Shown here piece by piece: positions 1 to 64,000 of a DNA stretch of 64,000 bases. A model generated the notes under the pieces. It made no database searches, was not told the origin of the DNA, and worked only from the letters and a program-made list of their open reading frames with translations. The number at the start of each line of letters is the position of its first letter. The first letter of the stretch is position 1. This DNA comes from Halosimplex rubrum (lineage in GTDB: Archaea; Halobacteriota; Halobacteria; Halobacteriales; Haloarculaceae): contig NZ_CP058910.1 of the NCBI RefSeq assembly GCF_013415885.1, positions 1-64,000 on the forward strand. The letters run 5' to 3'. The translations under genes were made by a program, and so were the position numbers.

Positions 1-60
1 CGGTACGGCGCCGACCCGAGAGAGATGGATTGATACGCCGGGGCGACCTACCGGCGGGCA

Positions 61-1110
61 ATGGCCGACGAGGACGGCGACGACGGGACCGGGGCGGTCG
101 AGGGGCCGCTGTGGACGGAGACGCACGCGCCGGCGCTTTCCGACCTGCCCCAGCCGGCGGTCCGCGACCACCTCGAGAGCGTCGTCTCCGAGCCGATGAA
201 CCTGCTGGTCCACGGGCCGAAAGGCGCCGGCAAGACCGCCGCGGTCCGCGCGCTGGCCGACGAACTCCACGACAACCCCGACGCCGACCTCGTGGAGATC
301 AACGTCGCGGACTTCTTCGACATGACGAAAAAGGAGGTCAGCGAGGACGACCGCTTCTCGCAGTTCATCGACAGCAAACGCCGCCGGGAGTCCTCGAAGG
401 CGGATCTGATCAACCACGTCCTCAAGGAGTCTGCGAGCTACCAGCCGGTGTCGGGCAACTACAAGACGGTCCTGCTGGACAACGCCGAGGGCGTCCGCGA
501 GGACTTCCAGCAGGCGCTCCGTCGGGTGATGGAGCAGTACTACGAAGCGACGCAGTTCGTCATCGCGACGCGCCAGCCCTCCGCGCTGATCCCGCCGATC
601 CGCTCGCGGTGTTTCCCCGTCGCCGTCCGCAAACCCACCCACGACGAGACCGTGGCCGTGCTGGAGGACATCGTCGAGAGCGAGGACGCCGACTACGACG
701 ACGAGGGCATCGAGTACGTCGCGGGGTACGCCGACGGTGACCTCCGGGAGGCGATCCTGGCCGCCCAGACCACCTACGAGCAGGAGGGCGAGATCACGAT
801 GAACACCGCCTACGAGGTGCTGGGGTCGCTCGGCGCCGACGAGCGCGTCCAAGAGATGATCACCGCCGCCGAGGCCGGCGAGTTCACCGACGCCCGGTCG
901 ACGCTGGACGACCTGCTCGTCGACGAGGGCCACAGCGGCGAGGAGGTGCTGGAGGACGTGCTCACGGTCGCCCGGTCGCGATATTCGGGCGCGGATCTGG
1001 CCCGAGTCCACAAACTGGCCGGCGAGATCGACGTGGACCTCCACGAGGGCACGAGCGACCGCATCCACATCTCGCACCTGCTCGCCGAACTCGGCGAGAT
1101 GCGCACGTAG
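61..1110 (+). CDS. rfcC: Replication factor C small subunit, divergent paralogue (RfcC-like)
   Basis: A 349-residue AAA+ clamp-loader subunit that would help load the PCNA sliding clamp onto primed DNA. The P-loop GPKGAGKT lies at residues 52-59, and the clamp-loader SRC motif is seen as RSRC near 181-184, followed by the lid and collar helices. The Walker B position reads LLDNAEG (138-144) rather than DEAD, so this subunit may bind but not efficiently hydrolyse ATP. That fits haloarchaea, which have several RFC small subunits. A canonical, intein-containing small subunit is encoded at 11671-13962. The ATG at 61 is the first plausible start and gives the usual acidic N-terminus. Confidence 0.88.
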   Translation: MADEDGDDGTGAVEGPLWTETHAPALSDLPQPAVRDHLESVVSEPMNLLVHGPKGAGKTAAVRALADELHDNPDADLVEINVADFFDMTKKEVSEDDRFSQFIDSKRRRESSKADLINHVLKESASYQPVSGNYKTVLLDNAEGVREDFQQALRRVMEQYYEATQFVIATRQPSALIPPIRSRCFPVAVRKPTHDETVAVLEDIVESEDADYDDEGIEYVAGYADGDLREAILAAQTTYEQEGEITMNTAYEVLGSLGADERVQEMITAAEAGEFTDARSTLDDLLVDEGHSGEEVLEDVLTVARSRYSGADLARVHKLAGEIDVDLHEGTSDRIHISHLLAELGEMRT

Positions 1111-1137
1111 TCGCGCCGGCCCCGTGGCCGAGGCGGC

Positions 1138-1296
1138 TCACTCCGTCTCGACCTCGAAGCGCGCCCCGCCGTCGTCGCTCTCGATCACCGCGACCCCGGC
1201 TGGCCCCGCACGAGGTAGCTCCGTCCGTCGATCAGCCCGCCCTCGAGGCCGTCTGCCACGGTTTCCACGCGTGTGAGTGAGCCGCCGTCGGCAGTC
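1138..1296 (-). pseudogene. Possible remnant of a histidine kinase C-terminus
   Basis: This gap between rfcC and rps24e has no intact gene. On the minus strand an ATG at 1296 opens a short frame reading MTADGGSLTRVETVADGLEG and then SYLVR before a stop near 1185. In a shifted frame the sequence continues as AGVAVIESDDGGARFEVETE and stops at 1138. The pieces resemble the end of a HATPase_c domain (a YLVR segment, then D-x-GGARFEV), so a frameshifted relic is possible. It is too short to exclude chance. Confidence 0.25.
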
Positions 1297-1436
1297 ATAG
1301 AAGCGACTTCGGTGAGATACGTATCAACGTACCGCGCACATTTCGGATCGTGATAGCGATCGCGGGCCGCGGTCGCGGCGCCGGCGGGCGGTCGCCACGG
1401 CCGACGGCCGTGCGAGCGGTCCTGACCGGTTCGAAA

Positions 1437-1446
1437 TCCTTTTACG
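1437..1446 (+). promoter_or_regulatory. TATA-like element for rps24e
   Basis: A CCTTTTACGC box about 33 bases before the ATG at 1477 fits the haloarchaeal TATA position for an almost leaderless transcript of the two ribosomal genes. Confidence 0.5.
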
Positions 1447-1476
1447 CGCTTCGGGGGGAGTATTGGGCAACGAACC

Positions 1477-1791
1477 ATGGACATCGACATCATCGAGGAA
1501 GACGAGAACCCGATGTTGCATCGGACGGACGTGCGCTTCGAGATGACCCACGACGAGGCGACGCCCTCGCGGCTCTCCGTGCGCGACTCCCTCGCTGCGA
1601 AGCTCAACAAGGACGCCGAGGAAGTCGTCGTCCACGAGCTCGACACAAAGTTCGGCATGCGCAAGACCGTCGGCTACGCGAAGGTCTACGACGACGCCGA
1701 GTACGCCCGCGACGTCGAGCAGGACCACATGCTCGAGCGCAACAAGATCGTCGCCGACGACGGCGAGGGCGAACAGGCGGAGGAAGCGTAG
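1477..1791 (+). CDS. rps24e: 30S ribosomal protein S24e
   Basis: A 104-residue small-subunit ribosomal protein found in archaea and eukaryotes. The N-terminal beta strand (MDIDIIEEDENPMLHRTDV), the T-P-SR segment and the basic FGMRKTVGYAKVYD core are typical of S24e. The length matches haloarchaeal members, including the acidic tail. Its TAG stop is followed directly by the ATG of rps27ae, so the two are co-transcribed and probably translationally coupled. Confidence 0.95.
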   Translation: MDIDIIEEDENPMLHRTDVRFEMTHDEATPSRLSVRDSLAAKLNKDAEEVVVHELDTKFGMRKTVGYAKVYDDAEYARDVEQDHMLERNKIVADDGEGEQAEEA

Positions 1792-1926
1792 ATGCCCCGC
1801 CACGAGTTCTACGACGAGGACGGCTCGACCGACCGCGAGCAGTGCCCGCGCTGCGGCGACACCTTCCTCGCCGACCACGGCGACCGCCAGCACTGCGGGA
1901 AGTGCGGCTATACCGAGTGGGAGTAA
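1792..1926 (+). CDS. rps27ae: 30S ribosomal protein S27ae
   Basis: A 44-residue zinc-ribbon ribosomal protein, [17 protein letters not shown] followed by CPRCG and CGKCG knuckles and ending in YTEWE. The two C-x2-C pairs bind zinc. It begins on the base after the rps24e stop, the conserved archaeal order. Confidence 0.95.
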
Positions 1927-2109
1927 GGCGCCCGTTCTCCGCGGCTTTCGCCGCTTCGCAGCGACTCGAACCCGTCGGGAAGCGGCTCGTGTCCCGACCG
2001 GTGGCCTCGCTATAGGACCCCTCTGGGGGCGATGCCGCTCCGCGTCCGTTGTCCTGAGTGACACATTCATACCGCCGCCGCTCGAACGTCGAACGGGGGA
2101 GACCCACTC

Positions 2110-2868
2110 ATGCCAGAGTTCGACGACAAGACAGCGATCGTGACCGGAGCGAGCGGCGGTATCGGCGAGGCGGCGGCGAAACGGTTCGCCGCGGAAGGCG
2201 CCTCGGTGGTCGTCGCCGACCTGAAAGTAGAGGAGGGGGAGGCGACCGTCGCCGACATCGAGGACGCGGGCGGCGAGGCGACGTTCGTCGAGACGGACGT
2301 GAGCGACCCCGCCGACGCCGGTGCGATGGTCGACGTGGCCGTCGACACCTACGGCGGCCTCGACTTCGCGTTCAACAACGCCGGGATCGAGGGCGAACGC
2401 GCGGCGACGAGCGACCAGCCGGTCGACAACTTCGAGCGGGTGATCGGCGTGAACCTGAAGGGCGTGTTCCTCGGGATGCGCGCGGAGATCCCGGTGATGC
2501 TCGACGACGGCGGCGGCGCGGTCGTCAACACCTCGTCGATCGCCGGCCGGCTCGGGTTCCCGGAGATCAGCCCCTACGTCGCCAGCAAGTTCGGCGTGAT
2601 CGGCCTGACGAAGACCGCGGCGCTGGAGTACAGCGGCGAGGGCGTCCGCGTCAACGCGGTGTGTCCCGGCGTCATCGACACGCCGATGGTCCAGCGCTCG
2701 CAGGACGACGACCCAGAGATGATGGAGCAGACCGCCGCCGCGACGCCGATCGGCCGGATCGGCGAGCCGGCGGAGATCGGCGACGCCGCCGTCTGGCTCT
2801 GCTCCGAGGACGCCTCGTTCGTCACCGGCGAGGCGATGACGATCGACGGGGGGTACACGAGTCAGTAA
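2110..2868 (+). CDS. SDR family NAD(P)-dependent oxidoreductase
   Basis: A 252-residue classical short-chain dehydrogenase. The cofactor-binding glycine motif TGASGGIG is near residues 12-19, followed by NNAG, the catalytic serine in NTSSIAG and the catalytic pair in YVASK. The C-terminus has the usual PIGRIGEPAEI and GEAMTIDGGY segments. Such enzymes act on alcohols, sugars or 3-oxoacyl compounds; the substrate cannot be read from sequence. It stands alone between the ribosomal pair and kae1-bud32. Confidence 0.85.
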   Translation: MPEFDDKTAIVTGASGGIGEAAAKRFAAEGASVVVADLKVEEGEATVADIEDAGGEATFVETDVSDPADAGAMVDVAVDTYGGLDFAFNNAGIEGERAATSDQPVDNFERVIGVNLKGVFLGMRAEIPVMLDDGGGAVVNTSSIAGRLGFPEISPYVASKFGVIGLTKTAALEYSGEGVRVNAVCPGVIDTPMVQRSQDDDPEMMEQTAAATPIGRIGEPAEIGDAAVWLCSEDASFVTGEAMTIDGGYTSQ

Positions 2869-2976
2869 GTCGACGCGGCGGTTCGCCCGCTCGAACCGGC
2901 CGGCCGCGGCGGTTGGGCGGAGCCGCCCCAGACCGAAGTCGTCTTTTCGCTGGCCGGCCGACGCGGTAGCAAGCGA

Positions 2977-4704
2977 ATGGCTCCGACCTCGTCACCGACC
3001 GACGCGTCCGACGATATCCGCCGAGTCCTCGGGATCGAGGGGACGGCGTGGGCGGCCAGCGCCGCCGTCTACGAGGTCGAGACCGACGGGGTCACGATCG
3101 AGAGCGACCCGTACCAACCGGAGAGCGGCGGCATCCACCCCCGCGAGGCCGCCGAACACATGAGCGAGGCCGTCCCGAGCGTCGTCGAGACGATGCTCGC
3201 CGAGGCCCGAGCACAGGCGGCCGACGACGTGGGTCGCGCCCCCGAGGAGCCGCCGATCGACGCCGTCGCGTTCTCGCGCGGCCCCGGCCTGGGTCCCTGC
3301 CTGCGGATCGTCGGGACGGCGGCCCGCGCGGTCGCCCAGCGGTTCGACGTGCCGCTGGTCGGCGTCAACCACATGGTCGCCCACCTGGAGGTCGGGCGCC
3401 ACTACTCGGGCTTCGACGCGCCCGTCTGTCTCAACGCCAGCGGCGCCAACGCACACGTCCTCGCGTTCCGAAACGGCCGCTATCGCGTCCTCGGGGAGAC
3501 GATGGACACCGGCGTCGGCAACGCGCTGGACAAGTTCACCCGCCACGTCGGCTGGTCCCACCCCGGCGGGCCGAAGGTCGAGGCCCACGCGAAGGAGGGA
3601 GAGTACGTCGACCTGCCCTACGTCGTCAAGGGGATGGACTTCTCGTTCTCGGGGATCATGAGCGCCGCCAAAGACGAGTACGACGCCGGGACGCCCGTCG
3701 AGGACGTCTGTCGCGGCCTGGAGGAGACGGTCTTCGCGATGCTGACGGAGGTCAGCGAGCGGGCGCTGTCGCTGACCGGCCGCGAGGAACTCGTCCTCGG
3801 CGGGGGCGTCGGGCAGAACGAGCGCCTCCAGGGGATGCTCCGGGAGATGTGCGAGCAGCGCGGCGCCGAGTTGCACGTCCCCGAGAACCGGTTCCTGCGG
3901 GACAACGCGGGGATGATCGCGGTGCTGGGCGCGAAGATGGCCGCGGCGGGCGACACGCTCGCTATCGAGGCGTCGGCCATCGACTCCGACTTCCGACCCG
4001 ACGAGGTGGCGGTGAGCTGGCGGGCCGGCGATTCCGAGGCCGATCCGGCGCCGGCGGCGTCGACGCGCGTCGACGCGGGCGAGACGGCCGCACAGCAGGG
4101 CGCGGAGGCGACCGTCTCGGTCGAGGGCGACCGCGTCGTCAAGCGGCGGGTCCCCCGCTCCTATCGACACCCCGCGCTGGACGAGCGACTGCGCCGCGAG
4201 CGGACGCGCGTCGAGGCGCGACTCACCAGCGAGGCGCGCCGCTGTGGCGTCCCGACGCCGCTCGTGCTCGACGTGGACACCGCCGAGTCGACGATCGTCT
4301 TCCAGCGGGTCGGCGACCGCGACCTCGACGCCGGGCTGACCGCCGAGCGGGCGCGAGCGGTCGGGCGACATCTCGCGACGATCCACGACGCCGGCTTCGT
4401 CCACGGCGACCCGACGACGCGGAACGTTCGCGTGGGGTCGGCCGGCGGCGGAGCCGCGGGGGAGTCGTCCGCGGACGGGGACGACCGCGTCTTCCTCATC
4501 GACTTCGGGCTGGGCTATCACACCGGTCACGAGGAGGATCACGCGATGGATCTGCACGTCTTCGCCCAGAGCCTCGCCGGGACGGCCGACGACGCCGACC
4601 GACTGCAGGCCGCCGCCGAGGACGCCTACCGCGCGACCAGCGAGCGGGGCGAGACCGTCCTCGACCGCCTCCGGGCGGTCGAGGGGCGGGGCCGCTACCA
4701 GTGA
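2977..4704 (+). CDS. Kae1-Bud32 fusion: tRNA threonylcarbamoyladenosine synthase component and kinase
   Basis: A 575-residue fusion of the two catalytic KEOPS subunits, which make t6A at position 37 of ANN-decoding tRNAs. Kae1 occupies roughly residues 15-345: a GIEGTAWAAS start, the metal-binding NHMVAHLE, HPGGPKVE, and the GGGVGQNERL nucleotide site. A linker of about 35 residues leads to a Bud32 kinase/ATPase (about 380-575) with the catalytic loop HGDPTTRN and the metal-binding DFGLG. Fusion of the two genes is common in euryarchaea. The Kae1 part is universally conserved, so identification is firm. Confidence 0.95.
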   Translation: MAPTSSPTDASDDIRRVLGIEGTAWAASAAVYEVETDGVTIESDPYQPESGGIHPREAAEHMSEAVPSVVETMLAEARAQAADDVGRAPEEPPIDAVAFSRGPGLGPCLRIVGTAARAVAQRFDVPLVGVNHMVAHLEVGRHYSGFDAPVCLNASGANAHVLAFRNGRYRVLGETMDTGVGNALDKFTRHVGWSHPGGPKVEAHAKEGEYVDLPYVVKGMDFSFSGIMSAAKDEYDAGTPVEDVCRGLEETVFAMLTEVSERALSLTGREELVLGGGVGQNERLQGMLREMCEQRGAELHVPENRFLRDNAGMIAVLGAKMAAAGDTLAIEASAIDSDFRPDEVAVSWRAGDSEADPAPAASTRVDAGETAAQQGAEATVSVEGDRVVKRRVPRSYRHPALDERLRRERTRVEARLTSEARRCGVPTPLVLDVDTAESTIVFQRVGDRDLDAGLTAERARAVGRHLATIHDAGFVHGDPTTRNVRVGSAGGGAAGESSADGDDRVFLIDFGLGYHTGHEEDHAMDLHVFAQSLAGTADDADRLQAAAEDAYRATSERGETVLDRLRAVEGRGRYQ

Positions 4705-4800
4705 CCGACGGCGACCGACCCGGGTTCCGGGATCACGGCCGGTCCCGCGACCGCCGCGACCGCCCGGTCGACCCCGTTCCTGTCGGTCGTCACCAATGAG

Positions 4801-4809
4801 TTTTAAATA
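4801..4809 (+). promoter_or_regulatory. TATA box of the universal stress protein gene
   Basis: TTTTAAATA lies 25-33 bases before the ATG at 4834, which predicts a leaderless mRNA. Confidence 0.65.
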
Positions 4810-4833
4810 GCAGTCGGCGAACATACGAACACT

Positions 4834-5286
4834 ATGGACCGACCGCTTGTGGTCTACGACGACGAGAACACGGAACTGCTCGAAGAGGCGGGGGAGATCG
4901 CCGCCGGCATCGACGCGGAGCTGATCGTCCTCTCGCTGATGACCGCCGACGAGTTCAGGGAGGCCCGCGAGGCGCTCGACGTGGTCGCCCAGGAGGAACA
5001 CACCGCCTACGACGACAGCGTCGTCATCGACGCGGCGAAGAAACAGGCCCGCGAGGCGGCCAAAGACCTGTTCGACGACGACATCGACTACCGCGTCGTC
5101 GGTGCTCGGATCGGCGACGGCGAGAGCGAGGCCGACCGCATCCTCGAGGTCGCCGACGACAACGACGTCGACCACGTGTTCATCACCGGGCAGAAGCGCT
5201 CGCCGACGGGCAAAGCCGTCTTCGGCGACCGCGTCCAGTCGATCATCCTCAACTTCGACGGACCGGTGACGAGCCTGCTCGGCTGA
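4834..5286 (+). CDS. Universal stress protein family (UspA-like)
   Basis: A 150-residue single-domain Usp protein. It begins with the hydrophobic strand RPLVVYDDEN and ends with the family signature VDHVFITGQKRSPTGKAVFGD followed by SIILNFDGPV, the ATP/phosphate loop of ATP-binding Usp proteins (G-x2-G-x9-G type). The role in haloarchaea is usually unknown. A strong TATA box lies just upstream. Confidence 0.85.
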   Translation: MDRPLVVYDDENTELLEEAGEIAAGIDAELIVLSLMTADEFREAREALDVVAQEEHTAYDDSVVIDAAKKQAREAAKDLFDDDIDYRVVGARIGDGESEADRILEVADDNDVDHVFITGQKRSPTGKAVFGDRVQSIILNFDGPVTSLLG

Positions 5287-5347
5287 CGGACGGGAGCCCG
5301 CCCGGGTAACGGAAGACTTACTCCGTCCGGCCCGCTGGCCGGACACG

Positions 5348-6892
5348 ATGGACGACCAGCAGCCCTGGCGACGACGAACCCTCCTCCGGCGCGCCGGGAC
5401 GAGCGGACTCGCCCTGGCGACGCTCGGTGCCGCCGGGCCCGGTGCCGCATCGACAGTCCCCGAGAACGACGACGCCGGCGACCGGTCGGACCCCTCGGCC
5501 GCGCTCGACCTGCAGTCGACCGCTTCGGCGGGGCCGACGCGGTGGCCGCAGTTCCAGGCGGACGCGGTCAACAGCGGACTCACGGACGTTCCGGGGCCCG
5601 CAGAGGCGTCGACCGCCTGGACGTTCGACACCGGTTCGACCGGGCGGGCGACGGTCACGGCGACGGCGGCGGCGACCGGGACGCCCGCCGACGGCACCGC
5701 CGACGACCCGACCGACAACGTCGTCTCCTCGCCGGCCGTCGCCGACGGCACCGTCTACGTCGGCACCAACAGCGGGAGCCTCTACGCCGTCGACGCCGAG
5801 AGCGGCGGCGAGCAGTGGGCCTACGGGACCGGTTCGGGCCCCGACTCCAGGGAGGAAGTGATGTCCTCGCCGGCCGTCGTCGACGGCACCGTCTACGTCG
5901 GGAGTCACGACGGGCGACTCCACGCGGTCGACGCCGAGAGCGGCGACGGGCGGTGGACGTTCGAGACCGACGGCACCGTCTTCGCGTCGCCGACCTATCA
6001 CGACGGGACGCTCTACGTCGGCAGCCAGGCCGGGACGATGTACGCGGTCGACATCGACGGCGAGGAGGTGTGGAGCACGTCGGTCGCCGACCGCGTCGAC
6101 TCGACGGCCGCCGTCGTCGACGATACGGTGTACGTCGGCCGCTGGAACGACGACCGCACCGGCAGCGTGGTCGCGCTCGACGCCGCGAGCGGCGAGGAGA
6201 CCCAGACGTACGCGGCCCGCGGCGAGGTCGCCTGCTCGCCGACCGTGACCGGCAGCGTCGTCTACTTCGGCGACTACACGGGCGTGATCTACGCCATCGA
6301 CGCCGGCAGGGCCGAACTCGTCTGGGGCCGCCAGCTCGGCGGGCCGGTGCTCTCCTCGCCGGTCGTCGTCGACGGCACCGTCTACGTCGGGAGCTTCGGC
6401 AACAGCCTGTGGGCGCTCGACGCCGCCAACGGCGACATCGAGTGGTCGTACGAGACCGACGACCAGATCTTCAGCTCCCCCGCCGTCACCGGCGACACCG
6501 TCTACGTCGGGAGCGGGGACGCGAACCTCTACGCGATCGACCGCGCGACCGGCGACGAGCGGTTCAGCGTCGAGACGGACGGGCCGGTCCTCTCCTCGCC
6601 CGCCGTCACCGCGGGCGCGGTCTTCGTCGGCAGCAGCGACAGCTTCGTCTACGCCGTCGGCGACCCGACCGGCGGCGAGTCCGTGAGCGCGACGCCGCCC
6701 GGCGAGACGGACGAGTCGCCGACGGGGACATCCGACTCGGACGAACCGGGGGAGACCACCACCGGCGACGGCCCCGGCTTCGGCGCCGTCGGCGCGCTCG
6801 CCGGCCTCGGCCTCGGTGCCTGGCACCGGGCGCGGACCGCCGGGACCGGCGGACGCGATTCGGCGGGCGACGGCACCGGCGACGACGACTGA
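5348..6892 (+). CDS. Exported PQQ-like beta-propeller protein with Tat signal and PGF-CTERM anchor
   Basis: A 514-residue secreted protein. The N-terminus has a twin-arginine signal (RRRTLLRRAG plus a hydrophobic stretch). About eight propeller blades follow, each repeating a pattern like SSPAVxDGTVYVGSxxG-LYAVDAxxG. The C-terminus has a Thr/Asp-rich linker, GPGFG, a hydrophobic helix and basic residues, the PGF-CTERM signal that archaeosortase replaces with lipid. It should therefore fold in the cytoplasm, leave by Tat and be anchored on the cell surface. BamB/PQQ-type propellers bind many ligands; no substrate can be inferred. Confidence 0.85.
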   Translation: MDDQQPWRRRTLLRRAGTSGLALATLGAAGPGAASTVPENDDAGDRSDPSAALDLQSTASAGPTRWPQFQADAVNSGLTDVPGPAEASTAWTFDTGSTGRATVTATAAATGTPADGTADDPTDNVVSSPAVADGTVYVGTNSGSLYAVDAESGGEQWAYGTGSGPDSREEVMSSPAVVDGTVYVGSHDGRLHAVDAESGDGRWTFETDGTVFASPTYHDGTLYVGSQAGTMYAVDIDGEEVWSTSVADRVDSTAAVVDDTVYVGRWNDDRTGSVVALDAASGEETQTYAARGEVACSPTVTGSVVYFGDYTGVIYAIDAGRAELVWGRQLGGPVLSSPVVVDGTVYVGSFGNSLWALDAANGDIEWSYETDDQIFSSPAVTGDTVYVGSGDANLYAIDRATGDERFSVETDGPVLSSPAVTAGAVFVGSSDSFVYAVGDPTGGESVSATPPGETDESPTGTSDSDEPGETTTGDGPGFGAVGALAGLGLGAWHRARTAGTGGRDSAGDGTGDDD

Positions 6893-7018
6893 CGGCCCGG
6901 TGACGGCCGGGATCCAAGCGCGGGCTGACAGGAACGGGGCGCGGTCGCGGCCGACCGCGCCGCGTTCCCGCCGATCGCGGTGGAAAACGACTTAACGGGC
7001 CCGCCCGTATCCTGGCAC

Positions 7019-7297
7019 ATGGTCGACAAGCCCACTTCGGGGTCGCTGTTCGGCATTCCGTACAACTTCGAGCAGCCGAGTCTCAAGCGGATGCTCTCGA
7101 CGTACTGGCAGCCCGGCGAGGGGATGCTCGTCGAGAAACCGTTCGGCGTCGGCTACACGCTCAACCTCGCCTCCTGGCGCTCGTGGGTCGTCCTCGCGGT
7201 CGCCGGCGCCCTCTGGTGGCAGGGGAACCAGAGCGCCGGCGAGGCCGAGTTCGACGAGGACGAGGACGAACCCGTCGAAGTCGTCGTCGAGGACTGA
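7019..7297 (+). CDS. DUF5808-type small membrane-associated protein
   Basis: A 92-residue protein starting MVDKPTSGSLFGIPYNFEQP, with a conserved SYWQPGEGMLVEKPFGVGYTLN-like block (here TYWQPGEG), one hydrophobic helix (SWVVLAVAGALWW) and a very acidic tail. The conserved block matches haloarchaeal proteins that I associate with DUF5808; the function is unknown. I prefer the ATG at 7019 to the earlier GTG at 6980 because similarity starts there. Confidence 0.75.
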   Translation: MVDKPTSGSLFGIPYNFEQPSLKRMLSTYWQPGEGMLVEKPFGVGYTLNLASWRSWVVLAVAGALWWQGNQSAGEAEFDEDEDEPVEVVVED

Positions 7298-7389
7298 GCG
7301 GAGCCGGCCGTTTTTTCGCGCGCAGCACCGAGGGACAGTGCCGCGACCCGATCGACGCGACTTTGGCCGCCCGAGCGCAGCCCTCGGGT

Positions 7390-8055
7390 ATGACCGTCAC
7401 GTTCGTCACCACGAATCCGGGAAAGGTCAACGAGGCCCGGGAGTACCTCGCCGAGCCCGTCGAACAGCTCGACTTCGACACGCCGGAGATCCAGAGCGCC
7501 GACCTGGGCGCCATCGCCGCCCACAAGGCCAGAGCGGCCTACGAGCACGCGGGCGAGCCGGTGTTCGTCGACGACGCCGGCCTGTTCGTCGAGGCCTTCG
7601 ACGGCTTCCCCGGCCCGTTCTCCTCGTACGTCCACGACACCGTCGGCGTCGAGCGCGTCTGGCGGCTGACCGGCGAGGAGGACGACCGCGCCGCCAGCTT
7701 CCGCGGCGTCGTCGCCTACTGCGACGGCGACGACTTCGAAGCGACGCCCGAACCCGTCGACCGCGAGGACCGACGCGGGCAGGACCGCTCGGCCGACGAG
7801 CGCGCCGCGGCGACGACCGACGAGCGGGTCCGCACCGACGACGGCGACCTGTCGGTGAAGCTGTTCTACGGCGTGGTGCCGGGCGAGATCGTCGCACCCC
7901 GCGGCGACGGCGGGTTCGGCTACGACCCCATCTTCGAGTATGACGACCGCACGTTCGCCGAGATGGACCCCGACGAGAAGAACGCCGTCTCCCACCGCGG
8001 GCGCGCGCTGGCGAAGTTCGCCGACTGGCTCGCCGAGCGCGACACCGCCGAGTGA
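7390..8055 (+). CDS. XTP/dITP diphosphatase (RdgB/HAM1 family)
   Basis: A 221-residue nucleotide-pool cleaning enzyme that hydrolyses non-canonical purine triphosphates (XTP, dITP) to monophosphates. It begins with the family signature FVTTNPGKVNE; FVDDAGLFVEAFDGFPGP and GGFGYDPIFEYD contain the metal and substrate residues, and SHRGRAL ends the domain. Between about residues 118 and 155 there is an acidic/arginine-rich insert typical of haloarchaeal members. The ATG at 7390 is preferred over upstream starts because it gives the conserved N-terminus. The next gene starts 49 bases downstream. Confidence 0.92.
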   Translation: MTVTFVTTNPGKVNEAREYLAEPVEQLDFDTPEIQSADLGAIAAHKARAAYEHAGEPVFVDDAGLFVEAFDGFPGPFSSYVHDTVGVERVWRLTGEEDDRAASFRGVVAYCDGDDFEATPEPVDREDRRGQDRSADERAAATTDERVRTDDGDLSVKLFYGVVPGEIVAPRGDGGFGYDPIFEYDDRTFAEMDPDEKNAVSHRGRALAKFADWLAERDTAE

Positions 8056-8104
8056 GTCCGCTGCGGCCGCGGCCGTTTTCACGCCGCGCGGCGAACGGGC
8101 GGCC

Positions 8105-8581
8105 GTGACGCTCGTCCGCCCCGCTCGCGAGGGGGATACGGCCCCGCTCCGCGAGACCCACGTCGCCGCGATCGAGGCGTTCGGTCCCGAGGCCTACGAC
8201 GAACGCGCCGTCGCGGCCTGGGCCGACCGCGGAGACGACCCCTCGCTGGAGGGGCTCGACGACCCCGACACCTACTGGGTCGTCGCCGAGCGCGGCGAGG
8301 GGCCGCCGGTCGCCGGCTTCGGCCGACTCGACGCGGCCGCCGGCGAGGTGGTCGCCGTCTACGTCCACCCGGACTGCGCGCGGTCCGGCGTCGGCTCCGC
8401 GGTGCTGGCGAGCCTGGAGGGGTACGCTCGCGGCGCTGGGTTGAACGAACTCGCGCTCACCGCGTCGCTGAACGCCGTCGGGTTCTACGAACGCCACGGC
8501 TACCGAGCCGGCGAGGACGTGACGCTATCGATCGGCGACGGCGTCGAGATCGACTGCGTCGAGATGCGGAAATCGCTGTGA
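8105..8581 (+). CDS. GNAT family N-acetyltransferase
   Basis: A 158-residue acetyltransferase. The acetyl-CoA binding segment VVAVYVHPDCARSGVGSAVL (Q/R-x2-G-x-G/A variant RSGVGS) and the late NAVGFYERHGY motif are characteristic. The GTG at 8105 gives the usual VTLVRPAREGD start; the ATG far upstream overlaps the preceding gene in another frame. The substrate is unknown. Confidence 0.82.
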   Translation: MTLVRPAREGDTAPLRETHVAAIEAFGPEAYDERAVAAWADRGDDPSLEGLDDPDTYWVVAERGEGPPVAGFGRLDAAAGEVVAVYVHPDCARSGVGSAVLASLEGYARGAGLNELALTASLNAVGFYERHGYRAGEDVTLSIGDGVEIDCVEMRKSL

Positions 8582-8628
8582 GCGCCGGCGCACCCGTCCA
8601 CGGTCGCCGGCGAGGAGCCGTCCAGCGG

Positions 8629-9114
8629 TCACGCCCGCGGGTCCCGGTCGGGGCCCGGATACTCGCCGCCCTCGACGGCCTCGTACAGCGACTCGGCGTC
8701 GAAGACGGCCGCGAAGGCCCGCGGGGACCTGACGCTCGTCTCGACGCGCCCGCGGATCGCCGCGCCCGCGGCAGCCGACCCCAGGGACTCGTCGAAGCTG
8801 AGGACGTGCATCGCGCCGCCGTGCAGCGCCGAGGCCAGCGCCGGGTGGTCGCCCGGGGGGTGCTCGACCGGCGTCCGCAGCGCCTCGGCTCGCTCGCGCC
8901 AGTCGGCGGCCAGCTCGGCGTCGGCGAGGTCTGCGATCACCGCCTCGGCGTCGTCGAGCAGCGCGCCGCTGGCGACGAGGGTCACCCACGAGTGAGCGCG
9001 GACGTGGTCGAGCGCGTCGCGGGCGTCGCCGCCGACGAGGAGGTCGGCCGCCAGCACGTCGGCGTCCGCGACGATCCGAGCGGGACTCGGGTCCGGTCCG
9101 GTGCCGTCGCTCAC
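8629..9114 (-). CDS. PIN-domain-like protein
   Basis: A 161-residue acidic protein with PIN-like features: an early aspartate (IVADADVLAADLL), DHPALASALHGGAMHVLSFD in the position of the second acidic cluster, and a C-terminal helix. This is consistent with a nuclease fold, but activity is unproven; haloarchaeal relatives are listed as uncharacterised. The GTG start overlaps the stop of the small upstream gene (GTGA), so the two form a coupled pair. Confidence 0.65.
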   Translation of the reverse strand: MSDGTGPDPSPARIVADADVLAADLLVGGDARDALDHVRAHSWVTLVASGALLDDAEAVIADLADAELAADWRERAEALRTPVEHPPGDHPALASALHGGAMHVLSFDESLGSAAAGAAIRGRVETSVRSPRAFAAVFDAESLYEAVEGGEYPGPDRDPRA

Positions 9115-9230
9115 GGTTCGGCGCTCCCGTCCCCGTCGTCGCGGTCGCGGCGCTCGGTCAGCGCCGCCCGCACCTCGTCGACGGTCGCACCGGCGTCGGC
9201 CGTCCGGTCGAACAGGTCGCCCCAGGACAT
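9111..9230 (-). CDS. Small conserved protein upstream of the PIN-like gene
   Basis: A 39-residue reading frame, MSWGDLFDRTADAGATVDEV followed by RAALTERRD and an acidic tail. Its TGA overlaps the GTG of the PIN-like gene, the tight coupling seen in antitoxin-toxin pairs, though it is very short for an antitoxin and has no recognisable DNA-binding fold. The start is supported by the compact ATG and the coupling. Confidence 0.6.
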   Translation of the reverse strand: MSWGDLFDRTADAGATVDEVRAALTERRDRDDGDGSAEP

Positions 9231-9541
9231 GCGCGATTCGACGGGCCTCGGCCGGGTAAAACGTGCGGGTCGCCGCGCTCGGCGACCGTCGGCGAACGCG
9301 CCGGAACCGGTCGGATACGGCGTCAGCCGTCCGTCTGACGGGGATTTACCTCGGTCGGGGGCGGAGGGTCGCGTGGGCGCGCAGCGACGGCCTCATTTCC
9401 CATCCTCCCCACGGCGCGCCCCCTATCCACTCCAAGACGCCCGGCGACCGCGGACACGCGGTCGCATCGTTTCCGCGACGACGAGCCGCGGCGCTATCGA
9501 GCCGCGGCCGCGCCGCGTCTCGCGGCCGGCGGGGACGACCC
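9231..9541. other. Intergenic region, no gene seen
   Basis: This 311-base gap lies between the PIN-like pair and the trkA-type gene; both flanking genes point leftward. It contains two short inverted repeats: arms CGTCAG/CTGACG near 9322-9341 and arms CGACCGCG/CGCGGTCG near 9444-9463. I see no convincing coding frame or TATA box for another gene. Confidence 0.4.
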
Positions 9542-10213
9542 TCAGGCGGCGGCCGCCTCGTCGCCGCGGAGGAACGCCCGGATCTCGGGCAAGTCGGCGG
9601 GCGCGGCCATCAGCGCCACGTCGTCGCCGGCCTCGATCTCCGTCTGGGGCAGCGGGATCTCCATCGAGGCGTCGCTCCGTCCGTGGGCGTAGATGTGGGC
9701 GTCGCCCTGCAGGTCGACTTCGACGACGCGGCGGCCGATAAGCGGCGACCCCTCCGGGATGGAGACCGTCGCGACCGAGAGCTCCTCGGTGAGGTCGGCG
9801 AGGACGTTGAAGTCGCCACCCAGCAGCGCGGTCTTCGCGCCGGCGGCGCCCAGCCGCTCGGGGTAGATGATCTCGTCGACGTCCTCGGCGTACTTCTCGT
9901 AGATCTCCTGACGGTAGTCCTCGTCGATGCGCAGAGCCGTCCGCAGCCCGTGGTGTTTGCCGAGCATACACGCCGAGAAGTTGGTGTTGAGATCGCCCGT
10001 CAACGCGCCGACGGCGTCGGCGTCGGCGATGCCGGCCGCCATCAGCGTGGACTCGTCGGCGCCGTCCCCCTCGACGACGGTGAACCCCTCCTCGCGGGCG
10101 CGTTCGACCTTGTCCGGGTCGTTGTCGACGATCACGAGGTCGTGGCCCTCGCTCTGGAGGATGCGAGCCGTTCGCATCCCGACGCGGCCGAAACCGACGA
10201 TGACGAACTTCAT
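9542..10213 (-). CDS. trkA: TrkA family K+ channel/transporter regulator (RCK domains)
   Basis: A 223-residue cytoplasmic regulator of potassium uptake. The N-terminal Rossmann motif MKFVIVGFGRVGMRTARIL (G-x-G-x2-G) binds NAD(H), with acidic D at the end of strand 2 (LVIVDNDPDK). The C-terminal RCK_C (TrkA_C) domain spans about residues 140-223. The start at 10213 gives the canonical N-terminus; an in-frame ATG at 10240 would add nine unlikely residues. No transporter subunit lies beside it. Confidence 0.88.
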   Translation of the reverse strand: MKFVIVGFGRVGMRTARILQSEGHDLVIVDNDPDKVERAREEGFTVVEGDGADESTLMAAGIADADAVGALTGDLNTNFSACMLGKHHGLRTALRIDEDYRQEIYEKYAEDVDEIIYPERLGAAGAKTALLGGDFNVLADLTEELSVATVSIPEGSPLIGRRVVEVDLQGDAHIYAHGRSDASMEIPLPQTEIEAGDDVALMAAPADLPEIRAFLRGDEAAAA

Positions 10214-10318
10214 GGGACACCGTACCACGCCCGCCCACAAAACTGTGTTCCCGATCGGCGACGGGCGGCGGGGGACGGCAAACGGGCACCGTCGGAGCGT
10301 GATCCCCGCGTTCGCGTG

Positions 10319-11350
10319 TCAGCGGGGGTCTGCGTCGTGGTCGACGGCGGTCGCGTCGGCACCGTCCCGACCCGTCGCGCCGGTACCGTCCCGGCCGACC
10401 GCACCCCGCCCATCGCCTTCGAAGCGCGCGACGCCGACGCCCGCGACCGCTGCCAGCGTCGCGACCGCGACCGTCGAGAGGAGCGAGGCCGGCACGGCGA
10501 GTAAGTAGGTCCCGAGGGTCGTCCCGACCCCGTCCACCACGACGATTGCCGTCGTCGGCAGCCAGGCGAGCCAGAAGCCGGCGAAGCCGCCGACGGCGAC
10601 GACGGCGACGAACTGCCGGGAGAGCGTCTCGACGCCGAGGCGACGGACCGCGAGGTATCCCAGCGCGAGCCCGCCGCCGAGGAGGGCGAGATCCGAGGCG
10701 AGGCGCGTGAGCTGGATGTAGGTCACGAACGTCGATCCCAGCGACCAGGACCGCGGCAGGAACGCCGGGAGCCCGTCGACGCCGGTCACGGAGACCAGCA
10801 CGGAGAAGGCGGACTCCAGCGCGACGCCGAGCCCGCACACCAGCGCCGCGGCCGCGCCGAGCGGGAGCAGCGTCCGGATCGAAGGGGCGTCCGCGGGGCC
10901 GGGACGAGGGAGCGACGCCAGAGCCACACCCGCGAGTGCGCTCACGGCGAAGACGCCCGGGACCGCGACCAGTTCCACCGCGATGGGCAGCACCAGCCCG
11001 AACGGGCCCGTGCCCATCGTCTCGCCGGCCGCGATCAGGGTCACGACCGTCAGGACGAGCGCCCCGGCGCCGCCGAGCAGGACCGCGCCCGCGTAGCGGC
11101 GGTACACTCCGGTCACGTCGCGGTGGCGAGCCTCCCGATAGCCGAGCGCGAGCGCGCCGGCCAGCACCGCGGCCGTTCCGAGGACGGTTCCGATCTGCAG
11201 GTAGAGCGTGAGGGTGAACTCGTGCGGTCCGACGCTGGGGAGCCAGTCGGGGACCTCGTCGCCGACCACGGTCGACGGCGCGTACAGCACGGCGAACGCG
11301 AGCGCCGTCAGGCCGGCGGGGAGGCCGACAGTGCGGAGGGTCTGTCGCAT
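10319..11350 (-). CDS. Polytopic membrane protein of unknown function
   Basis: A 343-residue protein with about eight hydrophobic helices: an N-terminal helix after MRQTLRTVGLPAG, a pair near residues 45-110, and more to about residue 315. It ends with a hydrophilic Gly/Asp/Arg tail rich in GRDGTGATGRDG-like repeats. I recognise only a general haloarchaeal membrane protein pattern. The ATG at 11350 places the first helix at the N-terminus. Confidence 0.7.
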   Translation of the reverse strand: MRQTLRTVGLPAGLTALAFAVLYAPSTVVGDEVPDWLPSVGPHEFTLTLYLQIGTVLGTAAVLAGALALGYREARHRDVTGVYRRYAGAVLLGGAGALVLTVVTLIAAGETMGTGPFGLVLPIAVELVAVPGVFAVSALAGVALASLPRPGPADAPSIRTLLPLGAAAALVCGLGVALESAFSVLVSVTGVDGLPAFLPRSWSLGSTFVTYIQLTRLASDLALLGGGLALGYLAVRRLGVETLSRQFVAVVAVGGFAGFWLAWLPTTAIVVVDGVGTTLGTYLLAVPASLLSTVAVATLAAVAGVGVARFEGDGRGAVGRDGTGATGRDGADATAVDHDADPR

Positions 11351-11447
11351 GGCCGCGCTTCGAGCGCGCGACGCAAAAAAGTAGCGTGCCCGACAGTTCC
11401 GGCCCGGCTCCGTGGCATCCAAGGGCGTCGCGGCCCGATAGTCGAGT

Positions 11448-11645
11448 ATGGGACAACAGATCACCGTCACCGGGATGAGTTGCGGCGGCTGCGAACAGTC
11501 CGTCGAAGAAGCGCTCGAGGGCGTCGAGGGCGTCACCCATGCGACGGCCGACCGGGAAGCCGAGACGGCGACCGTCGAGGGCGACGCCGCCACCGACGCG
11601 CTCGTGGCCGCGGTCGAAGACGCCGGCTACGAGGCGTCGGCCTGA
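11448..11645 (+). CDS. Heavy-metal-associated (CopZ-like) metallochaperone
   Basis: A 65-residue HMA domain, beginning MGQQITVTGMSCGGCEQSVE. The GMSCGGC motif provides the two cysteines that bind Cu(I) or a similar soft metal, and the VEDAGYEA end is typical. Length is exactly one ferredoxin-like domain, as in CopZ chaperones that pass copper to P-type ATPases. No ATPase gene lies beside it. Confidence 0.9.
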   Translation: MGQQITVTGMSCGGCEQSVEEALEGVEGVTHATADREAETATVEGDAATDALVAAVEDAGYEASA

Positions 11646-11670
11646 GGAGAGACGGGCTTTTTGCGACCGC

Positions 11671-13962
11671 TCAGTCGTCCAGTGCGACCGACGCGAGCAG
11701 CGCCTCCAGCTGGATGCGCTCGTTGGCGCCGGTCGTGATCCGGTATTCGGTCTCGCCGATGCGGTCGAGCAGGCGGACGGCCGCCTCGTCCTCCAGGTCG
11801 AACTCCCACACCGACCGGTGGAGCTGGTCTATCACGTCGCCGCCGGCGATGCCCTCCTCGGTCAGCAGTCGGTCGAGCGTCGACCGCGCGGCGGTGAAAT
11901 CGCCCGCCAGCGCCTCGTCGACCATCCCCTTGATCTCCTCGGGCTTGGCGGTCGAGGTCAGCGCGTAGACGGCCTCCTCGTCGACCACGTCGCCCGTCAC
12001 GGAGGCCGCCTGCAGGGCGTTGATCGCCTTGCGCATGTCGCCGTCGGCCGCGTAGACCAGGGCGTCGAGGCCGTCGTCGGTGAACTCGATCCCCTCCTCG
12101 CCCGCGATGTGGCGCATCTCCTCGGCGACCGCCTCGTCGGAAAGCGGCGCGAAGCGGAACACGGCACAGCGGGACTGGATCGGGTCGATGATCTGGCTGG
12201 AGTAGTTACACGAGAGGATGAAGCGGACGTTGTTCGAGAACTGCTCCATCGTCCGGCGGAGCGCTGACTGTGCGTCGGACGTGTTGTGAGTGAGAATCCC
12301 GTTGGCGAGCATGAAGTTCGGAGTGTCCTCCATGCTGATGTTGTACGCCTTCCCGCGGTGGCTGTACTCGATACTGCGCACTGTCGCGGTCTGAACCGAC
12401 GCTCGTCCGCCGTCAGAGACCACTGCGGCGTCGAATTCGTCCCGGTCGTAGTGTTCGTGATGTGGGAGTTCGCCGTCACCGACGACGATAAATCTGTACT
12501 CGTCGCCGTACGTCTCGAGGAACTCCTTGACCTTCTCGGTCTGGCCCCACAGTTCGGCCACTCCTTTGACTTCGATGACCGTGTCGTCGACCAGGAAATC
12601 GGGATGGAACAGCGAGTCGGACAATTCGAACTCGGGTTCGTATTCGTACTCGATACCCGCATCCTGAAGCGTTTTCGCGACTTCGTACTCCCAGTTCGAC
12701 CGGACGAGGTGGCCGAGCTCGTCGCTGTATCGAGTGTTACTTCCGCCCGTCGGCTTATGACCCTGGAGTGCTTCCGAAACTTTCTGCGCGACTTCCGGGT
12801 CGCGCATGGGGTTGTTGTCCCCGGTAATATCACAGACCGGGTAGTCGCAGTTCTCCGTGGCCCTCTGGATGGCTTCCTCCCTCCGATCTTCGTCTACGTT
12901 GGCCCACCACTCCGCCGAACTCTCTCCGATCCGTGCTTTGACCGCTTCCGCGTCGGCATCGACGACCCACTCGTCCCACGGGGTTCCGGAGCGCTGTTCG
13001 CTGATTCGCTCACAGAACTGCTCGATAGATTCTTCGTCCATCTCCCAGACGGACACACCGTGGAAATCACCGCCGTGGTTGGGATTGTTCTCGCCTTCGA
13101 GTCGCCCATCGGAGAGTGTCTCGACGATCTTCTCGCGACGTTCCGCTGACCACTCCGAGCCGTGCATCGGGTTTCCTTCGCCCTGCATATCGCGGCTGTG
13201 TCCCTCGTCCTTGCAGTCGACCGAACAGAACCGTCCGGCTGTCCAGTCCCCGCAGGCCTCGCACCGAGAGACGCCCATATCGTCTTTGAAATCGGCGATC
13301 TCGTCACCCGGTTCCAGTTCTCGTAGTTCCTTCTCGACGAGTTCGCCGTCATCGCCGACCACGAAGAACGGATGGCTGAGACTCGCGAGAACCGTCCGGT
13401 CGTCGTCCAGTTCGAGTTCGAAGAAGTCCGCCACACCGGAGTCGACGAGTTTCCCCTTGTCGGACTGGATCTCGTTCGTTTCGAAGTCGACGGACGGGAT
13501 CGGTTCTCCCTGTTCGGCGACATCCTCTATCTGTTTCACCTCTGGTGACGAGGGATAGCCGGTGACAACTTCTGTACCCGGTGGGACACAGAGCGCGTCG
13601 GCCTCGTCGAGGAAGATGATTCGGTAGTTGTACCCGCCGAAGGAAGTCCGCGCGAAGTTCTTGATGCGGTCGCGCACCACGTCGATCCCGCGCTCGTCCG
13701 AGGCGTTGAGTTCGAGGAAGTTCTCCCCCCAGTCGTCGCCGTAGAGTTCGCGCGCGATGGCCGTCGCACTCGTCGTTTTTCCGATACCGGCCGGGCCTGA
13801 AAACAACATGTGGCTGAGGTCGTCGCGGTCGACGTAGCTCTGGAGGCGCTCGACGATGTCCTCCTGCCCGACGATCTCGTCGAGGGTCTGGGGGCGGTAC
13901 TTCTCGATCCAGACCTCCTCCCGTCCCGCCCGCGACCCGGAGTCCTGATCGGCCTCGCTCAT
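11671..13962 (-). CDS. rfcA: Replication factor C small subunit with an intein (RfcA-like)
   Basis: A 763-residue precursor; removing the 436-residue intein leaves a normal small subunit of 327 residues. The N-extein has the RFC-box EKYRPQTLDEIVGQ and P-loop GPAGIGKTT (about 56-64). The intein starts at Cys125, immediately after the Walker B motif FLDEADAL, and ends at Asn560. The C-extein resumes TSDAQSALRRTMEQF, then RCAVFRF and the collar domain. Without splicing the Walker B and sensor regions would be separated, so splicing should be required for clamp loading. The ATG at 13962 gives the usual acidic lead. Confidence 0.93.
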   Translation of the reverse strand: MSEADQDSGSRAGREEVWIEKYRPQTLDEIVGQEDIVERLQSYVDRDDLSHMLFSGPAGIGKTTSATAIARELYGDDWGENFLELNASDERGIDVVRDRIKNFARTSFGGYNYRIIFLDEADALCVPPGTEVVTGYPSSPEVKQIEDVAEQGEPIPSVDFETNEIQSDKGKLVDSGVADFFELELDDDRTVLASLSHPFFVVGDDGELVEKELRELEPGDEIADFKDDMGVSRCEACGDWTAGRFCSVDCKDEGHSRDMQGEGNPMHGSEWSAERREKIVETLSDGRLEGENNPNHGGDFHGVSVWEMDEESIEQFCERISEQRSGTPWDEWVVDADAEAVKARIGESSAEWWANVDEDRREEAIQRATENCDYPVCDITGDNNPMRDPEVAQKVSEALQGHKPTGGSNTRYSDELGHLVRSNWEYEVAKTLQDAGIEYEYEPEFELSDSLFHPDFLVDDTVIEVKGVAELWGQTEKVKEFLETYGDEYRFIVVGDGELPHHEHYDRDEFDAAVVSDGGRASVQTATVRSIEYSHRGKAYNISMEDTPNFMLANGILTHNTSDAQSALRRTMEQFSNNVRFILSCNYSSQIIDPIQSRCAVFRFAPLSDEAVAEEMRHIAGEEGIEFTDDGLDALVYAADGDMRKAINALQAASVTGDVVDEEAVYALTSTAKPEEIKGMVDEALAGDFTAARSTLDRLLTEEGIAGGDVIDQLHRSVWEFDLEDEAAVRLLDRIGETEYRITTGANERIQLEALLASVALDD
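12283..13590 (-). mobile_element. Intein in RFC, with NUMOD3-like and PD-(D/E)XK nuclease modules
   Basis: Intein residues 1-436. Splicing blocks: Cys1 (CVPPGTEVVTGY), block B around TVLASLSHPFF (His73), a block F-like segment near KAYNISMEDTPNFMLANG, and the end NGILTHN followed by Thr. The centre has four cysteines (110, 113, 122, 126) forming a likely zinc knuckle. Two NUMOD3-like segments start at GNPMHG (139) and NNPMRD (259). Next comes an SNWEYEVAKTL helix and the PD-(D/E)XK pattern HPDF...IEVKG with Asp331, Glu340, Lys342. I find no LAGLIDADG motif. Codon use is less GC-biased than in the exteins, consistent with mobility. Confidence 0.92.
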
Positions 13963-14086
13963 GCCCGGAGGGAGGCGACGACCGCCCGTAAACCTACCGA
14001 GTGGCCCCCGACCGGCGACCGCGCGAAACCGTCCAGCAATTACCTGGATGACACGTTTATCGGTGCGTCCGTCGTAGGTACGGGCG

Positions 14087-15163
14087 ATGAGACGGATAGC
14101 AACGGTGTTGGTGGTACTGATCGTCGTCCTGTCGGTGTTGCCCGGGGTGGCGGCCGCGGCGACGCGAACGGGCGGGACCGTCGTCGTCGGGGCGGACGAG
14201 ACCGTCGACGAGGACCTGGAGGCGTTCGGCGGGACCGTCGTCGTCCGCGGGACGGTGAACGGGGATCTCCAGGCGTTCGGCGGCTCCGTGGTCGTCGAGG
14301 GGACCGTGACCGGCGACGTGGAAGCCACCGCCGGGAGCGTCCAGATCCTCGGCGCCGTCGGCGGGGACCTGACCGCGGCGGGCGGTGCCGTCGACGTGGG
14401 CGACGGCGCGCAGATCGACGGGACCCTCGAAGCCGGCGCCGGCAGCGTCGCCGTCGCGGGGACCGTCCTCGGTGACGCCCGGATCGGCGCCGACAGCATC
14501 AGACTCGGCGAGGGCGCACAGATCGGCGGCGACCTCGTCTACGACGGCGACCTCGCGCGCGCCGACGGCGCCGTCGTCGACGGGGCGGTCACCCGCGACG
14601 AGGGGCTGAACGCCGGCGGCCAGACGGACTTCGCGATCCCCGGAGCGGTGTTCACCGTCTACGGCGTGTTCGTCGCGCTGCTGGTCGGCGCGCTGCTGTT
14701 GCTCGTGTTCCCCGGGACCGCCGCCGCGGTCGCCGACCGCGCGACGGGCGACCCGCTTCGGACCGGCGGGCTCGGTCTCCTGACGGCCGTCGCCGTCCCG
14801 GTCGTCCTCGCGGTGGTCGCGATCACCATCGTCGGCATCCCGCTGGCGCTGGCCGGGGGCCTCGCGTTCGGCCTGCTGGTCTGGTTGGGCACGATCTACG
14901 GCCGGTTCGTCCTCGGGACGTGGCTGCTCTCGCTGGCCGACGCCGAGAACCGCTGGGCCGCCCTGCTCGTCGGCGTCCTCGCGGTCGCGATCCTGCGGCT
15001 GGTCCCGGTCGTCGGCGCGCTCACCCGACTGGCCGTCTTCCTGCTGGGGTTCGGCGCGCTGGTGGCCGTCCTCGTCGACGGGTACCGCGACCGCCGCGAC
15101 CGTCGCGAGCGGGCACCCCGCGCCAGCGACGTGGACGACACCGGCGCCGAACCCGCGGACTGA
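14087..15163 (+). CDS. Bactofilin-like polymer-forming repeat protein with membrane domain
   Basis: A 358-residue protein. It has an N-terminal signal or anchor (IATVLVVLIVVLSVLPGVAAA), then short beta-helix repeats of the form GTVVVxGTVNGDLxAFGGSV (about residues 27-170), as in bactofilins. Three or four C-terminal transmembrane helices and a basic/acidic tail follow. It probably forms a repeat scaffold on the outer face of the membrane, with the helices anchoring it. The function in haloarchaea is unknown. Confidence 0.75.
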   Translation: MRRIATVLVVLIVVLSVLPGVAAAATRTGGTVVVGADETVDEDLEAFGGTVVVRGTVNGDLQAFGGSVVVEGTVTGDVEATAGSVQILGAVGGDLTAAGGAVDVGDGAQIDGTLEAGAGSVAVAGTVLGDARIGADSIRLGEGAQIGGDLVYDGDLARADGAVVDGAVTRDEGLNAGGQTDFAIPGAVFTVYGVFVALLVGALLLLVFPGTAAAVADRATGDPLRTGGLGLLTAVAVPVVLAVVAITIVGIPLALAGGLAFGLLVWLGTIYGRFVLGTWLLSLADAENRWAALLVGVLAVAILRLVPVVGALTRLAVFLLGFGALVAVLVDGYRDRRDRRERAPRASDVDDTGAEPAD

Positions 15164-15241
15164 CCCCGAGTTCGGGGTATCCCCCGTCGGAACGCGCCCG
15201 GCGGACGACACGCTCAAGCCCGCGGGGACGGATCTCCGGGT

Positions 15242-15442
15242 ATGCGCGTCACCGTCGCCGTCGCCGGCGAGGACACCCACGAGGTCGAAGTCGACGCGGA
15301 CGCGACCTACGGAGACCTGCTCGACCCGCTGCCCTACGGCGCACACGAGGTGTCCGTCCTCGTCGACGGCCGCCCCGTCCCCGAGGACGCCCCCGTCGAA
15401 GCCGAGACCGTGGAGGTGCTGCGGCTCGTCAAAGGGGGGTGA
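15242..15442 (+). CDS. samp2: Ubiquitin-like small archaeal modifier protein (SAMP2-like)
   Basis: A 66-residue beta-grasp protein ending in VLRLVKGG. The C-terminal di-glycine is the site that E1-like UbaA adenylates. In Haloferax, SAMP2 is conjugated to lysines of target proteins and also serves as a sulphur carrier for tRNA thiolation. The segment HEVSVLVDGRPVPEDAPVEA is very close to what I recall of SAMP2. It lies about 80 bases after the bactofilin-like gene and is probably independently transcribed. Confidence 0.88.
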   Translation: MRVTVAVAGEDTHEVEVDADATYGDLLDPLPYGAHEVSVLVDGRPVPEDAPVEAETVEVLRLVKGG

Positions 15443-15519
15443 TCGCGAGAGCGACGGGTGCGGCCCGCCGTCGTCCGCTTACGCAGTGTTCTTGAGGAAG
15501 CGGGGAGTATCGAGGTCCG

Positions 15520-16014
15520 ATGAGTGGCACAGAGCCCGCACCGGCGTTCGAGCTACCCAACGTCGGGGCCGGCCCCGACCCGTGTTCGCTGGCGACGCTG
15601 GCGGGCACCGAGTCGTTCGTCGTCCTCCTCTTGCACCACGACGACGCTTGTCACGACTGCCGCGCCCAGGCGAAGAAGGCCGCCGACCGCTACGCCGCCC
15701 TGCGCGCCCGCGACGCCGTCGCCGTCTCCGTCCTTCCGCGGGGTCGCGAGCGGGCCGAGGACTGGCAGGACCGCTTCGACCTTCCCCACCCGCTGCTGGT
15801 CGACCCCGACGGGTCCACAGGAGCCGACTACGGCCAGCCCGTCCGTCTCCCGGTCTTCGCCGAACTCCCGATATTCGGACGCTTGCCGGCCGTCGTCGTC
15901 GTCGACACGCGCGGCGCCGAACCCGAGGTCGCCTGGACCTACCGCGGCAAGTCCACGTGGGACCACCCCTCGATGACGACCGTCCTCGACGGCCTCGACA
16001 GCGTCCGGAAGTGA
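15520..16014 (+). CDS. Peroxiredoxin-like (AhpC/TSA, redoxin) protein
   Basis: A 164-residue thioredoxin-fold protein. The sequence LLLHHDDACHDCRAQAKKAA places a CHDC pair where peroxiredoxins have the peroxidatic cysteine, and the later VDPDGSTGADYGQPVRLPVF resembles AhpC-family strands. It probably reduces peroxides or disulphides in the cytoplasm; no export signal is visible. The next gene starts 26 bases downstream. Confidence 0.75.
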   Translation: MSGTEPAPAFELPNVGAGPDPCSLATLAGTESFVVLLLHHDDACHDCRAQAKKAADRYAALRARDAVAVSVLPRGRERAEDWQDRFDLPHPLLVDPDGSTGADYGQPVRLPVFAELPIFGRLPAVVVVDTRGAEPEVAWTYRGKSTWDHPSMTTVLDGLDSVRK

Positions 16015-16040
16015 GTCGCGATGCGGCCCCAGTTCTACCG

Positions 16041-16493
16041 ATGCCCCGCGACGTGACCGTCCGCCCGGCGACGGCCGACGACCTGACCGGCGTCCTCGGC
16101 GTCCTCGATTCCGCCGCACTGGAAACCGAGGCCGACCGCGTCCGGGCGAGCGTCGACCGCGGCGACGCGTTCGTCGCCGTTCGGGAGGAAACGGAGACGT
16201 CCGCCGAGGGGGCGGTCCTCGGCGCGATCGTGCTGGTCCGGCCGGCCGATACGGACGGATCCGACGCCGCACACGTCGACGCCGTCGCGGTCCGGCGGCG
16301 CCGCCGCGGCCAGGGGATCGGCCGGGCGCTCGTCTCGGCGGCCGCCGGGCGGTACGACCGGCTGGTCGCCGAGTTCGGCGCGGGCGTCCGACCGTTCTAC
16401 GAGTCGCTGGGGTTCGAGATCGAACCGCTCGACGGCGAGCGCGACCGCTACCGGGGCGTGTCGGACGGGCCAATCTCGCTGGACGACGACTGA
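16041..16493 (+). CDS. GNAT family N-acetyltransferase
   Basis: A 150-residue acetyltransferase: VRPATADDLTGVLGVLD at the start, the acetyl-CoA loop RRRRRGQGIGRALV (Q-G-I-G-R), and FYESLGFEIEPL near the end. Arginine-rich residues before the loop are unusual but plausible for CoA binding. The start at 16041 follows the peroxiredoxin gene closely, suggesting co-transcription. The substrate is unknown. Confidence 0.8.
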   Translation: MPRDVTVRPATADDLTGVLGVLDSAALETEADRVRASVDRGDAFVAVREETETSAEGAVLGAIVLVRPADTDGSDAAHVDAVAVRRRRRGQGIGRALVSAAAGRYDRLVAEFGAGVRPFYESLGFEIEPLDGERDRYRGVSDGPISLDDD

Positions 16494-16508
16494 AGGCGGG
16501 TCCGCGAC

Positions 16509-17957
16509 TCAGACCAGCGGTTCGACCAGGTCGCGACCCGCCGCGAGCAGTTCGTCGACCCGTCCCTGAGAACTCCCCTCTGCGTAGACCCGTAGCTTCG
16601 GCTCCGTACCGCTGGGACGCATCAGCAGCCAGGTGCCGTCGGCGAGGAAGACTTTGAACCCGTCGACGGTCGAGACATCCTCGACCGCCGAACCGGCGAG
16701 TTCGTCGGGCAGGGCGTCCTCGAGGTCGGCAAGGACGGGCGCCTTGCGGTCGTCGGGGCAGTCGACGCTGACTCGGTCCTGGACGATGTCGCCGTGGCGC
16801 TCCAGCAGGGCGTCGACGCGGTCGTCGTAGGACTCCGCGGCGGCGACGGCGGCGGCGAGGACGGCGACGGCGACGCCGTCCTTGTTGCGGACGTGGGTCG
16901 TGATACCGAACCCGCCGCTCTCCTCGCCGCCCATCAGGGCGTCGCCCTCGGCCATCGCCTGCGCGACCCACTTGAACCCGACCGCCGTCTCGTGGACGGA
17001 CTGGCCGTGGGCCTCGGCGACGCGGTCGACGATGCTGCTGGTCGAGACGGTTCGCACCACGTCGCCGCTGGTCTCCGTCTCGCTCGCCCAGAACTCGCCG
17101 TCGAGCAGCGCCCCGTAGGTCGCGGCGAAGAAGCAGTTCGGGTCGAGGACGCCCCGCTCGGGCGTGACGACGGCGATCCGGTCGGCGTCGCCGTCGTTGG
17201 CGACCCCGAGGTCGGCGCCCGATTCGGCCACGCGGTCGGCCAGCTCGCCGAGGTGGTCGGCGGTGGGTTCGGGCGAGTCGCCGCCGAACTCGGGGTCCCG
17301 GTCGCAGCGTAGCCGATCCACGTCGGCGCCGGCGCGTTCGAGGAGCAGGTCGGTGACGCCGCGGCCGCTGCCGTGCATCGCGTCGTACACCACGGAGAGG
17401 CCCGACAGGTCCGCGTCGACGGCGTCGAGCACGCGGTCGGTGTACGGGCCGACGAGGTCGGCCTCCGCGACGCTCCCCCACTCCGATTCGGGGAGCGGGT
17501 CGGGCTCGGCGAGGCGGTCGGCGAGCGCGTCCGTGACTTCGGGGAGCGCTGGCGCGCCGCCCGCGGGGAGGAACTTCACGCCGTTGTACTCCGGCGGGTT
17601 GTGCGAGGCGGTGACCATCAGGCCGCCAGCGAGCTCGCGCTCGCGGACGGTCCAAGCGACGGCGGGCGTCGGCAGGTCGCGGGGCGGGACCAGCACGTCG
17701 AAGCCGTTGGCGGCGAGCACGCGGGCGAGTTCCTCGGCGAAGCCTCGCGAGGTCTCGCGGGCGTCGTAGCCGACGGCGACGGTAGCGTTCCCGTCGTCGG
17801 TATCGGCGGCCGCGTCGGCCCCGTCGCTCTCCTCGCGGAGGTACGTCGCGACTGCCTGGCCGACCATGCGGACGCGCGGCTCGGTGAACTCGTCGAGCGT
17901 CGCGCGCCAGCCGTCGGTGCCGAACTCGATGGCGTCGGCGTCTGCGTCTGCGGTCAT
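16509..17957 (-). CDS. Phosphoglucomutase/phosphomannomutase family protein
   Basis: A 482-residue alpha-D-phosphohexomutase that interconverts 1- and 6-phosphates of a hexose. It begins IEFGTDGWRA, and the catalytic serine is in VTASHNPPEYNG. The metal loop is NDGDADRIA, the sugar-specificity loop is GGEESGGFG, and the phosphate-binding loop is RPSGTEPKLRVY. All four sites are intact. GEESGG is the loop seen in phosphoglucomutases. The ATG at 17957 is the start that precedes the conserved domain closely. A second, different mutase lies at 21441-22754. Confidence 0.9.
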   Translation of the reverse strand: MTADADADAIEFGTDGWRATLDEFTEPRVRMVGQAVATYLREESDGADAAADTDDGNATVAVGYDARETSRGFAEELARVLAANGFDVLVPPRDLPTPAVAWTVRERELAGGLMVTASHNPPEYNGVKFLPAGGAPALPEVTDALADRLAEPDPLPESEWGSVAEADLVGPYTDRVLDAVDADLSGLSVVYDAMHGSGRGVTDLLLERAGADVDRLRCDRDPEFGGDSPEPTADHLGELADRVAESGADLGVANDGDADRIAVVTPERGVLDPNCFFAATYGALLDGEFWASETETSGDVVRTVSTSSIVDRVAEAHGQSVHETAVGFKWVAQAMAEGDALMGGEESGGFGITTHVRNKDGVAVAVLAAAVAAAESYDDRVDALLERHGDIVQDRVSVDCPDDRKAPVLADLEDALPDELAGSAVEDVSTVDGFKVFLADGTWLLMRPSGTEPKLRVYAEGSSQGRVDELLAAGRDLVEPLV

Positions 17958-18071
17958 GCCCGTAGGCACCGCTCCCGGGCGGAAAAAGGTGTGTACGTGG
18001 CGTGCTACCACACTCACCGCGCCGGGGCGTCCGCTCCCGGTCACCGCCGCTCTCCGGCCCGCCGGAGCCGC

Positions 18072-18395
18072 TCACCGCCCGTCGTCGGCCAGCAGGGCGA
18101 CCGGCAGGTCGACGAACTCGGGCACGCCGCCCCCGGCGACGATGCGTTCCTTCGCGGCCCGAGTACCGTCCTTGATCTCGTACTCGCGGGACATCGCGGC
18201 GGACTTCGAGTCGAAGCCCTCGACGTGGAGGAGTTCGACCGGCGTCCGGCCGCGGGTGTACTTGGCGCCCGCGCCCTCGTCGTGTTCGCGGACGCGGCGC
18301 TCCACGTCGGTGGTGTAACCCGTGTAGAAAGTGTCGTCGGCGCACCGCAGAAGGTAGACGAAGTGGTCGGGATCGGTGGTCCGCGGGTCGGTCAT
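18072..18395 (-). CDS. GIY-YIG nuclease family protein
   Basis: A 107-residue single GIY-YIG domain of the UvrC-like small type. It has FVYLLRCADDTFYTGYTTDVERR (YLL and YTG in place of GIY and YIG), followed by the catalytic arginine and RTPVELLHVEGF with E-Y-E-I-K. Such stand-alone proteins are common in bacteria and archaea, and most are uncharacterised endonucleases. It is probably co-transcribed with the zinc microprotein just upstream. Confidence 0.85.
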   Translation of the reverse strand: MTDPRTTDPDHFVYLLRCADDTFYTGYTTDVERRVREHDEGAGAKYTRGRTPVELLHVEGFDSKSAAMSREYEIKDGTRAAKERIVAGGGVPEFVDLPVALLADDGR

Positions 18396-18410
18396 GAGGC
18401 TATGCGGGGA

Positions 18411-18560
18411 CTACGCTTCGGGGGCGCGCTCTCTCGCGACCTCGGCGATACCCGCGTTCGCCGAGCAGCTCGGACAGGCGTGGACCGAACCGGTCTCGTC
18501 GGCGAAGACGCGGGCGAACTGGTCGGAGACGTGCGCACCGCAGTGATTACACGTTGGCAT
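18411..18560 (-). CDS. DUF7563-type zinc microprotein (copy 1 of 3)
   Basis: A 49-residue protein, MPTCNHCGAHVSDQFARVFA then VHACPSCSANAG. The two C-x2-C pairs, the F/Y-ARVF signature between them and the size match a haloarchaeal zinc-finger family (DUF7563 in my recollection). Two relatives lie at 22866-23024 and 58740-58886. An upstream in-frame ATG would add an unrelated N-terminus, so I start at the MPTC residue. Confidence 0.75.
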   Translation of the reverse strand: MPTCNHCGAHVSDQFARVFADETGSVHACPSCSANAGIAEVARERAPEA

Positions 18561-18684
18561 GCGTTTGGCCCGGCTGTCAACCGGTACCAGACCCTTGACG
18601 CGCCCCGGATATAACGGGTGTACCAACGCTGTTTGGTGTCGTCGGTGTAACCGGGTGAGAGCCGCCAGACCGACCGTCTCCGGC

Positions 18685-19455
18685 TCACCGGTCGGTCCGC
18701 GCGGCGTCGATCCGGCGGGCGATCAGCCCGGCCTGCGCGCCCGCCGTGAAGCCGGCGTCGACGTTGACGACCGAGAGGGCGGTACAGGACTGGATCATCC
18801 CCGAGAGCGCCGCTTCGCCCTCGCCCGCGTGGCCGTACCCCGTGGAGACGGGGAGGCCGATTATCGGTACGTCGACCAGCCCCGCCAGCACCGTCGGGAG
18901 CGCCCCCTCGCGGCCGGCGGCGACGACGAGCACGTCCTGTTCGCGCAGGACTTCGAGCGAGTCCACCACGCGCGCGAGCGACGCGACACCCACGTCGTCG
19001 ACCCGCTCGACGGTCGCGCCCATCTCGCGGGCGATGGCGGCGGCCTCCCCCGCGGGGACCGCGTCGGACGTCCCGGCCGTCACGACCCCGACGGCGGCGT
19101 CCAGGTCCGACCGCTCGAAATCGGGCGTCGCGGCGACGACGACGCCCGAGCGGCCGTCGGCGTCGACGGTCGCCTCCGGATGGTCGGCGGCCAACACGTC
19201 GCGGACGGCGTCCTCGACGGCCTCGTCGGCCCGCGTCACGACCGCTCGGCCGGTCGTCTCGACGGACGTGGAGGCCAGCGCCGCGACCTCCGCCGGTGTC
19301 TTGCCCGCAGCCAGCACCGCCTCCGGGACGCCGCTCCGGGTCGCCCGGGCCGCGTCGAACCGCCCGGCGTCGCCGGTGGCGTAGCCCGCGAGTTCCGCCT
19401 CGGCCTCGGCAGGCGAAACGTCGCCCGCCGCGACCGCTTCGAGTAGTTCGCGCAT
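18685..19455 (-). CDS. larB: LarB-like protein, nickel-pincer cofactor biosynthesis
   Basis: A 256-residue protein with a PurE-like (AIR carboxylase) C-terminal domain. In lactate racemase systems LarB carboxylates and hydrolyses nicotinic acid adenine dinucleotide, the first step of the nickel-pincer nucleotide. The family pattern is visible in VVTAGTSDAVPAGEAA, VVAAGREGALPTVLAGLVD and ASTGYG-like PVSTGYGHAGEG. Many archaeal LarB homologues lack LarC/LarE neighbours, as here. The ATG at 19455 starts MRELLEAV; an ATG three codons upstream is also possible. Confidence 0.85.
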   Translation of the reverse strand: MRELLEAVAAGDVSPAEAEAELAGYATGDAGRFDAARATRSGVPEAVLAAGKTPAEVAALASTSVETTGRAVVTRADEAVEDAVRDVLAADHPEATVDADGRSGVVVAATPDFERSDLDAAVGVVTAGTSDAVPAGEAAAIAREMGATVERVDDVGVASLARVVDSLEVLREQDVLVVAAGREGALPTVLAGLVDVPIIGLPVSTGYGHAGEGEAALSGMIQSCTALSVVNVDAGFTAGAQAGLIARRIDAARTDR

Positions 19456-19720
19456 ACCCCCCATGAGCGTTCGATCCACTTGACCGTCCCTCTTTTCGGC
19501 CGTCACTCTCCCCCGCTTCGACCGGCGACGACATCCGGCCCTCAGCCGCGCCGGAGCGCGCGCGAGCGGCCCCACACCTCCGAACGGACCGATTTCCGCG
19601 CGCTCTGACATCGCCGTTCCCAAAAGATACTTAAACTCCCGTCGCTCGCAGGCCCCGACCACGCCGGAGCGGCGCTCAGACCCCCGACAAAGCCGGCGAG
19701 ACTGCGCATATTTGGGAAAG

Positions 19721-19728
19721 TTTATAAA
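19721..19728 (+). promoter_or_regulatory. TATA box of the DUF1931 gene
   Basis: TTTATAAA at 26-33 bases before the ATG at 19754 is a near-perfect archaeal TATA box in an AT-rich stretch, predicting strong expression of a leaderless mRNA. Confidence 0.75.
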
Positions 19729-19753
19729 CCATCCATTTGTTCACGTGACTTGT

Positions 19754-19921
19754 ATGGCAGACCTCATTGTCAAGAACTCGGTCAAGGAAGCGCTCGAAGA
19801 CATGAACGTCTCCCGCGACTTTTACGACGCCCTCGACGAGGAAGTCGAGGAGCTCCTCGACGAGGCGCAGCGACGCGCCGAGGCCAACGACCGGAAGACG
19901 GTTCAGCCGCGCGACCTGTAA
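19754..19921 (+). CDS. DUF1931-type protein, probable histone fold
   Basis: A 55-residue acidic protein, MADLIVKNSVKEALEDMNVS, then YDALDEEVEELLDEAQRRAE and ending in NDRKTVQPRDL. The family (DUF1931) has a histone-like helix-strand-helix fold; the final KTVQPRDL resembles the histone-fold end. It could be a small chromatin or regulatory protein. The ATG at 19754, not the one at 19712, is placed correctly behind the TATA box. Confidence 0.8.
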   Translation: MADLIVKNSVKEALEDMNVSRDFYDALDEEVEELLDEAQRRAEANDRKTVQPRDL

Positions 19922-19957
19922 GGTCGACTCGACAACGAATTTTTTCGAGGTGTGGCG

Positions 19958-20638
19958 TCAGGGCTCGAAGACGGTCACGTCAGTCTCCGTCCCGACGTAC
20001 ACCTCGTCGGCGAAGCCGACGAACAGCCCGTGCTCCACGACGCCCGGCAGCGCTGACAGGTCCGCCGCCAGCCCGACGGGGTCGGGCATCGCGCCGAAGT
20101 CGCAGTCGAGGATCAGGTTGCCGTTGTCCGAGACGACGGGGCCGCTCTTGCGGTCCGCCCGTCTGAGCTCGGGTCGGCCGCCGAGTCGCCCGACGGCGTC
20201 GGCGACGGGCGTCCGGGCGTCCGGCAGCACCTCGACCGGGACCGGGTCGTCGAGCACGTCGACCTCCTTGGTGGGGTCGACGACGACGAGCAACCGGTCG
20301 GCGGCGGCGTCGACGATCTTCTCGCGAGCGTGGGCGCCGCCGCCGCCCTTCACGAGGTCCGTCCCGGCGATCTGGTCGGCGCCGTCGATCGCCAGATCCA
20401 CGTCGGCCTCGTCGAGCGTGGTCAGCGGGATCCCCTCGTCGACGGCGATCTCGCGGGCCTGGAAGGACGTGGGGACGCCCTGGACATCGAGCCCCGCATC
20501 GACCTCGCGGCCGAGTGCCCGGATGGCGTGGGCCGCCGTGCTCCCGCTCCCGAGACCGACGACGGTCCCGCCCTCGACCGCTTCGGCCGCGCGCTCGGCC
20601 GCGCGGCGCTTCGCCGCCTCGCGCTCGCTCTGGTTCAT
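19958..20638 (-). CDS. rpiA: Ribose-5-phosphate isomerase A
   Basis: A 226-residue isomerase that interconverts ribose 5-phosphate and ribulose 5-phosphate for nucleotide synthesis. Conserved motifs are VGLGSGSTA (phosphate site), IDGADQI (catalytic Asp), and LVKGGGGAHAREKIV (Lys and catalytic Glu). All are present and the length is usual. It converges with the DUF1931 gene, leaving only 36 bases between them. Confidence 0.95.
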   Translation of the reverse strand: MNQSEREAAKRRAAERAAEAVEGGTVVGLGSGSTAAHAIRALGREVDAGLDVQGVPTSFQAREIAVDEGIPLTTLDEADVDLAIDGADQIAGTDLVKGGGGAHAREKIVDAAADRLLVVVDPTKEVDVLDDPVPVEVLPDARTPVADAVGRLGGRPELRRADRKSGPVVSDNGNLILDCDFGAMPDPVGLAADLSALPGVVEHGLFVGFADEVYVGTETDVTVFEP

Positions 20639-20752
20639 ACCCGACCCATCGCCCGTGGCCCGCAAAAACGCTACCGACCGCGGACCGTCGCTCCCGGCGA
20701 CGGATCGCCGCCGGTCGCGAAACGCCCGATGCGTCCGGCCCGCCGACCGCGG

Positions 20753-20929
20753 TCAGCCGCTCCAGCCGCCGCGCACGTCGCCGCCGATCCGGTCGCGCCA
20801 GGTCTCGAACTTCGCCTCGCAGTCCGGGTTCTCCGCCGTGTGGTCGACGAACCCCGCGCCCGGCGACGCGAGCGCCTCGCCGCAGAACGGACACCGCTCG
20901 GGGTCGTTCCAGGAGTCTGTCGCTGCCAT
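20753..20929 (-). CDS. Small zinc-finger protein (DUF7501-like)
   Basis: A 58-residue protein: MAATDSWNDPERCPFCGEAL, then a GFVDHTAENPDCEAKFETWR segment. CPFC plus the H and C in the second half give a C2HC zinc site. Relatives are found only in haloarchaea as far as I recall; the role is unknown. A TATA-like CTTTATATC on the minus strand near 20952-20960 supports the ATG at 20929. Confidence 0.72.
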   Translation of the reverse strand: MAATDSWNDPERCPFCGEALASPGAGFVDHTAENPDCEAKFETWRDRIGGDVRGGWSG

Positions 20930-21172
20930 ACCTCGATCGACCGGCAGGATCGATATAAAGATTGTCGGCAAACAATATAGGCTACCAGTGTGTAAATAAT
21001 ACACCCTTATATTTATCGAGCCAGAACGATTATCTCGGATTCGAGTTCCAGAACTGCGCCAACAGTTCACAAAGACGTGATAGAGACACACAAGACGTTC
21101 GAACTACGACCTTATATTCTCAATTCAGAATAATAGGAAGGTTTATACCGGAGAAAAATCTGTAGTTCGGTA
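20930..21172. other. AT-rich divergent promoter region
   Basis: This 243-base intergenic segment is strikingly AT-rich compared with the rest of the window. It separates two divergent zinc-protein genes. It contains a TATA-like element for each, and an 18-base palindrome TATTCT-CAATTC-AGAATA at 21115-21132 just before the rightward TATA box. I see no coding frame. Confidence 0.6.
21115..21132 (+). promoter_or_regulatory. Palindromic operator candidate
   Basis: Arms TATTCT and AGAATA separated by six bases end ten bases before the TATA box GTTTATACC (21141-21149) of the 42-residue zinc protein gene. That is where an archaeal activator or BRE-competing repressor would bind. Confidence 0.4.
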
Positions 21173-21301
21173 ATGGCAACGCAGCAGCACACAGCCGTCG
21201 GGACCTATCGATGCCCCGACTGCGACGGTCGGATCACGTTCGAACACCAGTCCTGGGAGTGCGGCGACTGCGGTCACGCGCCGCGCCACGGCGCCGACTG
21301 A
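21173..21301 (+). CDS. Rubrerythrin-like zinc-ribbon microprotein
   Basis: A 42-residue protein: MATQQHTAVGTYRCPDCDGR, then ITFEHQSWECGDCGHAPRHG. CPDC and CGDC form a rubredoxin-like zinc or iron knuckle. It is preceded by a good TATA box, so it is probably a real, separately expressed gene. The function is unknown. Confidence 0.75.
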   Translation: MATQQHTAVGTYRCPDCDGRITFEHQSWECGDCGHAPRHGAD

Positions 21302-21440
21302 CGCCCGGGACGACCGCGGACGCACAGCCACCCGCCCGCGCGGCGAGTCACCGGACGCTGTCAGGCATCCACCCATTTTCCCGTCGGCCGTCTCGCACCG
21401 ACGGCCGAGTTTTTTGGTCCGACCCTGCGACGCGTCGAGT

Positions 21441-22754
21441 ATGTTCGGTACCAGCGGCATCCGAGGACCGGTCGGCGAAGACGTGACGGCGGCGCTCGCC
21501 CTCTCGGTGGGGAGGGCCGTCGGCGTCGACGCCGACCGCGTCGTCGTGGGTCGCGACGCGCGCGAGAGCGGGCGGCTCCTGACCGACGCGCTGACCGCGG
21601 GTCTCCGCGAGTCGGGCGTCGACGTGGTCGACCTGGGACTGGCCGCGACGCCCACGGTCGGCCGGAGCGTCGCCCGCGAGGACGCCGACGCCGGCGTCGC
21701 GATCACCGCCTCGCACAACCCCGCGCCCGACAACGGTATCAAGCTCTGGCAGCCCTCCGGGCAGGCCTACGACGCCGACCTGCGCGCCGAGATCGAGGGG
21801 CGCCTCCGCGAGGACGCGACCGGCCTGAGAGCGTGGGACGAACTCGGCGACCGCGTCGACCGCGACACCGCGGACGAACGCCACGTCGACGCGCTCGTCG
21901 ACGCCGTCGACGTCACCGAGCCCCTCTCGGTCGTCGTCGACGTGGGTAACGGCGCGGGGGGTGTGACGGTCGACGCCCTCCAGCGGCTGGGGTGCGCGGT
22001 CGAGACGCTCAACGCCCAGCCCGACGGGTCGTTCCCCGGTCGCCCGAGCGAGCCGACCGCCGAGAACTGCGAATCGCTGGCCGCGCTCGTCGCCGAGAGC
22101 GACGCCGACCTGGGGATCGCTCACGACGGCGACGCCGACCGGATGCGCTGTGTGGCCGCCGACGGGACCTACCTCTCGGGGGACGTGACCCTCGCGCTGC
22201 TGGCCCACGAAGCCGCGAGTCCCGGCGACCGCGTCGCCGCCCCCGTCGACACGAGCCTCGCCGTCGACGACCACCTCGCCGATATCGACGTGTCCGTCGA
22301 GCGCACGCGGGTCGGCGACGTGTACGTCGCCGAGCGGGCCAGCGAATCGGGCGTCGCCTTCGGCGGCGAGCCCAGCGGCGCCTGGATCTGGCCCGAGGAG
22401 ACGCTCTGTCCCGACGGCCCCCTCGCGGCCTGCAAGGTGGCGGCGCTGGCCGCCGAGCGCCCGCTCGCCGAGCGGCTGGCCGAGGTCGAGACCTACCCGA
22501 TCCGCCGGGACTCCGTCGAGACCGACCAGAAGGCGGCCGTGATGGAGCGGGTCGGCGACCGCGTCCGCGCCGAGTACGACGACGTGACCACGCTGGACGG
22601 CGTCCGCGTCGACCTGGGCGACGCGTGGTTCCTCCTGCGGGCCAGCGGCACGCAACCGCTCGTTCGGATCACCGCCGAGGCCCGCGACGCCGACCGCGCC
22701 GAGGCCGTCTTCGCCGAGGCGCGAGACCTGCTGGTCGACGCCGTCGAGGCGTGA
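21441..22754 (+). CDS. glmM: Phosphoglucosamine mutase-like phosphohexomutase (GlmM)
   Basis: A 437-residue mutase that begins MFGTSGIRGPVGEDVT, with catalytic serine in ITASHNPAPDNG, metal loop HDGDADRMR, sugar loop GGEPSGAWI and phosphate loop RASGTQPLVRI. GEPSG and the GTSGIRG start favour the phosphoglucosamine/phosphomannomutase branch, which supplies glucosamine 1-phosphate for UDP-GlcNAc and surface glycans. An upstream in-frame start at 21414 is less likely because the conserved domain starts with MFGTSG. Confidence 0.88.
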   Translation: MFGTSGIRGPVGEDVTAALALSVGRAVGVDADRVVVGRDARESGRLLTDALTAGLRESGVDVVDLGLAATPTVGRSVAREDADAGVAITASHNPAPDNGIKLWQPSGQAYDADLRAEIEGRLREDATGLRAWDELGDRVDRDTADERHVDALVDAVDVTEPLSVVVDVGNGAGGVTVDALQRLGCAVETLNAQPDGSFPGRPSEPTAENCESLAALVAESDADLGIAHDGDADRMRCVAADGTYLSGDVTLALLAHEAASPGDRVAAPVDTSLAVDDHLADIDVSVERTRVGDVYVAERASESGVAFGGEPSGAWIWPEETLCPDGPLAACKVAALAAERPLAERLAEVETYPIRRDSVETDQKAAVMERVGDRVRAEYDDVTTLDGVRVDLGDAWFLLRASGTQPLVRITAEARDADRAEAVFAEARDLLVDAVEA

Positions 22755-22865
22755 GCGTCGCTAGACGGAACGCGGAACAGGAGAAGCGTCCTGGCAGCGT
22801 CCCGGGCGGGTCCCCCCGAACCCGCCAGGCCGCCTCCCCCCGATAGTTCACGACGATACAGGACC

Positions 22866-23024
22866 CTATCCGCGGCGGGTCGAGCGCGCCTCGCGGACGT
22901 CGGCCCCGTCGCGGATCTTGTCCTCGCACTGAGGACAGACGCGCGGCGACTCGACCCCGTTGGGCGTGAACACCCGTGCGTAGTCTGCCGTAACGAAGGA
23001 ACCGCAGTTCTGGCATTCCGGCAT
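22866..23024 (-). CDS. DUF7563-type zinc microprotein (copy 2 of 3)
   Basis: A 52-residue protein: MPECQNCGSFVTADYARVFT, then PNGVESPRVCPQCEDKIRDG and a basic tail. It is a close relative of the protein at 58740-58886 (shared YARVF/YVRVF, PNG, PRVCP-CEDK) and a more distant one of that at 18411-18560. Two C-x2-C pairs bind zinc. A CCATTAAGG box about 30 bases upstream on its strand fits a TATA element. Confidence 0.78.
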   Translation of the reverse strand: MPECQNCGSFVTADYARVFTPNGVESPRVCPQCEDKIRDGADVREARSTRRG

Positions 23025-23342
23025 ACGGTATACCTCTTCGAGTACTGGACCTTAATGGTTGGTGATTTGGTAGTAGCACACACACCCCGCCGAATCCCGG
23101 TGTGACGGCGTCAGAATCGGATCCGTGCGGCGAGCCTTGCGGGATTTTCGATCGAGACATGCAGAACACATTACCCGGATACAGAACGGTGTCGTCGGTT
23201 CCGAGAACGCGCTTCACCGTCGCAACGCACCGTCGGACCTATCCGGACGCCGTCGACCCCCGCGACCGCACCAGAGCGGTACGGTTATTACCGAGAGACG
23301 GCTGGAATTCGACAACCGGACGGCATCTCCGGGGGTCGTCGT
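23025..23342. other. Divergent intergenic region, promoters only
   Basis: This 318-base segment lies between the divergent zinc microprotein and the arylsulfotransferase-like gene. A TATA-like GGTTATTACC near 23282-23291, about 55 bases before the rightward ATG, suggests a short 5' leader there. I see no conserved reading frame or RNA gene. Confidence 0.4.
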
Positions 23343-24800
23343 ATGGATCTGGATTCACTCGAACTCACGCGCCCGCTGGTCGCCCGTCTCTGCGTAGTCG
23401 CCCTCGTCGCGGTACTGCTGATCCCGTCGGGGGTCTCCGCGCTCACGCACGAACCGGTCGAACTGCAGGCGGGGAACATCGACGAGCCCGCGAACGGGAC
23501 CACGGTCATCGCCGTTCAGGGGTTCAAGGGACGCGGACAGAACAGCTCGAAGAAACCCGCCCGGCTCGTCGGCGTCGGCCCCGAGGGCGATCTGGAGTGG
23601 AACTACGAGCCCAAAGAGGACGTGACGTGGTTCTACGACGTGGACCCGCTCGACGACGGCACCTTGCTGGTGACCGGCGTCACCCGCGACGGGACGACGG
23701 TCTTCAAGTACGACCCCGCGACCAACAGCCGCGTCTGGACCGAACGGCTCGACGCCGACGACACCCACGACGTGGACCTGATCAACGGCGACGAGCTGCT
23801 CGTCGCCAACATGCGCAACTACAACGAGACGACCGAGACCAACGACGACCGCATCTTCGTCTACAACCGGACGACCGGCGAGACGGTCTGGGAGTACCGC
23901 TTCGAGCGGATCTACGACCGCGGCGACACCAGCGGCGGCAGCGGGAGCTACACCGGCGACTGGACCCACGTCAACGACATCGACAAAATCGACGACGGCC
24001 GGTACATGGCGTCGCCACGCAACATGGACGAGGTCGTCGTCATCAACCGCTCGACGAAGGAGGTCGACCTGTCGCTGGGCACACCCGGCAACCACAGCGT
24101 CATCTACGAGCAGCACAACCCCAACTACCTCGACAGCGAGGACGGCGCCCCGACGATCCTCGTCGCCGACAGCGAGAACGACCGCGTCGTCGAGTACGAG
24201 TACGCCGGCGGCGAGGGCCGTAACGCCTCCTGGGAGCGCATCTGGAACCTCGGCGTCGACGGCAACCTCAACTGGCCGCGCGACGCCGACCGGCTCCCGT
24301 CGGGCAACACCCTCGTCACCGACTCGCTCAACCACCGCGTCATGGAGGTCACCCCCGAGGGCGAGGTCGTCTGGGAGTACTACGCCCCGTGGGGCACCTA
24401 CGAGGCCGAGCGCGTCCAGCTGGGCGACGAGCCCGGCGGTCCGACCATCGCCGACCAGAACGCCAGCGGCGCCTACGGCCTGAACGGCAGCGCCGCGCTC
24501 ACCCCCGGCGCGACCGAACGGGCGACCTTCGCCTCGTGGCTCCACACCACGTTCGCCGGCACCCCCATCTCGGGCCAGGTCGACTGGGTCGCCGAGCGGT
24601 GGGCGCACATCGCGCCCTGGGTTCGTCCCGTCTGGATGAACCCCTGGGCGTTCGTCGCCTTCCTCGGCGCCGCGGCCGTCACCCTCGGCTGGGCCGGCGG
24701 CGAGGCGGTGTATCACCGCCGCTGGATCGGCGGCCGCCTCCGCGCCGGCTACGACCGCGTGCGCCCCTCGGGCGGCGGGTCCTCACGGCCGGACGACTGA
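23343..24800 (+). CDS. Arylsulfotransferase (ASST)-like membrane-anchored propeller protein
   Basis: A 485-residue protein with an N-terminal signal/anchor helix, an extracellular propeller and a C-terminal helix (about residues 435-460, WAFVAFLGAAAVTLGWAGG). Family features: DGTLLVTGV, THDVDLINGDELLVAN, DWTHVNDIDKIDDGRYMASPRN and DADRLPSGNTLVTDSLNHRV, the last being the ASST repeat. N-glycosylation sequons (N-x-S/T) are frequent. Whether it transfers sulphate is uncertain because haloarchaeal members diverge from characterised bacterial enzymes. Confidence 0.8.
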   Translation: MDLDSLELTRPLVARLCVVALVAVLLIPSGVSALTHEPVELQAGNIDEPANGTTVIAVQGFKGRGQNSSKKPARLVGVGPEGDLEWNYEPKEDVTWFYDVDPLDDGTLLVTGVTRDGTTVFKYDPATNSRVWTERLDADDTHDVDLINGDELLVANMRNYNETTETNDDRIFVYNRTTGETVWEYRFERIYDRGDTSGGSGSYTGDWTHVNDIDKIDDGRYMASPRNMDEVVVINRSTKEVDLSLGTPGNHSVIYEQHNPNYLDSEDGAPTILVADSENDRVVEYEYAGGEGRNASWERIWNLGVDGNLNWPRDADRLPSGNTLVTDSLNHRVMEVTPEGEVVWEYYAPWGTYEAERVQLGDEPGGPTIADQNASGAYGLNGSAALTPGATERATFASWLHTTFAGTPISGQVDWVAERWAHIAPWVRPVWMNPWAFVAFLGAAAVTLGWAGGEAVYHRRWIGGRLRAGYDRVRPSGGGSSRPDD

Positions 24801-24854
24801 CGGCCCCGCGGCTCTCCGTTTTTCGAACGTGCCGACCGAACAGCGGCGCCGGCC

Positions 24855-25433
24855 TCAGAAGTCGGCGTCGACGGAGCCGTCCTCGGAGAGGTCGACGACG
24901 CCGTCGAACCGGGCGCGGAAGTCCGCCAGTTCGTCGTCGTCGTGGACCCCCTTCGCCAGGTGGAACAGCCCGACCGCGTCGTGTTCTTCGAGCAGTTCGA
25001 GGATGGCGTCGACGGCCTCGGCGGCCCGCTCGGCGTCGGAGTAGTACACCATCTCCGTCACCGAGTCGAGGCTGACCCGCCGCTTGCCCTCGGTCGATTC
25101 GAGGAACACCCGCGTCTCGTCGACGATCCCGTCCAGGTCGTCGGGTGCGGAGACGTACTTGACGTTCTCGGACTGACGGCGGGTGTAGCCCCGCTCGACC
25201 GACAGCGCGTCGAGGATCGTCGCCCGCTCCTCGTCGACCTCGTAGTGTTCGAGCTTCTGGCGCACTTCCCGAGCGGTCGTCCGCGTCGAGATGACCAGCA
25301 TCTCGTCGGTGTCCGTGCTCAAGAAGTCCGTGTCGATCCGGTCTGTCTCACCCGTGCTCGGGTGGAGGAGGAGGACGCCCGTCCCACCGGGCACCGTGTC
25401 CGGCGTGTTCTCGATGGCGAGCTGGTAATCCAT
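24855..25433 (-). CDS. RecA-like haloarchaeal protein (DUF7090-type)
   Basis: A 192-residue protein, MDYQLAIENTPDTVPGGTGV followed by LLLHPSTGETDRIDTDFLST, then VISTRTTAREVRQKLEHYEV and SLDSVTEMVYYSD. The layout resembles the RecA/KaiC fold (a P-loop-like GGTGVLLLHPSTGE, Walker B-like VSLDSVTEM) but lacks a proper GKT, so it probably does not hydrolyse ATP. Haloarchaea have many such proteins, often tied to signalling. The start at 25433 gives this fold; an earlier ATG adds an unrelated extension. Confidence 0.65.
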   Translation of the reverse strand: MDYQLAIENTPDTVPGGTGVLLLHPSTGETDRIDTDFLSTDTDEMLVISTRTTAREVRQKLEHYEVDEERATILDALSVERGYTRRQSENVKYVSAPDDLDGIVDETRVFLESTEGKRRVSLDSVTEMVYYSDAERAAEAVDAILELLEEHDAVGLFHLAKGVHDDDELADFRARFDGVVDLSEDGSVDADF

Positions 25434-25631
25434 GTACAGGGGAGCGGCTGGAATCGCCTTAAGCGTGGCCTTCCGCCGCATCTTTGCTCGTCTCCCCGGC
25501 CGTCGGTCCCGTTACTATCCCCTTCGGGGAATCCTCGCCCGTTAGCGCGGGGAGGATGTCAAACGCCGAACTGGCACGCCCCAATCTCGAGGGGAGACGC
25601 GGAGACGGACTCCGCGTCGGTGAAATCGAAG

Positions 25632-25648
25632 AAGCGCCCGAGGCGGGA
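25632..25648 (-). repeat. Copy of the tRNA-Asp 3' end
   Basis: Seventeen bases identical to 25838-25854, which cover the last 14 bases of tRNA-Asp and three flanking bases. The two copies are 206 bases apart and in the same orientation. A second partial copy, 13 bases of the T-arm, lies at 25701-25713. Confidence 0.8.
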
Positions 25649-25700
25649 CCGAGCGAGCGCGGCGCGTTCGCGAGGATCGAGAGACGCCGCCGGCGCCTCT

Positions 25701-25766
25701 CGGGATTTGAACCACGCCCGAGAACCTGCGCCGGAGGCGCAGAACCTCGGTCTATTTCGAATCCCG
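25701..25766 (-). other. Extended hairpin with arms matching the tRNA-Asp T-arm
   Basis: Arms CGGGATTTGAA and TTCGAATCCCG (one G-T pair) enclose a second stem (CCGAG/CTCGG) and an apical hairpin CTGCGCC-GGA-GGCGCAG. The outer arm repeats the T-arm sequence of the adjacent tRNA-Asp. Confidence 0.6.
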
Positions 25767-25792
25767 CGTGAGGTCGTTTCGTCGCTCACGGT

Positions 25793-25820
25793 GGCGAGCA
25801 CACGCTAGGCGGTGCTCGCC
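25793..25820 (-). other. Hairpin H1 beside tRNA-Asp
   Basis: A perfect nine-base stem GGCGAGCAC/GTGCTCGCC with a ten-base loop, 20 bases beyond the tRNA 3' end. It is nearly identical to the hairpin at 62784-62811 beside tRNA-Arg. Confidence 0.75.
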
Positions 25821-25840
25821 GAGTTGTTCGCAACAGAAAG

Positions 25841-25913
25841 CGCCCGAGGCGGGATTTGAACCCGCGTCACGACCGTGACAGGGTCGTATGATGGGCCACT
25901 ACACCACCCGGGC
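25841..25913 (-). tRNA. tRNA-Asp (anticodon GTC)
   Basis: A 73-base cloverleaf. The acceptor arms are GCCCGGG and CTCGGGC with discriminator G. The anticodon stem ends CGACC/GGTCG around the loop CTGTCAC, giving anticodon GUC. The T-arm is GCGGGTTCAAATCCCGC. No CCA is encoded and there is no intron. It is flanked on its 3' side by partial copies of its own end. Confidence 0.95.
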
Positions 25914-26202
25914 ACGCATTCACTGGTTTGCCGGAGGTGAATTTAAGACTTTCCAAACGAACCCTCCGTGCCACGACAAGCCACGACGAGACCGACCCGC
26001 GACCGTTCTCACTGCTATCGACTCGGTTCCGGATCGGCGATACCGAGATCTGGCGCCTGGGAGCGGCGAAAAGTCAACTGTCGTGAACTACACAGACAGA
26101 CGACATCTCAATACTGATAACACCAACGGAACTTACTTGCGTACCGAACACAGCTAGATCAGGTAGCGGAGTTACGTGGATGGCAACTCCGGGGATACCG
26201 CC

Positions 26203-26805
26203 ATGAGTACGAATCCGGACGACAGTGGGAGTACAGAGACGCCGTTGAACGTGTTGCTGTTGGCGCCGTCGGTCGGCGGCCACGAGGACGAAGTGTGCAG
26301 GGAGTTGCTGCACGGCCCCGGCGAACCCGAGCGCGCGCTGCTGGTCACCTGTATGGAGTCGCCCGCCGAGCGGCTCGACGTCTGGACCGACCACGAGGAC
26401 GGCCGACCCGAGAGCGCGACGGTCGTCGACGTGGAGGCGTCCGCCCGGTCGACGGCGGCGACCGCGGCGGGAGCCGACGGCGCGCCCAACACGCTCGTCG
26501 AGTCGGTCGGTCCGGGGACCGATCTCGCGGGGCTGGGCGACGTGATCGACCGCCACCTCGCCGAACTCGCATCGGAAGGCGAAGTGACCGTCTGCGTCCA
26601 CTCGGTGTCGGACCTGCTCCAGCGCGCCGAGGAGCGAGCCGTGTTCAAGTTCCTCGAAGTGCTGACGAGCACGGTCGAGCGCACCGGTGCGGTGGCTCAC
26701 TACCACATGAATCCGGACGTACACGACCGCGAGACGATCGAGACGTTCGAAGTGTTGTTCGACAGCGTCGTCGACCTCCGGACGGCCAATGTCGCCGGCG
26801 AGTGA
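26203..26805 (+). CDS. DUF7504-type RecA-fold protein next to a HalX regulator
   Basis: A 200-residue protein with a degenerate RecA/KaiC fold: NVLLLAPSVGGHEDEVCREL replaces a P-loop, followed by LLVTCMESPAERLDVW, TVCVHSVSDLLQR and AHYHMNPDVHDRETIETFEV. Families of this kind (DUF7504 in my recollection) sit beside HalX response regulators, and that holds here: the next gene starts 22 bases after this stop. A regulatory rather than enzymatic role is likely. I chose the ATG at 26203 over a GTG at 26176. Confidence 0.7.
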   Translation: MSTNPDDSGSTETPLNVLLLAPSVGGHEDEVCRELLHGPGEPERALLVTCMESPAERLDVWTDHEDGRPESATVVDVEASARSTAATAAGADGAPNTLVESVGPGTDLAGLGDVIDRHLAELASEGEVTVCVHSVSDLLQRAEERAVFKFLEVLTSTVERTGAVAHYHMNPDVHDRETIETFEVLFDSVVDLRTANVAGE

Positions 26806-26827
26806 CCGGCCCACCCAGGTAGAATCG

Positions 26828-27424
26828 ATGAATCCAGACGAAACGGCCGACTCCGAGCCCGTGAAGCGGGAGCGCTCGCGGGACGGTGGCCTCCAGAGGC
26901 GGGTAGTCCTCGTCGCCGACCGCGACCCGGCCGTCACCGACGAGCTGGCCGCCGTGCTCAGGGAGCGGTTCACCGTTCGGTCGGCCTACGACAGCGCCGA
27001 CGCGCTGGCGAGTCTCGACCCCGACGTGAGCGTCGCCCTGCTCGACCCGTCGATCCCGGGGCTGTCGGCTCAGCGGGTCGTCGACCGGGTCCGGACCGAC
27101 GACGCCGACTGTCAGGTCGCCGCGCTGGCCGACGAACCCCTCGATATCGGGTCGACTGCGTTCGACGACTACCTCGTCAAACCCGTCGACGACGACCACC
27201 TCACGGAGACCGTCGAGCAGCTCAGCCGGCGGGCGACCTACCGGACGACCCTCGAAGCGTTCTACCGGGTCGCCCGCGAACGCGCCGACGCGAGCGACGA
27301 GAGACGCGAGCGCCTGGACCGGCGACTCGCCGAGCTCGACGACTCCCTCGACGACATCTTCGGCTCGCTCGACGGCCCCGAGGCCTACGACGCCGCGCTC
27401 CGCGAACTCGACGCCGACCCCTGA
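26828..27424 (+). CDS. HalX-domain response regulator
   Basis: A 198-residue regulator. The receiver domain (about residues 20-125) has acidic DRD after strand 1 (VVLVADRDPAV), the phospho-acceptor Asp in VALLDPSIPGLS and the conserved Lys in YLVKPVDDD. The C-terminal HalX helix pair is ATYRTTLEAFYRVARERAD with an acidic end. There is no DNA-binding domain, as usual for HalX proteins. The ATG at 26789 overlaps the preceding gene and is an alternative start. Confidence 0.85.
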   Translation: MNPDETADSEPVKRERSRDGGLQRRVVLVADRDPAVTDELAAVLRERFTVRSAYDSADALASLDPDVSVALLDPSIPGLSAQRVVDRVRTDDADCQVAALADEPLDIGSTAFDDYLVKPVDDDHLTETVEQLSRRATYRTTLEAFYRVARERADASDERRERLDRRLAELDDSLDDIFGSLDGPEAYDAALRELDADP

Positions 27425-27583
27425 CGCTCCCGTCTCCGCGTCGCGTCCGACTCCCGATGGACCCGTACTCCGGGTCGCCTCCGACCGCGCTGGGCCATCG
27501 CGCCGCCCCTTCCATCGCAAGCCCGGCCGCTATGCGCCGTCCGCGCCTACCGCGAGCACGGTGCGACCGGCGCCGCTCGACCC

Positions 27584-27859
27584 ATGAGCGTCCTACAACT
27601 CACAGAGGAGACGTGGCTCGATCTGACTGTCAACTTCATCCCCATCGGGATCCTGGCGGTCCTCGACATCATGTTCTGGGTCTACAACCCGTGGGGCTGG
27701 GACCTGTGGTTCGTCTTCTGGGGGCACGTACTCACGGTCGTCCCGCTGGTCCTCCTGACGGCCCTGACCTACGTCAGCGGTCGCGTCATCCAGCGCGACG
27801 AACGCGCCGGACCGCCCGAGGAGGAAGCCGACGCGGGCACGGAGGCCGCCGATGGCTGA
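27584..27859 (+). CDS. Small two-helix membrane protein (DUF6684-like)
   Basis: A 91-residue protein with two hydrophobic helices (VNFIPIGILAVLDIMFWVYN and FWGHVLTVVPLVLLTALTYV) and an acidic tail. It matches a haloarchaeal family often found near terminal oxidase genes (DUF6684 in my memory), though no oxidase gene is present here. Function unknown. Confidence 0.7.
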   Translation: MSVLQLTEETWLDLTVNFIPIGILAVLDIMFWVYNPWGWDLWFVFWGHVLTVVPLVLLTALTYVSGRVIQRDERAGPPEEEADAGTEAADG

Positions 27860-27961
27860 GCGGCCGCGGTCGCCCGGTCGTCGACCGTTCGCACGGAGAC
27901 TCAAATCCCGGTTTGAGCGTTCGCCGACTTTTGGGTGTCGGCCGTCGAAGGGGGAGTACGG

Positions 27962-28273
27962 ATGAGCGCACCGCCCGCTACCCTCGCCCTCCGCCGCCTG
28001 GCCGCCGACGCCGCCGCTATCGGCGAGCGCCTGGCCTTCTGGGTCGGCGTCGCCCTCCCCTGTGTCCACCTCCCGCTCCTCGCGGTCTACGGCGTCACGG
28101 CCGAGACCGCTCCCGTCCTCCTCGCCTTCTGGACGGTCCACGCCGCGGCCCTGCTCGTCGGTCGACGCCACAGCCCCGGCGACGACCGCCACGAGCGCGA
28201 CCGCCGCGAACGGACCCGACTGGACGCCGCGGACGACCACCGCGACCGTCGCGACCGCCCGACCGACTCGTAG
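27962..28273 (+). CDS. Small membrane protein, unknown
   Basis: A 103-residue protein with two hydrophobic stretches (LAFWVGVALPCVHLPLLAVY and VLLAFWTVHAAALLVG) and a charged C-terminal tail dominated by Asp, Arg and His. I do not recognise the family. The ATG at 27962 is preferred because it directly precedes the first hydrophobic segment. Confidence 0.55.
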   Translation: MSAPPATLALRRLAADAAAIGERLAFWVGVALPCVHLPLLAVYGVTAETAPVLLAFWTVHAAALLVGRRHSPGDDRHERDRRERTRLDAADDHRDRRDRPTDS

Positions 28274-28348
28274 ACCGGAGTCGCCGCTCGAGCGAGAGCG
28301 GCGTCGCGGAGCGGTCGATTTATCCCACCACCCGGCCCACGTTCAGGT

Positions 28349-28843
28349 ATGGACGTGAAGTCGCGCCACCACCTCCGCGCGGACGCGATCGCCGACATCG
28401 AGGACGCCGTCGCGGCCACCCTCGGCGTCGAGATCGACGCCGACAGCTACGAGAAAGTCGAGTTCGAGGACAGCGACTGGAACGTCGTCCTCGTCGACGG
28501 CGACCCGCTCGTCCTCTACGTCCAGGACGCGGACGGCGAGGACGAACCGTTCCTCACCGTGCAGGGAGCCAACGCCTTCCCGCCCCAGCGCAACGTCGTC
28601 ACCGTCGACGCCGGCGCCGTCTCGTTCGTCTCCGACGGCGCCGACGTGATGCGCCCCGGCATCGTCGAGGCCGACGACTCCATCGAGAGCGGCGATCTCG
28701 TCGCCATCGCCGAGGAGAGCCACGGCAAGTTCCTCGCCGTCGGTCGCGCGAAGACCAGCGGCGACGACATGGTCGGCGACTCCGGCAAGGTCGTCGAGTC
28801 GATCCACCACGTGGGCGACGACCTGTTCGAGTTCACCGTCTGA
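28349..28843 (+). CDS. PUA-domain RNA-binding protein
   Basis: A 164-residue protein: an N-terminal alpha/beta pre-PUA domain (about 1-75) and a C-terminal PUA domain (about 80-160). The PUA part is recognisable in RNVVTVDAGAVSFVSDGADV followed by MRPGIVEADDSIESGDLVAI and KFLAVGRA. It resembles archaeal MCT-1/Tma20-type proteins, whose eukaryotic relatives act in translation reinitiation and ribosome recycling. The last residues DDLFEFTV lie inside a tandem duplication that extends downstream. Confidence 0.82.
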   Translation: MDVKSRHHLRADAIADIEDAVAATLGVEIDADSYEKVEFEDSDWNVVLVDGDPLVLYVQDADGEDEPFLTVQGANAFPPQRNVVTVDAGAVSFVSDGADVMRPGIVEADDSIESGDLVAIAEESHGKFLAVGRAKTSGDDMVGDSGKVVESIHHVGDDLFEFTV

Positions 28844-29069
28844 GTGCGCGAGCGGAGCGAGCGCTTTTGGCCCAGGTTTTGCGCCCGGGGTGTGCGGTTT
28901 CCACCCCGGGCGCAAAAAGTGGTCGCGCGACGACCTGTTCGAGTTCACCGTCTGAGTGCGCGAGCGGAGCGAGCGCTTTTGGTCCAGGTTTTGCGCCCGG
29001 GGTGTGCGGTTTCCACCCCGGGCGCAAAAAGTGGTCGCGCGACGACCTGTTCGAGTTCACCGTCTGAGT
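28815..29069 (+). repeat. 112-bp tandem repeat spanning the 3' end of the PUA gene
   Basis: Copies at 28815-28926 and 28927-29038 (one mismatch), then a 31-base partial copy at 29039-29069. Each full unit holds the last codons and stop of the PUA gene, a small hairpin with loop GAGCGGAGCGA (28846-28864) and a 16-base perfect stem (28877-28892 with 28902-28917). Extra copies of the gene end encode nothing new. Confidence 0.9.
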
Positions 29070-29106
29070 ACGCGGGCAGTCGTCGTCTGTTGTCGCGGTC
29101 CGCGGT

Positions 29107-29850
29107 TCACTCGCCGGCGTCCTCGTCGTCCTCGTACTCGTCTTCGTAGCGCTCCATCGCCATCTCGTAGCCCTCGGCGGCGAGTTCGTAGGTCTCGCGC
29201 AGGTCCTCGACGGGCGTCTCGGTCGCGTCGACGCGCAGGTCGTCGTAGTGTGGCGCCATCTCGCGGTCCTCGGTCGAGCGGACCAGTAGCGCCGCGCTCT
29301 GGACGTGCAACTCCTCGCGTTTGTCCCCGCCGAGTTCGTGCCCGGCGGCCAGCGCCTCGATCAGTCGCTTGGCCAGCGGCGTCTCGGGGTCGCTCTCGGG
29401 GTCGTCGGGCGCGCCGGCGGTAGTCTCCTCGTAGGTGTCGGCGACCGCCTCCACGACATCGCCGCCGGTCAGCAGGTTTCCGGCGACGGTGTAGTTGTCG
29501 CCGACGCGGTCGCCGTACCAGGGCCGACACTCCTCGCCGGAGAAAGCGAACTCGCCGTCGGCACCGACGCCGTGGAGCTGGCGCCCCGCGCGGCCGTCGT
29601 CGGCGTTGAGCAGGGCTTCCAGCGCGTCCTCGACCGCGAGTCCGTCGTCGAGGTACTCGATCCCTTTCCGTCCCAGGTCGACGTTGACCAGGCTCTGGGT
29701 GGCGACGGCGCCGTGCTCGCTCGCGAACGGACACAGCGTCCCCACGCCGGCCAGTCGCGTCGTCACCGCGACCCCGTAGCGGGTCCGTTCCCGGCCCGAC
29801 CCGTCCGTGTAGGACTCCCGAACGCAGATGCTGAACGTCACGACCTCCAC
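29107..29850 (-). CDS. DUF1028-family (Ntn-hydrolase-like) protein
   Basis: About 247 residues. The N-terminal DUF1028 signature is visible: VTFSICVRES, the YGVAVTTRLAGVGTLCPFAS segment, GAVATQSLVNVDLGRKGIEYL, GEECRPWYGDR and YTVAGNLLTGGDVVEA. The family has the fold of N-terminal nucleophile hydrolases. The second half is an acidic helical region. The start is uncertain: GTG at 29850, GTG at 29841 (nearer the family start) or TTG at 29904 are possible. Confidence 0.8.
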   Translation of the reverse strand: MEVVTFSICVRESYTDGSGRERTRYGVAVTTRLAGVGTLCPFASEHGAVATQSLVNVDLGRKGIEYLDDGLAVEDALEALLNADDGRAGRQLHGVGADGEFAFSGEECRPWYGDRVGDNYTVAGNLLTGGDVVEAVADTYEETTAGAPDDPESDPETPLAKRLIEALAAGHELGGDKREELHVQSAALLVRSTEDREMAPHYDDLRVDATETPVEDLRETYELAAEGYEMAMERYEDEYEDDEDAGE

Positions 29851-30150
29851 GTCGGTGGCGGCGACCGTCAGTGTTGGGTCGGTCGCCGCGTACCTGTAGT
29901 CCAATTGTTTCGAAGTCGTGACAAGTGATCGACTTGACCGGTACGTTTTAGTGGCTGGTTCCGGAACAACCGGGCGCCGCTGGGGGCCACCGGGGCCGGC
30001 GACGAGCCTGAACGGGGGAATCGTTCGACCGCTCGTCGCTCACGACGAACAGTCGAATCGCCCGGTTCGGACGTTTTGAACGACGGCTTTCGAAACGGGA
30101 TCCCGGCGTTCGTCGAGACTGGACGTTCGAAAAACACAAACAGTTAATAG
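29851..30150. other. Divergent intergenic region
   Basis: This 300-base gap separates the DUF1028 gene and the TFB gene. It has a TATA-like CACTAAAAC on the minus strand near 29945-29953 and AGTTAATAG at 30142-30150 on the plus strand. I see no gene or RNA in it. Confidence 0.4.
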
Positions 30151-31110
30151 GTGCCGCCGTATCGACTCGTGTGGCTGCACGGGGGTTTACGCTTGAGGGA
30201 ACGAACGGAGCGTCAACGGAGTGGTATCGACGCCCGAGCGGACGCGGACGCCGGCTCGGTGTGTACGGAGTGTGGTGGGCGAGTCCGAGAGGGCGAGACG
30301 GAGACGGTCTGCGAGGACTGCGGGCTGGTCGCGGCGGAGGACGCCGTCGAGCGGGGACCGGAGTGGCGGTCGCTCGACGGGGACACCGACCGTCGCCGGA
30401 CCGGGGCGCCGCTGACGGAGTCCCGGCACGACCGCGGGCTCTCGACGGAGATCGGCTACGGGACCGGCTCGGAGGTCTCCGGCACGCGCCAGCGGCAGCT
30501 GGTGCGGATGCGCCGCCAGCACAACCGCGCCCGGGTCGACTCGAAGGCCGAGCGCAACAAGCTCTACGCCTACACGGAGATCAGACGGCTGGTCTCCGCG
30601 ATGTCGCTACCCACGTCGGTGCGCGACCAGTCGTGTTCGCTGTTCTCTTCGGCCCAGTCCGAGGAGTTGCTCTGCGGGCGGTCGCTGGAGGGGTTCGCCG
30701 CCGCGGTCGTCTACGCCACCTGTCGGACCCAGTCCATCGCGCGGACGATAGACGAGGTCGTCGACGTGGCCCGCGCCGAGCGGAACGAACTCAAGGCGGC
30801 CTACGACGCGCTCAACCGGGAACTCGGCCTCCCGGTCGGGCCGGTCAGTCCGACGGAGTACCTGCCGCGGTACGCCTCGGAGCTCGACGTGGCGACCGAC
30901 GTCGAGCGGCGGGCCCGCGAGTACGCCGTCGTGCTCGTCGAATCGGGCCGGATGGGCGGGAAGAACCCCAGCGGCGTCGCCGCGGCCTGTCTCTACAAGG
31001 CCGCCACCGAGGCCGGCGTCGACGTCAAACAGACCGAGGCCGCCGAGCTGGCCGACGTGTCGCGGATGACCATCGGCTCGACCGTCGGCGACCTCGACGA
31101 CCTGGCGTAG
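30151..31110 (+). CDS. tfb: Transcription initiation factor IIB (TFB), divergent paralogue
   Basis: A 319-residue TFB that would recruit RNA polymerase to TBP-bound promoters. The zinc ribbon is CTECGGRVREGETETVCEDC (about residues 37-56), the B-reader region includes TGAPLTESRHDRGLSTEIG, and two cyclin folds span about 115-310. The core departs from canonical haloarchaeal TFBs in several places (SSAQSEELLCGRSLEGFAAA), so it is probably one of the alternative TFBs. The GTG at 30151 follows a TATA-like element too closely; translation may instead begin at the GTG at 30169. Confidence 0.85.
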   Translation: MPPYRLVWLHGGLRLRERTERQRSGIDARADADAGSVCTECGGRVREGETETVCEDCGLVAAEDAVERGPEWRSLDGDTDRRRTGAPLTESRHDRGLSTEIGYGTGSEVSGTRQRQLVRMRRQHNRARVDSKAERNKLYAYTEIRRLVSAMSLPTSVRDQSCSLFSSAQSEELLCGRSLEGFAAAVVYATCRTQSIARTIDEVVDVARAERNELKAAYDALNRELGLPVGPVSPTEYLPRYASELDVATDVERRAREYAVVLVESGRMGGKNPSGVAAACLYKAATEAGVDVKQTEAAELADVSRMTIGSTVGDLDDLA

Positions 31111-31164
31111 GCGCGGTCGACGGACGCCACCGATCCGCGACCCGCGAGCCCGCCGCCTCGATCT

Positions 31165-31259
31165 GGCCGCTCGGTTTTCGGCAGGCCGCTCGGTTTTCGG
31201 CAGGCCGCTCGGTTTTCGGCAGGCCGCTCGGTTTTCGGCAGGCCGCTCGGTTTTCGGCA
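31165..31259 (+). repeat. Five tandem copies of a 19-bp repeat
   Basis: Five perfect, contiguous 19-base units (GGCCGCTCGGTTTTCGGCA) between the TFB gene and the MinD-type gene. Each contains a TTTT run, so the array could terminate TFB transcription, or it could bind a protein as iterons do. The downstream gene starts at 31340. Confidence 0.92.
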
Positions 31260-31339
31260 GACCGACCGGCGATCGCCCCCGGCGCGAAACGGGGGCGGTC
31301 GTGTGTACATTCAAAACGGAAGACGCGACCACTAGGGGC

Positions 31340-33040
31340 ATGATAGCGATCGCGGGCGCGAAAGGAGGCTGTGGCAAGACGACGACGACGCTCGGGCTCG
31401 CGGCGGCCTTCGCCCGCTCGGGCGTCCAGACGCTGGCCGTCGACGCCGACCGCCAGCTACCGGATCTGCACGTCGTGGCGGGCGTCGAACGCGAGCCGAC
31501 CGTCGCCGGGCTGGACCGCCAGACCGGCTGGCACGCCCTCGCGCAGGCGGCGCCCGAGGCCGACGGCGCACACGTACTGCCGGGACAGAAGCCGACGGAG
31601 AACGCCGAACTCGACGCCGCGCTGGAGTGGCTCGACGCCGGCGCGACCGAGGTCCTGCTGGACTGCCCCTCGGGGGCCGGCCCGGACGTGGTGGAGGCGC
31701 TCGCGGTCGCCGACGGCGTCGTCGTCGTCACGACCGGCAGCGACCAGAGCCTCGACGCCGCCGGGACGACCATCGACATCGCGCGCCGGCTCGACGTGCC
31801 CGTCGCCGGCGCGGTGTTCACCCACTGTTCGGCCGTCCCCGAGGCGTTCCACGCCCGCTTCGAGGTGCCGGTCCTCGCGGTCGTCCCCGAGTCGGCGTCG
31901 CCGCTGACCGACGACGAGGCCCGCGCCGAGTACGAGCGCGCCGCCGACGAACTCGCGGCCATGACCGCCGTCGCGCCCGCGGATGCCGGCGAACCGGACG
32001 ATGCCGAGGTCGCTCCGGACCGCCCGCGCGGGGACGCCGCGACCGATCGACACGACGGTACCCGGGCGGACGACGGCGAGGGCCGACCGGATCGGCCGGC
32101 GGAGGAACCCTCGCGGTCGTCGACAGACGACCGCGAGGCGGGTGACGACGGTCAGCGAGTCGACGAGCGCGACCGAGCGACCGACGACACCGGTGGTGAC
32201 GGGGACACGAGCCCGCCGGTGCGGGACGGGCCGGCAGGCGGGAACGGAGTGGCTACCGACGGGACCGGTGGGGCCGTCGAGGGGACCGCGACCGCCGAAG
32301 GGGCCGGAACGGGGTCGGCCACCGGTGGCGCGCCGGACGGCTGCGCCGGGCTGACCACCCGACGGGCGGATCTGAGCGGGCTGGCACCGGGGAGCGTCGC
32401 GGTCGTCGAGGCCGACCCCGCGAGCCAGTCCGAGCAGTTGCTGTACGGGCTGACCGCCGACCGCGGGACGCTGTACGTCTCGACCGAGCGCGGCGAGCGC
32501 GCGGTCCGCGACGCCCTCGACGCGACGGCGGTCCCCGTCGGCAGCCCGACCGTCCGGTACCTGACCGACGACGCCGTCGCCGAGACCGAGCGGCTGGTCG
32601 GCGAGCTGCCCAACGGGTCGAACGTCGTCGTCGACGCGACGGCCGCGCTCGAACGCGCCGACCGCGACACCTACCGCGAGTTCCTCAACGATCTGAAGGC
32701 GCGGATGCTGGAGACGAACAGCGTCGCCGTCCTGCACTGTCTGCGCCGTCCGGACACGCCCGAGAACCGCGCGACGACCGAACACGTCGCCGACGCGGTG
32801 TTCGACGTCGAGTCGACCGGCGCGGGCGCGGACCCCGTCACCGTGCGGAAGTTCCGCGGCGCCGGTGGTCGGGAAGCGCCCGCCGAAGCACTCGTCGCCG
32901 GCGAGTCGGGTGACGCGTCCGCCGGCGACGCCGGCCGCGGTGGTCGGGGCGACCGCGGTGTCGGTCGCCGACAGGACGGCGACGCGTCGCCGGTCGACCG
33001 GCGGGCCGCGCTCGACGCGGACGGGTCCGACGACGACTGA
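31340..33040 (+). CDS. MinD/ParA-family ATPase with long acidic linker and C-terminal domain
   Basis: A 566-residue protein. Residues 1-200 form a deviant Walker ATPase: AGAKGGCGKTTTTLG with the signature lysine, VDADRQLPDLHV, and VLLDCPSGAGPDV. Residues about 205-330 are a disordered Asp/Gly/Arg/Thr-rich linker. About 335-500 form a second RecA-like domain without a P-loop (SVAVVEADPASQSEQLLYGL, NVVVDATAALERAD). A MinD with a large C-terminal extension recalls Haloferax MinD4, which oscillates and positions archaella and chemosensory arrays; that identity is only an inference. Confidence 0.75.
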   Translation: MIAIAGAKGGCGKTTTTLGLAAAFARSGVQTLAVDADRQLPDLHVVAGVEREPTVAGLDRQTGWHALAQAAPEADGAHVLPGQKPTENAELDAALEWLDAGATEVLLDCPSGAGPDVVEALAVADGVVVVTTGSDQSLDAAGTTIDIARRLDVPVAGAVFTHCSAVPEAFHARFEVPVLAVVPESASPLTDDEARAEYERAADELAAMTAVAPADAGEPDDAEVAPDRPRGDAATDRHDGTRADDGEGRPDRPAEEPSRSSTDDREAGDDGQRVDERDRATDDTGGDGDTSPPVRDGPAGGNGVATDGTGGAVEGTATAEGAGTGSATGGAPDGCAGLTTRRADLSGLAPGSVAVVEADPASQSEQLLYGLTADRGTLYVSTERGERAVRDALDATAVPVGSPTVRYLTDDAVAETERLVGELPNGSNVVVDATAALERADRDTYREFLNDLKARMLETNSVAVLHCLRRPDTPENRATTEHVADAVFDVESTGAGADPVTVRKFRGAGGREAPAEALVAGESGDASAGDAGRGGRGDRGVGRRQDGDASPVDRRAALDADGSDDD

Positions 33041-33174
33041 GCACGTCCGGTCGCGCTTCGGCGAGGGTCGTCTCCGGAGGCGGCCGCCCGCCGAAGAACC
33101 GCACTCCCGGTTCGCGGTGTCGGGCGTCTCGATATCGACGGGGACGAGAAGCGTCGGTCGTCGGGGGTCGCGGC

Positions 33175-33873
33175 TCAGACAGGTTCGGCGTCCCCGGCGA
33201 TCTGTCGCTCGCTCTCCTCGATGCGCTCGGTCAGCGTCTCGAAGGCGGTCAGCGCGCCGGAGTCCGGATCGAAGTCCCGGAGGGGCGTCCCCGCCTGGAA
33301 CGACTCGGCCAGCGGCTCGCGCCGCGGGACGAGCGTCGTCGGCGCGCCGAGTTCGTCCTCGGCGCGGGCGGCGATCGCGCGGTCCTCGTCGGCGGTCGCC
33401 CTGTTGACGACGACGCTCGCGACCGGCGTGTCGAGTTCGCCGGCGAGGTGGCGCGTGCGGAAGGCGTTGAGCAGCGCCGGTCGGTCGGGCGTCGTCACGA
33501 GGACGACCGCGTCGGCGCCGTGGATCTGATAGCCCACGTCGCGGGCCAGCCCCGCGGGGCAGTCGACGACCACGCGACCGAACTGGCGGTCGACCAGCTC
33601 CAGCGCCTTCGGGAGCTCCGTCAGGTCCGCCGCTCGCGCCCCGGCCAGCGTCCGGCCGCAGGGGAGTAGGTCGATCTCGTCGACCGCCTCGACGGCCTCC
33701 AGCGGCGCCGCGCGCCCGGCGAGCACGTCGTGGAGGTCGGGACCGCGCCCGCGGGGCAGGTCCGGCGTCGCCAGGTCGGCGTCGACGGCGACCGCGTCGA
33801 GTTCGCGGGCGAGGTTCAGCGAGACGGTGGACTTGCCGACGCCGCCCTTCCCGCCGCAGACCGCGAGGATCAT
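33175..33873 (-). CDS. MinD/ParA-family ATPase
   Basis: A 232-residue single-domain ATPase beginning MILAVCGGKGGVGKSTVSLN, with the deviant Walker A lysine, VDADLATPDLPRG (Walker A'), and VVVDCPAGLARDVGYQI (Walker B). The length suits a MinD-like spatial regulator. Its ATG overlaps the TGA of the upstream gene, so the two are coupled. It converges with the longer MinD-type gene at 31340-33040. Confidence 0.85.
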   Translation of the reverse strand: MILAVCGGKGGVGKSTVSLNLARELDAVAVDADLATPDLPRGRGPDLHDVLAGRAAPLEAVEAVDEIDLLPCGRTLAGARAADLTELPKALELVDRQFGRVVVDCPAGLARDVGYQIHGADAVVLVTTPDRPALLNAFRTRHLAGELDTPVASVVVNRATADEDRAIAARAEDELGAPTTLVPRREPLAESFQAGTPLRDFDPDSGALTAFETLTERIEESERQIAGDAEPV

Positions 33874-34241
33874 CGGTCCAACGCGTCGCTCGGCGGCGAC
33901 CAGTCGTCGAGCGACGCGAGCACCGCCTCGGGGTCGGCGCCGTCGGTCTCGCCCGCGCGGGTCACCGAGACGACCGACAGCGGCGCGCCGTCCTCGCGCG
34001 GCGGCGCCGGCGTCGCGTAGCCGACCCCCAGCGCCTGGTCGGGCCCGACGCGTGCCTCCCACGTCCCGTCGGTCCACGCCGGCGCCGTCTGGTCGCCGAG
34101 CCGCGGCGGCCACACCGGCCCGTCCAGCCGGTTTTCCAGCCGGACGACCTGCGCCGTCCCCCGGTCGTGGGACACGGTCGCCGTGACGAACGTCACCCCG
34201 TTTCGCTCGACCGTCTCTCCGATCGCCTCCGCTTCCTGCAT
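33870..34241 (-). CDS. Small protein coupled to the MinD gene (DUF7857-like)
   Basis: A 123-residue, probably all-beta protein: MQEAEAIGETVERNGVTFVT, then ATVSHDRGTAQVVRLENRLD and a Trp-containing middle. The pattern resembles haloarchaeal DUF7857 proteins as I recall them. The TGA overlaps the ATG of the MinD-type gene (ATGA), suggesting that the two products work together. The ATG at 34241 is chosen; one at 34280 is possible. Confidence 0.6.
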   Translation of the reverse strand: MQEAEAIGETVERNGVTFVTATVSHDRGTAQVVRLENRLDGPVWPPRLGDQTAPAWTDGTWEARVGPDQALGVGYATPAPPREDGAPLSVVSVTRAGETDGADPEAVLASLDDWSPPSDALDR

Positions 34242-34395
34242 ACCGTCTTTGGCCGCCCGTTCCCGTATAAAGTTCAACACGAGGGGTCCCGAAGTCGGGC
34301 GGTGAAACGTCTCAACGGCCGGTTTTCACCGATCGAGCGGGCCGACCGGGGTCGACCCGTTCGGGGTGGACCGACGGAAGCGACCGGGGCCCGAC

Positions 34396-35661
34396 TCAGT
34401 CGTCGGAGAACATCGACGCGAGGCCCCCGTCGTCGCCGCCCGCCTCCGCGGCCGCGTCGTCGCCGTCGGCCGCAGGTCGCTCCGCGTCGTCGGCGTCCGC
34501 GGGTCGGTCGCCCGGTTCGCGTTCGGGTTCGTACTCGGCGAGGCGGTGCAGGCCGGCCGGCGTCCCGAGGACGTAGACGGTGTCGCCGACGGCCAGCGTC
34601 TCGTTGTCGGCCGGGAAGGGGATCGGCTCGCCGTCGCGGACGACGGTGAGCACGGAGACGGGCAGCCAGTCGACGAACTCCCCCTGGAGGGGGTCGCCCT
34701 CGTCGACGGTGACGGCGGTGACGGTCTCGTCGGCCTCCCAGACGGTCGCGACGAGTTCGTTCACGTCCTCGGCGGTGTCCGGTCGCGTGACCAGCCGGTA
34801 GGAGTCGTCGGGGTCGAACGCGTCGGCGTCGTCGGCGCCGACCGCGACCGTCGCCACGTCGCCGACGCTGGCCCGGAACTTGCCCGTCGCGACGAGGTCC
34901 CCGCCGTCCTCGCCGCCGGTCCAGACCTCCACCGGGTCGCCCGTGCTGGCGTCGGGCGCGGGGTCGCCGGAGACGGCGACGGCGACGGTCCCCGGGGGGA
35001 GCGACGGCCCGATCCCCGACGGGCGGCGCCCGACCGCCAGCGACGAGACCGTCAGGTCCGGCTCGATCGCGGCGTGGACGTGACCCACGTCGAAGTCCCG
35101 CTCCAGTCGCGCCGCCAGCCGCGACTCCAGTTTCGACTCGGAGAGCCGCCGCGGGAACCGCATCCGTCGGCCGGCCAGCGCGCGCTCGGTCTCCTCGTCG
35201 ACCGGCGGGTAGCCGTCGATGTCGTCGACGGTCTCCGGGAGTTCGAGTTCGACGACCAGCCCGGCCGACTGGACGAGCCGCGCCACCTGCCCGCCGGCGT
35301 CGACGCGGGTCACGTCGAACACGTTCGCGGCGAGGTGGTCGCCGATGCGGCGACCCGCGTCGGCGCCGACGGCGCCGACGGCGAACACGCCCAGCAGGTA
35401 CGACGCGGTGGCGTAGTGAAGCTTCGCCGTGTCGCCGATGATCGACGCCCGCGCGACGGCGTCGATGTTCAGCGACATCGTGACGAAAGAGAGGCCGACG
35501 ACGACGCCGACGCCGACCGGGAGCGGGCGCGTGCTGTAGCCGCGATAGAGGAAGGAGACGCCCATCGCGACCACGCTCGCGTACAGCGCGAACCCGAGGA
35601 TCCGCAGCAGCGCCGTAGTCGTCCACTCGGAGGCCAACTGCAGCGGGACGGCGACGCTCAC
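34396..35661 (-). CDS. Membrane protein with TrkA_C (RCK_C) domains, second of a pair
   Basis: A 421-residue protein with three or four N-terminal helices (about residues 10-100), a cytoplasmic region with two related alpha/beta parts, a TrkA_C domain near 315-370 (TVYVLGTPAGLHRLAEYEPE) and an acidic tail. TrkA_C domains gate potassium transport by binding ligands such as cyclic di-AMP. Its GTG overlaps the stop of the upstream partner (GTGA). Confidence 0.72.
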   Translation of the reverse strand: MSVAVPLQLASEWTTTALLRILGFALYASVVAMGVSFLYRGYSTRPLPVGVGVVVGLSFVTMSLNIDAVARASIIGDTAKLHYATASYLLGVFAVGAVGADAGRRIGDHLAANVFDVTRVDAGGQVARLVQSAGLVVELELPETVDDIDGYPPVDEETERALAGRRMRFPRRLSESKLESRLAARLERDFDVGHVHAAIEPDLTVSSLAVGRRPSGIGPSLPPGTVAVAVSGDPAPDASTGDPVEVWTGGEDGGDLVATGKFRASVGDVATVAVGADDADAFDPDDSYRLVTRPDTAEDVNELVATVWEADETVTAVTVDEGDPLQGEFVDWLPVSVLTVVRDGEPIPFPADNETLAVGDTVYVLGTPAGLHRLAEYEPEREPGDRPADADDAERPAADGDDAAAEAGGDDGGLASMFSDD

Positions 35662-36929
35662 GGCTCCACCCCCGCCCCGGCCGCCCACTCGCTGGCGGCT
35701 CCGGTCGGTGGCGCCTCGTCCTCCGAGAGCGCCCGGATGCGTTCGCTCCCGTCGGCACCGACGACGAACGCCTCGTCGGCGTCCTCGACGGCCACCTCGT
35801 CGGGGTCGAACCGCCAGCCGCGGCCGTCTTCGCCGGCCCGCCGGACGCCGACGGCCGACAGGTCGGGGTCGTCGGTCAGCGCCTCCCGGTCCGCCTCGCT
35901 CAACCGGACGCGCCGGACGGCCTGGCCCGCGCGTTCGAGCTGCGAGAACGCCTCGAAGACGTGGCTCGTCCCCTGGGAGGTGACGCGGACCGCGGCCTCG
36001 TCCTCGCCGAGGACCGTCCGCGCGTCGCTCGTGCGTACCGCGACGGTCACGCGACCGCGACCGCCGGCCGTCTCCGAGCGCGCCCGCTTGCGCGTCGTCG
36101 CCTCGCCCGCCCCCTCGACCGTCGCCGTCGCGTCCGACGCGTCGGTGTCGGCGTCGGCGCTCCCGCGGTCGGTATCGGTGCGCACGCTGAGTACGTGCCC
36201 GTCGACGGCGGCGTCGCCCGCGTCGACGACGGCTTCGTCGCCTGGCGACAGCCCCGTGGGCAACAGCGCCGAGAACGACACCGCGCGCCAGCCGTCGGGG
36301 ACTCGCTCGGCCAGGTTCCGGGCGGGCGGCGCGGCGGCGACCGAAGCCCGGCCGCGCGCGTCGATCGACACCGCCGCGTCGGCCAGGTCGTGGTCGCTCC
36401 GGAGCCGGTCCTCCAGACGGGTCTCCAGTTCCGCGAGCGGCAGGTCCGCCGGCAGCCGCCAGGCACCCGTCTCCAGGGTCGTTCGCAGCGCCGGCGACAG
36501 CGACGGGTACCCCTCGATGTCGCGGATCTCGCCGCTGGCGCGGACGGTCACCTGCCCCGACCCGTCGACGTCCTCAATCGCCGCGGCGGAGAGCGTCCGC
36601 CGAGCGCGCGTCGCCTGCGAGAGGTCCCGCGGCAGTTCGGCGGCGAGGGAACTCCCCTGGCTGTTGGCGTACAGCGCGAGCAGCAGCGCCACGAGCGCGG
36701 CGATCAGCAGCCGCGGCACCTGTTCGACCGTCGTCCCGACGAGGCCGACGGCGTAGCCGTTCGCACCGGCCAGCGGCAGGGCGACCAGCACGGCCGCCGC
36801 CCCCGGCGCGGTGTACCCACCGTAGTACTCGACCAGGAAACTCCCCAGCCCCACCGCGAACGCCGGGACGAGCCCGACGAGCAGACCGAAGGAGATCCCC
36901 AGTAGCACTTCAACTGGTAGCGAAGCCAT
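35658..36929 (-). CDS. Membrane protein with TrkA_C-like region, first of a pair
   Basis: A 423-residue protein. Three hydrophobic helices at residues 8-100 are followed by a soluble part sharing layout with the next protein: SGEIRDIEGYPSLSPALRTT here versus DDIDGYPPVDEETERALAG there, both followed by R-x2-P. The similarity indicates duplication. It may be a channel or sensor subunit forming a hetero-complex with its partner. The start at 36929 precedes the first helix. Confidence 0.68.
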   Translation of the reverse strand: MASLPVEVLLGISFGLLVGLVPAFAVGLGSFLVEYYGGYTAPGAAAVLVALPLAGANGYAVGLVGTTVEQVPRLLIAALVALLLALYANSQGSSLAAELPRDLSQATRARRTLSAAAIEDVDGSGQVTVRASGEIRDIEGYPSLSPALRTTLETGAWRLPADLPLAELETRLEDRLRSDHDLADAAVSIDARGRASVAAAPPARNLAERVPDGWRAVSFSALLPTGLSPGDEAVVDAGDAAVDGHVLSVRTDTDRGSADADTDASDATATVEGAGEATTRKRARSETAGGRGRVTVAVRTSDARTVLGEDEAAVRVTSQGTSHVFEAFSQLERAGQAVRRVRLSEADREALTDDPDLSAVGVRRAGEDGRGWRFDPDEVAVEDADEAFVVGADGSERIRALSEDEAPPTGAASEWAAGAGVEP

Positions 36930-36980
36930 CCGTATCTGTCATGTATCGTGTGTCCGTCGTGTTCGTTCGTGCGTGACTCC

Positions 36981-38261
36981 TCACGGCCGTCGCACCGCCA
37001 GCACCGCCAGCGCCGCGACGGCCACCAGGACGGCGACCGGGCCGAACCCGGGACCGACGGCGAACGCCCCGCCCGAGGACGTCGGCGTCGGCGAGGGCGT
37101 CGGCGCCGCGGTCGGCGTCTGCGTCGGCGTGGGCGGCGCCGCCGTCGGCGTCGGCACCTGCCACTGGTCGAGCGGGTCGACGGCCGGTCGCTCCCACTGG
37201 TGGACCGGGTACTCCTCGGTCGTCGTCCAGATGTTCGCCGCGTCGAAACCGTCGAGGCTCGACAGCGCGCCCTCGCCCGTCAGTTCGGCCGTCGACAGCG
37301 CCGTCCCGATGCCGGCGCCGTCGCCGGCGGAGTCGTTCACCTCGGCGACGCCCTCGTCCCAGTAGGTCTGGCCGACGATGCTGTTGCCGTTCGTCCCGGC
37401 GATGCCGCCGACGGTGGCGTTGCCGTCGACCTCGCTCGCCGCGAAGGAGGTCCGGATCGTCCCGGAGTTCGTCCCGACGAGGCCGCCGGCAACCTGGTCG
37501 ACGTCGACCGTCGCGGTCGCGTAGGAGGCCGTCACGGCGTTGCTGTTGGCGCCGACGAGACCGCCGGCCGTCCGGGTCGCGCCGACGGTCCCCGTGGCGT
37601 ACGAACCGCGGATCGGGCCGTTGCTCGCGCCGGCGAGCCCGCCGACGACCTCCGACCCCGCGACCGACGCGTCCGCGTACGAAGCGACGATCTGGCCGTC
37701 GTTGACGCCGACGAGGCCGCCGACGTTCGATCCCGTCGCCCGCAGGGTGCCGGTGGCCGACGACCCCGTGATCGACCCCGAGTTGACGCCGGCCAGTGCG
37801 CCGATGTTCTGGTTGCCGTTGACGGTCACGTCGCGCAAGGAGACGTTCTGAACCGTGCCCGTGGTCAGACCGAACAGCCCGACGTTGGCCGCCTGCGGCC
37901 GGACGATCGTCAGCTCCGAGAGCGCCCGTCCGTTGCCGTCGAACGAGCCGCGGAACGCGCCGTTCTCGCCACCGACCGGGTCGAACCCGTTCCCGGCGTT
38001 CCACGTCTCGGTCACGCTCGCGTCGATGTCGCTCCCGAGCGCGTAGTGGGCGGTCAGGTCCTCGTTCATCGCCTGTAGCTGTTCGACCGTCGTGATCACG
38101 TACGGGTCCCGGGGCGTCCCGCTTCCCTCCATCTCCGAGAGCGGCGACGACGTGGTCCGTTGCTGTTCGTTCGCGGCCGCGAGCCCGACCGTCGGGCCGA
38201 CCACCGAGACGACCACCAGCGCGACGAGCGCGAGGCCCCGCGCCGCGCGCGTCCGATTCAT
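36981..38261 (-). CDS. GLUG-repeat surface protein with PGF-CTERM
   Basis: A 426-residue exported protein: N-terminal signal (GLALVALVVVSVVGPTVGLA), then SGTPRDPYVITTVEQLQAMN, then about eight GLUG-type repeats (GGLVGxNxGxIxxSYAxGxV) forming a beta-helix, a Pro/Thr linker and GPGFG plus hydrophobic helix and RRP, the archaeosortase signal. It closely resembles the N-terminal part of the next gene. GLUG repeats occur in cell-surface adhesins. Start uncertain: the ATG at 38261 fits the signal peptide better than that at 38324. Confidence 0.82.
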   Translation of the reverse strand: MNRTRAARGLALVALVVVSVVGPTVGLAAANEQQRTTSSPLSEMEGSGTPRDPYVITTVEQLQAMNEDLTAHYALGSDIDASVTETWNAGNGFDPVGGENGAFRGSFDGNGRALSELTIVRPQAANVGLFGLTTGTVQNVSLRDVTVNGNQNIGALAGVNSGSITGSSATGTLRATGSNVGGLVGVNDGQIVASYADASVAGSEVVGGLAGASNGPIRGSYATGTVGATRTAGGLVGANSNAVTASYATATVDVDQVAGGLVGTNSGTIRTSFAASEVDGNATVGGIAGTNGNSIVGQTYWDEGVAEVNDSAGDGAGIGTALSTAELTGEGALSSLDGFDAANIWTTTEEYPVHQWERPAVDPLDQWQVPTPTAAPPTPTQTPTAAPTPSPTPTSSGGAFAVGPGFGPVAVLVAVAALAVLAVRRP

Positions 38262-38320
38262 CCGTTCCCACCGAACCCAGTTCGTGTCATCTGTGTCTGT
38301 GTCCGTGTCCTCGAGTCGCG

Positions 38321-40711
38321 TCACCGCGAGCGTCGTCGATACCGCGTCGCCGCGACGAGCGCGAGCAGTGCGACCACCGCGGCGCCGGCGCCGAAGCCGG
38401 GGCCGTCGCCGCTGGTCGCCGTGGCGTCGCCGCCGTCGTTCGAGCCACCGTCTGCGGCCTCGCCGTCACCGCCGTCACCGTTCGACCCCGCGGTCGCGGT
38501 CGGCGTGGGCGTCTCGACATCGACCGCGGACGAGCCGGTCCACTCGGCGTCGCCAGCGGTCACGCTGTGGTCGATCGATCCGCTGTCTTCCGGTGCGGTC
38601 GCCTCGAAGGAGACCGTCGCGCCGTCGGCGGGCACCTCGACGGCCTCGGTGCCGACCGCACTGCCGCCGACGCTGTAGGCCACGTCCGACGAGAGCGCCA
38701 GGCCGCCGGAGTTTGCCACCGTCACCGTCACCTCGTAGGACGCGCCGGCTTCGACCGAGTCGGGGACGGAGACGCTCTCGACCGAGACCGACCCCAGCTC
38801 GGCGACGGTCAGCGTCCCGGCGCTCGTGCCGCCGACGGCGAGGTCGTACTCGCCGACCGAGTCGCCGGTGTAGTTGAACCGCACCGTGGCGCCGTCGGCC
38901 GGGACGACGACGGTCTTCGTCGCGACCGTCTCGCCGTCAGCGGTCAGTTCGACCGTGTGACCGGCCGCGGCGTCGCCAGCGTTGTCGATGGTCGCCTCGA
39001 CGGTCGTACTGTTCCCGACCGCCAGCGGGCTCTCCGAGACGGAGGCCGACGCGACGCTCGTCTCGGGTTCCTCGACGACGGTGAGGTCGCCCAGCGAACT
39101 CCCGTTGACCGCGACCGGGTGGGCCCCCATCGCGGGCGCGGAGTAGTTGAGCTGGACCGTCGTCGTCGAGTGCCCCGGAACCGTCACAGTTCGGGTCTCC
39201 TCGACGGTGCCGTTGATCGACAGCACCACGTCGAAGGTGCCGTCGGCGCCGCCGTCGTTGGTGAGCGTCACGTCGACCGGCGCCGCCGTCTCCGATCCGA
39301 CGCGGTCGTAGCGCAGCGAGCGGCTCTCGACGGAGATGTCCGGCGGCGTGACCACGGAGACGACCGCGCTGTCGGAGTGATCCGCGACCGCGGCGGTCAG
39401 TTCGGCCGTCCCCGTGCCGGACGTTTCCAGAACGCCACGGCCGACCGAGAGGAACGACTGGTTGGTATCGTAGTCCGCCGTCTCGGTCGCGGTGACGGTT
39501 CGACCGGCGGCGAGCGAGACGCGGACGGTCGCGGTCGTCGTTCGGTCGGTGATCACCTGGTTCGGAACGGAGAGGTCGACGCTATCGACTTCCGTTCCGA
39601 GTATCGGATAGCCGTCGGTCGCGGTCCAGACCAGTCCGAACGCCAGTGAATCCGCGTTCGAGCGGGCGTCCACACCGCTCATCCGGTCCGTCGACAACCC
39701 GGTTCCCGAGCCGCTCCCCTCTCCGACCGCGACACTTGTTCCGGACGTGTCCCGGTCCCAGTACAGGTCGGCCGTCGTCGCCTCGCTGTAGCCGATCAGA
39801 CCACCGACGGGTCCGTCACCGTCGACGGCGCCGGTTGCGAAGGACCTCGACAGCTCTCCGCCAGCGGCCGTCCCGACCAGTCCGCCGACGGTCGCATCGC
39901 CGCTGACGGATCCGGTCGCGTACGAGCGCTCCACCGTGTTCCCTTCGCCGTTGGTACCGACCAGGCCACCGACCTTCCGTGTCCCCGTGACGGGGCCACT
40001 GGCGGACGAGAGGCCGATCGACCCTTCAGCGCTGAAACCGACGAGACCCGCTACGAGTTCCGTCCCGCGCACTTCGACGTCGGCGTGGGACCGGCGGATC
40101 GCGGTCGATTCCGCCGCCCCGAGGAGTCCCCCGCTGGCCCGCGCCTCGGCGGAGACGGAGCCGCTGGCGCTGACGCCGGAGACGTCGGTCGCAAGCGCGC
40201 GACCGGCGAGCACTCCGACGGCCCGCCGACCGTTGCTGGTCGCCCCCTCGAATCGAACGTCCTCGACCGTCGCCTCGTCGGTGGTGGCGAAGAGCCCGAC
40301 ACCGTTGGTCGACGGTCTGTCGATCGTGAGACCGGTTATCGTGTGATTCCGTCCGTCGAACGTGCCTGTGAACGCGTTCCGTTCGTCGACCGTTCCGATC
40401 GGATCGAAGCCGTCGCCGAGATTCCAGTCGGCGGTCGCGCTCGCGTCGACGTCTTCGACGAGGACGTAATGCGCGCCCCGGTCTTCGTTCATCGCCTGTA
40501 GTTCCGTCGCGTTCGTGATCTGGTAGGGGTCGTCCTGCGTGCCGCTGCCGGCCATCTCGTCGAGGGCGCCCGTCGTAGACCCGGGGGCCAGCGCTGTCAC
40601 CGGCCCGACGAAGCCGACGCAGACGGACACTGCGACGATGACGGCGATAGATCCCCCCGTGAGATGGTCCCGTATTCGGTTCGATCCCGTAGTCTGAATG
40701 TCTGACAACAT
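38321..40711 (-). CDS. Large GLUG-repeat and CARDB-like surface protein with PGF-CTERM
   Basis: A 796-residue adhesin-like protein. Order: signal (GSIAVIVAVSVCVGFVGPV), QITNATELQAMNEDRGAHYV, about six GLUG repeats (to about residue 320), a beta domain, then three CARDB/Ig-like domains of about 85 residues containing PADGATV-FNYTGDSVGEYDLAV, and finally GPGFG plus hydrophobic helix plus RYRRRSR. It probably projects from the cell and is lipid-anchored by archaeosortase. Its length, repeat style and place beside a pilin gene point to adhesion. Confidence 0.85.
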   Translation of the reverse strand: MLSDIQTTGSNRIRDHLTGGSIAVIVAVSVCVGFVGPVTALAPGSTTGALDEMAGSGTQDDPYQITNATELQAMNEDRGAHYVLVEDVDASATADWNLGDGFDPIGTVDERNAFTGTFDGRNHTITGLTIDRPSTNGVGLFATTDEATVEDVRFEGATSNGRRAVGVLAGRALATDVSGVSASGSVSAEARASGGLLGAAESTAIRRSHADVEVRGTELVAGLVGFSAEGSIGLSSASGPVTGTRKVGGLVGTNGEGNTVERSYATGSVSGDATVGGLVGTAAGGELSRSFATGAVDGDGPVGGLIGYSEATTADLYWDRDTSGTSVAVGEGSGSGTGLSTDRMSGVDARSNADSLAFGLVWTATDGYPILGTEVDSVDLSVPNQVITDRTTTATVRVSLAAGRTVTATETADYDTNQSFLSVGRGVLETSGTGTAELTAAVADHSDSAVVSVVTPPDISVESRSLRYDRVGSETAAPVDVTLTNDGGADGTFDVVLSINGTVEETRTVTVPGHSTTTVQLNYSAPAMGAHPVAVNGSSLGDLTVVEEPETSVASASVSESPLAVGNSTTVEATIDNAGDAAAGHTVELTADGETVATKTVVVPADGATVRFNYTGDSVGEYDLAVGGTSAGTLTVAELGSVSVESVSVPDSVEAGASYEVTVTVANSGGLALSSDVAYSVGGSAVGTEAVEVPADGATVSFEATAPEDSGSIDHSVTAGDAEWTGSSAVDVETPTPTATAGSNGDGGDGEAADGGSNDGGDATATSGDGPGFGAGAAVVALLALVAATRYRRRSR

Positions 40712-40844
40712 GTATCTGAGAAGTTTTCGAGAGTCCCCCGTCGCTACGTCCCCGGTCCGGAGGAGTCGACGCTACGGACCTCCCGTTCGGAGTGGTCCGA
40801 GAGGCACGACGACGCGGACGGTGGGGAGTCGCTCATCTGGTTCG

Positions 40845-41363
40845 CTACTGCGTGATGACGACGGTCGGGTTGTCTTTCTTGTCCTTGTAGTTGCCGTCGC
40901 CCTGCGTGACGATGTCGAACTTGATCGTCCCCTTGTCCTGGTCGGAACGGAAGTCGACCTGGGTCCCGGAGCTGCAACTGCTCACCGCGCACGGGACCTC
41001 GTGTTCGAGCTCCCCGTCTTCACCGGTCGTCGCCGCGCCGCTCGACCCGTCGTTCATTGGAACGGGGTTGTCCTCCAGAGTCAGCGTGCCGGAGGTCATC
41101 AACACCTGAGCGTTCGGAACCGGATCGCCGTCCTCGGTGACGACCGTGACCTCGATGTCGCTCGGACTACTACTCCCGGCTTCGACCAGCGACCCCGTCC
41201 GGATCTCCAGGGTCACTTCCTGCTGGGCGTTGAACCCGAGCCCCCCGATCATCTGCATCATGATGGCGAGACTCGCCACACCCACCACGAGGGCGATGAC
41301 GAGCCTGATGGGTAATCCTTCGATGGCCCGTTCGTCCTGCGACAGCGTCGTTGTGCGCCGCAT
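40845..41363 (-). CDS. Archaeal type IV pilin-like protein
   Basis: A 172-residue protein with a class III signal-like N-terminus: charged residues, then RAIEGLPIRLVIALVVGVAS, where PibD would cleave before the hydrophobic helix, and a C-terminal carboxypeptidase-regulatory-like or Ig-like beta domain (VTVVTEDGDPVPNAQVLMTS). Two cysteines (CAVSSC) could form a disulphide outside the cell. It lies beside the pilus genes. A palindromic TATA box precedes it. Confidence 0.75.
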   Translation of the reverse strand: MRRTTTLSQDERAIEGLPIRLVIALVVGVASLAIMMQMIGGLGFNAQQEVTLEIRTGSLVEAGSSSPSDIEVTVVTEDGDPVPNAQVLMTSGTLTLEDNPVPMNDGSSGAATTGEDGELEHEVPCAVSSCSSGTQVDFRSDQDKGTIKFDIVTQGDGNYKDKKDNPTVVITQ

Positions 41364-41384
41364 GCCGGTCTTGGTCCCGTCCTG

Positions 41385-41396
41385 GTATTTAAACCT
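41385..41396 (-). promoter_or_regulatory. TATA box of the pilin gene
   Basis: GGTATTTAAACC is centred about 27 bases before the ATG at 41363. The near-palindromic box could also fire rightward towards the HerA-like gene at 41439. Confidence 0.6.
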
Positions 41397-41438
41397 TGAA
41401 GCGAAGATACAAGTGGGCCCGCGAGACTATCCACTGGC

Positions 41439-42569
41439 GTGACTGGTTCACCGACGGCCGAGGCGGAGTTCGTCATCGGGCGCGGAAAGGTGGTGCAGGC
41501 CGACGACGACGCCCCGGCGGGCCGTCTGGGCACCTACCGGGCGCGGGACGGCTCCAGCGGCGCGCCGCTGCACGTCGATCTGGACGGCCCGCACGCGACG
41601 CTGATCGTCGGGAAGCGCGGCTACGGGAAGTCCTACACGCTGGGCGTCCTCGCCGAGGCGCTCGCGCGGGCCGACGGGGTCGCGCCCGTCGTCGCCGACC
41701 CGATGGGCGTGTTCCCGACGCTGGGCGAGCCCGCCGAGGGCGAGCCCGTCCCCGCCGAGGTGATCGACGACCCGCAGATCACGGCGACGACGCTCGACCC
41801 CCGGTCGTGGTGCGCACTGTTAGATCTCTCCCCCGAGAGCGGCGCGGGCGGGCTCGTCTGGCGGGCCGCCCAGGACGAGGCGACGCTCGCGGACATGCGT
41901 GCGGCGATCGAGGAGAGCGACGCTCCAGGCGTCGACAAGCGCGCGGCGGTCAACCACCTCGAGCTCGCCGACTCGTGGGGCATCTTCGACCCCGAGGGGA
42001 TGGACGCCCGAGAGCTGGGCAGCGGCGCGGTGACGGTCGTCGACGTGTCGGGGCTGGACTCGGCGCCGATGAACGCCGTCGTCCGCGGTATCGGCGAGGC
42101 GCTGTACCGCGCCCGGGTGAACGAGGCGATCCCGCGGCTGCCGTGGTTCATGATCGACGAGGCCCACACCTTCTTCCAGGGGGTCGGCGAGGCCGCGCTC
42201 GAGACGATCCTCACGCGCGGGCGCGCACCCGGCGTGAGCCTCGTGCTCGCGACCCAGCGACCCAGCGCCGTCTCGGAGGTCGCGGTCTCCCAGTCCGACA
42301 TCGTGGTCTCTCACCGGCTCACTTCCGAGGCGGACCTGGCGGCGCTGGAGGCCGCCCAGCCGACGTACATGCAGACCTCGCTGGCCGAGCGACTCCCCAC
42401 GAGCCCCGGCGAGGTGATCGTGATCGACGACGCGACCGAGACGGTCCACTCGGCGAACGTCCGCCGCCGCGAGACGCCACACGGCGGGGACAGCCCCAAC
42501 GCCAGCGACGTGGAGATCGACGAGGAACGGCCCGCCGACGCCGACCGACCCGCCGCCGACGACGACTGA
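41439..42569 (+). CDS. HerA/VirB4-like ATPase (DUF87)
   Basis: A 376-residue hexameric-type ATPase. The P-loop is IVGKRGYGKS (residues 56-65), Walker B is PWFMIDEAHTFF, and the arginine-finger region is RGRAPGVSLVLATQRPSAVS. HerA relatives pump or translocate DNA, but a HerA-like protein in a pilus operon could also serve the secretion machinery. The GTG at 41439 is used. The end carries a 20-base tandem duplication just past the stop. Confidence 0.85.
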   Translation: MTGSPTAEAEFVIGRGKVVQADDDAPAGRLGTYRARDGSSGAPLHVDLDGPHATLIVGKRGYGKSYTLGVLAEALARADGVAPVVADPMGVFPTLGEPAEGEPVPAEVIDDPQITATTLDPRSWCALLDLSPESGAGGLVWRAAQDEATLADMRAAIEESDAPGVDKRAAVNHLELADSWGIFDPEGMDARELGSGAVTVVDVSGLDSAPMNAVVRGIGEALYRARVNEAIPRLPWFMIDEAHTFFQGVGEAALETILTRGRAPGVSLVLATQRPSAVSEVAVSQSDIVVSHRLTSEADLAALEAAQPTYMQTSLAERLPTSPGEVIVIDDATETVHSANVRRRETPHGGDSPNASDVEIDEERPADADRPAADDD

Positions 42570-42598
42570 GCGGCCCCGCCGACGACTGAGCGGCCCCG
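42557..42598 (+). repeat. Short tandem duplication over the HerA stop codon
   Basis: A 20-base unit, GCCGACGACTGAGCGGCCCC, occurs at the end of the HerA-like gene and again directly after, the first copy carrying a three-base GAC repeat. It copies the stop codon and its neighbours. Confidence 0.75.
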
Positions 42599-42680
42599 CA
42601 CCGTCGACCACACCGTCCGGTTCGGGCCTCGCCCGGACCCGCCGACGAGAGGCACCGAGACCGCCGAGAGCGGCGTTGTG

Positions 42681-42690
42681 GTTTAAATAC
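42681..42690 (+). promoter_or_regulatory. TATA box of the coiled-coil gene
   Basis: GTTTAAATAC lies 22-31 bases before the ATG at 42712, predicting a leaderless mRNA that covers the pair downstream. Confidence 0.65.
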
Positions 42691-42711
42691 GATGAGGCGG
42701 GCAAGGGGAGT

Positions 42712-43416
42712 ATGACCGACATCGAGCGCCTGGACGAGCGGCTGACGGCGGTCGAGCGGGCGGTCGTCGACGGCGACTACGAGCTGGACGAACTCGCCGA
42801 TCTGGCGACTCTCGCGGACGATTTCGAGCGGCTCGAATCCCGTATCGACGAGATCGAGCAGCGGCTCGCCGACGTGGAGGCGCGCTCGGAGTCCGTCGAG
42901 GGGTTCGTCGGGCGGGTCCGCTCGGTCAACGAGGACGTGGAGCAACAGGCCGACGCCGCCATCGCGGCCGTCGACCGGCTCGAACGCCGCGTCGGCGACC
43001 TCGAAGCGATCACCGAGGGGGCGGCCGCGGGCGGGGGCGGTCGGGGCCGCGGCGCGGCCGGGAGCGAGAGCGGTCGCGCCCGCGCGGCCCCCGACGACCC
43101 CGAACGGTCCGTCGACCGAGTGGTGAGCGGTCGCGACCGGGCCGGCGGTGCGGCGGGCGGTCGTGGCGGCCGGAACGCTCGCGGCGCGTCCGCGGGCGCA
43201 GGTGGTGGCGCGGACGCCGCCGCCGGTTCGAAGGGCAACGCGGGCACCGGTGCGAGCGGAGCGGCCGCGGCCGGGCGCGCGGACGACGACGGTGCCGACC
43301 TCGACCTGGGGTCGAGCGACGACGCCGACGACGGGACGCTCGCCGACACGTTCGACCGGACCGACGGCGACGACGAGGACGACCTCCTGACGAGGATCCG
43401 CTCGAAGCTCCCGTGA
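42712..43416 (+). CDS. Coiled-coil protein of the pilus locus (DUF7310-like)
   Basis: A 234-residue protein. Residues 1-100 form a long coiled coil (RLDERLTAVERAVVDGDYEL to RLERRVGDLEAI), 100-185 are a disordered Gly/Ala/Arg-rich stretch, and the end is strongly acidic (DDADDGTLADTFDRTDGDDE). Its TGA overlaps the GTG of the next gene. I associate it with haloarchaeal DUF7310 proteins next to pilus ATPases; the role is unknown. Confidence 0.65.
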   Translation: MTDIERLDERLTAVERAVVDGDYELDELADLATLADDFERLESRIDEIEQRLADVEARSESVEGFVGRVRSVNEDVEQQADAAIAAVDRLERRVGDLEAITEGAAAGGGGRGRGAAGSESGRARAAPDDPERSVDRVVSGRDRAGGAAGGRGGRNARGASAGAGGGADAAAGSKGNAGTGASGAAAAGRADDDGADLDLGSSDDADDGTLADTFDRTDGDDEDDLLTRIRSKLP

Positions 43417-43880
43417 TCCGCGTCGTCCTGGCGGTCATCTTGACCGTCGTCCTGGTCGGTATCGCGATGCCGGCCATCGACCACGCCGCCGGCGTCAACA
43501 GCGACCGGCGGGTCGGGAGTATCGCCGAGCAGTTCGAGCAGACCGCCGTCGCGCTCAACGAGACGGAGGACCTCCCGCCGAAGGGCGTGCGCGGTCCCCA
43601 GCGGGTCCTCGAAGTCACGTTCCCGACGCCGTCGCTGACGGCCACCTCCGTGTTGCTGTTTCAGATCGAACGCGAGGGGACGCGCGGTCACAGCGTCCTC
43701 ACCTACCGGGTCGGGGGACGACCGAACCGCACCGTCCACATCGACGCTCCGGTCGTCAGCGCCGATGGCACCGATCTGGAACTGGGCCGAGTCTCCGGCC
43801 ATCGGACCTACATCTTCCGACTGGGACGGGTGTCGTCGACGCGCGACCCGATCGTCCGGGTCCACCGCGTCGGCGGGTGA
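43413..43880 (+). CDS. Pilus-locus membrane-anchored protein (DUF7311-like)
   Basis: A 155-residue protein with an N-terminal hydrophobic helix (RVVLAVILTVVLVGIAMPAI) preceded by few residues, as in pilin-like proteins, and a beta-rich soluble part. The GTG overlaps the stop of the coiled-coil gene. The hydrophobic start resembles a minor pilin without an obvious cleavage site; I recall such proteins as DUF7311. Confidence 0.65.
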   Translation: MIRVVLAVILTVVLVGIAMPAIDHAAGVNSDRRVGSIAEQFEQTAVALNETEDLPPKGVRGPQRVLEVTFPTPSLTATSVLLFQIEREGTRGHSVLTYRVGGRPNRTVHIDAPVVSADGTDLELGRVSGHRTYIFRLGRVSSTRDPIVRVHRVGG

Positions 43881-43926
43881 GCGGCTCCCGAAGCGTCGCC
43901 GTCACGGGATCGGCCGGCGTGTAGAA

Positions 43927-43936
43927 GTTTAAGACC
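43927..43936 (+). promoter_or_regulatory. TATA-like element of the pilB-pilC operon
   Basis: The AGTTTAAGAC region at 22-32 bases before the ATG at 43958 fits a TATA element for pilB and pilC. Confidence 0.5.
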
Positions 43937-43957
43937 GAACACGCGGCCACTCCCGGC

Positions 43958-45892
43958 ATGGCAACGGGACGGTCGGGGCTGTCGCTGGCGTCGGTCCTCG
44001 ACGCGGTGGGCCTGGACGGGCTCGTCGAGGACGACGGGGACGAAGACGCCCCGTGTACGTGCGATCTGACCATCGACGAGGGGGTGTTGCTGGTCGACGC
44101 GTCGGGGTGTGACAACAGTGGCGACCTGCGGGCCTCGCCCCACTGCCGGGCGGCCGTCGTTCGGGAGCTCGCCGACCACACGGTCGACGGGCTGGTCGTC
44201 CGGGCCAGCGGGCTGGAGTACCGCTACGGCGACCGGGCGCTGGACCTGCTCGGCACCGCCGGCCGGTTCGTCGATCTGCTGGGCGACCGCGACGAGCGCC
44301 TCGCCCGCGCGGCCGCGACGGACCCGCTCTCGGTCGTCGACGAGGTCGACGAGCGCGTCGGGCCGGTCGCCGACATCGCGACCCAGTCCGGGCTGGTCGG
44401 GGCGGCCGCCGGGGTGGAGACGTACGACGACGCGCTCGCGCCGACGGTCGGGCTCACGGTCGGTCACTACTTCGTCGACCGCGCCGTCGACGACGGCGCG
44501 CGCCTGCGGGACGTGACCGAGCTCTCGACGGGGTCGACCGCGCGGGTCTACGGCCGCGAGGACTCCATCCCGCTGTACTCGCTGGACGTGGTGGACGTGT
44601 CGCTGTCGGTCGCCCAGCGCGAGCTCCTGCTGGAGGGGTACGAGGCCATCGCGAAGGGGCTGGTCGAGGGCGACCGCCGCGCTTCGCGAGCGATCGAGTA
44701 CGTCAGCGACGGCGAGGTCGACCCGATCCTGACGGCGATCCTCGGCAAACACACCCAGGGCTACGGCGTGCTGGAGGACCTGTTCGCGGACCCGCGGGTG
44801 ACGGACGTGTACGCCACGTCGCCGGTCGGTTCGAACCCGATCCGCGTCGAGGTCGACGGCCAGTCGATGTCGACGAACGTCCACCTCACCGCCGAGGGCG
44901 GCGGGGCGCTGGCCTCGCGCATCCGGCGGACGAGCGGGCGGGCGTTCTCGCGGGCGGCACCGACCGTCGACGCGACCGCCGACCTGGAGAACGGGACCGG
45001 CCTGCGCGTGGCCGGCGTCACCGACCCGGTCGCCGAGGGCGTGGCCTTCGCCTTCCGCGAGCAGGCCGAGGACACCTTCACGCTCCCGGAGCTGGTCCGC
45101 AACGGGACGATGCCCGCCGAGGCGGCGGGCTTTCTGTCGGTCGCCATCGAGCGCAACGCCGCGGCGCTCATCGCGGGCACCCGCGGCGCCGGGAAGACGA
45201 CGCTGCTGGGCACGCTGCTGTACGAGGTCACGCCCGACACCCGGACGGTCGTCATCGAGGACACCCCGGAGCTCCCCGTCAACCGGCTCCAGCAGTGCGA
45301 CCGGGACGTGCAGCCGCTCCGGACGGGCACCGGCGGCGGACCGGAGATCTCCGCCGCCGACGCGCTTCGGACGGCGCTGCGGCTGGGCGACGGGGCGCTC
45401 GTGGTCGGGGAGATCCGCGGCGAAGAGGCCAAGGTCCTCTACGAGGCGATGCGCGTCGGCGCCAACGCCAACGCGGTGCTGGGGACCATCCACGGCGACG
45501 GCGCCGACGAGGTGTTCGAGCGGGTCGTCTCGGACCTGGGCGTGCCGCCGTCGTCGTTCGGCGCGACCGATCTGGTCGTGACGGTCCAGGCTTACCGCAC
45601 GCCCACGGGCCGCAAGCGCCGGCTGTCGGCCATCGAGGAGGTGATCGTCGGCGACGACGAGATCCGCTTCGCGCCGCTGTACGAGATCGAGGGCGACATC
45701 GCTCGCTCGACCGACCGGATCGACCGCGGTGAGAGCCGCTTTCTCGACCGGCTGACCGGGCCCGCCGAGTCCTACGCCGACGTGCGGGAGGCGGTCATCG
45801 AGCGGGGGGATCGACTGGAGACCATCGCCGGGGACGGGCGGACCTCGCCGACGGAGGTGGCCGCGGCCTACGCCGGTCGCGGCGTCGAGTGA
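43958..45892 (+). CDS. pilB: Type IV pilus assembly ATPase (PilB/GspE family)
   Basis: A 644-residue secretion ATPase that powers pilus assembly. The N-terminal domain includes CDLTIDEGVLLVDASGCDNS; the catalytic domain has P-loop GTRGAGKTT (about residues 406-414), Asp box VVIEDTPELPVNRL, Walker B ALVVGEIRGEEAK, and His box AVLGTIHGDGADEVFERV. All catalytic motifs are intact. Its stop overlaps the first GTG of the pilC frame, so the two form an operon. Confidence 0.93.
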   Translation: MATGRSGLSLASVLDAVGLDGLVEDDGDEDAPCTCDLTIDEGVLLVDASGCDNSGDLRASPHCRAAVVRELADHTVDGLVVRASGLEYRYGDRALDLLGTAGRFVDLLGDRDERLARAAATDPLSVVDEVDERVGPVADIATQSGLVGAAAGVETYDDALAPTVGLTVGHYFVDRAVDDGARLRDVTELSTGSTARVYGREDSIPLYSLDVVDVSLSVAQRELLLEGYEAIAKGLVEGDRRASRAIEYVSDGEVDPILTAILGKHTQGYGVLEDLFADPRVTDVYATSPVGSNPIRVEVDGQSMSTNVHLTAEGGGALASRIRRTSGRAFSRAAPTVDATADLENGTGLRVAGVTDPVAEGVAFAFREQAEDTFTLPELVRNGTMPAEAAGFLSVAIERNAAALIAGTRGAGKTTLLGTLLYEVTPDTRTVVIEDTPELPVNRLQQCDRDVQPLRTGTGGGPEISAADALRTALRLGDGALVVGEIRGEEAKVLYEAMRVGANANAVLGTIHGDGADEVFERVVSDLGVPPSSFGATDLVVTVQAYRTPTGRKRRLSAIEEVIVGDDEIRFAPLYEIEGDIARSTDRIDRGESRFLDRLTGPAESYADVREAVIERGDRLETIAGDGRTSPTEVAAAYAGRGVE

Positions 45893-47631
45893 GCATGGGC
45901 TGGAAAGTCGGGGCCGTCCGCGGACTCGCGCGGATCTACCCCTACGAGGTCGAGACCAGCGACGACCTCGTCGAGGCGGTCGCGTTCGTCGAGTCGCCGG
46001 TCACCCCCGAGACGGTCGTCCGGGCGGGGTTCGGCGCCGGCGTCGTCGCGGCGCTGCTGGTCGCTCTCGTCCTCCTCGCCGTCGGGAAGCTCCCCTATCT
46101 CGTCCTCTCGCTCCCGGTCGGGGTCGCGGTGATCCACGGCGTCCACACCGCGCCGACCGTGCTGGCGGGGTTCCGTCGGACGGAGGCGCTGGGCGACACG
46201 CCGAACCTGATCGGCCGGGCGGTCCTGCGGATGCAGATCCAGCCGGCGACCGAGACGGCCGTCGAGTTCGCCGCCCGGACGGGCCGCGGCCCGCTCGCCG
46301 CGAGCCTGGAGAGCCACATCGACCGCTCGATCGGCTCGCCCCAGACCGGACTGATCTCCTTCGCGGAGGACTGGGCCGAGGAGTTCCCGGCGCTACAGCG
46401 GGCGGCGCACCTGCTCGCCACGGCGGAGAACGCGCCGCCCGAGGAGCGCGAGCGGACGCTCGAACGCTCGCTGCGGGCGATCCTCGACGGCACCCGCGAG
46501 GAGATGGCCCAGTTCACCAGCGAGATCCGCGGCCCGACGACGGGGCTGTACGCCTTCGGCGTGATGCTCCCGCTCGCGCTGGTGGCGCTGGTGCCGGCGA
46601 TCGGGCTCGCCGGCGGGGCCGACGGCGGGTTCTCCCTCCCCATCGAGTTCTTCGTCCTGATCTACGACGTGGCGCTGCCGGCGGGACTGGTCGCGGCGAG
46701 CGTCTGGCTGCTCCAGCGGCGGCCCGTCGCCTTCCCGCCGCCCCGGGTGACGACCGCTCACCCCGACGTGGACGACCAGCGGCTGGTGGGGATCGGCGGC
46801 GGTCTCGCGGTCGGGCTCGCCGCCGCCGGCGTGACGGCACTGCTCGGGTTCGGCTTCCTCGCCCCGATCGCCGGGCTCGGGCTCGGGCTGGGGACCGCTC
46901 TCCTCGCGATATTCGGCCCGATCAAGGCCGTTCGCGACCACGTCCGGGACATCGAGGAGGACCTCACCGACGCGCTGTATCTCGTCGGGCGGCAGGTCTC
47001 GGAGGGCCAGGCCGTCGAATCCGCCATCGCTCACGCCGGCGAGCGCGTCCCCGGCGAGACCGGCGCGGTGTTCGAGCGGGCCGCCGGCCTCCAGGAGCGC
47101 CTGCACGTCACCGTCGACGAGGCCTTCTTCGGCGAGTACGGCTCGCTGAGCGACGTGCCGAGCCCGCGCGCCCACGGCATGGCGTCGCTGCTGTCGATCG
47201 CCGCCCGCGAGGGGCGACCGGCGGGGAGCGCCGTCGTCGCCATGGCCGACCACCTCGAGGAGCTCCAGGAGGTCGAGGCCGAGGCCAGGCGGGAGCTGTC
47301 GTCGGTCACCGGGACGCTGGACTCGACGGCGGCGTACTTCGGGCCGCTGGTCGCCGGTGCGACGGTCGCGCTCGCGAAGCGGATCTCCGACAGCGAGGGC
47401 ACACGGGCCGCCAGCGACCAGGTCGGACAGGCGCTGTCGGCCGACCAACTCGGCCTCGTCGTCGGCGTCTACGTCCTCCTGATGTCGGTGATCCTCACGA
47501 CGCTCTCGATCGGGCTGCGCAACGGGCTCGACCGCTCGCTCGTGGGGTATCACGTCGGCCGTTCGCTCGTCTCGGCGACGCCGATCTACGTACTTGCGGT
47601 CATGGGAACCGTCTTCGTCGTCAACCTGTGA
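45889..47631 (+). CDS. pilC: Type IV pilus membrane platform protein (PilC/GspF family)
   Basis: A 580-residue integral membrane protein with two related T2SSF modules and about nine helices. The first T2SSF domain (about residues 95-205) and the second (about 345-475, DIEEDLTDALYLVGRQVSEG) flank a central helix bundle. It forms the membrane platform that PilB turns. The GTG at 45889 overlaps the pilB stop; the ATG at 45895 is an equally good start. Confidence 0.9.
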   Translation: MSMGWKVGAVRGLARIYPYEVETSDDLVEAVAFVESPVTPETVVRAGFGAGVVAALLVALVLLAVGKLPYLVLSLPVGVAVIHGVHTAPTVLAGFRRTEALGDTPNLIGRAVLRMQIQPATETAVEFAARTGRGPLAASLESHIDRSIGSPQTGLISFAEDWAEEFPALQRAAHLLATAENAPPEERERTLERSLRAILDGTREEMAQFTSEIRGPTTGLYAFGVMLPLALVALVPAIGLAGGADGGFSLPIEFFVLIYDVALPAGLVAASVWLLQRRPVAFPPPRVTTAHPDVDDQRLVGIGGGLAVGLAAAGVTALLGFGFLAPIAGLGLGLGTALLAIFGPIKAVRDHVRDIEEDLTDALYLVGRQVSEGQAVESAIAHAGERVPGETGAVFERAAGLQERLHVTVDEAFFGEYGSLSDVPSPRAHGMASLLSIAAREGRPAGSAVVAMADHLEELQEVEAEARRELSSVTGTLDSTAAYFGPLVAGATVALAKRISDSEGTRAASDQVGQALSADQLGLVVGVYVLLMSVILTTLSIGLRNGLDRSLVGYHVGRSLVSATPIYVLAVMGTVFVVNL

Positions 47632-47696
47632 CCGCCCCGGTCGGAGCCGGCCGCACCTCCCCGTGGGACCGGTCCGGGCCCAACCCCTCGCGTTGC

Positions 47697-47705
47697 TATT
47701 TAAAT
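47697..47705 (+). promoter_or_regulatory. TATA box of the pilin-like pair
   Basis: TATTTAAAT lies 24-32 bases before the ATG at 47729, so the two pilin-like genes can be expressed separately from pilB-pilC. Confidence 0.65.
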
Positions 47706-47728
47706 GCGATGACGGGACCAAACCGGGT

Positions 47729-48274
47729 ATGGAGCTGGAGTCGCCGGCCGACGCGTGGTACGTGTGGTTCGGCGTCGCGCTGGTGAGCCTGGCGTTCGTC
47801 GGGGTGGTCGCGTCGTTCCCGTCGGAGCCGCCGCCGGACACCGCCGAGGCGGCCGACGCTATCGACCGCGTGACCGCCAGCGGCTACAACGCGACGGCCG
47901 AGTACGAGCACAACGCCGACCGCTGGTACGTCGCCAACAAGACGATCGTCATGAAAAACGACGGCGGCACCACGCGGGCCAGCCTCTCGTACGCTCGGGT
48001 GGTTCCCGTGTGGGCCGACCGGGGGAGCGAAGAGCTCAGGGCGGTCCTGGAGGGGGAGTCGGTCGCCAGTCAGTACCACGGGGAGCCCCCGTCCTCGTCG
48101 TCGGGTCCGCTGACGCCCAGAGAGGAGTTCAGGCGCGACGTCGCCAACGCCTCGGAGTTCGCCGAGCGGAGCGTCGACGACCCGTCGGTCCCGAAGTGGC
48201 GTATCGCGGACGGGCGGCTCGTCGTCAGACACGTCAAATGGGGTGAGTACCGTGCGACGCTGGTCGCGGCGTGA
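47729..48274 (+). CDS. Pilin-like protein (DUF7283-like)
   Basis: A 181-residue protein with one N-terminal hydrophobic helix (WYVWFGVALVSLAFVGVVAS) and a soluble domain (YEHNADRWYVANKTIVMKND) with N-glycosylation sequons. The layout and place after pilC match haloarchaeal minor pilin-like proteins (DUF7283 in my recollection). The next gene overlaps its end by 32 bases. Confidence 0.68.
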   Translation: MELESPADAWYVWFGVALVSLAFVGVVASFPSEPPPDTAEAADAIDRVTASGYNATAEYEHNADRWYVANKTIVMKNDGGTTRASLSYARVVPVWADRGSEELRAVLEGESVASQYHGEPPSSSSGPLTPREEFRRDVANASEFAERSVDDPSVPKWRIADGRLVVRHVKWGEYRATLVAA

Positions 48275-48812
48275 CTCGGGCCAGACAGAGCCGCTGGGGG
48301 CGCTGATCGCCGTCGCCGCGATGGCGATCGCGCTCAGCCTCTACGCCGGGTACGCCACCGACGTGCTGCCGGGCAGTCAGGACCGCGAGGTGGCCGAGTC
48401 GGCCATCGACGACGTGTGGAACAAGCTCCAGGACTCGGGCGTCTATCCGTCGGAAAAGGAGCTGGAGACGCTGTACGGCCCCTCGTCGTCGCCCGGGCCC
48501 GGCCCGTCCGGGCTCCCGGAGGGGTACTACGTCTACATCAATATCACCAGGACCGAGGTCGGTGACGGGGAGAGACAGGCGCTGTTCGTCTACGACAACC
48601 CCGATCCGTCGGTCCCGCACGAGGAGAACGTCCGGCACATCGTCTACGGGCCCCAGGGCGACCACGACCACGAGGACGTTCGCAGCGAAGTCAGGGATTC
48701 AGGCATGGGTATTCCCGACAGCGCGAGCACGGCGAGCCGTCCGATCCCGATCCAGCGCGGTGCCGGCGACGTGGTCGCCGGCCGCCTGCATGTCGCGGCG
48801 TGGGAGCAGTGA
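48243..48812 (+). CDS. Pilin-like protein (DUF7285-like)
   Basis: A 189-residue protein: a basic start, then DSGQTEPLGALIAVAAMAIA, a hydrophobic helix with a charged Q-T/V-E-P-L motif like prepilins, and an acidic soluble domain (EGYYVYINITRTEVGDGERQ). It overlaps the preceding gene by 32 bases in another frame, so the pair is translationally coupled. It is probably a minor pilin. Confidence 0.68.
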   Translation: MSTVRRWSRRDSGQTEPLGALIAVAAMAIALSLYAGYATDVLPGSQDREVAESAIDDVWNKLQDSGVYPSEKELETLYGPSSSPGPGPSGLPEGYYVYINITRTEVGDGERQALFVYDNPDPSVPHEENVRHIVYGPQGDHDHEDVRSEVRDSGMGIPDSASTASRPIPIQRGAGDVVAGRLHVAAWEQ

Positions 48813-48878
48813 CGTGCGGCGGCGTTCGCTCGGACGGCTGGGTCCGACGAGTGTCCGGCCGGCGAGGGATGTCTGACG

Positions 48879-48888
48879 TAAAATACAA
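48879..48888 (+). promoter_or_regulatory. TATA-like element of sepF
   Basis: The TAAAATACAA box begins about 35 bases before the ATG at 48914, the expected distance, so sepF has its own promoter. Confidence 0.55.
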
Positions 48889-48913
48889 ACCGACAGCGGC
48901 CGGGAGAGAGTGT

Positions 48914-49273
48914 ATGGGACTTATGAGCAAGATCCTCGGCGAGTCCGGGGGTAGCCGGCAGAAAGAGGACTACGTCGAGATCGAGAGCGACGGCGTCGAC
49001 GCGGGGGCGACGGCGGCCTCCCGACAGGTCCGGATCGCGAAGATCGGCGACAAACAGGACGTCATCGACATCAAGGACGCCGTCTACGACGGCGACGTGG
49101 TGATCGCCGACATCACGCGCCACACGACCCAAGACCGGACGATGGAACACATCACCGACGAACTCAAGCAGGTCGCAAACGAGGTCGGCGGCGACATCGC
49201 CCAGAAGGGCGACGACCAGCTCATCATCACGCCCCACGGCGTCGCCATCAACCGCGACCCGCTCGGGCAGTAA
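48914..49273 (+). CDS. sepF: Cell division protein SepF
   Basis: A 119-residue protein: a membrane-targeting N-terminal helix (MGLMSKILGES), an acidic linker, and the SepF domain (about 35-119) with VRIAKIGDKQDVIDIKDAVY, DVVIADITRHT and IAQKGDDQLIITPHGVAINR. In haloarchaea SepF anchors FtsZ2 and is essential for division. It follows the pilus genes but has its own promoter. Confidence 0.93.
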   Translation: MGLMSKILGESGGSRQKEDYVEIESDGVDAGATAASRQVRIAKIGDKQDVIDIKDAVYDGDVVIADITRHTTQDRTMEHITDELKQVANEVGGDIAQKGDDQLIITPHGVAINRDPLGQ

Positions 49274-49444
49274 CGCGCCGCCGCCCGGGAGTCGTCGACC
49301 GCCCGGTTCCCGCGGAACCACGCCGTGTCGGCCGCCGCGTTCGCGACCGGCGGGTCATCGGGGGCGACCCGCCGGTCGACCGGACGGTCTCTCTCGACGC
49401 TGTCAGGTGCCAGAAAGCATTTACCGGAACCGCCGGATTCCGAG

Positions 49445-49590
49445 TGTGACCGCCTCGCGTGAGGTGGTTCGGACAGGAACTGTGGAGTGGCCCTACCCAT
49501 GGCCACAGTTCCAGCGGCTCAGGCCGGGATACTTCGTGCTCGCCTCCGGGCGGGCGATGTGTGACAGTACGTCACAGCCGTATTTATGTT
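49445..49590 (+). ncRNA. Candidate structured RNA between sepF and the DUF5611 gene
   Basis: Four successive hairpins fill this otherwise empty 349-base gap (49274-49622): ACCGCCTC-GCGT-GAGGTGGT; arms GGAACTGTGG/CCACAGTTCC around a 17-base loop; a GCTCGCC/GGGCGGGC stem; and TGTGAC-AGTAC-GTCACA. A weak TATA-like CATTTACC lies about 28 bases before 49445, and the region ends in ATTTATGTTT. It does not look like SRP RNA or RNase P RNA. An H/ACA guide, antisense or leader RNA remains possible. Confidence 0.35.
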
Positions 49591-49622
49591 TGCCGCGCGC
49601 GGTCGCAACGGCGAGAACCGGT

Positions 49623-50015
49623 TTAGACCTCGTCGGCTTCGTCGGGGCTGTCCTCGACGGAGCGTTTCATCGAGTCGCGCCGGCTCTTGGCGTCGCGGCC
49701 GGTGGCTTCGAGCAGGAAGTCGTTTTTCGCGTCGACGGCGTCGGCCGCGGCGTCGGCCTCGCCCGCCGCGATGACCTCCTCGGCGGGGCGCTCCTCGAAG
49801 TCGACCGCGAGCTTGTCCTTCTTGCCGCTGTATTCGACCGTGCCGGCGGTGATACGCGTGAACACCGGATTGTCGGGATCCTCGACCACGTGCAGGTCAC
49901 TCCCCTTGAATTCCTCGGTGGTCGAGATGGTTCCGAAGTAGTCCTCGATCGTCGCCTCCATGTCTTCGATGCGATCTTCGAGGTGCTCTCCCCGTCGCAT
50001 CTTGTACTCCCGCAT
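49623..50015 (-). CDS. DUF5611-type conserved protein
   Basis: A 130-residue protein: MREYKMRRGEHLEDRIEDME, then a segment around FKGSDLHVVEDPDNPVFTRI, TAGTVEYSGKKDKLAVDFEE and an acidic tail. It is a known conserved haloarchaeal family (DUF5611 in my recollection) without assigned function. The compact size and charge suggest a cytoplasmic partner protein. Confidence 0.72.
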   Translation of the reverse strand: MREYKMRRGEHLEDRIEDMEATIEDYFGTISTTEEFKGSDLHVVEDPDNPVFTRITAGTVEYSGKKDKLAVDFEERPAEEVIAAGEADAAADAVDAKNDFLLEATGRDAKSRRDSMKRSVEDSPDEADEV

Positions 50016-50184
50016 GGGCGACCCTTTGCGAGCACCGTTCTTACCTTTTTCGAGCGCGCGGAGCCACGCTCCCGGCGACCCCGACTGGGGCCGGACGGCG
50101 CCGCCGCTCGGTACCGCGGTCGCGGTCCTGAGTCGACGGCTGGGCCGAGTTCGAACGGCGGTGGGCGCTCGGACGGCCGAGCCG

Positions 50185-51393
50185 TCACTCCTCGGCGACG
50201 GTGTCGGCGTGTTCGAGGAGCGTCCCGCGTCGACACTCCGGACAGAAGTCGCCGGCGCGCAGCGAGGTGGCGTCGGCCTCCGTGGAGAAATCGCACTCCG
50301 AGCACTTGAACGTCCCCTCGGGGATGGTGATCGACGGCGTCTCCTCGCCGTCGAGCGATGGCCCGGCGGCACCGGGGTCCGTCGGCTGGTCGCGCTTGGT
50401 CTCCTCGGGCCAGTCGCCCATCGACTCGCCGCCGGTCGATGGCCCCTCCTCCTCGGGCCAGGCGCCGACGGCGCCGTCGTCGTCCGCCGTCCCACCGCTC
50501 GCTTCGTCGCTCCTGTCGCTCGCGGTGTCCCGCGAGCCCGTCGCGGAGGCGTCGGCGGGGTCGGGACCCGCCGACCCACCGTCCGAGGGGGACCCGTCGG
50601 CGTCGGTTTCGGTGTCGTCGCCGCCGCCGAGGATCTCGACCTCGGAGGTCTCGCCGGCGCGTTCGGCCGGGTCCGACGGCTCGTCGGGCCACTCACCGGG
50701 GTCGCGGTCGTCGTCGGCCGCGTCCGACCGTCGCTCGTCGGCGGTCGCATCGCCGTCGTCGCCGGCGTCTCCCTCGTCACCGGCGGGTCGCTCGGCTTCG
50801 GGCTCCTCCTCGTCGGGCCACTCGCCGGGGTCGCGGTCGTCGCCCTCGTCGTCGCCGATGATGACCGCGTCGTCCTCGTCGGCGTCGACCTCGGCCTCGG
50901 CGGTCGCCCCGCCCTCGGCGTCGGGGATGGTCGTCTCGGCCCCGCGGGCCTCGGCCTGGGCCGACGACTCGTCGGTGGCGTCGTCGTCGAGGATGACCGC
51001 GTCCGTGGCGTCGCTCCCGCCGACTCCCCCGTCGTCGGCGCCGACCTCGTCAGCGCTCGCGTCCGACACCTCAGCGTCGGCCGACCCCCCCGCCTCGGCC
51101 ACGTCGGCCGACTCCCCAGCGTCGACCACGTCGGCCGACTCCCCAGCGTCGACCACGTCGGCGGTGTCGTCGGCGCCCTCGCCGGGCGTGGCCTCGAACT
51201 CGTCGGCGCCGCCCTCGGGCGTCTCGAGGGTCGTCACTTCCTTGTTCTCCGAGACCACGCGGCTCTCGCCGCAGCGGGAACAGGTCTCCATCTCCGTGAT
51301 GGTGATGACGACTTCCGTCCCCTCCTCTTCGCGCTCCCGCTCGACGGTCGTCTCGCCGAAGCTGTGTCCCAGGAGCGAACACTTGATACTCAT
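50185..51393 (-). CDS. Very acidic linker protein with zinc ribbons at both ends (DUF7093-like)
   Basis: A 402-residue protein. The N-terminus (MSIKCSLLGHSF...CSRCG) and C-terminus (FKCSECDF...DFCPECRRG) each have cysteine pairs that bind zinc. Between them is about 280 residues of disordered Asp/Ala/Gly/Glu-rich chain. It carries four short copies of a WP-[DE]-E motif (GEWPDEEE, GEWPDEPS, GAWPEEEG, GDWPEETK) and a doubled VDAGESAD unit. The evenly spaced tryptophan motifs look like binding sites for a partner. I recall a DUF7093 name for this family. Confidence 0.68.
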   Translation of the reverse strand: MSIKCSLLGHSFGETTVEREREEEGTEVVITITEMETCSRCGESRVVSENKEVTTLETPEGGADEFEATPGEGADDTADVVDAGESADVVDAGESADVAEAGGSADAEVSDASADEVGADDGGVGGSDATDAVILDDDATDESSAQAEARGAETTIPDAEGGATAEAEVDADEDDAVIIGDDEGDDRDPGEWPDEEEPEAERPAGDEGDAGDDGDATADERRSDAADDDRDPGEWPDEPSDPAERAGETSEVEILGGGDDTETDADGSPSDGGSAGPDPADASATGSRDTASDRSDEASGGTADDDGAVGAWPEEEGPSTGGESMGDWPEETKRDQPTDPGAAGPSLDGEETPSITIPEGTFKCSECDFSTEADATSLRAGDFCPECRRGTLLEHADTVAEE

Positions 51394-51539
51394 TACCACG
51401 TGTTCGACCCCTCCGAACCATAAGCGTGCTGTTTGTCCGAACACCGAGCAGTCGTGCGGTCCGACACCCGCCGAGCGGGGGCGTCGCGACCGCCGTCGCG
51501 GGGGATACACGTAAGACCCGGCCAGCCGAAGGGAGTGGT

Positions 51540-51830
51540 ATGCAGGCGAAACCGGAGTACCGCGACCGCGACGACGCCGAGGTCGCGGTCCTGGACGCGC
51601 TGGCCGACCGGCGCGAGGAGGGAATGACCGTCTTCGAGCTCCGGTCGCGGGTCGACGTCGACATCGACACCCTGGAGACCGCCCTCGCCGACCTGAAGGA
51701 GGACGGGCTCATCGAGGCCCACCAGGAGGACCACCGCACCGTGATCGTCCCCGAGGACGGCGTCGTCGGCCCCGTCGACCCCGACGACGACTCGTTCATC
51801 GGTCAGATCCGCGAGAAGCTCCCGTTCTGA
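51540..51830 (+). CDS. Small winged-helix protein (DUF6432-like)
   Basis: A 96-residue protein: DDAEVAVLDALADRREEGMT, then VFELRSRVDVDIDTLETALA and DLKEDGLIEAHQEDHRTVIV, a clear winged helix-turn-helix. It could bind DNA as a regulator, but conserved haloarchaeal members (DUF6432 in my memory) have no known target. Confidence 0.75.
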   Translation: MQAKPEYRDRDDAEVAVLDALADRREEGMTVFELRSRVDVDIDTLETALADLKEDGLIEAHQEDHRTVIVPEDGVVGPVDPDDDSFIGQIREKLPF

Positions 51831-51916
51831 GCGCCCCGCCCTCGCTCTCGCCGACCCCTCAGCCCCGGACCCTCGACGAGCCCTCGCCGGTCGGTCCGGA
51901 CGACCCGTTGCCCGTC

Positions 51917-53140
51917 TCAGTCGTCCGCCGCCGCAGCCGCGCAGTTGTTCGGCCCGAGTTCCAACTCGAACGCCGCGGCGTTGTCGGCGGACTCCCGACC
52001 GAGGTTGACGGCGATTATCTCCCCGTGATTGGCCGGTCGCGGCGGCGTCCGCTCGGTCACCCGCTTGACGAACTCGGCCTCGTCGAGGCCGAATATCGGC
52101 AGCTCCCGACACTCGTCCAGCCGGGCGGTGACGGTCCCGCCGTCGTCGGGGGCGGCGTCCCCGCCGTGGTGGCCCGGCGCGACGAGCGTCTCGTCGGGAA
52201 ACCGGGCGAAGCGCTCGGTGAGCGTCCGATAGAGTTCCCGCGCGAACGCGGGCTCCTCGTCGGATCCCTCCTCCAGATCCGGACGAGCGACGCCTGCGAG
52301 GCGGCTCCGCCGCCTCGATCCGTCGCGGTCGGCTTTGCCGACCGCGCTGTCGGTGAACAGGCTGTCGCCGGACAACAGCGCGTCGCCGACGGCGAAGGCG
52401 GTCATGCCGGTGGTGTGGCCGGGCGCGTGGACGGCCGCCAGAGACGCCTCGCCCACCGCGATGGCGTCCCCGTCGTCGACCGTCTCCACGTCGTAGGTCA
52501 CGCCGCGCTCGACGGCCGGCGCGGGCATCACCGGGGTCGCCCCGGTCGCGTCGGCCAGCGCTCGCAGGCCGCTGACGTGGTCGGCGTGGACGTGCGTGTC
52601 GACGACGGTCGTTATCTCCGCTCCCCGGTCGCCCACGTCGGCGACGTACCGGTCGGTGAACGCCCGGAGCGGGTCGACGACCGCCGCCTCGCCGCCCGCG
52701 ACGAGCGCGTACCCGAGACAGCCGCTGGAGGGGCGACGATACTGGACGAGCGTCGCCTCGGGGGCGTCGGGGAGCACCCCCTCGATCTCGACGGCGAGCA
52801 ACAGTCGCGCCCACCCCTCCATCCCGCCGGCGAGGTTCCGGGCCTCGACGCCGGCGTCGGCCAGTTCCTGCGCGACCTCGCCGCTGGCCTCGCCGCGAGC
52901 GCAGACGACGGTGATCGGCCCCTCGCCGTCGACGTCGTCGGCGAACCCCGCCAGGTCGTCCGTGACTCTCGCCTGCAGGAAGCGGTTGTACGGCTTCTGC
53001 GTGAGGGTGACGCCCGGGCCGGAGAGACGCCACCGCTCGACCTCGTCGCGGTCGCGAACGTCGAGCACGCGGACGGACCCTCCGGCGTCGATCCGCGTCT
53101 GGAGATCCGACGGGCCGATCTCGCCCGTGTCGTCGGTCAT
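51917..53140 (-). CDS. Rhodanese and metallo-beta-lactamase fusion hydrolase
   Basis: A 407-residue protein. Residues 10-115 form a rhodanese domain with the active cysteine in VVCARGEAS (Cys80); residues 125-400 form an MBL-fold hydrolase with the zinc motif THVHADH (182-188), APGHT (240-243) and GDSLF. Such fusions act as persulfide dioxygenase or glyoxalase II-like enzymes in sulphur metabolism. An 18-residue insert (residues 266-283, AVGKADRDGSRRRSRLAG) interrupts the conserved stretch between DSLFTDS and VARPDLEEG. The start at 53140 precedes the rhodanese domain. Confidence 0.87.
   Translation of the reverse strand: MTDDTGEIGPSDLQTRIDAGGSVRVLDVRDRDEVERWRLSGPGVTLTQKPYNRFLQARVTDDLAGFADDVDGEGPITVVCARGEASGEVAQELADAGVEARNLAGGMEGWARLLLAVEIEGVLPDAPEATLVQYRRPSSGCLGYALVAGGEAAVVDPLRAFTDRYVADVGDRGAEITTVVDTHVHADHVSGLRALADATGATPVMPAPAVERGVTYDVETVDDGDAIAVGEASLAAVHAPGHTTGMTAFAVGDALLSGDSLFTDSAVGKADRDGSRRRSRLAGVARPDLEEGSDEEPAFARELYRTLTERFARFPDETLVAPGHHGGDAAPDDGGTVTARLDECRELPIFGLDEAEFVKRVTERTPPRPANHGEIIAVNLGRESADNAAAFELELGPNNCAAAAADD
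52292..52345 (-). repeat. In-frame double-hairpin insert in the MBL domain
   Basis: A 54-base segment inside the MBL gene, encoding residues 266-283. It contains hairpin GAGGCGGC-TCC-GCCGCCTC (about 52297-52315) and hairpin GCGGTCGGC-TTT-GCCGACCGC (about 52325-52345). Removing it restores the usual DSLFTDS-VARPDLEEG junction of the family. Confidence 0.7.
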
Positions 53141-53262
53141 GCCGTCGGGTAGGGGCGCCGGCGAGATAAGCCCGCGGCCGACCGCCGTCGGCGCCCGCAG
53201 TGGTCCGGCCGCGCGGACCCACGCGTCGTATCGCTTAACCGTCGGCGCCGCGAGCGACCGGT

Positions 53263-54045
53263 ATGCACCTCTCGGCATCGACGTGGCCCGAGGCCGACGC
53301 CGTCGAGACGGACCTGGCCGTCCTCCCGGTCGGCAGCACCGAACAGCACGGCCCGCACGCGCCGCTGGGCACGGACGCGTTGACAGCCGAGGCCGTCGCC
53401 GAGGCCGGCGTCGAGGCCTCCGACGGCGAGGTCGTCGTCGCCCCGACGGTCCCGGTCGGGGTCGCCGAGGAACACCGCCAGTTCGCGGGGACGCTGTGGG
53501 TGAGCGAGGACACGTTCCGCGACTACGTCCGCGAGACCGTCGGGAGCCTCGCCCACCACGGGTGGGACCGCGTCGTCGTCGTCAACGGTCACGGCGGTAA
53601 CGTCGCGCCGCTCCGGGAGGTCTGCGGGCGGATCGCGCGCCACGACGACGCCTACGCCGTCCCGTTCACCTGGTTCGACGCCGTCGACCTCGACCGCGAT
53701 TGGACCGGCGACCCCGACGCCCCGCCCGTCGACCTCGACGCGGTCCGGATGGGCCACGGCGGCCCCGTCGAGACCGCGCTCGTGCGCGCGGTGGATCCCG
53801 ACTCGATCCGCGAGGAGCGCCTCGACGACGCCGCGGCGGGGGCCGCCGACGGCTGGGGGGAGTGGGTGAGCGGGACGAACCTCGCCTACGACTCGGCGGA
53901 GTTCTCGGAGAACGGCACCGTGGGCGACCCCCGGGACGGGAGTGCGGCGCTCGGCGAGTGGCTGCGCGAGCGCGCCGCCGAGCGACTGGCGACGCTACTG
54001 GACGACGTTGCGACGCGGGACGTGTCGCGACCCGAACGACGCTGA
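53263..54045 (+). CDS. Creatininase-family amidohydrolase
   Basis: A 260-residue metal-dependent amidohydrolase. Family signatures: LAVLPVGSTEQHGPHAPLGTD (metal ligands E, H, D), GVAEEHRQFAGTL, VVVVNGHGGN (HGGN) and the later MGHGGPVETALV. In archaea, creatininase homologues include the FAPy-type deformylase ArfB and MftE-like enzymes; the exact reaction here is unknown. It is transcribed divergently from the MBL gene. Confidence 0.86.
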   Translation: MHLSASTWPEADAVETDLAVLPVGSTEQHGPHAPLGTDALTAEAVAEAGVEASDGEVVVAPTVPVGVAEEHRQFAGTLWVSEDTFRDYVRETVGSLAHHGWDRVVVVNGHGGNVAPLREVCGRIARHDDAYAVPFTWFDAVDLDRDWTGDPDAPPVDLDAVRMGHGGPVETALVRAVDPDSIREERLDDAAAGAADGWGEWVSGTNLAYDSAEFSENGTVGDPRDGSAALGEWLRERAAERLATLLDDVATRDVSRPERR

Positions 54046-54124
54046 GCGAGCGGGGCGACCGGCTACCGCGGCGACGGAGGCGCGACGGTCCTCGGGACGC
54101 GGCGACCGAGTGCCGCGGTGGCTC

Positions 54125-54592
54125 TCAGGCCTCGGCTTCCTCGGCGTCCGCGTCGGCTTCGGCCTCGGCCTCCTCCTCGTCGCTCTCCTCGGCTTCGTCG
54201 TCGGCCTCGAACTCCTCTAGAGCGCTGCGGAGCTGCGGGACGGTGCTGGCGAGGTCGCTGACCTCCTCGTGGGCCTCGGTCACGTCGTCGAGCAGGTCCT
54301 CGACGGCCTCGATCTCCTCGGCCAGGTCGTCGGCGTCCTCGAAGGCGTCGGCGCGCTCGCCCATCGTGTACCACTTCTTGGCGTCGACGAGGTGGTCCTC
54401 GGCGTCCTCGACGTCGAGCGCCGACCGGAGCGCGTTGAGCACGCCCAGCGTGTTGTCGGCGTCGACTTCCCAGACCGCGTCGGCTTCCGGGAGCGCCGCG
54501 CGGGCCTCGTCCAGGCTCGCTTCCACGTCCTCGCGCATCTCGCTGGCCGCGTCCTCGAACAGGTCGTCGTCGTCGAAGGTCGCTTGACTCAT
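54125..54592 (-). CDS. DUF5790-type acidic helical protein
   Basis: A 155-residue acidic protein with long helices: MSQATFDDDDLFEDAASEMR, NTLGVLNALRSALDVEDAED, and EEIEAVEDLLDDVTEAHEEV with coiled-coil character, ending in a run of Asp/Glu/Ala residues. This is a conserved haloarchaeal family (DUF5790 in my recollection) with no known function. Confidence 0.72.
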   Translation of the reverse strand: MSQATFDDDDLFEDAASEMREDVEASLDEARAALPEADAVWEVDADNTLGVLNALRSALDVEDAEDHLVDAKKWYTMGERADAFEDADDLAEEIEAVEDLLDDVTEAHEEVSDLASTVPQLRSALEEFEADDEAEESDEEEAEAEADADAEEAEA

Positions 54593-54738
54593 GTCTCGTC
54601 CTTCGGCCCCGTCCGGTTTAAAAACACGCCTGGAACCGAAAGTGAAAACCGAAGAGAGAGCGGACGAACGACGCCAGCACGCCGACCCGACCGATCAGTT
54701 ACGGTCCGGCGGTATCGATCGCGGCGAACGCGACGGCG

Positions 54739-55938
54739 TCACCACCGGTCGCCGTCGTCGTCGCGGTCGCGGTCCTCGCGACCGACGTTCCAGTCGTCGT
54801 CTCCGCCGCTCTCGCGGTCGTTCGGGTCCGCGGCGTCGCCGTCACCCGGTCGGTCGGGACCGTCGTCGCCGCCCGCTGCGGTCCCGCCGGTCCCGTCGTC
54901 GTCTGCACCGCCGTCGGCGCGGATAGCCGCGCGGGCGTCGGGGACCACGTCGAAGTCCGGATTCGCGTCCCCGAGGACGAACAGGGCGTAGTAACGCAGG
55001 AACGTCTGGAACGGGACCTGGATCAGCAGCGCGCCGACGAACACGAGCAGGGCGTACAGGAGCACGAGCACCAGCGCCACCGCGGCGGCGGCGGTACCGG
55101 CGCCCGCCGTCACGAGAGCGAACCCGAGCGGCGCCCCGACGACCAGGAACGGGACGGCCAGGGCGATCAGCAACAGGACGAGCAGGAACCCCACGGCCAT
55201 CGAGACACCGATGCCGAGGAGGAACGAGAGGAAGAGATACGCGAGAAACTCCAGCGGTTCGTCGGTCAGCGTCCCCCAGAAGCGCCGCCAGGCCGAGAGG
55301 ACGCCCCGGTCTTCGGCGAGCATCACCGGCACGACGAACACGGTGGTGAATCCCAGCAGCGTCCCGAGGACCAGGGCGCCGACACCCACCACCGGGATCG
55401 CGAGGATCACGACGGTCAGGATCGTCCCGTCGCCCCAGACGGTCGGCGGCCACCCGCCCATCGACGCCCCGACCCCCAGCAGTATCGCCGCGGCCGTCGC
55501 GATCGCCACGACCCAGACCGCCAGCCGGAAGGCGAACAGCCGGAGCCCGCGCCGCCAGTACCGCCGGACCGACCGTCGCAGCCGGACCTCCTCGTCGCGC
55601 AGCGCGGCGACGAACGCGAACTCCATCGTCGCGCCGACCACCGAGTACAGCAGGAAGGCGGCGAGTCCGACGGCGGCGATCCCCAGTATCAGCGCCACCA
55701 GCTCGGGCGTCATCTCGGGCGTGATGTCGGGTCCGGCGGGGTCGCCGGGCGTCGGTTCGACGGGATCGGTGTCGCCACCGAAGCCCGTGGTCGGAGCGCC
55801 GGGGAAGGTGAGACCGGCACCCCCGACGAAGAACAGCACGACCGCGAGCCGGAACCACCGCACGCGGTCGACCGGCGTGAGGAACCGCTTGGTCGCCTTG
55901 ATGGCGTCCTCGATGTCGTTCAGGGCGGCGAGGGACAT
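54739..55938 (-). CDS. DUF7544-type polytopic membrane protein
   Basis: A 399-residue membrane protein. It opens MSLAALNDIEDAIKATKRFL with a conserved TPVDRVRWFRLAVVLFFVGG helix, then five or six more helices to about residue 335, and ends with a disordered, strongly acidic and Gly-rich tail. It matches haloarchaeal DUF7544 proteins as I recall them; the function is unknown. The ATG at 55938 fits the family start; longer frames reach upstream into unrelated sequence. Confidence 0.72.
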   Translation of the reverse strand: MSLAALNDIEDAIKATKRFLTPVDRVRWFRLAVVLFFVGGAGLTFPGAPTTGFGGDTDPVEPTPGDPAGPDITPEMTPELVALILGIAAVGLAAFLLYSVVGATMEFAFVAALRDEEVRLRRSVRRYWRRGLRLFAFRLAVWVVAIATAAAILLGVGASMGGWPPTVWGDGTILTVVILAIPVVGVGALVLGTLLGFTTVFVVPVMLAEDRGVLSAWRRFWGTLTDEPLEFLAYLFLSFLLGIGVSMAVGFLLVLLLIALAVPFLVVGAPLGFALVTAGAGTAAAAVALVLVLLYALLVFVGALLIQVPFQTFLRYYALFVLGDANPDFDVVPDARAAIRADGGADDDGTGGTAAGGDDGPDRPGDGDAADPNDRESGGDDDWNVGREDRDRDDDGDRW

Positions 55939-56025
55939 ACCGGGTCGGTTGTCCGCCCAGTCACATATCTCCCGTGGTCGGTTCGACGCCCGACAGACCG
56001 TCACGTCGACCGAGCCGCGCCGCGG

Positions 56026-56379
56026 TCAGGAGTCCGAGCGCACGTCAACGACGCGCATGAGCGGGTAGCCGTCCTGCATATCCATCCGCGTGTGCACCTC
56101 GTTGCCCTCGTAGTCGATCGTCATCTCGACCTCGACGAAGCGGCCGGTCAGCTCCGTGTAGTCGGCCGTCGACTCGGCCAGTTCCGCTTCGAGTTCGTCG
56201 ACCAGCACGTCGACGGTGACCGACTCGCAGTACGGTTGGTTCTCGATGGCCTCCTCCATCGCGCGGGCGAGGCTGTCGGCGCTCGCGGGGCTGACCGGCG
56301 TCCCGGCGAACTGGTGGTACAGCGTTCCGAACTTGATGCCCGCCTCGAAACAGGCGGTCTGGGCGTCCGTGGGGTCCAT
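56026..56379 (-). CDS. mptD: Dihydroneopterin aldolase family protein (MptD-like)
   Basis: A 117-residue protein: MDPTDAQTACFEAGIKFGTL, YHQFAGTPVSPASADSLARA and a beta-rich end. Archaeal MptD-type aldolases split 7,8-dihydroneopterin to 6-hydroxymethyl-dihydropterin for folate or methanopterin. The sequence fits that archaeal family rather than bacterial FolB. It is separated from the DUF7544 gene by 87 bases on the same strand. Confidence 0.82.
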   Translation of the reverse strand: MDPTDAQTACFEAGIKFGTLYHQFAGTPVSPASADSLARAMEEAIENQPYCESVTVDVLVDELEAELAESTADYTELTGRFVEVEMTIDYEGNEVHTRMDMQDGYPLMRVVDVRSDS

Positions 56380-56511
56380 GGCGGTCGGTCGGTCGCCCGG
56401 GAGTAATGCCCTTCGGAGCGGGGCACTGGCCCACGACACGCCTGTCGGATTCTTGACAGCCCCGCTGGGAACCGTACGTTACTTACTGGCCGGTCGCAAG
56501 GGTTCACCTGA

Positions 56512-57294
56512 ATGGACGAGCCGGTCTTACTCACAGGTGCAGGGGGCCGCGTCGGGCAGGCCGTGCTGGAGGGGCTCGCCGACGAGTACGAGTGGCAGCT
56601 ACTCCTCCACAGTCCGCCGGACGACGAGCCGGACCACGAGTACCTCGTCGGCGACGTGACCGACGAGGAGACGGTCGCCGACGCGATGGACGGCGTGGGA
56701 GCCGTCATCCACCTCGCGGGGGACCCGCGACCGAGCGCGCCGTGGCCCTCCGTGCTGTCGAACAACATCGACGGCACCGAGAAGATGTACGAGGCCGCCG
56801 TCGAAGCCGGCGTCGAGAAGTTCGTCTTCGCCTCCTCGAACCACGCCGTCGGCGCCTACGAGACCGACGAGCGCACCCCCGAGATGTACCGCGAAGGCGA
56901 CGACTACCGCCTCGACGGCACCGAGTTCCCCCGCCCCGGCAACCACTACGGCGTCTCCAAGGCCGCCGGCGAAGTGCTGGGTCGGTACTACCACGACGAA
57001 CACGGCATCTCCGTCTGCAACGTCCGCATCGGCAACCTCACGCGGGGCCACCCGCCGATCGACTACGAGCGCGGCCAGGCCATGTGGCTGTCCTACCCCG
57101 ACTGCGCCCGTATCCACCGCTGCACGCTGGAAGCCGACTACGACTTCGAGATCGTCTACGGCATCTCCGACAACGACCGGAAGTACTACTCGCTGGAGCG
57201 GGCGAGAGAGGCGCTGGGCTACGACCCCCAGGACAACTCAGCCGAGTGGAACGCCGACGAGCACGTCGCCGACTACGAACGAGAGAGCGTTTGA
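56512..57294 (+). CDS. azf: NAD-dependent glucose-6-phosphate dehydrogenase (Azf-like SDR)
   Basis: A 260-residue extended short-chain dehydrogenase. It begins VLLTGAGGRVGQAVLEGLAD (G-x2-G-x2-G), has the conserved VIHLAGDPRPSAPWPSVLSN, the ASSNHAVGAYE segment, the YGVSK catalytic pair and the NVRIGNLT motif. Its sequence closely matches what I recall of Haloferax Azf, an archaeal glucose-6-phosphate dehydrogenase of the oxidative pentose phosphate route. Its last residues (NADEHVADYERESV) differ from a second partial copy of the 3' end at 57393-57598. Confidence 0.85.
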   Translation: MDEPVLLTGAGGRVGQAVLEGLADEYEWQLLLHSPPDDEPDHEYLVGDVTDEETVADAMDGVGAVIHLAGDPRPSAPWPSVLSNNIDGTEKMYEAAVEAGVEKFVFASSNHAVGAYETDERTPEMYREGDDYRLDGTEFPRPGNHYGVSKAAGEVLGRYYHDEHGISVCNVRIGNLTRGHPPIDYERGQAMWLSYPDCARIHRCTLEADYDFEIVYGISDNDRKYYSLERAREALGYDPQDNSAEWNADEHVADYERESV

Positions 57295-57391
57295 TCGAAG
57301 AGGTTCTTTCCTTCTGTCGGCAGCATCGGTCGCTTGCTACCGTCGTCATCCACTTCGAGGACGCCCCGTTTGGCGAGTTCTCCACCTCCGT
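57273..57391 (-). pseudogene. Possible relic of a winged-helix regulator C-terminus
   Basis: Between the azf gene and its partial copy, the minus strand reads ELAKRGVLEVDDDGSKRPML then PTEGKNLFDQTLSRS and a TAG at 57273-57275. This looks like the end of a winged helix-turn-helix protein (the L-x-x-RG-x-L-x-x-D-D-x-G wing). No start or upstream part remains, so it is probably a fragment brought in with the duplication. Confidence 0.3.
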
Positions 57392-57392
57392 A

Positions 57393-57598
57393 ACTTCGAG
57401 ATCGTCTACGGCATCCTCGCGAGCGAAGCGAGTGAGGGCTCGACAGACGAGCGGAGCGAGTCTGTCGGTGTCTCCGACAACGACCGGAAGTACTACTCGC
57501 TGGAGCGGGCGAGAGAGGCGCTGGGCTACGACCCCCAGGACAACTCAGCCGAGTGGGACGCCGACGAGCACGTCGCCGACTACGAACGAGAGGCGTAG
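57393..57598 (+). pseudogene. Partial duplicate of the azf 3' end, containing a 57-bp insert
   Basis: The segment matches 57143-57290 of azf at an offset of 250 bases, with one substitution (GAC for AAC) plus a 57-base insertion at 57415-57471. Reading continues in frame through the insert to YERE and then A before a TAG stop. It lacks the Rossmann half of azf. It may preserve the original C-terminus, with the intact azf having acquired the altered ERESV end. Confidence 0.8.
57415..57471 (+). repeat. 57-bp double-hairpin insert in the azf duplicate
   Basis: Absent from azf itself, so its limits are exact within a base or two. It holds two hairpins: CCTCGC-GAGCGAAGCGA-GTGAGG (57415-57437) and CGACAGAC-GAGCGGAGCGA-GTCTGTCG (57441-57467). 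Both loops are 11 bases long and almost the same. The length is a multiple of three and has no stop codon in the azf frame. Confidence 0.88.
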
Positions 57599-57730
57599 CG
57601 ACCGCCAACCGCCGACGCTCGATCGTTTCTTCGACGGCGGACCGGACGAACCCGCAACTTCGCTGAGTGTCTGAGAGAGAACTGACTGTTTCGGAAGCCT
57701 TTACATTCCGGATTTGAATGGTCGAACCGA

Positions 57731-58624
57731 ATGAACAGACGCTGGCCTGTCGTCTTGTTGGTACTGTTGGTCGCCTGTACGCCGGCCGCGGTGCAGGCGG
57801 ACGAGGACGAGATTCCGGACAACTGTGACTACACGCCGTACGATATCGAGGACACGGAGGACAAATACGACGCGAACGCGACCGGACTCGGCGGGGCGAT
57901 CAACTCCCCCGACGACGTCGACGCGGTGCCGTTTCAGGCCGAGAGCGGCGATTACTTCGCCGTGACCGTCCATCACATGGACGTCGGGGACGAGGAACGG
58001 CAGCTCACCTTCGCCCTCCCGTTCGACACCTCGATGAGCGAATCGCAGAACATCGAGGAGTACAACGACAGACTGGACTACCTCACCGTCTCCGACGATT
58101 CGAAGAACGCGTCGTTCAAGTTCTACGCGGAATCGGACGGCCCGCTCTGTTTCGAAGTGTTCGAAAACGGCCGGTTCCAGAGCGAGTACAACTGGAGCGT
58201 CACGATCAGTCAGAACAACGAACACCAGTGGTACCCTGCGACCGACGACTCGACGCCGACGCCCACGGCGACGCCGACCGCAACCCCCACGCCGACCCCC
58301 ACGCCGACCGCGACGCCCACGCCGACGGCCACTCCGGCACCGACGCCCACTGCGACCGCCACCCCGACCGCGACAGTCTCAGCGACGGCGACCGAGTCGG
58401 CGTCGGAGCCGAGCGCGACGACCGCCGTCGGAGGTGACGACATCCAGGACAGCGACGGAGATGGCGTGATCGATTCGGAGGACTACGCGCCGAACGACCC
58501 GGACGTACAGGAGAAAAGCGATCTGGTGGACACGACGGCCAGCGGGTCCGGACCCGGCTTCGGCCTCGGACTGGCGGTCACCGCACTCGCGCTCGCGGCG
58601 GCCGCAGCCAGACGGCGGTCCTGA
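57731..58624 (+). CDS. Surface protein with PGF-CTERM and Ca-binding repeat
   Basis: A 297-residue protein: signal peptide (MNRRWPVVLLVLLVACTPAA), a beta domain (about 30-175) with VTVHHMDVGDEERQ, a Thr/Pro/Ala low-complexity linker made of TPTATPTP-like units, a thrombospondin-3-like calcium site (DSDGDGVIDSEDYAPNDPD), then GPGFG, hydrophobic helix and RRRS. It is anchored on the cell surface by archaeosortase. A cysteine near the start (VACTP) might instead be a lipobox, but the PGF signal is clear. Confidence 0.85.
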   Translation: MNRRWPVVLLVLLVACTPAAVQADEDEIPDNCDYTPYDIEDTEDKYDANATGLGGAINSPDDVDAVPFQAESGDYFAVTVHHMDVGDEERQLTFALPFDTSMSESQNIEEYNDRLDYLTVSDDSKNASFKFYAESDGPLCFEVFENGRFQSEYNWSVTISQNNEHQWYPATDDSTPTPTATPTATPTPTPTPTATPTPTATPAPTPTATATPTATVSATATESASEPSATTAVGGDDIQDSDGDGVIDSEDYAPNDPDVQEKSDLVDTTASGSGPGFGLGLAVTALALAAAAARRRS

Positions 58625-58739
58625 CCGCACGGTATCGCGCCCCGCCGCTCGGAGCGACCGTTCGACGGGAGACCGGTGGCTGTCCGGAGCAGTGAGAGTC
58701 CCGACGCCGGTCCTCGGTCAAGGACCGAAGCGCAGGCGT

Positions 58740-58886
58740 TCAGTTTCGTTTGGTTCGCACGTCGCCCTTGTCGCGGGTCTTGTCCTCGCAGTTCGGGCAG
58801 ACGCGGGGCTGGTCCATCCCGTTCGGCGCGAACACGCGAACGTACGATTTCGTCACGACGGCGTCGCAGTTCCGGCAAGTGGGCAC
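58740..58886 (-). CDS. DUF7563-type zinc microprotein (copy 3 of 3)
   Basis: A 48-residue protein: MPTCRNCDAVVTKSYVRVFA, then PNGMDQPRVCPNCEDKTRDK and a basic end. Two C-x2-C pairs bind zinc. It is closest to the copy at 22866-23024. It starts with GTG at 58886; an ATG further upstream (58931) would add an unrelated tail. Confidence 0.75.
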   Translation of the reverse strand: MPTCRNCDAVVTKSYVRVFAPNGMDQPRVCPNCEDKTRDKGDVRTKRN

Positions 58887-58927
58887 ACCGATACGTGTGC
58901 GAACAGACGGATAACGCTTGTTTTCGA

Positions 58928-59062
58928 TCACTCGCTCGTCGTGTCGATCCCCAGCGTCCGGTTCAGCCCGCAGAAACAGGTCACGGCGTTGAACCCCAGG
59001 CCGAGCGCGGCGACACCCAGCAGGACGCCACGGGAGCGCTTGCCGCTGGCGAGCGCCTTCAT
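58928..59062 (-). CDS. Small membrane protein coupled to the DUF309 gene
   Basis: A 44-residue protein: MKALASGKRSRGVLLGVAAL followed by GLGFNAVTCFCGLNRTLG, one hydrophobic helix and a CFC pair. Its ATG overlaps the TGA of the DUF309 gene (ATGA), so it is probably translated from the same mRNA. I do not recognise the family. Confidence 0.6.
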   Translation of the reverse strand: MKALASGKRSRGVLLGVAALGLGFNAVTCFCGLNRTLGIDTTSE

Positions 59063-59679
59063 CGCTCCTCGAAGAGTCCGTCCACGTCCGACTTGCGGTG
59101 CTCCCGCCGGTCGACGTGTTCGGCGAGTCGCTGGGCGACGATCGCCCGGCTGTCGGGGTCCCGGACGAAGTCGAGGACGAACGTGACGAACTGGCTCCCC
59201 TCGTCGCCCGCTTCGAGGTCCGCTCGGGCGTACTCGACCGCCTGCTCGATCACCCCTTCGTCGTAGCCCAACTCCTCCGCGAGCACCTCCGCGGCGACGG
59301 CGCTCGACTCGAAATCGAGGTCCGCGAGCGCGAGCGCCTCGCCCTCGTGAGTGAGCGCGGGCGCGGGCGCTCGCTCGATCCGTTCGGGGTCGCGGCCGAG
59401 AGCGACGAGGTACTCGCGGACGCGACCGACGTTCACGCCGCGGTAGTCGGCGGGGAGGTCGGCGAGGTAGTCGCCGGCGCTGTCGGCGAGGCCGGTGGCG
59501 CCCGACCAGTTGCGGTTCCGGGCGTGGTGGACGGCGGCGGTGAACTGGATGAGCCCGTGGAGCAAGCGCTCGTCGTCGCCGTCGTCGAGCGCGAGCCAGC
59601 GCTCCTCCCAGGCGTCGTGGGCGGCGTGGTAGCGGCCGGCGTTGTAGACGGCGACGCCCGCGCGGAGCTGTGCGTCCAT
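59059..59679 (-). CDS. DUF309-family protein
   Basis: A 206-residue helical protein. The N-terminal DUF309 core reads AGVAVYNAGRYHAAHDAWEE (with H and E that might bind metal), then LLHGLIQFTAAVHHARNRNW. The C-terminal part (about 115-206) is a second helical domain of unknown role, acidic and conserved in haloarchaea. The ATG at 59679 gives the family start. Confidence 0.82.
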   Translation of the reverse strand: MDAQLRAGVAVYNAGRYHAAHDAWEERWLALDDGDDERLLHGLIQFTAAVHHARNRNWSGATGLADSAGDYLADLPADYRGVNVGRVREYLVALGRDPERIERAPAPALTHEGEALALADLDFESSAVAAEVLAEELGYDEGVIEQAVEYARADLEAGDEGSQFVTFVLDFVRDPDSRAIVAQRLAEHVDRREHRKSDVDGLFEER

Positions 59680-59711
59680 GGCGACGAGTGAGGGCGCCGG
59701 GGCGAAAACAC

Positions 59712-60209
59712 CTACGGGCCGGCGCCGTCGTCGGGCGTCCCGTCGGTCGATGACCCGTCTTCGACCGCGGCCGCGTCGGCCTCGGTCGCGGCCTCGTAGT
59801 GGCGGACGAGGGCGTTGACGAACGCGAACTTCAGCGCCATCGAGAGGGCGGTCAACACGGCGGTCGATTTGGGCTTGCGGCGGTAGGCGGCGTACAGCGC
59901 GCCGACGGTCACCGGCAGCGTCGCGGCGTCGAGCGACCGGAGGACGGCACCGTGTTTCCCGTGGTCGACCCAGTAGCGCTCGGCCTGGATCACGTCGCTC
60001 GTCCAGGCCTGGGCGTCGTCGGGCTGGGGGAGCACGACAGGGTTGACCGCGATGGCGGCGATAGCCGCGACCAGCAGACGCTTGCGCCGCGTCAGGACGG
60101 CGTACACCAGCACCGGGAACGCGAACACGCGCGTCCACCCGCTCCAGGGGTTGGCGTGCCGTTCCCAGAGGAACTCTGCGAGTCGTTCCGATGGCACTGT
60201 GGTCGACAC
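59712..60209 (-). CDS. DUF6653-type membrane protein, paralogue 1
   Basis: A 165-residue protein with three or four hydrophobic helices and a conserved LWERHANPWSGWTRVFAFPV start. It shares RHANPWSGW, NPVVLPQPDD-AQAW (NPVLFPKPDD-ADAW in the partner) and ALKFAFVNALVRHYE with the next gene. The family (DUF6653 as I recall) is of unknown function. Confidence 0.75.
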   Translation of the reverse strand: MSTTVPSERLAEFLWERHANPWSGWTRVFAFPVLVYAVLTRRKRLLVAAIAAIAVNPVVLPQPDDAQAWTSDVIQAERYWVDHGKHGAVLRSLDAATLPVTVGALYAAYRRKPKSTAVLTALSMALKFAFVNALVRHYEAATEADAAAVEDGSSTDGTPDDGAGP

Positions 60210-60276
60210 GCCAGTGACTTGGTAGCATGGGCCAATAAGCGTGGGGTACGATCCGACGGATGGCGAGCGGGTCCAG

Positions 60277-60783
60277 TCACTCCGCGACCGGGTCGGACGA
60301 GTGCGGCGGCGCCGCCGGCCACTCGATCTCGTCCTCGTAGCGCCGCACCAGCGCGTCCACGAACGCGAGTTTCAGCGTCATCGCGAGCGCGCCCGCGACG
60401 GTGGCGCCACCCACGTCGCGCCGAGAGGCGGCGTAGACGGCGTACAGCGTCGCCAGCCCGTTTCCGACGTTGAGCGCCTGGAGCGCGCCCAGCCGGTCGC
60501 CGCTCTCGCGCCAGCGCCGCTCGGCGAGGACCACCTTCGTCATCCACGCGTCGGCGTCGTCGGGCTTCGGGAAGAGGACCGGGTTGAACAGGGTGAACGC
60601 CACCGTCGCGGCGAGCAGTCGCCATCGTCGGTGATACACCGCATACAGCAGCGCCGGGAGCGTCACGGTTCGGGACCACCCGCTCCACGGGTTGGCGTGG
60701 CGCTCCCAGAACAGTCGCTTCGCGCGCGCTCGGACGGAGTCGTCCCTGCGTTCGCTGTCGTCTGTGCGATCACTCTCGTCCAT
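60277..60783 (-). CDS. DUF6653-type membrane protein, paralogue 2
   Basis: A 168-residue paralogue of the adjacent gene: FWERHANPWSGWSRTVTLPA, NPVLFPKPDDADAWMTKVVL and TLKLAFVDALVRRYEDEIEW. An acidic/basic N-terminal extension (about 25 residues) precedes the domain. The tandem arrangement shows a duplication; the two products may act as a pair in the membrane. Confidence 0.75.
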   Translation of the reverse strand: MDESDRTDDSERRDDSVRARAKRLFWERHANPWSGWSRTVTLPALLYAVYHRRWRLLAATVAFTLFNPVLFPKPDDADAWMTKVVLAERRWRESGDRLGALQALNVGNGLATLYAVYAASRRDVGGATVAGALAMTLKLAFVDALVRRYEDEIEWPAAPPHSSDPVAE

Positions 60784-60830
60784 GCGCTCGCTTCGACTGC
60801 AAGGGGCAAAAACGTCCCCTGCTCCGTCGG

Positions 60831-61205
60831 TTACAGGTCCTCGACGAGTTCGACGCCCCAGCCCTCCGGCGCGGTGATGAACGCCACGCGGGAGTCGAAC
60901 TCCTCCATCGTGATGGGGCCGTCGTCGACGCGGTCGTCGTCGAGCGATTCGAGTGCGGCGTCCACGTCGTCGACGGTGACCGCGACGTGTTCGAAGTCGC
61001 CGGTGTCGACGGGGGCGTCGGCCTCGACCAGCTGGAGCGCGGCCGGGTCGTCGGTGTCCTCGTCGGCGGGGTCGCCGATGAAGACGTTCCGGGTGCCGTC
61101 GTCGGTCTCGAACTCCCGCAGGACCTCGTAGTCGACGAGGTCGGCGTAGAAGTCGACGGTCGTCTCGATGTCCGCGACGCGGATCGACGTGTGTCGGAGT
61201 GTCAT
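60831..61205 (-). CDS. Glyoxalase/VOC-superfamily protein
   Basis: A 124-residue VOC protein with two beta-alpha-beta-beta-beta modules: HTSIRVADIETTVDFYADLV and HVAVTVDDVDAALESLDDDR. Residues consistent with a metal site include H5 and E at the end of AALQLVE, the H in FEHVAV, and E in GWGVELVEDL. It could be lactoylglutathione-lyase-like, but haloarchaea lack glutathione, so the substrate is uncertain. Confidence 0.83.
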   Translation of the reverse strand: MTLRHTSIRVADIETTVDFYADLVDYEVLREFETDDGTRNVFIGDPADEDTDDPAALQLVEADAPVDTGDFEHVAVTVDDVDAALESLDDDRVDDGPITMEEFDSRVAFITAPEGWGVELVEDL

Positions 61206-61282
61206 CGGATAGCTGGTCGCAGAGTCGGGGCTTAAACGCACCGCGACGGCTCGCGCTCGCGGACGGCCGCCGGTCCCGCCGA

Positions 61283-61675
61283 TCACTCCCGGTCGGTCCA
61301 GAAGTCGAAGGGTCTCCCGGGAACGAAGATATCCAGCCCGGTAGCGCTCTCCTCGCTCTCGTTTTCGACCCGGTGGGCCTCCCACGGGTCGAGCCACACC
61401 GAGTCGTAGCGTTCGAGGCGCTCGCTCTGCTCACGGCTTCGCCGTTCGCTTCGAGGCGCTTCCTCCGGGCGCGCCTCGCTCTCCGTGTGGACCGTCAGTT
61501 CGCCGTCGAGGACGAGACACACCTGGCCGTTCTCGTGGTCGTGCATCGGCGAGCTGTGGCCGGGCGGCTTCTCGAAGTACTCCAGGCTCACGTCGTCGTC
61601 GCCCGCCAGCGCGACGCGGCGCCACCCCTCCTCGGGTTCGTACGTCTCGGCGTCGTCGAAGCTGACTCGCTCCAT
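61283..61675 (-). CDS. Cupin-domain protein with an internal insert
   Basis: A 130-residue small cupin: PPGHSSPMHDHENGQVCLVL (the two histidines and the E/Q of motif 1) and RLERYDSVWLDPWEAHRVEN (motif 2). An insert of 18 residues (67-84, EARPEEAPRSERRSREQS) separates TVHTES from ERLERYDSV. Function unknown; cupins bind metals and may act as dioxygenases or regulators. Confidence 0.78.
   Translation of the reverse strand: MERVSFDDAETYEPEEGWRRVALAGDDDVSLEYFEKPPGHSSPMHDHENGQVCLVLDGELTVHTESEARPEEAPRSERRSREQSERLERYDSVWLDPWEAHRVENESEESATGLDIFVPGRPFDFWTDRE
61424..61477 (-). repeat. In-frame double-hairpin insert in the cupin gene
   Basis: A 54-base segment, the length of 18 codons. It contains the hairpin CGAGGCGC-(11 bases)-GCGCCTCG (61452-61478) and the hairpin ACGGC-TTC-GCCGT (61433-61445). 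An 11-base direct repeat TTCGAGGCGCT occurs at 61412-61422 and 61450-61460. Taking it out restores the expected TES-ERLERYDSV join. Confidence 0.65.
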
Positions 61676-61837
61676 ACCGGGAAGTCGGCCGCTCGGGACA
61701 AATCTCTGGGGGCGATCCTCACCGGCCCGTCCCCGACTCCCCGAGTCGTCCGACGGAGCGACTTAAATCGTTCGCCCCGCTTCCGGTCCCGAAGCGCGGC
61801 TCGTGGATATACGTGGTTGGCGCTCCTCGTTGCAGGT

Positions 61838-62557
61838 ATGACGGACGTAGATACCGTACACGACGCCGGCCGACCGGCGACCGACGGATCGACCGAGGGA
61901 CGCGACCCCGTGCCGGCGGCGGTCGACTGGCTGCTGGGCATCGTGACCGGACTGATCGGACTCGCGCTGACGGCGGTCGGCGCCGCGATGTACGCCCGCG
62001 TCGACCGGGCGCTACTCACCGACTTCGTCACCAGCGAGGAGGTGGAGGTGAACGGGCTGACGCCCGCGGAGGCGGTCACCGCCGGAGTGCCGTTCGTCGA
62101 CTGGTTCGCGGCCGGCCTCGCCGTGACCGGTCTCGTGCTGGTCGCCGTCGCCGCGGCGTTCGTCGTCGCGCGCCGGCGCACCCGCCGCCGGGTCGCCCGC
62201 GAGGGCGGCACGACCGCGACGTTCCGCGCCTGCGCCGTCTACGGTGCCGCCGTGACGGCGCTGGTCTCGTTCATCCCCGGCGCGGCGGTCGCGGGCGGCG
62301 GCGCCGCGGCGTACCTGCACGGCGAGGACGGCTCCGGCCTGCGTATCGGCGCCGTGGCCGGACTGGTCGGCTGGACGCTGTCGGTCCCGCTGCTCGTGGC
62401 CGTCGCGGGCGGGCTCCTCGCCGGCGCCGACGCGATCGGCCAGCTGGCCGGCGGCGCCGTCCTCGTCGGCGTTATCGTCGTCGCGGAACTGGTCGCACTG
62501 GCTATCAACGCCGGGCTCGGCGGGCTCGGCGGCGTCATAGTCGAGCGGTTCGTCTGA
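61838..62557 (+). CDS. Polytopic membrane protein (DUF5518-like)
   Basis: A 239-residue protein with five or six helices: VPAAVDWLLGIVTGLIGLAL, VDWFAAGLAVTGLVLVAVAA, CAVYGAAVTALVSFIPGAAV and more to the C-terminus. The Gly/Ala-rich helices and the conserved GRDPVPAAVDW lead suggest a haloarchaeal membrane family (DUF5518-like in my memory). Function unknown. Confidence 0.68.
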   Translation: MTDVDTVHDAGRPATDGSTEGRDPVPAAVDWLLGIVTGLIGLALTAVGAAMYARVDRALLTDFVTSEEVEVNGLTPAEAVTAGVPFVDWFAAGLAVTGLVLVAVAAAFVVARRRTRRRVAREGGTTATFRACAVYGAAVTALVSFIPGAAVAGGGAAAYLHGEDGSGLRIGAVAGLVGWTLSVPLLVAVAGGLLAGADAIGQLAGGAVLVGVIVVAELVALAINAGLGGLGGVIVERFV

Positions 62558-62613
62558 GGGCGTGCGCCCCGACGAAGGGGAGACGCGACGCTCGGCGAGT
62601 TACGACCGAAAGG

Positions 62614-62702
62614 AGACGTCCGAGCGGAGTCCAGCGCGAGCGGAGCGGGCGCTGGGCTCGTCGGTCGTGAACGAAGTGAACGTCCGAGCGGAGATTCGAA
62701 CT
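62614..62702 (-). repeat. 89-bp direct repeat, distal copy, beside tRNA-Arg
   Basis: Eighty-nine bases that match 62829-62917 with two mismatches, at an offset of 215 bases. The unit is made of 13 bases of the tRNA-Arg end, a hairpin CCAGCGC-(11 bases)-GCGCTGG, a hairpin CGT-GAACGAAGTGA-ACG and then 22 bases of the tRNA-Arg end (62681-62702). Confidence 0.9.
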
Positions 62703-62783
62703 GCCGATAGACGGTCGCTCCCGCCGGTCGCGCTGCGTCTATCGTGCTCGAATCTCCGCGGGACGGTCGCATTCCTCAGCGAT

Positions 62784-62811
62784 GACGAGCACACGCTACG
62801 CGGTGCTCGCC
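62784..62811 (-). other. Hairpin H1 beside tRNA-Arg
   Basis: Stem GACGAGCAC/GTGCTCGCC with a ten-base loop, in the same orientation as the hairpin beside tRNA-Asp at 25793-25820. With the following GAGTTG the shared segment is 34 bases with two mismatches. Confidence 0.75.
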
Positions 62812-62828
62812 GAGTTGCTTCGGAGAGA

Positions 62829-62917
62829 AGACGTCCGAGCGGAGTCCAGCGCGAGCGGAGCGAGCGCTGGGCTCGTCGGCCGTGAACGAAGTGAACGTCC
62901 GAGCGGAGATTCGAACT
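62829..62917 (-). repeat. 89-bp direct repeat, proximal copy, ending inside tRNA-Arg
   Basis: This copy runs from outside the tRNA into its last 22 bases. It has the same structure as the copy at 62614-62702; only two bases differ. Confidence 0.9.
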
Positions 62918-62968
62918 CCGGTCCCTGGCTCCGCAAGCCAAGAGGATAGTCCACTACCCTACCCGGAC
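62896..62968 (-). tRNA. tRNA-Arg (anticodon GCG)
   Basis: A 73-base cloverleaf: acceptor arms GTCCGGG and CTCGGAC with discriminator G; anticodon stem TTGGC/GCCAG around loop TTGCGGA (anticodon GCG, reading CGC and CGU); T-arm CGGAG-TTCGAAT-CTCCG. No encoded CCA and no intron. Its 3' end is repeated, whole or in part, three more times within about 300 bases downstream. Confidence 0.95.
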
Positions 62969-63081
62969 TCACTTCTACGTACCGCGGTTGATTGTAAAGG
63001 GGTTACGATCCGTCCGGGCAGTGTCAAAGGGTCGCTTGACCGTCGACAAGGCCCTTTATCGGAGCGCTCGTCCCTCGGGTC

Positions 63082-63750
63082 GTGAAGCGACGCACCCTCC
63101 TCCGCGGCCTCGGCGCCGCGGGCACGCTCGCCCTGACCGGCTGTCTGTCCGACGGATCGGGCGGAGAGCCGACCGACACGGATGGGCCCGCCGAAACCGA
63201 CGAGCCGACCGACACCGAGACGCCGCCCGGCGACCCCGCGAACACCGACCGGTCGGCGGCGACGCCGACCGACCGGACCGGCGATACGGTGACGGAACCC
63301 GACCCCGACGGAACCGACGGCCCGAGTGCCACCCCGAGCGACTCGCCGGGCGACACCGTGAGCGAGACGCCCGACAGCGAGCCGTCGGCCACGCCCAGCG
63401 GGGTCGCGGACTCCTCGCTCGACGTCACCGACAGCGGATGCGGGACCGAGACCGACGACGCGTCGGTCGATTTCGACGCGGACGGTGGGTCTCTCTCGGT
63501 CACCGGGACGATCTGGGGCGCCGACACCTGCCACACGGCCGTCCTGTCGGACGTGCGCCTCGACGGTGGGGCGCTCACCGTCGTCGTCGACTCGGAGTCC
63601 GACGCCGGCACGGACACTGCCTGTGGACAGTGCATCACGGAGATCGACTACGAGGCGACGGTGGAACTCGACGGCGCCCTCCCGCGAGAAGTGACCGTCG
63701 TCCACCGCCACGACGGCGAGGACACGCGCGTCACCTCGACAGCGCGATGA
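63082..63750 (+). CDS. Tat-exported lipoprotein, unknown function
   Basis: A 222-residue protein. It starts MKRRTLLRGLGAAGTLALTG followed by Cys, a twin-arginine signal with a lipobox (LTGC). Residues 25-115 are a Thr/Asp/Pro/Ser-rich linker; 115-222 form a small domain with four cysteines (CGTETDD, DTCH, TACGQC), which may pair outside the cell. The GTG at 63082 is the start. I do not recognise the C-terminal domain. Confidence 0.78.
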   Translation: MKRRTLLRGLGAAGTLALTGCLSDGSGGEPTDTDGPAETDEPTDTETPPGDPANTDRSAATPTDRTGDTVTEPDPDGTDGPSATPSDSPGDTVSETPDSEPSATPSGVADSSLDVTDSGCGTETDDASVDFDADGGSLSVTGTIWGADTCHTAVLSDVRLDGGALTVVVDSESDAGTDTACGQCITEIDYEATVELDGALPREVTVVHRHDGEDTRVTSTAR

Positions 63751-63908
63751 CCGCGCGCCGAGTAGGAGCGCCGCCGGAGACGACGGGCGTCGACAGCGCG
63801 CGCCACCGAACCGCTCACTGATTCGACCGTACCGAGCGGAGGCGACGAGTGCGCGAGGCTCGCGGGACACTGCGGACGACGAGAAGCGGAAAATCGTGTT
63901 CGGACGCG

Positions 63909-63998
63909 TTACGCAGGTGACCAACCGCATACCGAGCAGTCTGTGGCGGCCGAGTCGTGCAGTCCCCCGCAGTCGGGGCACTGCTTTTTGTTGTAGTT
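63909..63998 (-). CDS. C-terminal end of a zinc-ribbon protein (cut by the window edge)
   Basis: Twenty-nine codons read NYNKKQCPDCGGLHDSAATD then CSVCGWSPA and stop at 63909. Two C-x2-C pairs form a zinc knuckle. The beginning lies beyond the window, so the full protein cannot be classified. Confidence 0.6.
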   Translation of the reverse strand, partial: NYNKKQCPDCGGLHDSAATDCSVCGWSPA

Positions 63999-64000
63999 CT

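Follow-up and report, generated by a model that had tools for sequence, protein, structure and literature searches.

Palindromic insertions that keep the reading frame of the genes they enter were described in Rickettsia. Other short hairpin repeats are known: CGTC-tagged REPs have an unpaired CGTC tag, an 8–9-bp stem, and a 4–5-nt loop and occur mostly as inverted dimers (PMC3733652), and in the PATEs of Haloquadratum the palindromes lie near the ends, inverted repeats and target duplication are lacking, and the target is 4–5 nt long, with HqIRS46 of Haloquadratum walsbyi being a terminal-only form of 52 bp (PMC3119063). Here we compare these systems with a two-hairpin insertion in the haloarchaeon Halosimplex rubrum, found in a stretch of 64,000 nt (the window; NZ_CP058910.1, positions 1–64,000). 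We found no description of this two-hairpin family in the open-access literature.

Results

An azf-type gene segment carries a 57-nt insertion beside its empty site

The window contains an intact azf-type gene followed by a second azf 3′ end that carries the insertion (Table 1). An earlier note, made from the DNA letters alone, had described a clean 57-base insertion and one substitution between the two copies, with the insert keeping the frame over 19 codons without a stop. The alignment of 57143–57290 with the sequence from 57393 onward confirmed this description: a 23-base prefix is identical, there is one 57-base insertion with an open frame of 19 codons, the only coding substitution is 57251 A/57558 G, and divergence starts at the stop codon. 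The register is ambiguous by 2 nt (57414–57470, 57415–57471, or 57416–57472), and we shifted the insertion to 57414–57470 because this is the only register common to azf and to a tRNA-Leu site, itself ambiguous over 5 nt. The empty site then reads CGGCA/TCTCC and the filled site CGGCA/57 nt/TCTCC. The stem of hairpin 1 starts on the last base of the target pentamer (57413; G in most copies), and the first three bases of the right-end CGGTG pair in the foot of hairpin 2.

The element contains the 11-mers GAGCGAAGCGA (57421–57431) and GAGCGGAGCGA (57449–57459); 11-mers of this type occur five times in the window versus 0.78 expected. Elsewhere in the window (28817–29070), a gene 3′ end (GACGACCTGTTCGAGTTCACCGTCTGA) is present three times at a spacing of 112 bp, and the stretches separating these copies contain a hairpin resembling a terminator as well as GAGCGGAGCGA hairpins.

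Table 1. Coordinates of the azf-locus features and of two divergent family members in the window (R1, covariance model of the family)
Feature	Position	Strand	Basis
azf-type gene, intact, element-free	56512–57294	+	ORF; orthologous regions in G002–G007; name azf putative, from first reading
Second azf 3′ end with element, joined to ancestral downstream flank	57393–57598	+	Alignment with azf; congener comparison
Target pentamer just 5′ of insertion: CGGCA (consensus YGGYR)	57409–57413	+	Present in empty azf site and congeners; pentamer counts over copies
Inserted element, 57 nt (model columns 6–62)	57414–57470	+	Empty azf site; same junction in tRNA-Leu empty/filled pair; R1 85.5 bits, E 1.2e-14
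Hairpin 1: 8-bp stem (second pair a conserved U·G) topped by tandem GA mismatches, a 2-bp helix, and a GNA loop	57413–57439	+	Covariation
Hairpin 2, abutting hairpin 1: 9-bp stem starting with conserved U·G pair, same cap	57440–57468	+	Covariation
Right end CGGTG (consensus CGGYG), target-pentamer-like	57466–57470	+	3′ pentamer counts
Second copy of divergent member, 215 bp upstream, with tRNA-3′-end fragment	62625–62693	+	R1 32.8 bits, E 1.6e-4
Divergent family member, 64-nt insert, pentamer CGGAG at both ends	62840–62908	+	R1 38.9 bits, E 1e-5

The insertion belongs to a haloarchaeal family

When the azf copy was used as a BLAST query, the chromosome proved to contain three full relatives, and the covariance model R1 was built from these plus two shorter ones. 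The earlier note had proposed a genome-wide covariance search for the hairpin pair as its check, and this search succeeded: R1 gave 51 matches at E ≤ 1 and 39 at E < 0.03 in this 4.48-Mb genome, and matches in 35/40 relatives at E ≤ 1e-4, with up to 59 per genome. The condition under which the note would have been refuted, the lack of another genomic instance with two tandem hairpins, was therefore not fulfilled. In a phylum-wide sample of 197 searched at E ≤ 1e-6, matches fell in 23 of 33 genomes listed for the same order and in none of the rest. In 84,980 genomes, a scan with an exact 57-nt pattern, in which about 24 bases are fixed, returned 63 stretches, all but one from Halobacteria (Halosimplex, Haloarcula, Halorientalis, Salinarchaeum, Natronomonas, Halobacterium, and other genera); the sole exception, a MAG contig labelled Salinivenus with haloarchaeal-looking genes, is by inference mis-binned. 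These genome statistics rest on searches and retrieved stretches, not on whole-genome computation.

The two hairpins occur as a unit. The pattern of hairpin 1 (hp1) gave at least 70 matches among those listed, in 8 Halosimplex genomes, compared with 0 for the reversed-pattern control, and hp1 was followed by hairpin 2 (hp2) in 110/110 distinct instances collected, so that no autonomous partner with an hp1 end but without hp2 was found among them. The bare 12-mer of the cap is only weakly enriched (76 versus 51 for the reversed control), and thus it is the two-hairpin unit, not the cap, that marks the family. Rfam held no match to the element, and the full element was absent from 2.9 million viral contigs, in which hp1 alone had 68 scattered matches that we took for background.

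The divergent member at 62840–62908 touches the 3′ end of a tRNA-Arg gene (62896–62968, minus strand). As a separate observation, the region 62618–62918, with two direct copies of this member and of the tRNA-Arg 3′ end, resembles att-site repeats. Palindromes also lie just downstream of tRNA genes at L039, L042, L051, L055, L064, L072, and L074; the arms of these tRNA-downstream palindromes contain a T-arm-like sequence and its inverse, and their cap is GAGCGRAGCGA.

Covariation proves the two-hairpin structure

The structure is proven by covariation, not by the single-sequence fold, which for the azf insert stands out only a little (z −2.1 as RNA and −0.8 as DNA). In the own-genome alignment (A3), double changes occur in 20/25 pairs (0/500 shuffles), with 122 double-change cells compared with 28 in shuffles and at most 19 in slid controls; in the alignment of relatives (A4), they occur in 19/25 pairs, with 317 double-change cells compared with 78 in shuffles. 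Because R1 was built on its given structure, A3 and A4 lean toward that structure. A six-sequence MAFFT alignment made before any model gave 15 double-change cells versus 4.7, and in riboflavin synthase orthologues the stems of the element covary in situ.

The two tandem hairpins of the earlier note were thereby upheld, but its 11-base loops turned out to be structured. Each has a 2-bp helix (GC or, through compensation, AC/GT) set between the tandem mismatches GA..GA and closed by a 3-base loop, mostly GNA. The U·G pair near the foot of each hairpin is near-invariant (78/81), as are the tandem GA mismatches under the cap, and the inner pair of the cap helix changes from GC to AU with no mispaired exception. 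Most copies of the element are 51 or 57 nt long. The DNA mini-hairpin d(GCGNAGC) is unusually stable, and tandem GA mismatches are stable in both DNA and RNA; therefore, good folding of the unit is expected in single-stranded DNA.

Empty and filled sites define junction and target

Three independent empty/filled pairs (azf, tRNA-Leu, and an intergenic repeat) agree on the junction, with entry directly after a YGGYR-like pentamer: CGGCA in azf, CGGCG in tRNA-Leu, and TGGYG in the intergenic repeat. The latter reads TCCTGGYG/GACTGAAAGG in 19 empty copies, whereas about 26 filled copies have TGGYG and GACTG separated by the element. The element begins with TC and ends with CGGYG, has no terminal inverted repeats, and takes one orientation relative to the target pentamer, which is often CGGCG. 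The target is not duplicated (at azf, CGGCA on the left and CGGTG on the right). Nested or tandem entry was seen where another element or a repeat ends in CGGTG (L109 and L363).

Many intergenic copies sit within larger repeats and may have spread with those. One such repeat, genus-wide and about 300–500 bp long, has the form CGGYTGGGGAGG...TGGYG-GACTGAAAGGGCGAGG...CACTATCC-hairpin-GGATAT...CGAGGGCTTTCA, and its many copies (L138–L144, L157–L176, and others) occur with and without the two-hairpin element. A search of six loci against Rfam, including one locus of the intergenic repeat (L052), gave no relevant match.

The element occupies conserved genes in frame

By Pfam/NCBIfam assignment, the element lies in sense orientation and in frame in genes for HMG-CoA reductase, leucyl-tRNA synthetase (LeuRS), riboflavin synthase, a TrpG/PabA-type amidotransferase, biotin ligase, a Tsr3-type protein, and an XPB-type helicase; further in-frame hosts are a COX1/COX3 protein, a metallophosphoesterase, and unnamed ORFs. 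At least 12 genes of this genome are occupied in frame, sharing the frame C/GGC/G, and the element adds a loop of 16–19 residues, including in essential enzymes. The earlier note had suggested looking for in-frame gaps of 54–60 bases in orthologous genes; in-frame insertions of 48–57 nt were indeed found in other genes, and the inserts appear as gaps in alignments with solved homologues.

Presence and absence at an identical site was compared among congeners for two genes. HMG-CoA reductase is filled only in the present genome (G000) and in G001 of 23, being 51 nt longer than in the 21 others, and its insert would encode the predicted peptide SASEASGGSGERSSAG. Riboflavin synthase (ribE) is filled in G000 and G002 and empty in 6 congeners; in other genera, the same site is filled by different hairpin sequences with compensatory changes.

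The insert length is a multiple of 3 in 20/20 coding copies versus 66/104 others, a comparison biased in its own favor because the coding/non-coding split picked uninterrupted frames. None of the coding copies breaks the reading frame, and 19/20 are stop-free. One copy (L095) terminates its gene by a stop close to the C terminus. Even among the 104 non-coding copies, the element is stop-free in the coding frame in 93, compared with 67 and 35 in the other two frames.

One copy (L099; own genome 112522–112574) lies antisense in the N-box of a histidine kinase, giving NAVEHGSTSPRSQTPEDAVEHG. In this copy, the second AVEHG comes from the hairpin-2 sequence itself; there may be similar repeats in haloarchaeal kinases. 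At another locus (L005 2148–3017, minus strand), a neighboring pabB-like gene has at a loop a Ser/Glu-rich stretch, VERSEASDGTSD, possibly a decayed element.

The filled azf and tRNA-Leu copies probably stand at ancestral loci

The earlier note had assumed that the element entered after the duplication or was lost from azf. This is not the most probable history: the filled azf 3′ end retains the ancestral downstream flank, which is also the flank behind azf in congeners (also in G007; compare G003/G004). Because it is joined to that flank, we take the filled end as ancestral, and on these comparisons the 3′ end without the element, which now completes azf, is probably a later incomer together with about 100 bp behind it. 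The azf region of G007 (L108) is arranged in the same way, but the intruder is larger (a 281-aa ORF) and there are more azf 3′-end fragments, and G005 also retains a decayed filled azf copy. In L108, the ORF is flanked by successive azf 3′-end fragments, the azf 3′ end being a repeated entry site.

At the tRNA-Leu(UAA) site, for which G002, G003, and G007 were taken into the comparison, congeners read AAAGGCGGCGGGCTTAAG and share their 5′ flank with the filled copy, and 57 nt are inserted there in this genome. The filled copy is a 3′-truncated pseudogene whose host sequence of 77 nt differs by 1 base from the intact tRNA-Leu, located about 350 bp downstream. As at azf, the filled copy probably occupies the ancestral locus and part of the intact gene appears to be the newcomer. 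Such replacement of gene parts may reflect entry of the element into an already redundant copy or, alternatively, local rearrangement provoked by the hairpins. No genomic copy closer than 49/57 was found as donor for this very recent insertion, suggesting that it came from other strains or that hairpins turn over fast.

Discussion

We think it likely that the two-hairpin elements are very short non-autonomous haloarchaeal mobile elements, similar to PATEs and REPs, whose surviving intragenic copies are tolerated surface turns. What we observe is a family with a defined structure and junction, lineage-specific presence and absence, and in-frame occupancy of conserved enzymes; from this, we infer movement as folded single-stranded DNA, as for PATEs, REPs, and IS200/IS605 ends, by an enzyme not yet identified. 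This enzyme would handle the folded strand, which would be inserted directly 3′ of a YGGYR-like pentamer, in one orientation and without target duplication, and since the element ends in CGGYG, the right end of each inserted copy could itself serve as a target. Because many genes have the usual target in the frame C/GGC/G (Asp-Gly turns), in which most copies of the element lack stops, intragenic survivors would be in-frame extensions of surface turns, rich in Ser/Glu/Gly/Arg and tolerated by the host. No excision or movement was observed in the sequences compared. A bolder version, which we entertain only tentatively and would not bet on, is that the element is transposase-free or uses an unknown enzyme, its folded two-hairpin strand being joined after YGGYR by a conserved haloarchaeal host enzyme that has repeatedly given essential archaeal enzymes surface loops.

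The element could instead be a PATE in the strict sense, i.e. a terminal-only relic of an IS200/IS605-family transposon mobilized in trans by a TnpA of that family. The similar anatomy of the Haloquadratum PATEs speaks for such an origin, but the resident IS605 has different ends and a different target, guide sequences would have no room between the target and hairpin 1, and no Y1 gene was found in G006, G009, G027, G030, and G039, which have 16–59 element copies each (G030 is only 81% complete); we consider it unlikely, if still worth keeping in mind. The present genome does have a Y1 transposase: its two Y1 genes represent one IS605, with TTAC/TCAA-type ends and unrelated CTCGCGCTTCAGCGCGGG hairpins, and R1 found nothing significant at these loci or at the IS605 ends. 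A resident Y1/IS605 as mobilizer was not supported in this genome or in 20 others. We also rejected a GTAG REP with its RAYT (no R1 match at own Y1 loci and five high-copy genomes without Y1) and a MITE (neither terminal inverted repeats nor target-site duplication).

Compensatory changes, conserved U·G pairs, and GA/GNA caps speak for a structured RNA, a cis-regulatory or processing signal selected for its RNA structure and not mobile, and the in situ covariation in ribE and the many copies in intergenic structured repeats fit that reading as well. It is nonetheless improbable given that the element lies in unrelated conserved coding regions and a tRNA pseudogene, is absent from those sites in congeners, lacks an Rfam match, and forms structures that drown in flanking folds (z about 0). 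That one copy lies in a tRNA gene recalls archaeal tRNA introns, known at non-canonical sites, and hence removal by the splicing endonuclease; with no bulge-helix-bulge at the junctions (minimum-energy folds only), all coding copies in frame and nearly all stop-free, and the tRNA copy a truncated pseudogene beside an intact gene, an intron is very hard to sustain. The weak single-sequence fold, the GC-rich genome, and the modest 12-mer enrichment would by themselves allow the azf finding to be a chance hairpin-bearing indel, a view refuted by the covariance-model and pattern matches, the controls, and the empty sites and to which we give practically no credence.

Read as a mobile family, filled and empty orthologues in sister species permit direct tests of how short mobile DNA creates protein loops and of what a loop costs. 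The same system bears on which enzyme moves transposase-less hairpin elements, a question common to CGTC-REPs and to the PATEs and SMRs of Haloquadratum.

Among known systems, SMR-A of Haloquadratum likewise lacks target duplication, inserts into other repeats, and has an unknown mobilizer, but it is about 110 bp long with terminal inverted repeats (PMC3119063). REPs and REPINs share short hairpins, compensatory stem changes, and some intragenic copies, and the CGTC class also lacks a dedicated transposase (PMC3733652, PMC3116915); however, these repeats were described in bacteria and REPINs are inverted pairs of one palindrome, whereas here two different hairpins stand in tandem, with a 3-nt loop plus GA mismatches and a CGTC that spans target and element and is paired. 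The PATEs, including HqIRS46, come closer, the element meeting their haloarchaeal host, near-terminal palindromes, lack of inverted repeats and of target duplication, and short 5′ target (PMC3119063), but no related IS605 ends were found here, hairpin 1 starts at the junction, the element lies in frame in coding genes, and several high-copy genomes have no Y1. The resemblance to the idea of Rickettsia palindromic elements (RPEs) raised by the earlier note is supported: both are short palindromic repeats inserted in frame in many unrelated genes, translation being an RPE feature. RPEs are about 100–150 nt long versus 48–57 nt here and presumably differ in sequence, the exact 57-nt pattern being confined to Halobacteria apart from the one contig that looks mis-binned. 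The present element has an archaeal host and two abutting hairpins with GA/GNA caps, its junction and target are known from empty sites, and no RPE or REP family in PMC3733652 has a similar structure. Overall, the two-hairpin family is a structurally different archaeal counterpart of RPEs, an independent in-frame family that spans an archaeal class and has as hosts LeuRS, HMG-CoA reductase, riboflavin synthase, and further conserved enzymes.
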